From assembly GCA_949300615.1 (NCBI GenBank), contig CASGEW010000014.1:1-38704 (forward strand): a stretch of DNA of 38,704 bases, in the 5' to 3' direction. The notes under the pieces were generated by a model, which was not told where the DNA came from, ran no database searches, and saw only the letters and a list, made by a program, of their open reading frames with translations. This document shows, in pieces, positions 1 through 38,704 of the stretch. Within the stretch, counting starts at the first letter, position 1. Each line of letters begins with the position of its first letter. This stretch comes from an uncultured Bacteroidales bacterium. GTDB taxonomy: Bacteria > Bacteroidota > Bacteroidia > Bacteroidales > CHK158-818. The translations under genes were made by a program, and so were the position numbers.

Positions 1-20
1 TTTGAAAACGCTGTTTTCAT
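1..20 (-). CDS. possible start of the gene downstream of rpmF (partial)
   Basis: An ATG on the minus strand at 18-20 opens a frame (M-K-T-A-F-S) that runs off the left edge. It lies 74 nt downstream of the rpmF stop in the same direction. In Bacteroidales the DUF177-rpmF pair is commonly followed by fabH, so fabH is the contextual guess, but six residues cannot test it. The stretch 21-94 holds no other recognisable feature. Confidence 0.25.
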
Positions 21-94
21 TGATCGCTGCTCTCGCCTTTCGCATATATTTGGACAATATATGCAACAATCCGTATCATACCGGTTATATTACA

Positions 95-280
95 TTAAAC
101 CGCAGCCTCTTTTTCGATAGCCAACTTGCCTCTGTAATAGCCACATTCGCCGCATACCGTGTGGTAAATATGCCAAGCGCCGCAGTTCGGGCATACAGCC
201 AACGTCGGAGCTACTGCTTTATCATGAGTTCTTCTTTTAGCGGTTCTTGTTTTTGACTGTTTTCTTTTAGGATGTGCCAT
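95..280 (-). CDS. rpmF: 50S ribosomal protein L32
   Basis: A 61-residue basic protein of the large ribosomal subunit. It starts MAHPKRKQSKT, the hallmark L32 N-terminus. It carries two CxxC pairs (CPNC near residue 31 and CGEC near residue 44), so it is the zinc-binding form of L32. The length is normal for the family. It lies 12 nt downstream of the DUF177 gene, the conserved yceD-rpmF arrangement, and is probably transcribed from the promoter in front of that gene. The identification is secure. Confidence 0.97.
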   Translation of the reverse strand: MAHPKRKQSKTRTAKRRTHDKAVAPTLAVCPNCGAWHIYHTVCGECGYYRGKLAIEKEAAV

Positions 281-292
281 TTTCTTATTACA

Positions 293-877
293 TTAATTAT
301 TATCTATTATTTTTTTCAACTCGTCCCATCGCGGGTCGGTCTCGTTATCTACCTCGTCCAACTCTTCTGCTTCGTCCTCGAATCCGGGTTCCGAATCATC
401 GTCTTCTTCGTCGTCATCCATCCGGCGTGCCGTATGTTTGCGTAACTTGAAAGACATGGTCTTATTGCATTTTCCCGGAGCGTGAACGTGCTTCAAGGGG
501 ATTGTCAACGCTATAAATTCGTATAAGAACCATGCCAAATTGATTTCGCCCTCTTCTTCGGGAATAATAACTACGTCGTCGTTCTCTTCGCTATACTCTT
601 TTCCGAACTTCACATAAAGATGTTCGTGCGTATCAACGTCATAGTCCATATCGTCCAAACACCGATCACACGGAATTTGAATAACGCCCGATATGTCGAA
701 ATTCAATTCAAATATCTCGCCTGTATTCTTTACCGTTAAGGCAACGTGAACATTGCCTTTCTGGACTTCTGTTCCATCAATATCCTTAAAGAATTGATTT
801 CCCAGATCATAGTCATAATAATGCGTTCCCAACGGCAAAGTGCTCAGAGGCAACTTATACAAATTAAACTTTCCCAA
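293..877 (-). CDS. DUF177/YceD family protein
   Basis: A 194-residue protein of the YceD/DUF177 family, linked across bacteria to 23S rRNA maturation and nearly always placed upstream of rpmF, as here. A CDRC pair near residues 70-73 matches the conserved cysteine region of the family. The C-terminus is long and strongly acidic (runs of D and E after residue 150). The start is odd: the frame that gives the expected M-G-K-F-N-L N-terminus begins with TTG at 875-877, and no in-frame ATG lies upstream. An out-of-frame ATG at 882-884 encodes a six-codon leader (MTIGKV) that overlaps the TTG. Removing one G from the GGG run would join the two. The promoter at 901-933 leaves a leader of roughly 17 nt before the TTG. 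Family confident, start less so. Confidence 0.88.
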   Translation of the reverse strand: MGKFNLYKLPLSTLPLGTHYYDYDLGNQFFKDIDGTEVQKGNVHVALTVKNTGEIFELNFDISGVIQIPCDRCLDDMDYDVDTHEHLYVKFGKEYSEENDDVVIIPEEEGEINLAWFLYEFIALTIPLKHVHAPGKCNKTMSFKLRKHTARRMDDDEEDDDSEPGFEDEAEELDEVDNETDPRWDELKKIIDNN

Positions 878-900
878 TGGTCATAAGCGTTAAAACCCTG

Positions 901-933
901 CAAAGGTATAAAAAATAATTATTCCGAATCAAA
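901..933 (-). promoter_or_regulatory. promoter of the DUF177-rpmF operon
   Basis: On the minus strand TACCTTTG (901-908) fits the Bacteroidetes -7 consensus TAnnTTTG. TTTG (930-933) fits the -33 element, with a 21-nt spacer. Predicted transcription start is near 894. Confidence 0.7.
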
Positions 934-1013
934 TTTTATTCTCTTTTTATTTTCTCCACACCTTTTTTCCTTATCTACTGTTACAGCAGTCAAATATAGC
1001 CGCAGGGCAATGG

Positions 1014-2120
1014 TTATACTTTCAAGAATATCTTCTTGCGATATAATATATAAAGGAATACCCAACAGGTGGCTATATAACAAATAGAATTAACAAATGG
1101 TTGAGCCTGTTCTGAAAATAATCCAACGAATCCGCCGAAAAAGAATCTGGTTATCCCCGAAAAACTGATAATCCGTTGTGCCATATAGATAGTAATGGAG
1201 TTCATCCCGATTACGACAAAAAAGGTAGTCCACTTACGCCAACCTTTTACATCGACCAAATAATAGAACAACGCAAACAACAGGAACGACAACCCGCCGA
1301 CAAAACAAACAAATGAACTGGTCCACAAATTTTTATTAATCGGGAACACAAAATTCCACAACAATCCGACAATCGTCAAGGCAACACCGGCAACAGCCAA
1401 ATAAAGCGATTTTTTATTCCCTGTCCAGTCTTGTTTTCTTACCATCTCACCGGCAAACATACCCAACAAGGCAGTAACAATAGCCGGTGCCGTAGAGAGT
1501 AATCCTTCGGGATCATGTACACCCGGATACAACAACTTACCGGGAGTTATCATGCGGTCGATATACCCTACCCAGCTTCCCTCTTTGGAGAACGGGTCTG
1601 TCCCTGCGGGCACATCGGGAACCGGTACGAAAGCCAACAACAACCAATACAATATCAAAATAGCGGCAGATATAATAATTCGTGTCCGAGTTTTCGTGTT
1701 CAAAAAAATCAAGGCAGCAAACATCCACCCCAATCCAATACGACCCAATACGCTACACCAACGAAGGTTCTCAAAATCGAAACGCAACAATCCGTTGTAA
1801 ATCATCCCCAACAACACCAGAACCACTCCTCGACGGATAATATTCAAATAAATATCTTTCTCCGATGCCCCCTTAGCCCGGCGATTGGCCAACGAAAACG
1901 GGAATGAAATACCGGCAATAAAAAGGAAAAGCGGAAATATCATGTCGTGATGGGCAAAGCCATGCCACTCTACATGGGACATTTGACCGGCTATCGCTCC
2001 GAATACGGCATTGGGGAAGAGGTCATTCAAGGCAATAAAAAATCCAGCTCCTCCCATAATGAAGAACATATCGAATCCTCGAAGGGTATCCAACGACAAC
2101 AATCTTTTTGATGGTTCCAT
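1014..2120 (-). CDS. DUF5009/HGSNAT-like membrane acyltransferase
   Basis: A 368-residue multipass inner-membrane protein. The N-terminus (KRLLSLDTLRGFDM) is the hallmark of the DUF5009/DUF1624 group related to eukaryotic heparan-alpha-glucosaminide N-acetyltransferase and the NagX proteins. The family motif with histidines (HVEWHGF..HHDMIFPLFLFIAG) lies near residues 50-75 and is followed by about nine hydrophobic segments. The likely role is transmembrane acetyl transfer to an amino sugar, by family; the substrate cannot be read from sequence. An in-frame ATG at 2177 would add 19 residues, but it lies inside the -7 box at 2175-2182, so the ATG at 2118-2120 is chosen. It is a single gene, separated from nrdG by 127 nt. 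Confidence 0.85.
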   Translation of the reverse strand: MEPSKRLLSLDTLRGFDMFFIMGGAGFFIALNDLFPNAVFGAIAGQMSHVEWHGFAHHDMIFPLFLFIAGISFPFSLANRRAKGASEKDIYLNIIRRGVVLVLLGMIYNGLLRFDFENLRWCSVLGRIGLGWMFAALIFLNTKTRTRIIISAAILILYWLLLAFVPVPDVPAGTDPFSKEGSWVGYIDRMITPGKLLYPGVHDPEGLLSTAPAIVTALLGMFAGEMVRKQDWTGNKKSLYLAVAGVALTIVGLLWNFVFPINKNLWTSSFVCFVGGLSFLLFALFYYLVDVKGWRKWTTFFVVIGMNSITIYMAQRIISFSGITRFFFGGFVGLFSEQAQPFVNSICYIATCWVFLYILYRKKIFLKV

Positions 2121-2174
2121 AACAGTGTTTATTTTGATAATTAGATTTTCTACGTCCAAACAGGGAATAGGCTT

Positions 2175-2205
2175 CAAATATAACTCAACATATCCAGAAT
2201 CCCAA
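2175..2205 (-). promoter_or_regulatory. promoter of the DUF5009 gene
   Basis: TATATTTG on the minus strand (2175-2182) matches TAnnTTTG. TTG at 2203-2205 is a -33 core with a 20-nt spacer. Transcription would start near 2168, which excludes the ATG at 2177 and supports the start at 2120. Confidence 0.65.
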
Positions 2206-2247
2206 TAACATTTATCAACAAAAAAAGACAGATCTTGAAAAATTTAC

Positions 2248-2772
2248 TTATGGAAAACTTTTTTTAACGCCACATTCCGAGAATAAAACGGCAGCATCGG
2301 CCAATAACGAGGCCTGTACATCTATCAACCGTTGATTGGAACTTCCCCGGAACGGCAACCGTTCATCCCGCAACGACTCTTCATACCGGCCATCCACCAA
2401 TACATCGATATAAGGCAATATCTGAGACAGGCGTTTGGAGCGTGCAATGTTTTCGTATCTCCATCCGGTATAGCACCAAATATTTTTCCCTGTTCTCTCT
2501 TTTATTCGGCGGGCCAACGCCGTAAAGGCCTCTACCTGATAAATCGGATCGCCGCCACTGAACGTTACCTGGGCAAATTCGTCCGACTCTATTTTTGCCA
2601 AAATATCGGCAACAGGTACCGGATGCCCGGCCTCCATATCCCACGAACGAGGGTTGTGGCATCCGGCGCACCGATGAGGGCATCCGGCCGCATAAACAGC
2701 TGTACGGAAACCGGGGCCATCGACAACCGTCTCTTCGACAATATCCAACATAAAAATGGTATCGTTATTCAT
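2248..2772 (-). CDS. nrdG: anaerobic ribonucleotide reductase activating protein
   Basis: A 174-residue radical SAM enzyme that uses a [4Fe-4S] cluster and S-adenosylmethionine to install the glycyl radical on NrdD. The cluster motif CPHRCAGC (Cx3Cx2C) lies near residues 31-38, after the typical VDGPGFRTAVYAAGC stretch. A TFSGGDP motif, characteristic of activases, follows near residue 67. The start chosen is the ATG at 2770-2772 (M-N-N-D-T), which overlaps the last codons of nrdD by 8 nt and indicates translational coupling. A longer frame starting at 2808 would run deep into nrdD. Length is normal. Confidence 0.95.
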   Translation of the reverse strand: MNNDTIFMLDIVEETVVDGPGFRTAVYAAGCPHRCAGCHNPRSWDMEAGHPVPVADILAKIESDEFAQVTFSGGDPIYQVEAFTALARRIKERTGKNIWCYTGWRYENIARSKRLSQILPYIDVLVDGRYEESLRDERLPFRGSSNQRLIDVQASLLADAAVLFSECGVKKSFP

Positions 2773-4972
2773 GGACAATCCGGTCTTTGAGTTCCGACAA
2801 TTTCGCACGGTTCCAGCGCTGGGTCGTACCGACCAAATAACCGGTTATACGCTGCAACTTGTCAATCTCGGTACTGCCGCACTGGGGACAGGTGGTCAAT
2901 TCTGCCGCAGCATTCTCGTATCCGCACTGCATACAGCGATTCCGGTTATGGTTTACCGAACCGTAACCGATATTGAACTTGTCCATCATATCCACCACCG
3001 CCATAATGGCCTCCGGGTTATGGGTGGCATCGCCATCCATCTCCACATAGAATATATGCCCACCGCGCGTCAAATCGTGGTAAGGAGCTTCAATCTCGGC
3101 CTTATGGCGCGCCGTACATTTATAATATACCGGGACGTGGTTGGAATTGGTGTAATAGTCCCGATCGGTAATACCGGGCAATACGCCGAACGACTGTCGG
3201 TCTTTCCGGGTAAATTTACCGGCCAACCCTTCGGCCGGAGTGGCCAATATGCTGTAATTGTGCTGGTACTGCTCGGAAAATTGGAGGGCCCGGTCGCGCA
3301 TATAGGTTACAATACGCAACCCCAACAGTTGGGCCGGCTCGTCTTCCCCGTGGTGCTTCCCCACAAGTGCCACCAAACATTCGGCCAACCCAATAAACCC
3401 GATTCCCAACGTACCTTGGTTGATCACGGGAGCAACGGTATCGTCGGGACGTAATTTTTCGCTTCCCAACCACAGCCCCGACATCAACAACGGGAACTGT
3501 TTGGCGTATGCCGTTTTCTGAAATTCAAATCGCTCGTGCAACTGCCTTGCTGCCAATTCGAGCAATTCATCCAGCCTGGCAAAGAATCTTTCAACCCGCG
3601 CCTTTTTGTCGGCAATCTCCATACATTCGATAGCCAGGCGCACGATATTAATCGTTGAAAAAGACAGATTGCCCCGGCCGATAGAGCTCTTCGGGCCGAA
3701 ACGGTTCTCAAACACACGGGTACGGCACCCCATGGTAGCCACCTCGTATTTATAACGCTCCGGGTCGTCAGCCCGCCACTCTTCGTGATGATTGAACGTG
3801 GCATCCAGGTTCAAAAAATTCGGGAAGAAACGGCGGGCCGTAACCCGGCACGCCAACCGATACAAATCATAATTCCGGTCTCCGTGTAAATAGCTCACCC
3901 CCCGTTTCTTTTTCCAGATTTGTATCGGGAAGATGGCCGTTTGACCATTTCCCACACCTTGATAGGTACAGTTGAGCAACTCCCGGATGACACACCGTCC
4001 CTCTGCCGAGACATCCGTTCCATAATTGATGGAACTGAACACTACTTGATTTCCTCCTCGCGAATGGATCGTATTCATGTTGTGAATAAAAGCCTCCATC
4101 GACTGGTGTACCCGGCCCACTGTCCGGTTTACGGCATGTTGTACAATACGCTCGTCGCCAGTCAATCCATCCAAAGGACGAATCAAAAAATCATCCAACG
4201 GCCGGTCGTACAAATGAGCATAATCGGCTCCGTTCAACTGCTCCAATACCCGAACCTCCTCGATAAAACTTTTGCGTACGAAGGGGGCTAAGTAAAAATC
4301 AAATGCCGGTATGGCCTGTCCGCCATGCATCTCGTTCTGGGCCGTCTCTAACGAAATACACCCCAACACACTGGCTGTCTCAATCCGTTTGGCTGGACGA
4401 GACTCGCCATGTCCGGCCGAAAAGCCGTTCTGCAAAACCTTATCCAACGGATGTTGCACGCAGGTGAGACTCTTGGTAGGATAATAATCTTTATCGTGGA
4501 TATGCAAATACCCCTGACTGACAGCATTACGTACCGGTTCGCTCAACAGGTAGTCGTCCACAAACGGCTTGGTACTCTCGCTGGCAAACTTCATCATCAT
4601 ACCGGCCGGGGTATCGGCGTTCATGTTGGCATTCTCTCGGGTTACATCGTTCGACTTGGTCTCAATGATTTCCAGAAACATATCGCGCGTTTTCGCCTTC
4701 CGGGCAATGCTTCGCTGGTTACGGTAGGTTATGTATTTCTGTGCCACATCCTTGCGGCTGCTCTTCATCAGCTCCAACTCCACACAATCCTGAATAGCCT
4801 CCACACTCATCTGCTCTTTGCCTCGGCACACAATCCGGTCGGTTATCTGCCGAATCAAACCCATATCTTCTCCTTTCTCGGTATGCAACATCGCTTTGCG
4901 GATGGCTGTTATGATCTTCTCTTCATTAAAACCCACAATACGTCCATCGCGTTTTACTACTGTCTGAATCAT
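2765..4972 (-). CDS. nrdD: anaerobic ribonucleoside-triphosphate reductase (class III)
   Basis: A 735-residue glycyl-radical enzyme that reduces ribonucleoside triphosphates to deoxynucleotides under anaerobic conditions. An N-terminal ATP-cone (residues about 3-90, beginning VVKRDGRIVGFNEEKI) provides allosteric control. The catalytic barrel follows. Near the C-terminus four cysteines in two CxxC pairs (C680/C683 and C695/C698) form the zinc site, and RITGY places the glycyl radical at about G711. The length and order are normal for class III enzymes. It overlaps nrdG by 8 nt. The upstream region carries a TAnnTTTG box and a perfect palindrome that could respond to oxygen or redox state. Confidence 0.97.
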   Translation of the reverse strand: MIQTVVKRDGRIVGFNEEKIITAIRKAMLHTEKGEDMGLIRQITDRIVCRGKEQMSVEAIQDCVELELMKSSRKDVAQKYITYRNQRSIARKAKTRDMFLEIIETKSNDVTRENANMNADTPAGMMMKFASESTKPFVDDYLLSEPVRNAVSQGYLHIHDKDYYPTKSLTCVQHPLDKVLQNGFSAGHGESRPAKRIETASVLGCISLETAQNEMHGGQAIPAFDFYLAPFVRKSFIEEVRVLEQLNGADYAHLYDRPLDDFLIRPLDGLTGDERIVQHAVNRTVGRVHQSMEAFIHNMNTIHSRGGNQVVFSSINYGTDVSAEGRCVIRELLNCTYQGVGNGQTAIFPIQIWKKKRGVSYLHGDRNYDLYRLACRVTARRFFPNFLNLDATFNHHEEWRADDPERYKYEVATMGCRTRVFENRFGPKSSIGRGNLSFSTINIVRLAIECMEIADKKARVERFFARLDELLELAARQLHERFEFQKTAYAKQFPLLMSGLWLGSEKLRPDDTVAPVINQGTLGIGFIGLAECLVALVGKHHGEDEPAQLLGLRIVTYMRDRALQFSEQYQHNYSILATPAEGLAGKFTRKDRQSFGVLPGITDRDYYTNSNHVPVYYKCTARHKAEIEAPYHDLTRGGHIFYVEMDGDATHNPEAIMAVVDMMDKFNIGYGSVNHNRNRCMQCGYENAAAELTTCPQCGSTEIDKLQRITGYLVGTTQRWNRAKLSELKDRIVHE

Positions 4973-5030
4973 ATCTATCTACTTATTATTGTTTATTATT
5001 TCTTAATCCAAGCCCTATTTTTCAAGACTA

Positions 5031-5038
5031 CAAACATA
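5031..5038 (-). promoter_or_regulatory. -7 box of the nrdDG promoter
   Basis: TATGTTTG on the minus strand matches TAnnTTTG. A TTG at 5063-5065 lies 24 nt upstream, longer than the usual 19-21 nt spacer, so the -33 contact may be weak and the promoter may need an activator. Confidence 0.5.
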
Positions 5039-5068
5039 CAAAGAAGAATAATATATTAATAACAATAA

Positions 5069-5085
5069 TTGTCTATTTTAGACAA
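5069..5085. promoter_or_regulatory. 17-bp palindrome upstream of nrdD, candidate operator
   Basis: TTGTCTA and TAGACAA are perfect inverted halves separated by TTT. The centre (5077) is about 50 nt upstream of the start inferred from the -7 box at 5031-5038. Size and symmetry suit a Crp/Fnr-type dimer. No regulator gene is adjacent, so the binding protein is unknown. Confidence 0.5.
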
Positions 5086-5190
5086 CTTTTACAATCATAA
5101 TAAAATATATAAACCTGATTAAGAATATATTAATGAAACAATTTGGAAACTTTTTAGAATAAGAAGCCAGCAGAATCTTCCCAAAGGGTA

Positions 5191-6285
5191 TTGGTGGGTA
5201 TGAGCGGAGGGATAGACAGCTCTGCCGCCTGTATGCTGCTGCAAGAACAGGGATACGAAGTAGTCGGCATCACCATGCGGATGTGGGATACCCGCGCACA
5301 ATTTACCCAAGAGGGACAGACCGAGCCATCGCACATCCTGGAAGCTCGCAGTTTAGCCCAAAGGTTAGGCATCGAGCACCATACGTTAGATGTACGAGAG
5401 GCGTTCAAACAAGAGGTCGTACAAAACTTCATCGACGAATATTTACAAGGGCGTACCCCCAACCCCTGCGTATTATGCAACCTCCGTTTCAAATGGAAAT
5501 ACCTGCTCGAACAGGCCACCCTGCTGCAATGCGACCGGGTAGCAACCGGACATTACGCCCGGATAGAGAGCGACGAAAAGGGGCGTCTGTTCATCGCCTG
5601 CGGAACCGACGAAAAAAAAGACCAATCCTACTTTCTGTGGCGGTTGGGGCAGACCGAGCTCTCCCGCACGATTTTCCCGTTGGGAGGACTGACCAAACAA
5701 GAGATAAAAGAGTATGTTCGACAACGGGGATTCCAGGAAAAGGTACAAAAAAAGGAGAGTATGGAGGTCTGTTTCGTAGAGAGCGACTACCGGGACTTCC
5801 TGCGAGAAAATCTCCCGGACTTCGACACACGGGTACACGACGGATATTACATCGACAACACCGGTAAACCGATCGGCAGACACAAGGGATACCCGCTATA
5901 TACCATCGGACAACGCAAAGGGCTGAACATCGCCTTGGGCTATCCGGTTTTCGTAACCAAAATAAATCCAGAAAAAAATACCGTCAAATTGGGCAAACGG
6001 GAAGAGCTGGCGTGTCAGGCAATGGTAGTGGAAGAGTTCCAGACGCCAGACCTTCCCGGATTACTCTCCGCCAACCCGCTGGATATTCGCATCCGATACC
6101 GTAGCCTCGGACAACCGGGGAAAATTACGTTTGCCGACGACAACCACCTGATTGTCCGTTTCGACCAACCGGCATCGGCCGTTACACCGGGACAATCGGC
6201 CGTATTTTACCAAGGCGACAAGGTATTGGGCGGGGGTATTATCGCATCATACAACACATGGAAAAAATATTTACAACAAAAATAA
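5191..6285 (+). CDS. mnmA: tRNA-specific 2-thiouridylase
   Basis: A 364-residue enzyme that thiolates uridine 34 of the Lys, Glu and Gln tRNAs. The N-terminal PP-loop GMSGGIDSS binds ATP. The catalytic cysteine pair is in NPCVLCN (about residue 91) and MEVCFVESDYRDFL (about residue 191). GQRKGLNIALG is the tRNA-binding signature of the family. The start is unclear: no in-frame ATG precedes the PP-loop and the only candidate is TTG at 5191-5193, which clips the first beta-strand by a few residues. Coding-like sequence (N-K-K-P-A-E-S-S-Q-R-V) continues in frame back to a TAG at 5155-5157. It heads a tight operon; its stop overlaps the next start as TAATG. Confidence 0.93.
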   Translation: MVGMSGGIDSSAACMLLQEQGYEVVGITMRMWDTRAQFTQEGQTEPSHILEARSLAQRLGIEHHTLDVREAFKQEVVQNFIDEYLQGRTPNPCVLCNLRFKWKYLLEQATLLQCDRVATGHYARIESDEKGRLFIACGTDEKKDQSYFLWRLGQTELSRTIFPLGGLTKQEIKEYVRQRGFQEKVQKKESMEVCFVESDYRDFLRENLPDFDTRVHDGYYIDNTGKPIGRHKGYPLYTIGQRKGLNIALGYPVFVTKINPEKNTVKLGKREELACQAMVVEEFQTPDLPGLLSANPLDIRIRYRSLGQPGKITFADDNHLIVRFDQPASAVTPGQSAVFYQGDKVLGGGIIASYNTWKKYLQQK

Positions 6286-7667
6286 TGATGAGACAGCTCG
6301 TTTTTTTACTCTGTTTCCTCTGCGGCATCCCCTCGACGCAAGCAGAAGGGAACCTCAAATTCCGGATCTACCTGAAAGACAAACCCACCGGCGAATACCG
6401 GCTGGACAATCCGCAAGCGTTCCTTTCCCTAAAATCCCTTGCCCGGAGGGAGAGACAGCATATTGCCGTCAACATCACCGATATTCCCGTTTACCGCCCT
6501 TACATAACGCAAATCGAGCAAGCATCGGGAGGAAGATGCGTTACCACCTCCCGCTGGCAAAACACCGCCGTCGTATCGGTTGCCGACAGCTCGGCCTTGA
6601 CCCAAATAACCGCACTGCCCTTTGTGGACAGCGTCAAGTTGGTATGGGTAAAACCCGAGGTCGTACCGGTAAAACCCAAACCTTCGGGAAAAATCAAGAA
6701 GGAGAAACAACAAAAAGATCGGAAGAACCGTTACGGTGCCGGATTACAGCAGATTGCCCTGCACAACGGAGAAAAACTGCACAAAGCCGGATTCAAAGGC
6801 AAAGGGATGACCATCGCGGTTATCGATGCCGGATTCAAATACGCCGACGTAAACTACACGATAGACCCCTCCCGGATAGCCGGTACGCACGACTTTGTAG
6901 AGCCTCAGTCGGATTTTTTCCTCTCCCATGAGCACGGCACCATGGTACTGGCCACCATAGCAGCCTGCAACAAAGGGGTATTGACAGGTACTGCCCCCGA
7001 GGCCACCTTCTGGCTGTTGCGCAGCGAAGATGCCGACACCGAGTTCCCCGTAGAAGAGGACTACTGGACGGCTGCCGCCGAATTTGCCGACAGTGTGGGC
7101 GTGGACGTGATCACCAGCTCCTTAGGATACAGCCTGTACGACATCCGCTCCTTGGGGAAACCACAATCCACCTTGGGACGCGACAAATCGTTCATCACCC
7201 GGACGGCCGAAACAGGAGCACGGAAAGGGATGCTTATCCTATGCAGTGCAGGGAACGAATACACCAGCGAGTGGCACGCCATCACCATCCCCGGGGATGC
7301 CGAAACCATATTAACCGTCGGAGCCATCGACAGCCAAGGGCAACCCAGCACATTCAGCGGAGCGGGATATACTGACGAAAGAGGCGTCAAACCGGACATT
7401 GTCGCACTGGGGACAGCTGCCGCCACGACCGATCCGTCCGGAAACGTTACCCGTGCCAACGGTACCTCCTTCGCCACTCCCATCATGGCCGGGCTGGCCA
7501 CCTGTCTCTGGCAGGCATTGCCTCAACTGTCGGCTCAGGAGATCATCCAGCTCATCCGCGACAACAGTTCTCTCAGGCTCGCCCCCGACTCCTTGCAAGG
7601 ATACGGTATCCCCGATATCTACAACGCATACCTGACTGCCAAACAACAGCTCGAAACACAAAAATAG
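6285..7667 (+). CDS. exported S8 family subtilisin-like serine peptidase
   Basis: A 460-residue subtilase. A signal peptide (residues about 1-20, hydrophobic LVFLLCFLCGIPSTQA) sends it out of the cytoplasm. Residues about 22-125 form an N-terminal region that may be an inhibitor-like propeptide. The catalytic triad is complete: D181 in AVIDAGF, H217 in HEHGTM and S395 in NGTSFATP, with the oxyanion region CSAGNE between. The protein ends just after the peptidase domain, with no C-terminal sorting domain. The ATG at 6285-6287 overlaps the mnmA stop by one base (TAATG) and is preferred over an ATG at 6258 inside mnmA. xseA follows with no gap. The substrate is unknown. Confidence 0.9.
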   Translation: MMRQLVFLLCFLCGIPSTQAEGNLKFRIYLKDKPTGEYRLDNPQAFLSLKSLARRERQHIAVNITDIPVYRPYITQIEQASGGRCVTTSRWQNTAVVSVADSSALTQITALPFVDSVKLVWVKPEVVPVKPKPSGKIKKEKQQKDRKNRYGAGLQQIALHNGEKLHKAGFKGKGMTIAVIDAGFKYADVNYTIDPSRIAGTHDFVEPQSDFFLSHEHGTMVLATIAACNKGVLTGTAPEATFWLLRSEDADTEFPVEEDYWTAAAEFADSVGVDVITSSLGYSLYDIRSLGKPQSTLGRDKSFITRTAETGARKGMLILCSAGNEYTSEWHAITIPGDAETILTVGAIDSQGQPSTFSGAGYTDERGVKPDIVALGTAAATTDPSGNVTRANGTSFATPIMAGLATCLWQALPQLSAQEIIQLIRDNSSLRLAPDSLQGYGIPDIYNAYLTAKQQLETQK

Positions 7668-9053
7668 ATGGATACGCTCTCGCTGTACGAAATGAACAAC
7701 CTGGTGAAAGAGGCCTTAAAGACCTGTTTCCCCCAACGGTATTGGATACATGCAGAGTTAAGCGAAGTACACGAAAACCCGTCGGGACACTGTTACCTCG
7801 AATTCATCGAAAAGACACCCCGCTCGGGACAAATCATCGCCAAGGCACGCGGCATGATCTGGGCTGCCACCTATCGATTGCTGAAACCCTATTTTGAGAC
7901 CAACACCGGACAACGTTTCGCCTCCGGTATCAAGGTACTGGTAGAGGTCAGCCCCACGTTCCACGAGCAATACGGGTACAGCCTGACGGTACACAACATC
8001 AACCCCGAATATACGTTGGGCGACCTGGCTCTTCAACGCAAAAGAATAATCGCCCAGCTTACGGCCGAAGGTATCATCGACATGAACCGGGAGTTGACAT
8101 GGCCAACCGCTCCTCAACGCGTTGCCGTTATCTCTTCGCCGACGGCTGCCGGATACGGCGATTTCTGCAACCAGCTGCAACACAACCCGCACGGCTATCA
8201 ATTTTACACGGTACTGTTTCCGGCCGTCATGCAGGGAGAACAGGCTGAAAAATCTATTTTAAACGCACTCTCACGTTTGTACGAATATGCAGACCTCTTC
8301 GACGCCGCCGTTATCATCCGCGGAGGTGGTGCCACTTCTGAACTCTCCTGCTTTGACAGTTATCTGCTGGCTACCCACGTGGCACAATTCCCCCTGCCCG
8401 TCATTACCGGAATCGGGCACGAACGGGACGATACCGTATTGGACGCCGTTGCCAATACGCGGGTAAAAACGCCAACGGCCGCCGCCGAATTTCTCATCGG
8501 GAAAGCGGATGAATTCACCGTTTCGTTACAACTGTTACAAAAAAATATACTAACTTTGTGCAGTAGTCGGATACAGCAGGAGAGGCAAAAAATTACAATG
8601 TATCAATCAGACATACCCCGACTGATACAACAGCGAGTGGCTCTCGACACATTACGACTGGAACGACTGCAACAAAATATTAATTTAAAAGTTCGTAACA
8701 AAATAGAGACAGAGCGTTCCCGTATCATGCAGTTGGCCACCCTCATACCAGCCAAAGTAGAAAAAAGGTTGGTAGAAGAAAAATATCGGTGGGGGACGCT
8801 TTGGAGACAAACCCTGAACGGATCAAAACGGCAAATCGAACAGGCAAAACAGCAGTTGGAAAATACAGAACGACTTATTTCAGCCTCTTCGCCGGAAAAT
8901 ATCCTCAAAAGGGGATACTCGGTTACATTGAAAAATGGGAAGATCGTAAAAAGCGTACAGGAACTAAAAATCGGCGACCAGCTGTCCATCTGGTTGGGGA
9001 AAGGAGAAATAACCGCACAAACGCAGGAAATATTCCCGCCCAAAAAGAACTAA
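7668..9053 (+). CDS. xseA: exodeoxyribonuclease VII large subunit
   Basis: A 461-residue catalytic subunit of ExoVII, a metal-independent single-strand DNA exonuclease used in repair. An N-terminal OB-fold binds DNA (residues about 5-110). The nuclease core contains the conserved RVAVISSPTAAGYGDF region (about residue 150), RGGGATSELSCFD (about 223), GIGHERDDTVLD (about 250) and the TPTAAAEF region (about 271). A long coiled-coil region follows, as in the family. The ATG directly abuts the peptidase stop and xseB starts 2 nt after its own stop, so the two subunits are made from one message. Confidence 0.96.
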   Translation: MDTLSLYEMNNLVKEALKTCFPQRYWIHAELSEVHENPSGHCYLEFIEKTPRSGQIIAKARGMIWAATYRLLKPYFETNTGQRFASGIKVLVEVSPTFHEQYGYSLTVHNINPEYTLGDLALQRKRIIAQLTAEGIIDMNRELTWPTAPQRVAVISSPTAAGYGDFCNQLQHNPHGYQFYTVLFPAVMQGEQAEKSILNALSRLYEYADLFDAAVIIRGGGATSELSCFDSYLLATHVAQFPLPVITGIGHERDDTVLDAVANTRVKTPTAAAEFLIGKADEFTVSLQLLQKNILTLCSSRIQQERQKITMYQSDIPRLIQQRVALDTLRLERLQQNINLKVRNKIETERSRIMQLATLIPAKVEKRLVEEKYRWGTLWRQTLNGSKRQIEQAKQQLENTERLISASSPENILKRGYSVTLKNGKIVKSVQELKIGDQLSIWLGKGEITAQTQEIFPPKKN

Positions 9054-9055
9054 CT

Positions 9056-9271
9056 ATGGTAGAAAAAAAGAGACAATCCTATCGTGAGGCTATGGCTGAA
9101 TTGGAAGAGATAGCCGAAAAACTACAACAAAGCGATTGCGAAATCGATGAATTGAAACAATACACCTCCCGTTCGTTAGAACTGCTGCGTTTTTGTAAAA
9201 AGAAACTGTACGAAACAGATGAAGAGCTAAAAAAAATGTTTGAAGAAATCGAATCACAAAATCTCAACTAA
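9056..9271 (+). CDS. xseB: exodeoxyribonuclease VII small subunit
   Basis: A 71-residue helical protein. It contains the family pattern YREAMAELEEIAEKLQ near residue 9 and L-E-L-L-x-x-C-x-K-K-L in the second half. Several small subunits bind the coiled coil of each XseA chain. The ATG at 9056 is 2 nt after the xseA stop; a longer frame that reads back into xseA from 8789 is not credible. Length and position are normal. Confidence 0.95.
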   Translation: MVEKKRQSYREAMAELEEIAEKLQQSDCEIDELKQYTSRSLELLRFCKKKLYETDEELKKMFEEIESQNLN

Positions 9272-9289
9272 AATAAAACCATCACAACA

Positions 9290-10951
9290 ATGAAAAAGAT
9301 GCTATCTTTGTTATTGCTGTTCTCACTGGGAATAGGCATAACAAATGCTACCGACATTCAAAAAGTGAAACCCGTCAAGAATGTCATCCTGCTTATTCCG
9401 GACGGAACATCGTTACAAACCGTTTCATTGGCACGCTGGTGTCAATGGTACAAAAATCCGGACAAACCGCACCTGAATATCGACCCTTACATCTGCGGAA
9501 CCGTCCGTTCATTCTGTTCAAACGGCCCCGTAGGCGACTCAGCTCCCACCACCTCCTGTTACATGACGGGATATCCCAGCATTGCGGGATTTGTCTCTAC
9601 GCACCCATACAGTGCCGGAAATGACGATATCTACCCGGTCGATCCCGACAAGGCGTTTCAACCGCTGGCAACCGTTTTGGAAGCATCCCGCATTTTAAAG
9701 GAAAAAGCCACCGGATTAGTTTTCGTTTGCGAATTTCCCCATGCTACTCCGGCCGACTGTGCATCGCATAGCTATAAAAGAGGCCGTTACAACCACATTG
9801 CCCCTCAAATGGTACACAATAATGTAGATGTTGTATTGGGCGGAGGAACTTCTTACTTAAACGAGGAGTGCGAAAATTACTTGAAAAACAGCGGATACGG
9901 CGTTTTCAAAAATGACCTGAAAGGATTCCGCTCATACGAAGGCAATAAAATGTGGGCCTTGTTCGGAGACGGAGAAATGGAATACGACCTTGACAGAAAC
10001 CCCGAAGAACAACCCTCCTTGGCCGAAATGACAACAAAAGCCATCGAAAAGCTCTCTAAAAATGAAAACGGATTTTTCTTGATGGTAGAAGGCAGCTTAG
10101 TGGACCATGCCGCCCACGGGAACGACCCGGTAGGACTATTTTCAGATTTTCTGGCATTCGACAAGGCGTGCGGTGTAGCATTGGATTTTGCCAAACAAAA
10201 CGGTGAAACGGCTGTTATCATCGTCCCCGACCACGGCACAGGAGCCCCTTCCATTACCGGAGGCAGCAGCTATTCCAAAACCCGATTATTCAGAACGCTG
10301 AGCGGATTCAAACGTACGGCAGCAGGCCTGGCAAAAATAGTAAACAGCCGTCCGGCCGAAGATCTTCCTGAAATCTTCAAAGAATATGGAGGCATCCGGT
10401 TAACCGATAAAGAAATTGACGCTTTCTACAACTGTAAGGGATACGACAAAAGCCCCATACCCAAAGATGAACGAAAAGACAAAAAAGAAGAAAATGTTCT
10501 ATACAATAATTCTTTAACCGGACTAATTTCGGATATTATATCCGCACGTACGACCATTCGCTTCTCAACCAGCGGGCATACGGGTGAAGAACTTTTTTTG
10601 GCGGCTTATCACCCGAAAGAAAACCTGCAATTAGGGATGCTTGACAACATTGAGATCAATCACCTATTGTGCAATCTGTTAGGATTCAGTGGAGAACTCG
10701 ACAACTTAACCTCTTCTCTGTTTGCCAAACATTATGACGTATTCAAGGGGATGGATTATGAAATCGTCCCGGCAGAAGAAAACGGAAATCCCTCCTTGAT
10801 CGTAAACGGGAAAAAGAAAATAGAAATAGAACCCTTTACCAATATCATTAAAGTGGACGGAAAAGAGGAGCAATTAAATTCCGTAGTCGTATATGTAGAT
10901 CGCACCAATACGTTCTATTTACCCCAATCGCTGGCAGAATTAGCTCAATAA
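9290..10951 (+). CDS. periplasmic alkaline phosphatase (PF00245 family)
   Basis: A 553-residue exported phosphomonoesterase. A signal peptide covers residues about 1-20. The active site is intact: D38 in LIPDGTS as metal ligand, D83-S84 in GDSAPTTS with S84 as the nucleophile that forms the phosphoserine, D272 and H276 in DHAAHGND, D314-H315 in PDHG, and H430 in SGHTGEE. These are the two-zinc ligands of the family. It is somewhat longer than the E. coli enzyme; the extra C-terminal segment (about residues 500-553) is not assigned. It lies 18 nt after xseB and is the last gene of the mnmA operon, followed by a strong terminator. No Pho-box-like site was seen. Confidence 0.92.
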   Translation: MKKMLSLLLLFSLGIGITNATDIQKVKPVKNVILLIPDGTSLQTVSLARWCQWYKNPDKPHLNIDPYICGTVRSFCSNGPVGDSAPTTSCYMTGYPSIAGFVSTHPYSAGNDDIYPVDPDKAFQPLATVLEASRILKEKATGLVFVCEFPHATPADCASHSYKRGRYNHIAPQMVHNNVDVVLGGGTSYLNEECENYLKNSGYGVFKNDLKGFRSYEGNKMWALFGDGEMEYDLDRNPEEQPSLAEMTTKAIEKLSKNENGFFLMVEGSLVDHAAHGNDPVGLFSDFLAFDKACGVALDFAKQNGETAVIIVPDHGTGAPSITGGSSYSKTRLFRTLSGFKRTAAGLAKIVNSRPAEDLPEIFKEYGGIRLTDKEIDAFYNCKGYDKSPIPKDERKDKKEENVLYNNSLTGLISDIISARTTIRFSTSGHTGEELFLAAYHPKENLQLGMLDNIEINHLLCNLLGFSGELDNLTSSLFAKHYDVFKGMDYEIVPAEENGNPSLIVNGKKKIEIEPFTNIIKVDGKEEQLNSVVVYVDRTNTFYLPQSLAELAQ

Positions 10952-10972
10952 TCCCATCTTTACCATACTACA

Positions 10973-11006
10973 AAACAAAGCCCGGAGGTAATTCCGGGCT
11001 TTGTTT
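10973..11006 (+). terminator. strong terminator after the alkaline phosphatase gene
   Basis: A 14-bp perfect stem (10973-10986 with 10993-11006) around a 6-nt loop. It is GC-rich in the middle with A and T tails on each side, so it could stop transcripts from both directions. Confidence 0.85.
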
Positions 11007-11366
11007 GCTTCGTACCTTAAAATAAAAGATACTACCGCCAGAGCTATTGGGTTGAGAAAATAATAAGCAAAAAAGCATTTCGATATGATTTTACTCCTTA
11101 TGTTAACGAATTGAGCAACATAGTACCTTTTAACAAAAACAACCCTCATAATCCTCCTAACCAAAGAAAGATTATTCCAAAAGAGTTGCATTTCTATGGT
11201 GCAGAAAACGCCATGAAAAGCCATAATTTTTCTCGCAAACAAAGAGAACAATCCCATCGGCAAAAGACAAGATTATAATAATTTTCCTTTGAAATTTTCA
11301 GAAAAATTCACTATACTTGTACATCAAACAGAGAAATTCCCCCCTGTTCAAGACAGGTATAAATGC
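11007..11366. other. AT-rich region with open frames on both strands, no recognised gene
   Basis: Between 11022 and 11277 the plus strand is open for about 85 codons without an early start codon (its only ATG is at about 11211) and ends RQKTRL at 11275-11277. The minus strand carries a frame of 107 codons (10940-11263) that reads through the terminator at 10973-11006, which argues against it. Neither product resembles a family I know. It may be a decayed gene. A small hairpin (CCTGT/ACAGG) lies at 11343-11357. Confidence 0.4.
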
Positions 11367-11546
11367 AAAAAAGGCGTGGAACTGTGTATTAATATCTGAA
11401 ACTCGGGCATCGCCATAGCCGCAACAGATAGATAATAAACAACAGTCCACGCCTATATTTTATAGCAAAATATACGCTACATGACTTTCCGATTGCCTAT
11501 TATTTCCCTTCTGTTTTTACAAAAATTGGCGATTTCTGAGTTTCAA
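11367..11546 (-). ncRNA. candidate structured small RNA of about 180 nt, unassigned family
   Basis: The minus strand holds a promoter-like pair just upstream (11550-11581), then a chain of stems, then six Ts (11367-11372). In transcript order: a 5' segment TGAAACTC...TCGCCA (11545-11527), a perfect 8-bp AT hairpin (11454-11461 with 11467-11474), and an 81-nt hairpin (11373-11453). The last is built from GGCGTGGA/TCCACGCC with CTGT/ACAG, TATTA/TAATA and TATCTG/CAGATA, ending directly at the T-run like an intrinsic terminator. No open frame fits it. The 5' segment can also pair with the loop of the big hairpin. It does not look like tRNA, tmRNA or SRP RNA; a 6S-like role is possible by size only. 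A non-autonomous repeat element is the main alternative. Confidence 0.5.
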
Positions 11547-11549
11547 GGA

Positions 11550-11581
11550 ATAATATACAACACCTAAATATTTTGGGCAAA
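11550..11581 (-). promoter_or_regulatory. candidate promoter of the small RNA
   Basis: On the minus strand TTTG (11578-11581) is followed after exactly 20 nt by TATATTAT (11550-11557), a 4-of-6 match to TAnnTTTG. The predicted start, near 11543-11546, coincides with the first base-paired segment. Confidence 0.45.
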
Positions 11582-12028
11582 AGAGATAACCTCCTCTGCT
11601 ACCACTCTTTACGTTGACAAATATAGTAAAATTGCTTTATTGCACAAAATCTCAGAACGATTTTTCACGCAACAAGCTCAATCTCTCCACAATTTCTCCG
11701 TTAAAAAACAAGAATATTACCGTCCTTTCAACTGACTCAAAAAACTTTGTAATCGTTTTTATACAAACCAGCCCTCACCAGACGCCACATCGTTCTAAAA
11801 ACCATATAAAAATCTAATAGACAACGCCATAACAAAACCGTAAAATAGATTACAAAAAAGAGAGCAAAGGGAGAAGGATATTAAATAAAGGTAGTAATTT
11901 TACGCCGTTCTGGGTTTTGAAAACATAGGATTATAAATGTTCTGCACATCGCAATAGAAGCATTTAGAACCGCTGTTTATTCTAAAATACAGAGGTTTTT
12001 TCAAAATTTACCATTAAAAAAATACATT
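11582..12028. other. AT-rich intergenic stretch
   Basis: No gene was recognised. A 67-codon plus-strand frame (11614-11817) has no family resemblance and unremarkable composition, so it is not called. TAATTTTA at 11895-11902 is a one-base mismatch to the -7 consensus and could serve the gene starting at 12029, with a leader of over 100 nt. Confidence 0.4.
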
Positions 12029-12535
12029 ATGAAATCGATTATCTATCGTTTGTTGAATTTACAAGGAAACAAAATGCAATGTGCACCGGTCCTTTACCCT
12101 TCAAACAAAAAAAAGAGCACATCAGGTGTCGCCAAACCAGGCCCGTTAGTAAACAAATCAAGGGACCGATCTTCCTCAAAAATAAAATTTCGACAACTTC
12201 TACCATATATTACCTGCCATCTATTGACTGCGGACATTCAAAAGAAAATATTTCTGGTGAATCACTCCGAAAAATATGGGGAGAAATATCTGGGGATCGA
12301 GCCTATCTCTATAACAAAAACGCCTTTTTATTCATTCCCCAAATCCTATTCGCTGCCACAGCTCCTTCGTGCCATCGAGATGCTTGAAGAGCCACAAAAA
12401 ACAATTGTTTGCCTTCATTTCTCAGGTTTCCGCAACGAAGAGATCGCCCGGCACGTTTCTCTATCACCCCAACTCATCAAAAAGGAGTTATCCTGCATAC
12501 TAAATAGATTGGATACAACCATACGCGACCTATAA
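12029..12535 (+). CDS. orphan protein with sigma region 4-like helix-turn-helix
   Basis: A 168-residue protein. Residues about 108-168 read as a sigma-70 region 4 / LuxR-type helix-turn-helix: LLRAIEMLEEPQKTIVCLHF, then GFRNEEIARHVSLS, then a recognition helix and a leucine-rich tail. The spacing matches the C-terminal DNA-binding domain of ECF sigma factors. The first 100 residues are basic and carry no recognisable region 2, so it should not work as a normal sigma factor. A second ATG at codon 16 is an alternative start. It may be a degenerate ECF factor, a regulator, or a remnant. It stands alone in an AT-rich island and is followed by a hairpin. No anti-sigma gene is adjacent. Confidence 0.6.
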   Translation: MKSIIYRLLNLQGNKMQCAPVLYPSNKKKSTSGVAKPGPLVNKSRDRSSSKIKFRQLLPYITCHLLTADIQKKIFLVNHSEKYGEKYLGIEPISITKTPFYSFPKSYSLPQLLRAIEMLEEPQKTIVCLHFSGFRNEEIARHVSLSPQLIKKELSCILNRLDTTIRDL

Positions 12536-12548
12536 ATATAAACCGTCC

Positions 12549-12589
12549 AAAACGCTTTCCGTATATAAAGCTCTTACAGGAAGCGTTTT
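12549..12589 (+). terminator. hairpin after the sigma-4-like gene
   Basis: AAAACGCTTTCC (12549-12560) pairs with GGAAGCGTTTT (12579-12589) with one bulged base. The A and T ends make it a plausible terminator. Confidence 0.6.
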
Positions 12590-12722
12590 ATCCCAATCAC
12601 CCAACAAACAATCAAAAGTCATCTTTTCTCAAACAGATAATCAATGCCTTGTACCCTTTCTTCCTTCTAATCCAACTGATTAAAATTCGCCTGACAACCC
12701 GTTCAAAATAAAAAAAAAGGGT

Positions 12723-12730
12723 TAATTTTG
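12723..12730 (+). promoter_or_regulatory. -7 box of the gltX promoter
   Basis: TAATTTTG matches TAnnTTTG. GTTC at 12701-12704 sits 18 nt upstream and is a weak -33. The leader to the gltX ATG would be about 20 nt. Confidence 0.6.
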
Positions 12731-12755
12731 CGCCACACAAAGAAATAAAACAACT

Positions 12756-14273
12756 ATGGCCCAAAATAAAGTTAGAGTTCGTTTTGCTCCCAGCCCTACG
12801 GGAGCACTGCATATCGGAGGTGTCCGTACGGCACTTTACAATTACCTGTTTGCCAGACAACACGATGGCGATATGATATTACGCATCGAAGATACCGACT
12901 CCCAACGGTTCGTTCCCGGAGCAGAACAGTACATCATCGAGTCGCTCCAATGGTTGGGTATCCGCTTCGACGAAGGCGTCGGACATGGAGGGCCTCACGC
13001 TCCGTACCGGCAATCGGAAAGGAAAGAGATTTATAAAAAATATGTAGATTATCTGTTGAAAAACGGGTTGGCATACATAGCGTTCGACACCCCCCAGGAG
13101 TTGGAAGCCCAACGAAAAGCCATCCCCAATTTCCAATACGACGCATCCACCCGTATGCAGATGCGCAACTCGCTGACATTGCCCCAAACAGAAGTGGAAG
13201 AGTTGATCGCTTCCGGCACACAGTATGTGGTACGCATCAAGATAGAACCGGGCGAAGAGATCGTAGTAAACGACCTCATCCGGGGAGAGGTATCCATCTC
13301 CTCCTCCATCCTCGACGACAAGGTATTATACAAGTCGGCCGACCAACTGCCCACCTATCACCTGGCCAACATCGTCGATGACCACCTGATGGAGGTTACC
13401 CACGTCATCCGGGGTGAAGAGTGGCTGCCGTCGGCTCCGTTGCACGTATTGCTGTACCGCTATCTGGGATGGAGCGATACCATGCCACGTTTTGCGCACC
13501 TGCCCTTGTTGCTCAAACCCGAAGGGAACGGAAAACTCAGCAAACGGGACGGCGACCGGTTGGGATTCCCGGTATTTCCGTTGGAATGGAAAGATCCGAA
13601 AACAGGAGAAATATCCTCCGGATACCGCGAATCGGGTTACCTGCCAGAGGCTGTTGTCAATTTTCTGGCCCTGTTGGGCTGGAACCCGGGCAACGATCAG
13701 GAGATACTCTCCATGGAGGAACTGATACAGCTCTTCTCGCTCGAAAAATGCAGCAAAAGCGGAGCGAAATTTGACTATGAAAAAGGGAAATGGTTCAACC
13801 ATAAATATATTCAACAAAAGGACAATGCTGAAATTGCATCGCTGTTCATGCCCCAGCTGGAAGCATACGGCATACAATCTGACCTGCAATACGTTACCCG
13901 GGTCGTTGCCCTGGTAAAAGAACGGGTCAACTTCATCAAAGAGCTGTGGGGGCAAGCCTCGTTCTTTTTCAAAGCGCCGGATACATACGACGAAAAAACT
14001 GTCAAGAAGCGCTGGAAAGAGGATTCCGCACAACGTCTTTCCGAACTGATCGACGTCTTGCAGGGAATAACTGATTTCCGTTCGGGAAACACCGAAAATA
14101 TCGTAAAAGCATGGATTGAAAACAACGGATACCACCTGGGAAACATCATGAACGCATTCCGGCTGGCCGTCGTGGGAGAATCGAAAGGCCCCCATATGTT
14201 CGACATAACCGAACTGTTGGGTAAGGAAGAGACCATACAACGCATCCGGAAAGCCATCTGCACTCTCTCATGA
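12756..14273 (+). CDS. gltX: glutamate--tRNA ligase
   Basis: A 505-residue class I aminoacyl-tRNA synthetase that charges tRNA-Glu. The HIGH-type motif is [11 protein letters not shown] (residues about 12-22). The KMSKS-type motif is KLSKRDG (about residue 265). A Rossmann catalytic core is followed by a helical anticodon-binding region. The sequence [15 protein letters not shown] (about residue 220) is typical of bacterial GluRS. The length is normal. The stop overlaps the next gene by 4 nt (ATGA), so the three genes to waaA form one operon. Confidence 0.98.
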
Positions 14274-15358
14274 AAAAGACAGGCAGGTACATAACGGTTT
14301 TGGCTGTATTGCTACTCGGGACAATCCCCGTACTAAAAGCCCAGAATCTACTTTGGAAGGTAGATATGACAGGATTCTTCGACAACCGCGAATACAAGTC
14401 GCCGTATCAAACCTCCCAAACTTTTTTCGGTACACGGCTGTCGCCAGAGATCGGGTTGGGAATAGACAAAGACCGACACCGCATCATGGTAGGAGGTTCG
14501 TGGATACAATCTTTCGGATCGCCGTTAAAAGATTCGGAATTCAAGCCGACTGTTTATTATCAATACAGCGGGACGAACGGATTCAGCATGAATGTCGGCT
14601 CTTTTGCCCGTACGCACCTGATCGAATCATTGCCGGCCATCCTGTTGTACGACTCCCTGACCTATTTCCGTCCGAATATCGAGGGTGTTTTATTCCAATA
14701 CCAACGGGACAGAGGGTACGGCGAGGTCTTTATCGACTGGCGCCGCAAACAGACCGAACAAGAACGAGAAGCCTTTTTAATCTCGGCCAGCGGTCGGTGG
14801 ATGCCGGGCATATTCTTTGCCGGAGGCCATGCGGTAATGAACCACCTGGCACGTCCCAAAAACTCGCCGGACGACATTTCGGTAGTCGATGACATCCTGC
14901 TAAACCCTTATATAGGAGTTGATCTGAGGAATCGGCTGCCTTTGGACGATTTCTCCCTACAAGTCGGCTACGTAATCAGCTTGGAACGTATCCGAAGTAT
15001 CGGGACATGGCACCGGCCGCAGGGACTGTTGGCCCAGCTATCGGCCGAATGGCGCTTTATCGGGCTGAACAATATCCTGTACATCGGCGATAACCAACAA
15101 CCCTTTTATCCGCAATTCGGATCGCTCCTCAACCAGGGAGACCCGTTTTACCAATCTACCCGCTACAACCGGACAGACCTCTACGCATACCTGTTCCGCA
15201 ACAGGTGGGTAAACTGTTTCTTCTCGCTGAACTTCCACTACTCGAAAGAATCGTTCGATACGCAACAACAGTTCATCTTGCGTTTCGACATAGACAATTA
15301 TTATAAAAAACCTCCTCGCCGTCCACCTAAGCGGTCTCTTTTAAAAGATTTATTTTAA
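14270..15358 (+). CDS. exported protein, probable outer-membrane beta-barrel
   Basis: A 362-residue protein with a clear signal peptide (residues about 8-24, ending VLKAQ). The rest has no long hydrophobic helices. It is rich in aromatic residues in short alternating stretches (for example FMNVGSF-like, [20 protein letters not shown]), ends in a charged tail, and looks like a beta-barrel of 12-16 strands; this is inference from composition. No named family was recognised. Its position between gltX and waaA, with a 4-nt overlap upstream and 27 nt downstream, suggests an envelope function co-expressed with Kdo transfer. Confidence 0.65.
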
Positions 15359-15385
15359 CACAAACGGCTAACGGTTTTCTAAAAA

Positions 15386-16627
15386 ATGAATGGTATATAT
15401 AACTTTGGGATAAATTGCTACCAGTATTTGGTCAGCCTGGCAGCACTGAAAAACAAAAAAGCCCGTCTATTAAACGAGGGACAGAAAACAATTTTCGACT
15501 ACCTGGACAAGACTATCGTCCCCGGAGAGAAGTACGTGTGGTTCCACGCCTCATCATTGGGAGAGTTTGAACAGGGACGTCCCCTGATAGAAGCGCTGAA
15601 ACAACAGCGTCCAGAACAGAAAATCATTGTTACCTTCTTCTCTCCATCGGGATATGAGGTGCGAAAGAACTACGACCGGGCCGATGCCATCTGTTACCTG
15701 CCTTTCGACAAACCAGCCTCGGTAAAACGTTTTTTAGACACGGTCAATCCCGCCATCGCCATTTTCATCAAGTACGAGTTCTGGGCCAACTACCTGACAG
15801 AACTCTCCAACCGTCAGATACCGACCTACATCGTATCGGCCATCTTCCGAAAAAGCCAACTGTTCTTCAAACCTTTCGGAGGATTCTACCGGACATTATT
15901 AACTTGCTTCGACCATCTGTACGTCCAGGACAAAAACTCCCAATCGCTGCTCTCTTCTATCGGCATCGACCAGGTAACCGTATGCGGAGATACCCGTTTC
16001 GACCGGGTACTGGATATTGCCCGGCAAGCCAAAAAGCTGCCGCTGGCCGAACAGTTCGTACAACACGCAGAAAAAACGCTGGTTGCCGGCAGTTCCTGGC
16101 CCAAAGACGAAGATATTTTTATCGAATATTTCAACCGCCATCCGGAGCTGAAACTGATTATCGCCCCCCATGTTATCGACGAGGAGCATTTGAAAGAGAT
16201 TGAATCGAAACTAAAACGCCCTCATCTGCGTTACACACAGGCCTCGCCCGAAAACATCGCACAGGCCGAATGTCTCATCATCGACTGTTTCGGTCTGCTC
16301 TCCTCGCTGTACAGATATGGACAGATTGCCTATGTCGGAGGCGGGTTCGGCGTCGGTATCCACAACGTTCCCGAAGCGGCCGTATATGGCATACCGGTTA
16401 TTTTCGGGCCGAATTACCACAAGTTCAAAGAGGCTTGCGACCTGATAAAATGCGGCGGAGCGTTCTCCATAACCGGGCCGGATGCATTTGAAACCATCAT
16501 GGAAAGATTGGTCTCCTCCTCCGGATTCAGGGAGAACTCAGGCAAGGCGGCACAACGATACATTGCCGACAACAGCGGTGCTTCAAAAGTTATCTTGAAA
16601 GATATTTTCGGGATTGACCTACACTAA
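15386..16627 (+). CDS. waaA: 3-deoxy-D-manno-octulosonic acid transferase
   Basis: A 413-residue inner-membrane-bound glycosyltransferase (GT30) that adds Kdo from CMP-Kdo to lipid A precursor on the cytoplasmic face. The N-terminal helix (IYNFGINCYQYLVSL) anchors it. The conserved ASSLGEFEQGRPLIE stretch places the catalytic glutamate at E60. GSSWPKDE (about 239), IIAPHVIDEEHL (about 258) and GGGFGVGIHNVPEAAVYG (about 317) form the CMP-Kdo-binding half. It is the last gene of the gltX operon. Its stop overlaps the stop of the convergent M23 gene by 3 nt, with no terminator between them. Confidence 0.95.
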   Translation: MNGIYNFGINCYQYLVSLAALKNKKARLLNEGQKTIFDYLDKTIVPGEKYVWFHASSLGEFEQGRPLIEALKQQRPEQKIIVTFFSPSGYEVRKNYDRADAICYLPFDKPASVKRFLDTVNPAIAIFIKYEFWANYLTELSNRQIPTYIVSAIFRKSQLFFKPFGGFYRTLLTCFDHLYVQDKNSQSLLSSIGIDQVTVCGDTRFDRVLDIARQAKKLPLAEQFVQHAEKTLVAGSSWPKDEDIFIEYFNRHPELKLIIAPHVIDEEHLKEIESKLKRPHLRYTQASPENIAQAECLIIDCFGLLSSLYRYGQIAYVGGGFGVGIHNVPEAAVYGIPVIFGPNYHKFKEACDLIKCGGAFSITGPDAFETIMERLVSSSGFRENSGKAAQRYIADNSGASKVILKDIFGIDLH

Positions 16628-17388
16628 GAGACCGAGACCTTGACGGCATTGCCGTTTTTTACAAATACCAGCGTATTATCTTTTAAGGTATAGTGTTGGA
16701 AGTCTATTACCCAATTGGGGTCGAAATATTGGCCATTGACCCGTACCTCGAAATGTAAATGTTCGGTGGTTGCCCGACCGGTCCGACCGGTCAAGGCAAT
16801 GGGGTCGCCGGCAGAGACATATTCGCCTACCTTTACCAGGTTTTTCACATTGTGGCTATATACGGTTTCAAAACCGGACCGATGCCTTACCACGATTACA
16901 TTCCCGTAGGCGCCATAACGCTTGGACATCCGCACCACCCCGGCAAAGGCGGCCACAATGGTATCATTGGCCCGTGTTTTCAGATCTACCCCCGTATGCA
17001 TCCGCCCGCTTCTTCTACCGTAAGGAGAAATCACCTTGGCGCCGGGCAAGGGAAATGCGTAACCTGCCTCTTGCCCGAAAACAGGCAGTTCCACTACCAA
17101 ACGGGAATTTCGGTCGAACAGACCCTTATGCTTTGAACTGACATAAGCCGTTTCACTGGCTGAAAAAGTTTCGGGGATAACAATCCTCGCTTCGATGTCG
17201 CGTACCGGCCGATACGGAAAGGTTACCGTATATACCGGAAGAGTCGGTTGATAGGTGGGTAACGGATCTATTTTAGCCAACGGATCATCCCACAAAGGAG
17301 GAGCAGATACCGTTTTTTTCGTGCCGCATCCTAAAAACAGGAACGGTAGAATCAGCAGAAGCGGAGCAAGCAAGTTATATCGATACAT
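16624..17388 (-). CDS. M23 family peptidoglycan endopeptidase-like lipoprotein
   Basis: A 254-residue LytM/M23 zinc metallopeptidase-type protein. The N-terminus is a lipoprotein signal with lipobox FLGC and lipidation at about C21. The peptidase domain occupies residues about 130-225. Its zinc ligands are visible: HTGVD (Hxx(x)D motif) and EHLHFEV (HxH motif), with GRRSGRMHTGVD typical of the fold. It may cleave peptide crosslinks in peptidoglycan or regulate an amidase. A start at 17424 is excluded because the -7 box at 17413-17420 lies inside that extension; the ATG at 17386-17388 is used. It converges on waaA. Confidence 0.9.
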   Translation of the reverse strand: MYRYNLLAPLLLILPFLFLGCGTKKTVSAPPLWDDPLAKIDPLPTYQPTLPVYTVTFPYRPVRDIEARIVIPETFSASETAYVSSKHKGLFDRNSRLVVELPVFGQEAGYAFPLPGAKVISPYGRRSGRMHTGVDLKTRANDTIVAAFAGVVRMSKRYGAYGNVIVVRHRSGFETVYSHNVKNLVKVGEYVSAGDPIALTGRTGRATTEHLHFEVRVNGQYFDPNWVIDFQHYTLKDNTLVFVKNGNAVKVSVS

Positions 17389-17412
17389 ATTTTTCAGGTT
17401 AGGCGGATACTT

Positions 17413-17420
17413 CAAAGTTA
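17413..17420 (-). promoter_or_regulatory. -7 box of the M23 gene
   Basis: TAACTTTG on the minus strand matches TAnnTTTG and sits 25 nt upstream of the chosen ATG. No convincing -33 element was seen. Confidence 0.5.
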
Positions 17421-17494
17421 ACAAAAAAGAGTGTACCAGAGAGAGGCAGCCGGAGCGAAAACCGTTTCGGCATTAGAGAACGCACCAAATAAAA

Positions 17495-17522
17495 AAGGAT
17501 ATCCTGAGTTGCCGATATCCTT
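17495..17522 (-). terminator. terminator after rpmH
   Basis: AAGGATATC (17495-17503) and GATATCCTT (17514-17522) form a perfect 9-bp stem with a 10-nt loop. In the rpmH direction it is followed by a T-run. Confidence 0.8.
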
Positions 17523-17557
17523 CTTTATTTAGTAAGTAAAAATACTAAAATCTAAAA

Positions 17558-17719
17558 TTAGGCTTTCTTGCTGTTGTATTCGTCAGAAACAGTCAGTTTC
17601 TTTCTTCCTTTTGCACGACGGGCAGCCAATACGCGGCGACCGTTTGCAGTAGCCATTCTTTCACGGAATCCGTGTTTGTTTTTTCTCTTTCTGTTAGAGG
17701 GTTGGAATGTTCTTTTCAT
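17558..17719 (-). CDS. rpmH: 50S ribosomal protein L34
   Basis: A 53-residue, highly basic large-subunit protein. It begins [20 protein letters not shown] and continues [20 protein letters not shown], which is the full L34 signature. The C-terminus adds a short tail, [13 protein letters not shown], usual in Bacteroidetes. It has its own promoter (17769-17799) and terminator (17495-17522), so it is a single-gene unit, divergent from efp. In many bacteria rpmH lies next to rnpA and dnaA; here it does not. Confidence 0.97.
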
Positions 17720-17768
17720 CGTATATACTTGTTTTATGTTATTACTCTTACCTTTCGGAATCGAGTCG

Positions 17769-17799
17769 CAAAATTAGTTACTTTTCTGAAATAAACAAA
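17769..17799 (-). promoter_or_regulatory. promoter of rpmH
   Basis: On the minus strand TAATTTTG (17769-17776) matches the -7 consensus and TTTG (17796-17799) the -33 element, with a 19-nt spacer. The transcript would begin near 17762, giving a leader of about 43 nt. Confidence 0.75.
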
Positions 17800-17826
17800 G
17801 GGATAACTCTTTTTTAGTAATTTCTT

Positions 17827-17858
17827 TTTGCGGTTTTTACTGATTTACATTACTTTTG
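17827..17858 (+). promoter_or_regulatory. promoter of efp
   Basis: TTTG (17827-17830), a 20-nt spacer and TACTTTTG (17851-17858) form a full Bacteroidetes promoter. It is divergent from the rpmH promoter, with 27 nt between the two -33 elements. Confidence 0.8.
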
Positions 17859-17912
17859 CACCCGGAAAGATGAATCATTCATAAAAACAATTACACATAA
17901 ATTCACAGTAAT

Positions 17913-18479
17913 ATGATTAATGCACAAGACATTAAGATCGGAACAGCTATCCGTATGGACGGAAAACTCTATTTCTGCATCGACTTCCTGCACGTAAAAC
18001 CGGGTAAAGGAAATACTTTCATGCGTACCAAACTGAAAGATGTGGTAAACGGCTATGTATTGGAACGTCGTTTCAACATCGGTGAAAAATTAGAAGATGT
18101 TCGCGTAGAACGCCGTCCTTATCAATACCTGTACAAAGAGGGTGATGATTACATCTTCATGAACCAGGAAACCTTTGAACAACACCCCATCGCCCATGAC
18201 CAGATTACCGGGGTAAACTTCCTGAAAGAGGGAATGGTGGTGGATGTGGTATCGGATGCCTCTTCCGAAACCATTCTGTTCGCCGAACTGCCGGTAAAGG
18301 TACAACTGGTCGTTACCTATACAGAACCGGGATTGAAAGGCGATACCGCTACCAATACCCTAAAACCGGCAACGGTTGAAACGGGTGCAGAAGTACGCGT
18401 TCCGTTGTTCATCAACGAAGGCGAAACCATCGAAATCGATACCCGCGACGGATCCTACTTAGGTAGGGTGAAAGCCTAA
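17913..18479 (+). CDS. efp: translation elongation factor P
   Basis: A 188-residue factor that relieves ribosome stalling at polyproline stretches. Three domains are present: the N-terminal KOW-like domain, the OB domain and the C-terminal OB domain ending with the signature [14 protein letters not shown]. The tip loop is KPGKGNTF, with K32 at the position that carries the modifying group in other bacteria. The loop has the usual lysine rather than arginine, so modification (EpmA type or 5-aminopentanol type) or unmodified action is possible; no modifying gene is in the window. It is a single-gene unit with its own promoter and terminator. Confidence 0.97.
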
Positions 18480-18503
18480 TTCACTTACTTATCCATAAAG
18501 CAT

Positions 18504-18531
18504 AAAGAGATGTCCTTTTGGACATCTCTTT
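18504..18531 (+). terminator. terminator after efp
   Basis: AAAGAGATGTCC (18504-18515) and GGACATCTCTTT (18520-18531) form a perfect 12-bp stem with a TTTT loop, followed by GTTTTT. Confidence 0.85.
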
Positions 18532-18589
18532 GTTTTTCTGACCGTATCGCCACAGAGCGAACGTAGGGGTATCCCCCTTCCTGCCGGAA

Positions 18590-20452
18590 TTACTTCGTCG
18601 GTTTTTCCCGAAGCGTTCCACCTTCGTTGTATCGCTGGTTGTTGGGCAACCCGGGTTTCCCGGTTCCCTGTTGCAACAACGGCAACATCTCGTCCCAATA
18701 TTGCGGATATATATCCCGGGGAGAGGCTTTGTGTTTCTTACAAAGATAGGCTGCCATACCTACCACTTCGCCCATCATGCCTGTCGTCCGCATTACCCGG
18801 ACGGTACCCAGCGCCGTATGCGATACGCTGATGTTGCGTCCGGCCATAAACAGGTTTTCGATATTACGGGAATACAAACACCGGTAAGGTATGGGATAGG
18901 GATATATGTTGCTCTGTTTGGTAATGGCTTTAAACTCCTTACCGGGAAAGTTCTTGGAGTTGACCGGATCGGGATAATGCAAATCGATGCTCCACGTGGT
19001 AGAGGCGGTTCCATCTTCGTATTCAACGTAATTCCGGATGTCGTTCTCTGTAAGGATGTGATCGCCCAGTAACCTTCGCGACTCCCGTTTCCCCGAGATA
19101 TAAGCTACCCAGGCAAGCCGGCGATTTCGGTACGCCGGGTCTCCTGACTCGTTTTTCAGGTATGACCAGTTGGAAAAGATAACCAACATACCGTAATCCC
19201 GAATCTGCTCGAATTCAGTTATTTGATTCCGATTCATACCGGTTTCCCACCGCCACTCTCCTTTGGTAACCTTTTCGGCATTTTGGGCATTAAAATCGAT
19301 GCCATAACGGAATTCCGGGAATCGGCTCGCGCGGGCACTCTCTTCCGAATACCATTGAACGGAAGCGCCCATGGTCATGCTGTCGGCCTTTTCGGGGGCA
19401 GTAGGCTCTCCGTACTGGTCGCGACTTTCACGACCCATGGCATAGTCGGCTCCGGACAATACGCCGACCGTTCCATCTCCCGTACAATCGGCAAAGAGAG
19501 GGGCCGATACCAAAATCTCCCGAGAACTCTCGATATGACGGGCAATAACACCGGTAATGCGGTTCTTCTTGGTCTTTGTCTTGACAACCCGATAATTGGG
19601 GAAAAGAGTGATATTCTTTTCTGCCGCTATGAAAGCGGCTTTTTTGTCATCCTCATAATACGATGCCGGTTGGGCATTTCCTCCTTTTTCTGGTCCAAAC
19701 TCTTTGATCAGATTTCCCAACTGGTCATAGGGCTGAGCCTCGATCCGACCTCCTAAATGAACCCGAACCTCCGAACTATTGTTTCCTCCCAACACCGGAC
19801 GGTCGTTTATCAGGGCAACCTGCAACCCCAACCGTGCGGCCGATACCGCCGCACAAATACCGGCAATTCCGCCTCCGGTTACCACCAGATCGAAATCCCC
19901 TACTTTTTGAGGCTTTTTCAACCCCAAACATTTGCGCCGAAACGACTCCAAAGCCGAACCATCCGTCGGCGGAACAAAAGAGGCATCGGTCGTAAACAGC
20001 AACGCATCGCAACGGCCGTTAAAACCGGTCAGATCGTGTAATTTTACGGTATTGCGCTTTTGGGTAATCTCGACAGTTCCTACCTTTTGCCACTCCCATC
20101 GACTTCCTGTTATCCCCGCGGTATCGGGCAACGTCTTGCCGTCCACCGATACGGAAAAGGCCCCCGGGCCTTTTCCGGAGAACCAGGGAGAGGTCCAGTT
20201 ATAGGTCCTGACATATACCTGGTATTTCCCCTGTTTGGGAAAATCCACGTCGGTAACGGCATCCTCTACCGGTACGCCCAATCCGTGCGCCATCAAATAA
20301 GAGGAGCCCATGATATCCATAAACTGCTGATCGACTACCCATCCTCCTTTTCGGGCAAAACTCTCCGCCTCTACCCACACGTGTGCGGCATGAGTAGGAA
20401 ATGGCGCTGCAAACAATACAAACAAGAAAAATAAACGGATACTTCTTTTCAT
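18590..20452 (-). CDS. exported FAD-dependent oxidoreductase with N-terminal carbohydrate-binding-like domain
   Basis: A 620-residue protein. A signal peptide (residues about 1-22, ending THAA) is followed by a beta-rich domain (about 23-160, beginning HVWVEAESF) like the sugar-binding modules in Bacteroidetes enzymes. The FAD domain (PF12831 type) starts near residue 185 with the dinucleotide-binding pattern VVTGGGIAGICAA. LFADCTGDGTVGVLSGADYAMG (about 315) and NLFMAGRNISVSHTALGTVRVM near the C-terminus are conserved in that family. Many relatives sit in polysaccharide-use loci, but none is adjacent here and the substrate is unknown. The gene directly abuts the GRAM-like gene upstream and is probably co-transcribed with it. 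Confidence 0.88.
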   Translation of the reverse strand: MKRSIRLFFLFVLFAAPFPTHAAHVWVEAESFARKGGWVVDQQFMDIMGSSYLMAHGLGVPVEDAVTDVDFPKQGKYQVYVRTYNWTSPWFSGKGPGAFSVSVDGKTLPDTAGITGSRWEWQKVGTVEITQKRNTVKLHDLTGFNGRCDALLFTTDASFVPPTDGSALESFRRKCLGLKKPQKVGDFDLVVTGGGIAGICAAVSAARLGLQVALINDRPVLGGNNSSEVRVHLGGRIEAQPYDQLGNLIKEFGPEKGGNAQPASYYEDDKKAAFIAAEKNITLFPNYRVVKTKTKKNRITGVIARHIESSREILVSAPLFADCTGDGTVGVLSGADYAMGRESRDQYGEPTAPEKADSMTMGASVQWYSEESARASRFPEFRYGIDFNAQNAEKVTKGEWRWETGMNRNQITEFEQIRDYGMLVIFSNWSYLKNESGDPAYRNRRLAWVAYISGKRESRRLLGDHILTENDIRNYVEYEDGTASTTWSIDLHYPDPVNSKNFPGKEFKAITKQSNIYPYPIPYRCLYSRNIENLFMAGRNISVSHTALGTVRVMRTTGMMGEVVGMAAYLCKKHKASPRDIYPQYWDEMLPLLQQGTGKPGLPNNQRYNEGGTLREKPTK

Positions 20453-20935
20453 TTATGTCGGTTTAGGATTTATATATTCGGCTACTACGGTAGGGAAATC
20501 GACCGAAAAGAGATGTTCTTTTCCCCCTTTTTCACGAACCAATAAATTGGATATACTCTCGGGAATAGCCTCCTCTATCTGTAAACGCAAGATAAAGAAA
20601 CGCAACGGCTCTTCGCGCAGATGGCGGGCGATGAAACACAACCGCTGGTTGGTCAGAAAAAGAGTACCGGACACCCACTTGTCGGCACAATAGCAACGGG
20701 CGTCAAACCCTTTTTCCATCACCTCGTCGGGCAGCAATGTGGGGACAACCTGTTCTTCCTCCTGAGTTTTCACCCGACTCATGAAATAATTGGCTGTAAT
20801 AAGCAAAATCACAAACAAAAGCGCCTCGGAGATTTCTTCAATGCCTAATTTACCCACGGTAATGACAGAAACAAGGATATAGGCAACACCGATAGCCAAG
20901 GCTATCAAAAGATTTTTTTTAGTCGATTTTTTCAT
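20453..20935 (-). CDS. small membrane protein with GRAM/PH-like domain
   Basis: A 160-residue protein. Two hydrophobic segments (residues about 8-25 and 32-50) form a membrane hairpin. The cytoplasmic part contains SGTLFLTNQRLCFIARH near residue 93, which resembles the strand pattern of GRAM/PH-like domains (GxLxLTxxRLxF). The ATG at 20933-20935 is preferred to one at 20974 because the shorter form begins with a normal lysine-rich cytoplasmic end. The next gene starts at the base after its stop. Membrane lipid or protein binding is a guess from the fold. Confidence 0.6.
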   Translation of the reverse strand: MKKSTKKNLLIALAIGVAYILVSVITVGKLGIEEISEALLFVILLITANYFMSRVKTQEEEQVVPTLLPDEVMEKGFDARCYCADKWVSGTLFLTNQRLCFIARHLREEPLRFFILRLQIEEAIPESISNLLVREKGGKEHLFSVDFPTVVAEYINPKPT

Positions 20936-20995
20936 ATTCTGATTCAATTTAGCGCAAGATAGCGAATATTTCACTCCGAATAAACAAATATTTAA

Positions 20996-21003
20996 TATAT
21001 TTG
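20996..21003 (+). promoter_or_regulatory. -7 box of the glycosyltransferase gene
   Basis: TATATTTG matches TAnnTTTG. It overlaps a TTG at 21001 that would otherwise be the first possible start codon, so translation must begin further downstream. No -33 element was seen at the right distance. Confidence 0.55.
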
Positions 21004-21027
21004 CATGACACGATTAAAAACACGCCC

Positions 21028-22032
21028 TTGGAACTATATTTTTCTATCATCATACCGGTGTATAACCGACCGGACGAAGTGGGGGAACTGTTGGAGAGCC
21101 TGGCTTCGCAAACCGACAAAAACTTTGAAGTCATACTGGTAGAAGACGGGTCCACGCAACGATGCGATACCGTTGCCCGCCAATACGCCGATCGGGTAAA
21201 TATCCGTTACTATTTTAAAGAGAACTCGGGACGCAGCCAAACCCGAAATTACGGAATGGCACGCGCGTCGGGCAATTACCTGCTGTTTTTTGATTCCGAC
21301 TGCATCCTGCCCCCATTCTATTTTGAACGGCTAAATTCGGCGCTGACACAGCATTATGTAGATTGTTTCGGAGGACCGGACAAAGCTCACGAATCATTTA
21401 CCGACCTGCAAAAGGCCATCAGTTACTCCATGACCTCCTTCTTTACGACCGGAGGGATCCGGGGAGGGAAACGGGGGCTGGAAAAGTTTTCACCACGGAC
21501 CTTTAACATGGGTTTTTCGCGACAGGTGTATGAACGGGTGGGAGGATTCAAAGATATGTTCGGCGAGGACATCGATTTAAGTACCCGCATCCGTCGGGCC
21601 GGATTTTCCATCTCGCTGATTCGCGAAGTATTCGTGTACCACAAACGCCGCGTCAGTTTCCGGTCGTTTTTCAAACAGGTAAGGGTCTTTGGTATGGCTC
21701 GCGTGGCACTCTATCAACTGCATCCCGGCAGCCTGAAAATCGTACACCTATTACCGGCGGCATTTGTCATCGGATGTGCCCTCCTGCTCGTGGCTTCGCT
21801 TTTCTGCCCGTACGCAGGATTGCCGATTCTCTTGTGGGCGGGGTTGCTGTTCGCCGAATCGCTTGTCAAAAACAAAAGTATCCACATCGCTTTTTTATCG
21901 GTCATTGCCGGCTTTATCCAACTCTCCGGATACGGAATCGGATTTATCAAGGCCTTTACGGAAAAGATCATCCTGCACAAGCAGATCGACACGGAACAGG
22001 AACTCAACAAACACTACAAAAAGACAAAATAG
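21028..22032 (+). CDS. family 2 glycosyltransferase with C-terminal membrane segments
   Basis: A 334-residue GT2 enzyme that transfers a sugar from a nucleotide donor. It opens with the GT-A fold strand FSIIIPVYNRP and VILVEDGST. The metal-binding motif is D89-S90-D91 in LLFFDSDC. RTFNMGFSRQVYERVGGF and FGEDIDLSTRIRRAG carry the acceptor-side acidic residues. Two hydrophobic stretches near residues 235-262 and 285-305 anchor it to the membrane. The start is TTG at 21028-21030 (then ELYFSIII), where homologous proteins would have ATG. An upstream in-frame TTG at 21001 lies within the -7 box. It converges on lpxH with 8 nt between them. Acceptor unknown; lipid- or polysaccharide-linked sugar is likely. 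Confidence 0.85.
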   Translation: MELYFSIIIPVYNRPDEVGELLESLASQTDKNFEVILVEDGSTQRCDTVARQYADRVNIRYYFKENSGRSQTRNYGMARASGNYLLFFDSDCILPPFYFERLNSALTQHYVDCFGGPDKAHESFTDLQKAISYSMTSFFTTGGIRGGKRGLEKFSPRTFNMGFSRQVYERVGGFKDMFGEDIDLSTRIRRAGFSISLIREVFVYHKRRVSFRSFFKQVRVFGMARVALYQLHPGSLKIVHLLPAAFVIGCALLLVASLFCPYAGLPILLWAGLLFAESLVKNKSIHIAFLSVIAGFIQLSGYGIGFIKAFTEKIILHKQIDTEQELNKHYKKTK

Positions 22033-22040
22033 GGAAAAGA

Positions 22041-22799
22041 TTACGCTACATCGGAGGGCTCAAAGATGTCGAGTGTGAGTTGCCCCGTTTCATCCAAAAC
22101 GGCAAAGGAAAAATAGTTTATCCAGTCGCCCAAGATGATAACGCGGCTATCTTTGCGCAACATCAAATCGAGCATGATGTGGCGATGCCCGAAGATAAAG
22201 TAATTGATCGGTTCTTTCTCCAAATACTGTTTGGCATATTGTACCAGAAATTCCGACTGTTCTCCCTTATAATCCTCCTCCAACGAATTGGAGCGGCTGT
22301 GGGACGACCAACGGTGGGCAAAAGAGACAGTCCACCGCGGATGCACGGCAGCAAAAAGCCATTGGCAGAAACGGCTGTGAAAAATCGTCTGCATCAGCTG
22401 CATCGAAAAGGGAAGACGCACCCCCGGCAAGACGTCGCCATGGGCCAGGAACAGACGTTTCCCGGCCAACGTACAGACCAATGCCTCTTTATGCAGGATG
22501 ATACCCAACTCATCGGGGAGATAGTCGAATATCCAGATATCGTGATTTCCGATAAACCAGTGTACCTCGACGCCGTTATCGGTAAGCTCGGCTATCTTGC
22601 CGAAGAAACGGGTAAATCCACGGGGGACAACCGTTTTATACTCATACCAGAAATCCAATACATCTCCCAACAGATAGATGGCCGAGGCTTCGTCTTTGAC
22701 CGAATCGAGCCAACGGACAACACGTTTCTCGGTTTCGCGCGGATTTTTCAACGTACGCGCCCCCAGATGCATATCTGAAAGGAAATAAATTTTTTTCAT
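22041..22799 (-). CDS. lpxH: UDP-2,3-diacylglucosamine diphosphatase-type metallophosphoesterase
   Basis: A 252-residue calcineurin-like phosphoesterase at the membrane surface. By family it converts UDP-2,3-diacylglucosamine to lipid X in lipid A synthesis. The metal-binding blocks are all visible: D9-x-H11 in FLSDMHLG, D46 in GDVLDFW, N85-H86-D87 in GNHD, HGD near residue 120 and GHRH near residue 205. The D-F-W after the second block is common in LpxH-type proteins. It is the third gene of the radC-DUF59-lpxH run (gap 9 nt). A cytoplasmic phosphoesterase of other specificity cannot be excluded from sequence alone. Confidence 0.87.
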   Translation of the reverse strand: MKKIYFLSDMHLGARTLKNPRETEKRVVRWLDSVKDEASAIYLLGDVLDFWYEYKTVVPRGFTRFFGKIAELTDNGVEVHWFIGNHDIWIFDYLPDELGIILHKEALVCTLAGKRLFLAHGDVLPGVRLPFSMQLMQTIFHSRFCQWLFAAVHPRWTVSFAHRWSSHSRSNSLEEDYKGEQSEFLVQYAKQYLEKEPINYFIFGHRHIMLDLMLRKDSRVIILGDWINYFSFAVLDETGQLTLDIFEPSDVA

Positions 22800-22808
22800 C
22801 TCTGTTTT

Positions 22809-23126
22809 TTATAAAAATCCCAACTCCAATTTAGCCTCCTCACTCATCATATCCTTGTCCCATTCGGGCTCAAACACGAGCTGGACATCTACGTTTTTCA
22901 CCTCGTCGATGCTCTCTATCTTCATGCGGATATCCTCTACGATAAAGTCGGCTGCTGGACAATTCGGGGCCGTAAGCGTCATATCGACCTTTACATTGTT
23001 ATCGTCATCCACATCCACCTTGTATATAAGTCCCAGATCGTACACGTTTACCGGTATTTCCGGATCGTAAACGGTCTTCAACAACCGGACAATCTTCTCT
23101 TCGACAGACAGCAATTCATTTCCCAT
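22809..23126 (-). CDS. MIP18/DUF59 family iron-sulfur assembly protein
   Basis: A 105-residue protein of the MIP18 (DUF59, SufT/PaaD-like) family, which helps insert or carry Fe-S clusters. The family pattern is clear: VYDPEIPVNVYDLGLIYKV (about residue 19) and MTLTAPNCPAADF (about residue 50) with the conserved cysteine in the second block. A frame starting at 23216 would overlap radC; the ATG at 23124-23126 gives the normal length. It sits 40 nt after radC and 9 nt before lpxH. The suf genes are not in the window. Confidence 0.9.
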   Translation of the reverse strand: MGNELLSVEEKIVRLLKTVYDPEIPVNVYDLGLIYKVDVDDDNNVKVDMTLTAPNCPAADFIVEDIRMKIESIDEVKNVDVQLVFEPEWDKDMMSEEAKLELGFL

Positions 23127-23166
23127 ATACGTTATTTTTTGCAAAGTTACACAAATTCGGCATGAT

Positions 23167-23865
23167 CTACAATTTTCCCTCGTCGGCATAACTGAAATAG
23201 GCGTGCTCGCAAACAATCAGGTGGTCGAGCATCTTGATGCCCATCAACTCGGACGAATAGCGAAGCCGCTCGGTAAGCCGGTCGTCTTCGCCGCTGGGGT
23301 TCAGGCTGCCCGACGGATGGTTATGGCATAGCGCAATCCCGGAAGCCAACTGCTCGATAGCCGGTTTGAGGATCAGCCGCACATCCACATACGTAGCCGC
23401 CACGCCGCCCTGGCTAACCCGGAGCTTGTTGATCACCCGGTTTTGCGCATTCAACAACAATATCCAGAACTCTTCGTAAGGTAAATCGACCAACAACGGA
23501 TAAAAAATACGGAAAATATCGTTGCTGCACACAACGCGCGGACGATCCTCCGACGAGCCCTCCTCCTTGCGTCTGCGGCCCAACTCCAAAGCGGCTATAA
23601 TGCTGATGGCTTTCGCCTCTCCTATCCCATAAAACATCGAAATAAAATCGGAAACCGAATATTTCCCCAAACGGTTCAAATCATTATCCGCGCTGTTCAA
23701 TATCCGTTGCGAGAGTTCCACCGCCGTCTCGTTCCGGTTGCCCGAACCGATTAAAATGGCAATCAATTCGGCCGTACTCAACGCACGAATACCTTGCGAC
23801 AACATCTTCTCCCGGGGACGGTCTTCTTCCGCCAACTCCGTTATCGTCAATTTTTGCTTTACCAT
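23167..23865 (-). CDS. radC: RadC family protein with JAMM domain
   Basis: A 232-residue protein. The N-terminal part (about 1-105) has a helix-hairpin-helix look (ALSTAELIAILIGSG, YGIGEAKAISIIAALELGRR). The C-terminal JAB/MPN metalloprotease-like domain holds the JAMM motif HNHPSGSLNPSGEDDRLT, with an H-x-H and distal D for metal binding. RadC was named for DNA repair, but that role is disputed and the true activity is unknown. It is the first gene of a three-gene unit. The 260 bp between it and the divergent GH127 gene contains TATTTTTG (minus, 24031-24038), a possible -7 box with no -33 partner. Confidence 0.93.
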   Translation of the reverse strand: MVKQKLTITELAEEDRPREKMLSQGIRALSTAELIAILIGSGNRNETAVELSQRILNSADNDLNRLGKYSVSDFISMFYGIGEAKAISIIAALELGRRRKEEGSSEDRPRVVCSNDIFRIFYPLLVDLPYEEFWILLLNAQNRVINKLRVSQGGVAATYVDVRLILKPAIEQLASGIALCHNHPSGSLNPSGEDDRLTERLRYSSELMGIKMLDHLIVCEHAYFSYADEGKL

Positions 23866-24128
23866 AAATATTCTTTCTTGTTTCCTGAAACGACAGAATA
23901 GCCGAAAATAGTGAATCCGAAGATTTCATACAAGAGAGAAACGTTTTTTATTCCTTGATTGCCATTTAGCCGGAACAAAAAACAAGGAGAAACAACTATT
24001 TTCAGAACAAATTACATTGTATAAATAAAGCAAAAATACGATATTTGTAACAAAATGCGTCTTCATGTTATCGCTTGATTCGGCTGCACCGACATGAACG
24101 ACTTATTAACAAGCAATTAACCCTATCT

Positions 24129-26603
24129 ATGAAAAAGACAAACACTGCTTTTCTATGGCTATTCTGCCTACTTTGTTCCTGTCAACAACCTGAAAATACC
24201 GAAAAGTTGTCTATTATACCTTTTAACGAGGTCAAAATTACCGATACATTCTGGCACAACCGGATGAAAATCCAGAAAGAGACCCTCGTGCCGTTTTCAT
24301 TGGAAAAGACCAAACCGGCCGTCGATAATCTTCGTAAAACAGGGAACTTTCTAAAAGGAATAAAAGACGAGCTGCCTTTTGTACACCGCTTTATTGCTTC
24401 CGACCTCTACAAGGTGATGGAAGGAGCCGCCTACCTGCTGATGCTGGAACCGGACCCGGTACTGGAAGCCCGGATGGACAGCATTATCGACATCATAGCC
24501 GATGCCCAACAGGCTGATGGTTATCACTACGAATCGCACATTACCGGGGTAAGCAAATACGACATAGAGGGAATGGGCCCCCGACCCTACTCCCATGTGG
24601 TACACAGCCACGAACTCTACAACATGGGACATATGTACGAAGCTGCCATTGCCTATTACCAGGCTACCGGCAAGGACAAATGGCTGAAAGTGGCCGAAAA
24701 AAATGCCCGGCACATCCAAAAGGTCTTTTTTGAAGGAGATCCGAACTACAACGATGGCAAACCGGTTAACCAGGCCCCGGGACACGAAGAGATAGAACTG
24801 GCTCTGGTAAAACTGTACCGGGTTACCGGCGACACGCTCTACCTGAACATGGCCAAACGTTTCATCGACATACGGGGGGTAACCTACCGTCCGGAAGGAG
24901 GGGGTGTCATGGAAGCCCGCTATGCACAACAACACCTGCCTGTACGAGAACAGACTACGGCCGAAGGTCACGCCGTACGTGCCACATACCTCTACTCGGC
25001 CATGGCCGACATATCGGCACAAACCGGCGACGAGACCCTACAACCCGCCCTGAAAAGCATCTGGCACAACATTGTAGATACCCGGATGCACATTACCGGT
25101 GGATTGGGATCGGTCAAAAACATCGAAGCCATCGGCCCCGAATACCTGCTCCCCAACAAGGATACTTACGACGAAACCTGTGCCGCCGTAGGAAATGTAT
25201 TTTTCAACTACCGGATGTTCCTATTGGAAAAAGATGCCAAATACATGGACGTGGCCGAAGTAGCGCTGTTCAACAACGTACTGGCCGGCGTCAATTTAGA
25301 AGGAAACCGTTTTTTCTATGTCAATCCGTTGGAGGCCGACGGTATCACTCCGTTCAATCACGGGACTCCGGGACGGGCTCCGTGGTTCGGAACCGCCTGT
25401 TGCCCGTCTAACCTGGCACGCCTCATTCCCCAGATTTCGGGCATGATGTACGCACATACCTCCAACGAAATCTATTGCATACTTTATACGGGTAACCAAA
25501 CTGAGATTCCGTTAGCTGACGGCAAAGTCTCGGTACAGCAAACCTCCGAGTACCCTTTCGGCGAAACGGTTCAAATAGCGCTGACACCCGAACACGACGG
25601 GCAAAGGTTCGACCTGAAAATGCGTATTCCTACCTGGACAGGAGACCAGTTCGTACCGGGCGAACTGTACCATTTCACCCAACCGGCACAGCAGAAGCCC
25701 ACCCTGAGAGTCAATGGAAAACCGACCAAACTATCCGTACATAAAGGGTTTGCCACCATTTCACGGAAATGGTCGGCCGGAGATATAGTAGAGCTGACAC
25801 TGCCCATGCCCATACGCTATTCTAAGGCTATCGACCAAGTGGCCGACGACCGGGGAAAAATTTGCATCTCCAAAGGCCCTGTCCTCTATTGTGCCGAAGA
25901 GTTCGGCAACGAGGCTCAGATGTTGAATCTGGCCATTCCGGAAAACAATCCGGCACGGGATGCCGGACGATCTACCGACGAACGGATAAAAGATATCCCG
26001 TTAATCGAGACGCAGGCCATTGAAAAATTGAAAGAGGGCAAACGAGAGGTATCCCTATCTCTATTGCCCTACTTTGCCTGGAACAACCGCGGTAATGGAG
26101 CAATGCAAATGTGGTTCCCCACCAACATCGACTCGGTTAAATACACCGACTTCAAGTTTCTGCGCTCCGGGAAATTTAAACGTATAGAGGCCTCTTTCAC
26201 TTACGGAAACGACTCGAAAGTGGCTGTCGGCGACAACCTGATACCCAAAAACTCGTTCGATACCTCCATCCCCCGATGGACCAGTTGGCCCCAAACCGGG
26301 AAAGAGCAATGGATTGAATGTGAACTGGAAAAGCCATCCAATATCGAAAGCGTCGCTGTTTACTGGTACGACGACAACGGTGGGGTACAAATCCCCGTAT
26401 CCTGGTCCCTGCAATACAGAGAAAACGGGAAATGGAAAAAATTCCCGCTTTATATAACCGACCAATACAACACGTTCAAAGACCAGTTCAATATGGTACA
26501 CCCGGCCGAAACCATTACGGCCGAGGCTATCAAAATAGCCATGAAGCCACAACAAAAATCGGCAGTAGGTATTTTAGAAATCAACATAGAAACAGCCAAG
26601 TAA
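24129..26603 (+). CDS. GH127-family beta-L-arabinofuranosidase-like lipoprotein
   Basis: An 824-residue exported glycosidase of the GH127 (DUF1680) type. The N-terminus is a lipoprotein signal (LLCSC, lipidation at about C18). A (alpha/alpha)6 barrel covers residues about 35-460. The catalytic zinc site known in this family is present: E349 and C351 in DETCAAVGN, and C424-C425 in TACCPSN, where one cysteine acts as nucleophile. Later domains are beta-rich; the C-terminal stretch (about 700-824) looks like a discoidin-type module (NIESVAVYWYDDNGGVQIPVSW). The start is the ATG at 24129; an earlier in-frame start at 24075 lacks a signal peptide. It is followed after 36 nt by a GH2 gene. Arabinan or plant glycoprotein is the likely target. 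Confidence 0.9.
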   Translation: MKKTNTAFLWLFCLLCSCQQPENTEKLSIIPFNEVKITDTFWHNRMKIQKETLVPFSLEKTKPAVDNLRKTGNFLKGIKDELPFVHRFIASDLYKVMEGAAYLLMLEPDPVLEARMDSIIDIIADAQQADGYHYESHITGVSKYDIEGMGPRPYSHVVHSHELYNMGHMYEAAIAYYQATGKDKWLKVAEKNARHIQKVFFEGDPNYNDGKPVNQAPGHEEIELALVKLYRVTGDTLYLNMAKRFIDIRGVTYRPEGGGVMEARYAQQHLPVREQTTAEGHAVRATYLYSAMADISAQTGDETLQPALKSIWHNIVDTRMHITGGLGSVKNIEAIGPEYLLPNKDTYDETCAAVGNVFFNYRMFLLEKDAKYMDVAEVALFNNVLAGVNLEGNRFFYVNPLEADGITPFNHGTPGRAPWFGTACCPSNLARLIPQISGMMYAHTSNEIYCILYTGNQTEIPLADGKVSVQQTSEYPFGETVQIALTPEHDGQRFDLKMRIPTWTGDQFVPGELYHFTQPAQQKPTLRVNGKPTKLSVHKGFATISRKWSAGDIVELTLPMPIRYSKAIDQVADDRGKICISKGPVLYCAEEFGNEAQMLNLAIPENNPARDAGRSTDERIKDIPLIETQAIEKLKEGKREVSLSLLPYFAWNNRGNGAMQMWFPTNIDSVKYTDFKFLRSGKFKRIEASFTYGNDSKVAVGDNLIPKNSFDTSIPRWTSWPQTGKEQWIECELEKPSNIESVAVYWYDDNGGVQIPVSWSLQYRENGKWKKFPLYITDQYNTFKDQFNMVHPAETITAEAIKIAMKPQQKSAVGILEINIETAK

Positions 26604-26639
26604 TACATTCAACATTATAAACCAAAACCAAATCAACAC

Positions 26640-28442
26640 ATGAAAAAGCTATTTCTTTCGGCCGTAGCGATTATGCTATCTTATCCGCTACTGGCTCAAT
26701 GGGCTCCTGCCGGAGACCGGATCAAGACAGAGTGGGCAGAAAAAGTGGATCCCTCCAATGTCCTGCCCGAATATCCCCGCCCGATTATGCAACGTACTGA
26801 ATGGCAAAACCTGAACGGATTATGGAATTACGCCATCCGTCCGACAGGAGAATCGGAACCCCAAACATTCGATGGAGAAATTCTGGTACCGTTTGCCGTA
26901 GAATCTAGCCTCTCCGGCGTACAAAAAAGAGTAGGAGGCAACAACGAACTGTGGTACAACCGAACTTTCACCGTTCCCTCAAAATGGAAAGATAAAAAAA
27001 TCCTGCTTCATTTCGGCGCGGTCGATTGGAAAGCTGACGTATGGGTAAACGATATCAAGGTAGGCCAACATACCGGAGGATATACGCCGTTCAGTTTCGA
27101 CATCACCCCGGCGCTGATGAAAGGAGAAAACAAACTGGTGGTAAAGGTTTGGGACGCTACCGACAGATCCTACCAACCCCGCGGAAAACAGGTAAACAAC
27201 CCCGAAGGGATATTCTACACGCCGGTTACCGGTATTTGGCAAACCGTATGGTTAGAACCGGTTGCCACAGAATACATTGAAAATGTAAAATCGACCCCCA
27301 ACATAGACAACGGAACATTGACCGTCGATGTATCTACCCAAACCCGGGACGCCTGGATAGAAGTCCGTGTATTGGATGGGGACAAAGTAGTATCAGCCTC
27401 CAAAGCATTGGCCGGGCAACCACTGCAACTCAACATCCCGAACGCCAAATTATGGAGCCCGGAGTCGCCATTCCTGTACAACCTCGAAATCGCATTGGTT
27501 CGTAACGGCAAGGTAATCGACCAGGTATCCAGCTATACCGCCATGCGGAAATACACCACCCGCCGCGACAAAAACGGAATCGTTCGCTTACAACTGAACA
27601 ACCAGGATATCTTCCAGTTCGGCCCGCTCGACCAGGGCTGGTGGCCCGACGGGCTTTACACTGCCCCCACGGACGAAGCATTGGCCTATGACATCAAAAA
27701 AACCAAAGATTTCGGTTACAACATGATCCGTAAACACGTTAAAGTGGAACCCGCTCGCTGGTACACCCATTGCGACCAATTGGGGATAATCGTATGGCAA
27801 GATATGCCCAGTGGAGACAACAGCCCCAGGTGGTTCAACCAGCGTTTCTTCGAAGGAACAGAAGAAAACGTACGGTCTGCCAGATCGGAAAGCAACTATC
27901 GGAAAGAGTGGAAAGAGATTATCGATTACCTCTACAATTATCCTTGTATTGGCGTATGGGTACCCTTTAACGAAGCATGGGGACAATTCAAGACCGTAGA
28001 AATTGCCCAATGGACAAAAGAGTACGATCCGTCCCGCTTGGTCAATTCCGCCAGCGGAGGGAATTTCTTCCCTTGCGGCGACATCATCGACCTGCATAAC
28101 TATCCAGAGCCAAAACTCTATTTATATGACGCTCAACGTTCCACGGTATTGGGTGAATACGGAGGTATCGGACTGGTCGTCAAAGGACATATCTGGGAAG
28201 CCGACCGTAACTGGGGATATGTACAGTTTAACTCTTCCGACGAAGTTACGGCCGAATACGTCAAATATGCCAAGCAACTGAAAGACCTGATATCCAAAGG
28301 TTTCTCTGCGGCTGTTTACACGCAGACTACCGACGTAGAAGGAGAAATAAACGGATTGATGACATACGACCGCAAAGTAATCAAAATGAACGAAGAACAA
28401 ATCCGCCAAATCAACCAGGAGATTTGCAACTCGTTAAAATAG
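26640..28442 (+). CDS. GH2 family glycoside hydrolase, exported
   Basis: A 600-residue glycosidase with a signal peptide (residues about 1-19, ending LLAQ). Residues about 40-190 form the jelly-roll sugar-binding domain of GH2 (NLNGLWNYAI, LWYNRTF, DWKADVWVNDIKVGQHTGGYTPF). A short beta-sandwich follows, then the TIM barrel. In the barrel, N444-E445 in PFNEAWGQ fits the acid/base of clan GH-A, and E506 in LGEYGG is the expected nucleophile. The enzyme lacks the extra C-terminal domains of large beta-galactosidases. The specific sugar cannot be read. It pairs with the GH127 gene, suggesting joint breakdown of an arabinose- or galactose-containing glycan. No SusC/SusD genes are near. Confidence 0.9.
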   Translation: MKKLFLSAVAIMLSYPLLAQWAPAGDRIKTEWAEKVDPSNVLPEYPRPIMQRTEWQNLNGLWNYAIRPTGESEPQTFDGEILVPFAVESSLSGVQKRVGGNNELWYNRTFTVPSKWKDKKILLHFGAVDWKADVWVNDIKVGQHTGGYTPFSFDITPALMKGENKLVVKVWDATDRSYQPRGKQVNNPEGIFYTPVTGIWQTVWLEPVATEYIENVKSTPNIDNGTLTVDVSTQTRDAWIEVRVLDGDKVVSASKALAGQPLQLNIPNAKLWSPESPFLYNLEIALVRNGKVIDQVSSYTAMRKYTTRRDKNGIVRLQLNNQDIFQFGPLDQGWWPDGLYTAPTDEALAYDIKKTKDFGYNMIRKHVKVEPARWYTHCDQLGIIVWQDMPSGDNSPRWFNQRFFEGTEENVRSARSESNYRKEWKEIIDYLYNYPCIGVWVPFNEAWGQFKTVEIAQWTKEYDPSRLVNSASGGNFFPCGDIIDLHNYPEPKLYLYDAQRSTVLGEYGGIGLVVKGHIWEADRNWGYVQFNSSDEVTAEYVKYAKQLKDLISKGFSAAVYTQTTDVEGEINGLMTYDRKVIKMNEEQIRQINQEICNSLK

Positions 28443-28463
28443 ATTATTTCTATTCCTAAGCAC

Positions 28464-28511
28464 AAAATATTCCCGAACGGTTTGATCTGTCGATCTGTTC
28501 GGGAATATTTT
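28464..28511 (+). terminator. terminator after the GH2 gene
   Basis: A perfect 15-bp stem (28464-28478 with 28497-28511) around an 18-nt loop. A and T ends make it active in both directions. Confidence 0.85.
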
Positions 28512-28611
28512 CCATTCTTCCAAAAGCAGATTACATCTATTTATATATCAACATTTTAAAAGAAAGTAACCTGTTATCTTCTAAAAAACGAAAAAATAAA
28601 CAGACTGAATC

Positions 28612-28632
28612 GTTTGCTTTTTAAAAGCAAAC
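28612..28632. promoter_or_regulatory. 21-bp perfect palindrome on the ferredoxin promoter, candidate operator
   Basis: GTTTGCTTTT (28612-28621) and AAAAGCAAAC (28623-28632) are perfect inverted halves around one base. The left half contains the -33 TTTG at 28613-28616 and the right half fills the spacer, so a bound dimer would block RNA polymerase. The regulator is unknown. Confidence 0.55.
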
Positions 28633-28643
28633 CATTACTTTTG
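28613..28643 (+). promoter_or_regulatory. promoter of the ferredoxin gene
   Basis: TTTG (28613-28616), a 19-nt spacer and TACTTTTG (28636-28643). The leader to the ATG is about 36 nt. Confidence 0.8.
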
Positions 28644-28685
28644 TATCAACAATTAGCATAATACTCATTTAAAAACTTTACAACA

Positions 28686-28856
28686 ATGGCTTACGTAATT
28701 AGTGACGATTGTATTGCTTGCGGAACTTGTATAGACGAATGTCCCGTAGAAGCTATTTCTGAAGGCGACAAATATTCTATTAACCCGGATATCTGCACCG
28801 AATGTGGTACTTGCGCAGATGTATGTCCTACCGGAGCTATCAGTCCCGCAGAATAA
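28686..28856 (+). CDS. 2[4Fe-4S] ferredoxin
   Basis: A 56-residue clostridial-type ferredoxin, an electron carrier for anaerobic redox enzymes. Two cluster motifs are complete: CIACGTCIDECP (C9, C12, C15, C19) and CTECGTCADVCP (C37, C40, C43, C47). Each set of three cysteines plus the distant fourth binds one cubane, and P20 and P48 follow as usual. The length is standard. It is a single-gene unit with its own promoter, palindromic operator candidate and terminator. Its redox partner is not in the window, although NrdDG and Rex show an anaerobic lifestyle. Confidence 0.96.
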   Translation: MAYVISDDCIACGTCIDECPVEAISEGDKYSINPDICTECGTCADVCPTGAISPAE

Positions 28857-28873
28857 TCAAATAAGGAAATTGG

Positions 28874-28905
28874 AAAAAGGCTACTCCGTTTTGAGTAGCC
28901 TTTTT
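28874..28905 (+). terminator. terminator after the ferredoxin gene
   Basis: AAAAAGGCTACTC (28874-28886) pairs with GAGTAGCCTTTTT (28893-28905), loop 6 nt, followed by more T. Confidence 0.85.
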
Positions 28906-28964
28906 TGTTTTAGGGAATTTTTCTTCTGTGCAAGAGACAAAAGAAAAGGATTTCTTCTTTTTCT

Positions 28965-29002
28965 CCGCTTTTTGAAAAAAGCGGAACCAAAAACTTTTTG
29001 GT
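28965..29002. repeat. two tandem short palindromes
   Basis: CCGCTTTTT/AAAAAGCGG (28965-28984) is followed after one base by ACCAAAAA-C-TTTTTGGT (28986-29002). They lie between the ferredoxin terminator and the -7 box of the next gene. A second terminator or a pair of protein sites would both fit. Confidence 0.4.
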
Positions 29003-29040
29003 AAAGCGCAGTATTCTGAAATAATATAAAAGAAAAATCA

Positions 29041-29048
29041 TAACTTTG
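29041..29048 (+). promoter_or_regulatory. -7 box of the repeat/CxxC protein gene
   Basis: TAACTTTG matches TAnnTTTG. No -33 element was seen at 19-21 nt. The leader to the ATG at 29127 would be about 72 nt. Confidence 0.5.
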
Positions 29049-29126
29049 TCGTTAGAATTACTCCTCTTCGTCAACTTATCTTGATGAACCCGAGCATATA
29101 TATGTCTTGCTAAAATCAAAAGAATT

Positions 29127-30545
29127 ATGCTTGCTTTTCGTAAACACCTGTACGCCATCTTGGCCATGTTCTTGATAAATAATATGGCAACAACCCAAGC
29201 CCAAATGACCATCATCATGTCAGAGGGTGCATCGATACAAGAAGACAGCTACTGTTTCAGGGATGAATTTCCGACAGATTATATAAAAGGGAAATGGAAT
29301 GACGGGGCTCGCATCACCCACGTGGCGTACGGCTCTGGGAAATGGCTGGTTACTTGTGCCAAGAATACCGGGATAGGGATGCAATCGTACAGCGGAATAG
29401 GAGCTTTCCCGTCTCAATGGATCAAACAAAAATGGGACGAAAACTATCGGATTACTGACGCCGCGTATGGGAACTCGGGATGGGTGGTGATTATGAGTCA
29501 AGGACTGTACGACGGGCCGCAATCTTATTACCACGACAGCAACTGGCCCAAAGATTGGTTGAAAGAGCAGGAAAACGAGGGAAGATTCATCACGACATTG
29601 ACCTACGGAGACGGGAAATGGTTCGTTACCGCTTCTTCCAATTGCAACATCACCGACCAGACATGGTACGTATATGACAATGAAATTCCGCAGGACAAGG
29701 TACAAGAGATGATAGAAAAGGATTACGTTATTTCTGAAATAGCCGCCTATAAAAATCAGTTCGTCGTCGTATATTCAAAAGGCCCGGCATATACCAACCA
29801 TGCGTGGATGTACAATATACAAAATTGGGACAGCGCCCAATCGTGGATCAAGGAAAACTGGAATGAGAATTTCTGCATTACCAGCCTGGGGGGATATTTG
29901 AACACTTCCTCTCCCTCAACAAACAACACCAACAACGAACAGATAGCATTGAACCGCCCTTCATACGGGACCTATCCCTCCCAAGCAGACCTCTTTTACA
30001 AGGGCGATACGTTTGCCGGACATTTAGTCATCAACCAGAGCAACGGGTTTCGCACGACCTCTTTCACCAGCGGATCGCTGGTTTTCATTTCCATCTATGC
30101 TCCGAAAGAGACCTCCGACAGCTTCATCCTCGACAATATGTGCGGGCAGAACCTGATTATCTCAAAAGACTGGTCTTCGGTCAAAATTACCGGCTTCGGT
30201 ACGCAACTCGCCTACAATACGCAATGTACGAAAGAGGATTTCGACCAATCGGAAAAACTGTATCAACAGATCAACTCGAATACATTGCAAGTTTCCGGAG
30301 GGAATAACAACACAATCATCAATACGAACTCCAACATAAACGATAACGGCGGTAACCGGAGCACACGGCGTGTTTGTCCCGGGTGCAACGGGACGGGTAA
30401 AGGAATGGACCAGATTACCTACTCTCCCAACTATACCGGAAAAGACAACTCCGAATGGTGCCCCATTTGCGGGAAAGTTGCTCCGGCCCATACGCATCGC
30501 CAACCCATGTGCCGCGTTTGCAACGGGAAAGGCTACGTCGAATAA
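29127..30545 (+). CDS. exported protein with tryptophan-rich repeats and three C-terminal CxxC pairs
   Basis: A 472-residue protein with a signal peptide (residues about 5-25, ending TTQAQ). Residues about 30-265 contain four to five repeats of about 47 residues. Each has a W-P-x-D-W-I-K-x-x-W start, an RIT-x-x-A-Y-G-x-G-x-W-x-V centre and a Q-x-Y end. They resemble the DUF7477-type repeat and could fold as beta-propeller blades, which is inference. A linker of N-rich sequence (about 385-405) leads to a zinc-finger-like tail: C417/C420, C445/C448 and C462/C465, with two C-x-x-C-N-G-(T/K)-G-K-G units typical of the DnaJ cysteine-rich domain, but one pair short of its four. No function known. 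It converges on the helicase gene with a 13-nt overlap. Confidence 0.7.
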   Translation: MLAFRKHLYAILAMFLINNMATTQAQMTIIMSEGASIQEDSYCFRDEFPTDYIKGKWNDGARITHVAYGSGKWLVTCAKNTGIGMQSYSGIGAFPSQWIKQKWDENYRITDAAYGNSGWVVIMSQGLYDGPQSYYHDSNWPKDWLKEQENEGRFITTLTYGDGKWFVTASSNCNITDQTWYVYDNEIPQDKVQEMIEKDYVISEIAAYKNQFVVVYSKGPAYTNHAWMYNIQNWDSAQSWIKENWNENFCITSLGGYLNTSSPSTNNTNNEQIALNRPSYGTYPSQADLFYKGDTFAGHLVINQSNGFRTTSFTSGSLVFISIYAPKETSDSFILDNMCGQNLIISKDWSSVKITGFGTQLAYNTQCTKEDFDQSEKLYQQINSNTLQVSGGNNNTIINTNSNINDNGGNRSTRRVCPGCNGTGKGMDQITYSPNYTGKDNSEWCPICGKVAPAHTHRQPMCRVCNGKGYVE

Positions 30546-33500
30546 ACCGGTACTATCTTTTGCAGCGCCACATACCAGATATACCCCTTAACCGGGGTAT
30601 ATCCCATTTGAGACAAAGCATCGGCATAACGCCGTACCTGTTTCAGATAGGAGGTGCGTTCTGTTTTCCCGAACTTGTAATCGATTACCAACGCTCCGTT
30701 GGAAGATACCACCACGCGGTCGGGACGCAAGATTTTTCCATCCGGATGCCAAATCTCCATCTCATTCCAAACCTCTGTTTCGGGGGAGAACCACGCCCTA
30801 ACCGAGGGCGAGGAGATAGCCTCTTCCAGATACCGGACAACTTCCACCGCCTCTTCCTGCGATAATTCGCCACTTAAAACATACGGCTCCACGGCAGCCT
30901 CCAACTCCTCGGGATAACGGATACCGCTCAGTATCTCGTGCATCAGGTTACCGTACTTGATCTGCTCGTTGTTTTCAAAGAAACCGATATGCCTCATATT
31001 CAAGCGGAAACGCTCTCCGGGTTCAGCCTGTCGGCTCCCGGCAGCAACCGTCGCCACATGAACCGGAATACCCTTATCGACGGGATGCCACCAACTGCCC
31101 AACTCAAACACGCCCGTCTCCGGACAAAACGCATCGGACAATACCGTACAAGGGACATCCGGTACGACAACCGACCGGGAGGCCCGCACGATGGCATACA
31201 TCAAGGTAGCGACAGAGGTTACGGTTTCCGATGCCGGTTGCGGAGCGAAAAGTATCATCTCCTCGCGGGCCCGGGTAAAAGCCACATACGCCAGGTTCAG
31301 GTTATCGATATAGGCAAAGGACTTTTCGCGGAAATAATCGGACGAATAGGCCGTCCGTTCCAATACCGAAGAGTAACGGACCGGTACCAACGGAATATCT
31401 TCAAACGGTTCTCCTTGTGTCCGGCACCAAAGTATCTGGGTATGGGTAGGCGAATGGTCTATGCTCCAATCGCAGAATGGCATGATAACCACCTTGAAAT
31501 CCAACCCTTTTGACTTGTGGATGGTCATAATACGGAGGGCATCCTGCGATTCGGGGTTAAAGACCGACCGGGACGCACCCCGCTCGTCCCACCAACCGAG
31601 AAAAGCAGCTATATCGGCGGCATGGCTGGCCGTAAAATCCAATATCAAATCTTCAAAAGCCTGGATAAATAGCTGTTCGCGATCCAACACCTCCGGAGGT
31701 AAAAACGAGATGATTTTCTGACACAGATCAAACAACGAAAGAGTCCGAAACTCATCCATCCGGCGCTCCACCTGTGCGGCAAAAGAGTTTTCGCCCCCGT
31801 TAAAAAAGGCGGACAGGGCCTGCTGGGGGGTCGTCCCCGACTGACTGATCTCATACTCGTATGTGGCCAGAATAGAACGCAGCGTCTCCTTGGGATTGTA
31901 AAGATAGGCCAGCATATTCACAAGAAAGCGGACGGAGGGAGAACTGCTTATGTACAGGCTTTCATCCGAGATGATGTCGAACCGGTATCTTTCATCCCGA
32001 GACGAGGCCTTGTAACGCAACAAGGTATCGGCAATCAAGACGCCATCGGCCTTGTTCCGCACCAAAAAGGCGATATCCCGCAACCGGTAGCCGTTTTGTT
32101 GCAACCGGATCAGCAAATCCGGAATACGCCCGAGAACCTCCTCCTTGAAATCGTCGGCCGACGGGGCATCGATAAATGAAATCTGGACGTGTCCGTCGGA
32201 CGACTCGTAGGCCGGAGATACGCGCTGGGCCACATCGCCGTAGGCATCGACGATACGCGTAGATAACGCCTCCCTGTCGCCGCTGCACGCTCCGGCATCG
32301 AGCAAGGCATTGAATTTATCCTGTAACAGTTGGGCGGCTGCCGTAAAAAACGAATTGTTAAACGCCACAATCTGTTTGCAACTGCGGTAATTGGTGTTCA
32401 AGAGCTGTTCCTCACATTTGGAGGCATCGAAACTGCGACGCAATCCCGAAGCAAGCAACCGCCAATCGGAGTTACGCCAACGGTAAATACTTTGCTTGAC
32501 ATCCCCTACAATGAGGCACGCCTGCCCCTTATCGAGGCTTTCGCGGAACAGCGGCCTGAAATTCTCCCATTGCAGGTTCGAGGTATCCTGAAACTCATCA
32601 ATCATAAAATGCTCGATACGCGTACCTATTTTTTCATATACAAAGGGGGTATCGCTGTCGTCTATAATGCGGTGCAACAGATCGGCCGTATCGGAGAGCA
32701 ACAACAGGTTATGTTCCTGCTGATAAGCCTGTATATGGCGGTCGATGTCGCTCAAAATACCCAATGTAAAGAGATAGCGTCCGGTCTCTACGGCGGTCAG
32801 ATAACGTTCATATCCTCCTTTCCCATAGAGATCGACCATTTTCTTTACACAATCGTTCAGCCCCTCTCCATATACCTGCCGGATAGCCTCTACGGTAGCA
32901 TCATCGGTTTTCCGGGTAAACCACCCTTCGGGGTTGTCGGCCAACCGGACAAAGGTTTCGGTAGGTCCTTTCATAACACCGGCGCGCCATTTTTCAAAGA
33001 GAAAGAAGGGTGAACGGCTTCCGTTCTTAAAACGATCGGGCGACAAGCCCCGATCCGCCATGAGGGACAAGGCCCGTTCGGCACAGGCAACGACCTCGTT
33101 TTCAAAAGCCTTCCGGACGGTACGAAGTTTCTTGGCATACTCCCGCAAGAAGGTCTTATCGGCCGTTATTTTGAGAAGCTCATCCCGGAAACTTTTATAG
33201 GTTTCATTGAATATCTCCTGCGACAATCCGCCGATGTCCCGGCGAATATCCCACGACAGGCCCGACTCTATCCGCTCCTCGGAGAAACGGAGTAACCATT
33301 GCAACAGGGAGGTGCTCTGGGGATTCTCCAACTCAAAAAGCATATTGTCGATGGCCTGCTGCAACACCCGGTTTCCCTCTATTTCGAGGTTATATCCGCC
33401 TTGTAGCCCGATCTCTCGGGTAAAGGCCCGGGTGGTCCGTTGAAAGAATCGGTCTATGGTGCAGATGTTGAACTCCGAGAAATCGTGCAACAACCGCTGC

Positions 33501-33778
33501 AACGTCTCTGCCGCAAGTTGCTGTAACGCCGGTATGCCTATTTTCAGTTGGGAACACAACAAAGAGATATATGGAGACTTTTCGGCATCGTGGGCCAACA
33601 GATTCAGCTCCGAAATAATGCGGGTTTTCATCTCGTCCGTAGCCTTGTTGGTAAAGGTTACGGCCATCAGATGCCGGTAAGCATTCGGCTCTTCCAACAA
33701 AAGGAGCAAATACTCGTAAGCCAGCCGGAATGTTTTTCCGGAACCGGCAGAAGCCCTATATATGGTTAATTTCGACAC
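30533..33778 (-). CDS. UvrD/AddA-type ATP-dependent helicase with C-terminal nuclease domain
   Basis: A 1081-residue superfamily 1 helicase-nuclease for double-strand break processing. The Walker A is ASAGSGKT at residues 9-16, with AVTFTNKATDEMK (motif Ia) following. Walker B-like motif II is MIDEFQDTS. GDVKQSIYRWR is motif III and TIHKSKGLDF motif V. VAFTRARE is motif VI. The last 120 residues hold the PD-(D/E)xK nuclease signature LVIDYKFGK. This is AddA/RecB architecture. A partner AddB would normally be expected but neither flank has one: upstream is the SUI1-like gene (6-nt gap), downstream the convergent repeat protein. It is therefore either encoded elsewhere or not needed. Confidence 0.92.
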   Translation of the reverse strand: MSKLTIYRASAGSGKTFRLAYEYLLLLLEEPNAYRHLMAVTFTNKATDEMKTRIISELNLLAHDAEKSPYISLLCSQLKIGIPALQQLAAETLQRLLHDFSEFNICTIDRFFQRTTRAFTREIGLQGGYNLEIEGNRVLQQAIDNMLFELENPQSTSLLQWLLRFSEERIESGLSWDIRRDIGGLSQEIFNETYKSFRDELLKITADKTFLREYAKKLRTVRKAFENEVVACAERALSLMADRGLSPDRFKNGSRSPFFLFEKWRAGVMKGPTETFVRLADNPEGWFTRKTDDATVEAIRQVYGEGLNDCVKKMVDLYGKGGYERYLTAVETGRYLFTLGILSDIDRHIQAYQQEHNLLLLSDTADLLHRIIDDSDTPFVYEKIGTRIEHFMIDEFQDTSNLQWENFRPLFRESLDKGQACLIVGDVKQSIYRWRNSDWRLLASGLRRSFDASKCEEQLLNTNYRSCKQIVAFNNSFFTAAAQLLQDKFNALLDAGACSGDREALSTRIVDAYGDVAQRVSPAYESSDGHVQISFIDAPSADDFKEEVLGRIPDLLIRLQQNGYRLRDIAFLVRNKADGVLIADTLLRYKASSRDERYRFDIISDESLYISSSPSVRFLVNMLAYLYNPKETLRSILATYEYEISQSGTTPQQALSAFFNGGENSFAAQVERRMDEFRTLSLFDLCQKIISFLPPEVLDREQLFIQAFEDLILDFTASHAADIAAFLGWWDERGASRSVFNPESQDALRIMTIHKSKGLDFKVVIMPFCDWSIDHSPTHTQILWCRTQGEPFEDIPLVPVRYSSVLERTAYSSDYFREKSFAYIDNLNLAYVAFTRAREEMILFAPQPASETVTSVATLMYAIVRASRSVVVPDVPCTVLSDAFCPETGVFELGSWWHPVDKGIPVHVATVAAGSRQAEPGERFRLNMRHIGFFENNEQIKYGNLMHEILSGIRYPEELEAAVEPYVLSGELSQEEAVEVVRYLEEAISSPSVRAWFSPETEVWNEMEIWHPDGKILRPDRVVVSSNGALVIDYKFGKTERTSYLKQVRRYADALSQMGYTPVKGYIWYVALQKIVPVYST

Positions 33779-33784
33779 CGTGGG

Positions 33785-34129
33785 TTATATGGTTTTGGCC
33801 CGGTAACCGGACGCTTGTAAAATTTCCAGTACCTTGTTCCTGAAATCGCCCTGAATCAGTATCTCCCCCTCCTTGCAGGAGCCGCCCACGCCACACTTGG
33901 ATTTGAGCATCTTGGTCAGTTCTTTCAAGTCTGCCTCTTTGCCGACAAAACCCGTCACCAGGGTTACCGATTTCCCGTTACGGTTCCGCTTATCCAGCGA
34001 GATGCGCAACTGCTGTTGCGAAGGAGGCAGGGTTTCAGCCTCCTCCTCTTGGGAGAGCTCATAATGGAAATCCGGGTTGGTAGAATAGACCACATTCAAA
34101 CGCTCTTTCCAGTCATTCTTCTTCGACAT
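33785..34129 (-). CDS. SUI1/eIF1-like translation factor (YciH family)
   Basis: A 114-residue protein with the SUI1 fold. The family core is residues about 40-114: LRISLDKRNRNGKSVTLVTG, then KCGVGGSCKEGEILIQGDFRNKV. Bacterial YciH proteins influence the accuracy of start-codon choice under stress; their importance is not settled. The N-terminal 40 residues are variable and acidic. It is preceded by its own promoter, divergent from rex, and followed after 6 nt by the helicase gene, so the two are probably co-transcribed. Confidence 0.9.
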   Translation of the reverse strand: MSKKNDWKERLNVVYSTNPDFHYELSQEEEAETLPPSQQQLRISLDKRNRNGKSVTLVTGFVGKEADLKELTKMLKSKCGVGGSCKEGEILIQGDFRNKVLEILQASGYRAKTI

Positions 34130-34191
34130 AACGCTGTATATTTATTAAGAATCACACCATCAGGCATTTCCTTGGTGCCTCATATTTGCAT

Positions 34192-34223
34192 CAAATATAA
34201 TATAGAAAGCAATCGTCTCCAAA
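34192..34223 (-). promoter_or_regulatory. promoter of the SUI1-like gene and helicase
   Basis: TATATTTG on the minus strand (34192-34199) matches -7 and TTTG (34220-34223) matches -33, spacer 20 nt. It is back to back with the rex promoter, whose -33 lies only 5 nt away. Confidence 0.75.
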
Positions 34224-34228
34224 CAAAA

Positions 34229-34259
34229 TTGACAAATAACAAAAAATGTATTACTTTTG
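34229..34259 (+). promoter_or_regulatory. promoter of rex
   Basis: TTG (34229-34231), a 20-nt spacer and TACTTTTG (34252-34259). The leader to the ATG at 34286 is about 20 nt. No Rex-type inverted repeat was seen here, so autoregulation is not supported. Confidence 0.7.
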
Positions 34260-34285
34260 CCTCGCTGTAAAGAATTTAGATTGTG

Positions 34286-34939
34286 ATGGAAGAAGAAGTC
34301 CGCAAAATAAGCGTAAAATTACCCGAACCGTCGCTTCGCCGGCTCCCGTGGTACCTGGCTTATCTTAAACTGCTGAAAGATAAAGGGGAGCTTTATGTTT
34401 CGTCCACACAAATTGCCAAGGCGATAGGAGTAGATGCGTCCCAGATAGCCAAAGACCTGTCGTTCATCAACATATCGGGGAAAACGAGGGTGGGCTACAA
34501 AGTAGATTCACTCATTACCGTACTCGAAAATTTCTTAGGATTCAACATCTCGCACAAGGCGTTCATCTTCGGGGTAGGCAGTTTGGGTGCCGCGCTGCTG
34601 CACGACACCGGTTTGGCCCAATACGGATTGCAGATTGTAGCGGGGTTCGACATCCGTCCCGAGCTGGCCAACACCACCATCAACGGGATTCCCGTATTTC
34701 ACCTCTCGGATTTTGTCCAGAAACAAAAAGAGCTCGGGGCAAACATCGGCATCCTGACCGTACCGGTGGATAAAGCACAAGAAGCGGCCGAAAGCATGAT
34801 TGCCGGAGGCATAAAAGCAATCTGGAACTTTACCCCCTTCCGGATACGTGTTCCCAAAAACATCGTCGTACAGAACATCTCCATCTACGCCCACCTGGCG
34901 GTGATGTTCAACCGGCTGAACGTTACCAAGGCAAAATAA
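34286..34939 (+). CDS. rex: redox-sensing transcriptional repressor Rex
   Basis: A 217-residue regulator that senses the NADH/NAD ratio and represses fermentation and anaerobic genes. The N-terminal winged helix (residues about 10-75) starts LPEPSLRRLPWYLAYL and includes VDASQIAKDLSFI, the DNA-reading helix. The Rossmann domain follows with FIFGVGSLGAAL. The C-terminal helix (NISIYAHLAVMFNRLN) swaps between subunits. The ATG at 34286 is preferred to the GTG just before it. Length is normal. The next genes are a FAH hydrolase and ispF; the pairing with them is probably neighbourly. Confidence 0.95.
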   Translation: MEEEVRKISVKLPEPSLRRLPWYLAYLKLLKDKGELYVSSTQIAKAIGVDASQIAKDLSFINISGKTRVGYKVDSLITVLENFLGFNISHKAFIFGVGSLGAALLHDTGLAQYGLQIVAGFDIRPELANTTINGIPVFHLSDFVQKQKELGANIGILTVPVDKAQEAAESMIAGGIKAIWNFTPFRIRVPKNIVVQNISIYAHLAVMFNRLNVTKAK

Positions 34940-34987
34940 TTCCACCGAAGGGAAGAGTTCCCAACCCAAAATCCCGGAAATTATCCG

Positions 34988-34995
34988 TACATTTG
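34988..34995 (+). promoter_or_regulatory. -7 box before the FAH hydrolase gene
   Basis: TACATTTG matches TAnnTTTG, 25 nt upstream of the ATG at 35020. It overlaps a TTG in frame at 34993 and so excludes that longer start. No -33 partner seen. Confidence 0.5.
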
Positions 34996-35019
34996 TCGTA
35001 TCCAAAAACAATCCAAAAG

Positions 35020-35634
35020 ATGAAAATCATTGCCGTCGGGTGGAACTATGCCGACCACAACAAAGAGATGAAACGGGAAAATCTCCCGGCAGAACCTACC
35101 CTGTTTATGAAACCCGACTCGGCCCTGCTGAAAGACGGGAAACCCTTCTTTATTCCCGACTTCACCACCCAGCCCGAATACGAAACGGAGCTGGTATTCC
35201 GCATCGGGCGGTTGGGTAAAAACATCGCCCCCCGGTTTGCCCACCGTTACTACGACGCCGTAACGGTAGGCATCGACATTACCGCACGCGACCTGCAACA
35301 GCGGCAACGGGCTGCGGGTGCCCCCTGGGAAATCTGCAAAGCCTTCGACGGATCGGCGGTAATCGGCACATTCGTCCCGGTAGAACAACTCCCGGAGATT
35401 CAAGACATCCAGTTCTCGCTGCGCATCAACGACGAATTGAAACAAACGGGAAACGCCCGCGACATGATTTTTCCCATCGACGAAATCATCGCCTATGCAA
35501 GCCGCTTCTTCACGCTCAAAATAGGCGACCTCATCTTTACCGGCACGCCGGCCGGAGTGGGGGGAATCCACATCGACGACCACCTGCAAGGATATATCGG
35601 CGAACAAAAATTGTTGGATTTTTACATCAGATAG
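35020..35634 (+). CDS. fumarylacetoacetate hydrolase family protein
   Basis: A 204-residue member of the FAH superfamily, which cleaves or decarboxylates 2-oxo acids such as acylpyruvates with a divalent metal. The metal site is read from YETELVFRIG (E-x-E, about residue 50) and GIDITARDLQ (D, about residue 86). KAFDGSAVIG and FTGTPAGVG are the other family blocks. The length suits the small YcgM-type acylpyruvase group. Start at 35020 agrees with the upstream -7 box. It is followed after 4 nt by ispF, an operon also inferred from spacing. The substrate in this organism is unknown. Confidence 0.9.
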   Translation: MKIIAVGWNYADHNKEMKRENLPAEPTLFMKPDSALLKDGKPFFIPDFTTQPEYETELVFRIGRLGKNIAPRFAHRYYDAVTVGIDITARDLQQRQRAAGAPWEICKAFDGSAVIGTFVPVEQLPEIQDIQFSLRINDELKQTGNARDMIFPIDEIIAYASRFFTLKIGDLIFTGTPAGVGGIHIDDHLQGYIGEQKLLDFYIR

Positions 35635-35638
35635 AGGC

Positions 35639-36121
35639 ATGAAAATAAGAACAGGATTCGGTTTTGACGTACACAAACTGGTACCGGGACGGGAATTGTG
35701 GTTGGGAGGCATCCGCATCGACCACACCCTCGGGTTGTTAGGGCACTCGGATGCCGACGTACTGATCCATGCTTTGTGCGACGCACTGCTGGGAGCAGCC
35801 AACCTGCGCGACATCGGGTTCCACTTTCCCGACACGGCCAACGAATACAAAAACATAGACAGTAAGATATTGCTCCGCCAGACCCTTGCCCTCCTCCGCC
35901 AGAAGGGCTACGAACTGGGGAACGCCGATATAACCGTCTGTGCCGAACGCCCCAAGCTGAATCCCCATATCCCGGCAATGCAACAATGCCTGGCCGAGGT
36001 AATGCAGGTAGATGCGGACGACATCTCCATCAAGGCCACCACGACCGAGAAGTTGGGATTTACCGGACGCGAAGAGGGTATCTCGGCCTACGCCGTCGTA
36101 CTGATTACCCAAACGAAATAG
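35639..36121 (+). CDS. ispF: 2-C-methyl-D-erythritol 2,4-cyclodiphosphate synthase
   Basis: A 160-residue enzyme of the MEP pathway to isoprenoids; it closes the cyclic diphosphate with loss of CMP. The zinc ligands D10 and H12 lie in GFDVHKL and H44 in LIHALCD. LLGHSDADV and DIGFHFPD are family blocks, and the C-terminal KATTTEKLGFTGREEGI binds the cytidine. The trimeric enzyme is normal in size. Start at the ATG 4 nt after the hydrolase gene. No other MEP genes are present. Confidence 0.97.
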   Translation: MKIRTGFGFDVHKLVPGRELWLGGIRIDHTLGLLGHSDADVLIHALCDALLGAANLRDIGFHFPDTANEYKNIDSKILLRQTLALLRQKGYELGNADITVCAERPKLNPHIPAMQQCLAEVMQVDADDISIKATTTEKLGFTGREEGISAYAVVLITQTK

Positions 36122-36232
36122 CATCTGCCCGGGAAAGTGTCGCGATCCCGGAAAGGCGAAAGCCCTTGCCGGAGGTTGCCCAATCCCAGAACAAAAAAAA
36201 ATCATTCCCATACATTCCGAAAAGATACAAGT

Positions 36233-36282
36233 ACACCCTCTTCCGGAGAGGATATTCCCGCATCCCCACCGAAAGAGGGTGT
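36233..36282. terminator. hairpin between ispF and the convergent exported-protein gene
   Basis: ACACCCTCTT (36233-36242) and AAGAGGGTGT (36273-36282) form a perfect 10-bp stem with a 30-nt loop, extended by CGG/CCG. It lies between two converging genes, 111 nt after ispF and 21 nt after the stop of the other, so it may serve both. The rest of 36122-36302 shows nothing else. Confidence 0.5.
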
Positions 36283-36302
36283 TCCCAACTATAATCGACT
36301 AT

Positions 36303-37034
36303 TTACTTACTCTGACGATCTACCTTCCGGACCATCCCATTCTCAACAGTGAACAGGTACTCTTCGGGGTAAATATAATGTCCGGTATATTCATATTCAA
36401 GAATCTTTTCGGGAGACCATTTTTTCTCTTTCATAAGGTTCAACGCCCGATCGGATAATTTTTCCCTCAGATAGATCCCGTTTGCGCCGCCTACAATTTT
36501 ACCGCTTACCCATCCGGCAAACAACTTGCCGTCGATGAATTTCTGGCCGCTCAACACCTCTACCAACCGGTTCAACTCTTTCTGCGGAAGAATTATCGAT
36601 TTCTCTTCCATCACATTTCCCGGGATATGGGGAAAGAGATGATACAGGAACAGCGAATCGTTCTCGATGCCCCACACGGCCGTATATCCCCGTTCGGCAT
36701 CCAACTGGATAGCCAGCAATACCCGGAACGGGACAAGCTCCACTTTATGAACGAATACCTTCTCTTCCAACTGAGGAAAGAAGCGCAACGGCGAATCGGC
36801 AATCAGAATCGTTTCTCCTTTATACAACAACGTGTCGCGCAAGGTATTATTTTGGTCTCCTTGTTGTACATCCTGCGCCTGTTGGGGTAATCCATAAGGC
36901 GGTGTCGCCGGAGTGGAAGACGAGCTGAGATAAACCTCTTGTATCTCGTCTATCTGCTGCGGGGTAAATAGTTGACCCCATGCCGGTATTGCGTTAGCTA
37001 CTACCAACAACAATACAATACATACATTTTTCAT
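36303..37034 (-). CDS. exported protein of unknown function, paralog of the gene at 37793-38545
   Basis: A 243-residue protein with a signal peptide (residues about 1-20, ending AWGQ). No known domain was recognised. It shares blocks with the gene at 37793-38545: NTLRDTLLYKGETILI with SPL, a Y-T-A-V-W-x-I-x-N-D-S-L-F block, FAGWVSGKIVGGANGIYL, and GHYIYPEEYLFTVENGMVRKV at the C-terminus. The two are therefore duplicates of one family. The middle region (residues about 30-60, rich in P, Q and S) is not shared. It lies 72 nt downstream of the gene at 37107-37793 and is probably in the same unit. Confidence 0.7.
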   Translation of the reverse strand: MKNVCIVLLLVVANAIPAWGQLFTPQQIDEIQEVYLSSSSTPATPPYGLPQQAQDVQQGDQNNTLRDTLLYKGETILIADSPLRFFPQLEEKVFVHKVELVPFRVLLAIQLDAERGYTAVWGIENDSLFLYHLFPHIPGNVMEEKSIILPQKELNRLVEVLSGQKFIDGKLFAGWVSGKIVGGANGIYLREKLSDRALNLMKEKKWSPEKILEYEYTGHYIYPEEYLFTVENGMVRKVDRQSK

Positions 37035-37106
37035 AAGACCTCCTTTTTTCTATATGGGTTATAAATATCTTCTTACATCTCAAATAAAAAATCCAAAATG
37101 GTATTT

Positions 37107-37793
37107 CTATGTACCTCTTTTCTGAACCTCCAACTCTTTGAAGCGGAACATCTTTTCGATATCTTTCAGGTATTTGCTGTCAAAATTTTTCAACCCTTCG
37201 TCGGTCAAAAAGCAATCCATACGGATAGACAACGCATTTTTTTTGCATATCAAGATACCTTTGTGATGGTTGTAACGATCGCTTACCGTATTTCCGTCCA
37301 TATCGAGGTTGAATGTCAGGGTAGAGTCGGCGTTGAAATTCGCCCGACTGTATTCCACAGGCATGTAGGTCACATGATCGCGCAAAAAACAGGTTTTATC
37401 CGTAGCAATATAAGGTTCAACATATTCCCATCCTTTATTTAATAGTTGCATACAATCCAAATTGTCTCCCGTTTCGTAGATACTGAGCCAAATCAGGATG
37501 TTTTTATCTTGATGCTCCATATGACTCTCTTTGCTCATTATCATCTCGGTAGCGACCAACTTGATACCGAAAGGGTATTGGTTCCAGAATTGTGCGTCGT
37601 AGTCTCCCGAATATTCCGGAAGATCGATGTATTCCAGGTTTCGGGCGATACCCATGAGCAGGTTCCAGTCGCCTTTGATCTGAATATCATCGCCTAAATA
37701 TATTCGGTCCTTTTTATCGGGCACGCTGCGATGCTGGGCCAGCATTGCCATCGGGAAAATTATCCCGATTAGAAAGGTTATAAAATGCTTCAT
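37107..37793 (-). CDS. exported protein of unknown function
   Basis: A 228-residue protein with a signal peptide (residues about 1-20, ending MLAQ). No domain was recognised. It is not an obvious copy of its neighbours. It contains short beta-like stretches and a C-terminal acidic-basic region. It starts with ATG overlapping the stop of the previous gene by one base (TAATG), so the two are translationally coupled. It may belong with the flanking paralogs in one secreted system. Confidence 0.7.
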   Translation of the reverse strand: MKHFITFLIGIIFPMAMLAQHRSVPDKKDRIYLGDDIQIKGDWNLLMGIARNLEYIDLPEYSGDYDAQFWNQYPFGIKLVATEMIMSKESHMEHQDKNILIWLSIYETGDNLDCMQLLNKGWEYVEPYIATDKTCFLRDHVTYMPVEYSRANFNADSTLTFNLDMDGNTVSDRYNHHKGILICKKNALSIRMDCFLTDEGLKNFDSKYLKDIEKMFRFKELEVQKRGT

Positions 37794-38545
37794 TACAACG
37801 TTTTTATTTCGATCTTTTTAACAATGCCATTTTCTACCTCAAACCAATATTCTTTCGGATAGATATAATATCCCCGATAGTAATATTTTTTAATTTCATT
37901 ATTGCTCTTATCCTTTTCATTTCTATACAGATACACTCCATTGGCACCTCCTGCAATTTTACCTGTTGCCCATCCGGCAAACATCAGCCCCCGGTTGTCG
38001 TAAGGTATTCCCGTAATACGTTCCAGTCTGCTCTTTAAGGTATTGAATGAAAGAAGAGTCAATCTATAATCGGGTGTTTCACTGACTAATCCATATTGAG
38101 AAATCCTCCCCACGAAAAGAGAATCGTTTCTTATAAACCATTGTGCGGTAAAACCTCTTTTACATTGAGGGGCGTCCAGCGCGTGATTACTTATGAGAGT
38201 TCTGCGTTCATTCTTTCTGATTAAGGAGTCTTTGATGCCGGGGAAATCGAGCAAGGGCGACTGATATATAAGTATCGTTTCTTCGTTGTAGAACAGCGTA
38301 TCCCGCAAGGTATTGTCCCCGTTATATACATCCACGGGATAATATTTCCGAACCTCCCCATCAAAAGTCTCAACATCGAAAGTAGAAGCCGTAGAGATAG
38401 GCGGCAACCGCTTCTCTATGGCACGGGTAACCTTTTTGATATCCTGCCTCAGGTATCTCTTTATCTCGCGTTCTTTTACCAGCTGGGCCAGTGATGTACT
38501 CCATCCGAACAGCGACAGACATAATAACATTACGATCTTTTTCAT
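37793..38545 (-). CDS. exported protein of unknown function, paralog of the gene at 36303-37034
   Basis: A 250-residue protein with a signal peptide (residues about 1-20, ending TSLAQ). It carries the same blocks as the gene at 36303-37034: NTLRDTLFYNEETILI, Q-S-P-L, FTAQWFIRNDSLF, FAGWATGKIAGGANGVYL and GYYIYPKEYWFEVENGIVKKI. The N-terminal 70 residues differ and carry many basic and acidic residues (KEREIKRYLRQDIKKVTRAIEK). The GKIxGGANGxYL block and the YIYPxEYxFxVENG end are the best family signature. Overlaps the next start by one base. Function unknown. Confidence 0.72.
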   Translation of the reverse strand: MKKIVMLLCLSLFGWSTSLAQLVKEREIKRYLRQDIKKVTRAIEKRLPPISTASTFDVETFDGEVRKYYPVDVYNGDNTLRDTLFYNEETILIYQSPLLDFPGIKDSLIRKNERRTLISNHALDAPQCKRGFTAQWFIRNDSLFVGRISQYGLVSETPDYRLTLLSFNTLKSRLERITGIPYDNRGLMFAGWATGKIAGGANGVYLYRNEKDKSNNEIKKYYYRGYYIYPKEYWFEVENGIVKKIEIKTL

Positions 38546-38605
38546 AAGCTATGCCTTTATTGTAAAAAAACGATTCCTTTAATATTGAAATTCAGCGAGA
38601 TACTA

Positions 38606-38704
38606 TTAAAACTCTATGGCCATGATAGTTTTGTCTTTTTTTTCCACATAGGAAAAAGGAGCATATAGAGCATTGCCTGCATACATCTTTTTGGCCTGAT
38701 TCTG
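38606..38704 (-). CDS. C-terminal end of an unknown gene (partial)
   Basis: An open frame runs in from the right edge for 32 codons and stops at TAA 38606-38608. It ends in E-K-K-D-K-T-I-M-A-I-E-F. It shares direction with the exported-protein cluster and lies 60 nt upstream of it, so it may be the preceding gene of that operon. Too short to identify. Confidence 0.45.
   Translation of the reverse strand, partial: QNQAKKMYAGNALYAPFSYVEKKDKTIMAIEF

Follow-up and report, generated by a model that had tools for sequence, protein, structure and literature searches.

What kind of RNA is encoded on the minus strand of an AT-rich gap in the genome of an uncultured Bacteroidales bacterium, and does it act alone or on a gene? 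In the window, the whole 38,704-nt stretch of DNA analyzed here, a sequence-only reading had placed in this gap an independent gene for a new structured small RNA. The surroundings that it described are borne out: the gap separates a convergent alkaline phosphatase gene (9290-10951, plus strand), which has its own terminator-like hairpin at about 10979-11003, from the gene for a sigma-70 region-4 protein. The latter (12029-12535, plus strand) encodes 168 aa with only sigma-70 region 4 (Pfam Sigma70_r4_2, E 5e-6) and begins about 380 bases beyond the promoter of the RNA. The structured element itself, at 11546-11367 of the minus strand, has a minimum folding energy of -50.7 kcal/mol (z -3.8), which none of 200 shuffles equalled; the plus strand of the same stretch scores z -4.0, which reflects the element's build as a large inverted repeat. 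Just where the reading had it, an 81-nt hairpin (11453-11373, minus strand; -31.1 kcal/mol) runs into TTTTTT (11372-11367). Homology adds to folding energy, with a blastn match to a sister species at E 1e-6 and a covariance-model match at E 1.4e-18, the latter inflated since the window copy is one of the 26 training sequences and, like all E-values of this short-calibrated model, rough. The structure of the element is real and far from chance.

The start of the transcript has to be moved. The promoter first noted (TTTG, 20 nt, -7 box) has its -7 box within strand 1 of the RNA described below; we reject it because strand 1 covaries with strand 2, G-U changes included. Upstream on the same strand, a consensus TTTG at -33 (11648-11645) lies 19 nt ahead of the -7 element TATATTTG (11625-11618), with a predicted start at about 11610. 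Across the family of homologous copies, 103 of 127 members have the Bacteroides promoter motif TAnnTTTG between -110 and -25 relative to the core, as against 6 and 2 in control windows. With this upstream promoter the RNA would be about 245 nt long (about 11610 to 11367) and not the 180 nt at first supposed.

Competing strands and kissing loops

The leader consists of four strands and two complementary loops, laid out as two halves; all positions below are on the minus strand. It opens with a 5' hairpin, P0 (AAAGAG...CTCTTT, 11610-11580), where many members have hairpins of unrelated sequence. The first half then runs from strand 1 (AAGCGUUU..UAUUAUC in the RNA; AGGTGTTGTATATTATTCC at 11565-11547) through the 5' strand of helix H1 (H1a, TGAAACTC, 11545-11538), the kissing hairpin KL1 (AGAAAT-CGCCA-ATTTTT, 11537-11521) and the 5' strand of H3 (H3a, AACAGA, 11515-11510) to strand 2 (11510-11479). 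After an AU-rich hairpin of variable length in the alignment (11477-11453), which would cap the arm formed by strands 2 and 3, the second half follows as strand 3 (GGCGTGGACTGTTGTTTATTATC, 11453-11431), the 3' strand of H3 (H3b, TCTGTT, 11428-11423), the kissing hairpin KL2 (GGC-TATGGCGAT-GCC, 11420-11406), the 3' strand of H1 (H1b, GAGTTTCA, 11404-11397) and strand 4 (CACAGTTCCACGCC, 11386-11373), the 3' half of the putative terminator hairpin, behind which stands the T-run (11372-11367). Strand 1 can pair with strand 2 or 4, strand 2 with 1 or 3, and strand 3 with 2 or 4. In the window copy, as folded, 3:4 is the strongest of these helices (-23.4 kcal/mol), followed by 2:3 (-15.0), 1:2 (-9.4) and 1:4 (-7.8).

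An alignment-free test, in which pairing between strands of the same leader is compared with pairing across leaders, was applied to 59 leaders less than 80% identical. Self-pairing was marked for all three alternative helices (z -15.5 for 1:2, -13.0 for 2:3 and -12.9 for 3:4) and for H1 (-30), H3 (-31) and KL1:KL2 (-17), whereas wrong combinations gave nothing of the kind (1:3, +1.4; 2:4, -1.4; H1a:H3b, -0.4). The self-specificity of 1:4 was weak (z -3.7), with 95% of cells compatible with that pairing. The evidence on strands 1 and 4 is not an effect of model fitting, since both lie outside the covariance model. The helices compete for the same bases: of the strand-3 bases that pair in 3:4, 89% also pair in 2:3, and the corresponding share for strand 2 is 60%. 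Column-based counts agree for 1:2, 3:4, H1, H3, KL1, KL2 and the kissing pairs, and on the main measures none of 500 shuffles had pair counts as good; the exception is the part of 2:3 that adjoins H3, where pairing is poor (35-39%).

Compensatory changes are seen in every pair of H1 and in 11 of the 13 pairs of strand 4. The KL1 stem is paired in 87% of cells and the KL2 stem in 91%, the latter with compensatory changes from GGU/ACC to GGC/GCC across the family (GGC/GCC in the window). The loops pair with each other in 97% and change together, CGCCA/UGGCG being replaced by CUGGUA/UACCAG or CUGGACA/UGUCCAG. A simple model, a nested rod in which H2 is an ordinary helix, was given up in favor of kissing hairpins because the flanking stems covary. 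G-U cells outnumber A-C cells by 243 to 14, a count made on core columns aligned by the model, which leans somewhat toward standard pairs, and this excess points to selection on RNA of this strand. The compensatory stem changes that the sequence-only reading would have had us look for in homologs are present in these 59 non-redundant leaders.

Folded to their predicted minimum, the leaders form a single rod, in which 2:3 is present in 58 and 1:4 in 50 of the 59. The five nucleotides behind 3:4 have a T fraction of 0.75-0.92, and a run of at least five Ts follows in 43 of the 59; a few copies have a weak T-run. Conserved, mutually exclusive helices, one of them a terminator-like hairpin with a T-run, are the arrangement by which a transcription attenuator is recognized, and it is this arrangement that the sequences display.

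A family of mRNA leaders

A covariance model built from 26 copies found the family in 118 of 393 Bacteroidales genomes and in 4 other genomes from across the phylum. Two or more matches were obtained in 64 of the 118. At most 7 candidates were scored per genome, and some of the extra matches are weak ones that mirror a strong copy on the opposite strand. The genome of the window has four copies, on contigs 14 (the window copy), 15, 43 and 51. When 60 related genomes were searched by blastn, one sister species proved to have several copies, two of them in tandem, and a degenerate pattern recovered dozens of true copies in named Bacteroidales, including Parabacteroides, Barnesiella, Dysgonomonas, Coprobacter, Bacteroides acidifaciens and Mediterranea. 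As the training copies had been found by an exact pattern, the invariance of CUGUUGUUUAUU and GGCGAURCC among them is in part a consequence of how they were chosen; copies that the model recovered later vary at both, with compensation. A pattern scan of viral contigs gave one unrelated match only. Tandem leader copies occur within 3 kb in one genome, at two loci of which one is a 3 kb contig; one copy there is without its 5' half, and a 137-aa ORF and a nucleotidyltransferase-like ORF follow.

The family is apparently large and undescribed. The sequence-only reading had recognized no known class, and it was right in this: at curated scores no Rfam 15 family matches the element in the window or at 25 other loci, and relaxed searches gave chance-level matches only on the element, Bacteroid-trp being matched in one of the tested loci at a place away from it. 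No description of the family was found in the part of the published literature that was searched. Term searches likewise did not find it in a B. thetaiotaomicron transcriptome paper (PMC7366714) and four structured-RNA surveys (PMC2864571, PMC8040213, PMC8632094 and PMC11109978). Bacteroidales-1 (RF01693), Bacteroides-1 (RF01694) and 6S-Flavo (RF01685) appear as structured RNAs of Bacteroidetes in Weinberg et al. (PMC2864571); the element matches none of them at any threshold tried. A 6S RNA was rejected, there being no match to Rfam 6S or 6S-Flavo; CRISPR, retron, ribozyme and toxin-antitoxin RNAs were also considered and dropped, with no such gene nearby.

What the family does is indicated by what follows it. 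About 100 loci were fetched with their flanks, the element was located in each, and ORFs were called simply. Of the 121 copies for which a gene could be called, 117 have their first downstream ORF on the same strand, and the commonest distance from the RNA core to the start codon is 70-90 nt. An ORF starts within 300 nt downstream in 118 of 127 copies, a count to which the window copy contributes one spurious-looking frame. The absence of a coding frame, on which the claim of an independent RNA gene had leaned, thus describes the window copy and fails for the family. A GenBank record of Parabacteroides distasonis has an annotated CDS 58 nt downstream of its copy, and some copies have the start codon at the T-run itself, only 20-40 nt past the core. 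By these same-strand genes at a short, regular distance, the family is one of cis-acting mRNA leaders. The sequence-only reading had taken many scattered copies with target-site duplications as the sign of a repeat element; the family is indeed multicopy, and its copies are leaders in front of genes.

The downstream proteins are very varied, falling into 69 clusters. They include BspA-type LRR proteins (15 of 101), proteins with T9SS sorting domains (5), response regulators (4) and DnaQ-type exonucleases, whose genes, from a reading of the sequences, stand ahead of DUF262-like genes. Signal-peptide-like N-termini, by a crude rule, are found in 68 of 117 first ORFs as compared with 25 of 91 third ORFs. 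The cargo genes have no common pathway and suggest no ligand.

Three further groups of loci deserve mention. At five loci, in Dysgonomonas, Parabacteroides and a Candidatus Merdenecus bin, nearly identical leaders lie 3' of a relaxase-like gene and 5' of DnaQ-exonuclease/DUF262-like genes, likely as parts of a mobilizable element whose cargo is accessory and may serve in defence. In three genomes, several paralogous genes for BspA-type leucine-rich-repeat surface proteins each have their own leader. A subgroup at five other loci stands ahead of small conserved proteins (MIHIGxLIKxELxxQxRS...) that resemble DNA-binding helix-turn-helix proteins, with the start codon close to or at the T-run.

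Orphan leaders and changing cargo

Why, then, did the window copy look like a gene of its own? It keeps the promoter, the 5' hairpin, the four strands, the loops and the T-run, followed by a P6-like hairpin region (11357-11336) whose GGGGAATT, on inspection, can pair with strand 4, and by a start codon at the expected distance (11324). That codon opens a frame of only 8 codons (MYKYSEFF, 11324-11298), and the cargo gene is missing. No homologue of the cargo proteins was found downstream of the copy, and searches of sister-genome DNA with the locus gave matches on the leader part only; a decayed gene in this place was rejected on both counts. We take as spurious a 105-aa frame further on (10943-11257), to which none of the cargo proteins is related and which extends into the terminator-like hairpin belonging to the convergent gene. 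We think it likely that the gene once behind the window copy was lost or swapped out, leaving an orphan leader, which would explain its free-standing look; what the locus yields is probably a terminated RNA of about 245 nt that controls no gene.

The route by which orphan leaders arise may be seen at another locus, where contig 43 and two sister genomes have in common the leader and, at 77-96% DNA identity, the gene upstream of it, and the sequences downstream are dissimilar. At an orthologous locus in three sister species the same upstream gene and leader are followed by unrelated sequence: a UbiA-type prenyltransferase gene (L103), no gene directly (L058) and a small lipoprotein-like gene (L015). 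Here the leader stays while the cargo changes.

Probable attenuation and its alternatives

We consider it likely that this cis-acting mRNA leader functions as an attenuator with two states, a proposal built on features legible in the sequences themselves: leader position, promoter, T-run, helices and their mutual exclusion. As 3:4 is followed by a U-rich stretch, the state with 1:2 and 3:4 looks like the terminated one and that with 2:3, together with 1:4, like read-through; that 3:4 terminates, that these two states are OFF and ON, respectively, and that the leader is regulated are inferences. RNA polymerase starting from the leader's own promoter would make the first half first, and this could close as hairpin 1:2. 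The second half, once made, could close as 3:4 with its T-run, leading to termination or blocked initiation (OFF). Alternatively, the complementary loops KL1 and KL2 would kiss, H1 and H3 would zip, and strand exchange would pair 2 with 3 and 1 with 4, giving a long rod from which the terminator hairpin has been removed (ON); the kissing loops would be a natural start for such an exchange. One could envision a race between loop zipping and the polymerase that sets downstream gene expression and that a ligand, an RNA-binding protein, temperature or polymerase speed might shift. Against an attenuator speaks the strong preference for the rod at equilibrium, so that 3:4 must win kinetically or through a bound factor.

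The proposed switch inspires analogies with known systems. In trp-leader-type attenuators, such as Bacteroid-trp (RF01692) of the same phylum, 1:2 and 3:4 (the terminator) likewise compete with 2:3; in contrast, the present element has no recognized leader peptide, complementary kissing loops and helices lie between its strands, its cargo genes vary widely and no Rfam family matches it. Transcriptional riboswitches of the purine type also have kissing hairpins beside a closing helix and an expression platform with a T-run. Unlike them, the element has no obvious conserved unpaired pocket of the kind typical of a small-molecule aptamer, no known ligand and no pathway common to its cargo. The epsC/EAR (RF01735) and put antitermination RNAs resemble it as structured leaders between promoter and operon; these belong to other taxa, Rfam gives no match to them, and the element differs in having its own terminator-like hairpin.

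Translational control is the main rival to attenuation because the start codons are so close: with some of them 20-40 nt after the core, control might be exerted there and not at termination. The U-rich stretch would then be no terminator, and the fold would set access to the start codon or the stability of the mRNA, for example through RNase III cutting of the rod. The stability of the long rod is in keeping with this reading, as is the tendency of the downstream hairpin to pair with strand 4, seen family-wide at z -4.9 and weaker than the other helices. However, a T fraction this high directly behind a strong hairpin, as seen in most copies, usually marks an intrinsic terminator, and we regard a translational leader as rather doubtful.

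It is improbable that the element is an independent, trans-acting small RNA to which the downstream genes are incidental. The reading would account for the promoter, the compact fold and the T-run, for a terminated product of about 245 nt that would itself be stable, and for the absence of a gene behind the window copy and directly behind one sister-species copy. Yet a free-standing locus, as expected of such a gene, was found only for the window copy and a few others; the 117 same-strand ORFs at clustered spacing, mostly 70-90 nt, argue against it for the family, and a small RNA needs no conserved mutually exclusive helices. Quite improbable, too, is a processive antitermination RNA of the EAR or put type that modifies polymerase for long downstream genes. 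The position between a promoter and variable, sometimes very long, surface-protein genes would suit it, but many cargo genes are short (100-200 aa), and the RNA has its own terminator-like hairpin and competing helices. EAR and put need neither. Finally, a mobile palindromic DNA element, a MITE-like repeat inserting upstream of genes, would fit the multiple matches per genome, the large inverted-repeat design, the tandem copies and the copies on likely mobilizable elements, but is highly improbable given the 243:14 ratio indicating selection as RNA of one strand, the regular promoter and start-codon spacing, sequences that are diverse with compensatory change instead of recent identical copies, and leaders that stay at orthologous sites.

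To return to the attenuator, it is tempting to suggest, though tentatively, that these RNAs form a new class of regulated leaders, in which mirror-image half-hairpins with kissing loops would switch a terminator by strand exchange, and a portable unit would stay in place while surface-protein and accessory genes are swapped behind it; it is possibly the commonest undescribed class in Bacteroidales. Regulation by leader RNAs is little known in gut Bacteroidales, and the family is present in about a third of the genomes sampled, often in several copies, among them human gut commensals such as Parabacteroides distasonis. The competing helices offer precise mutants. If the switch is true, one RNA switch would govern a shared regulon of lipoproteins, BspA-type surface proteins, T9SS cargo, regulators and mobile-element genes, and its signal, once found, would name a physiological cue that these bacteria use for their surface.
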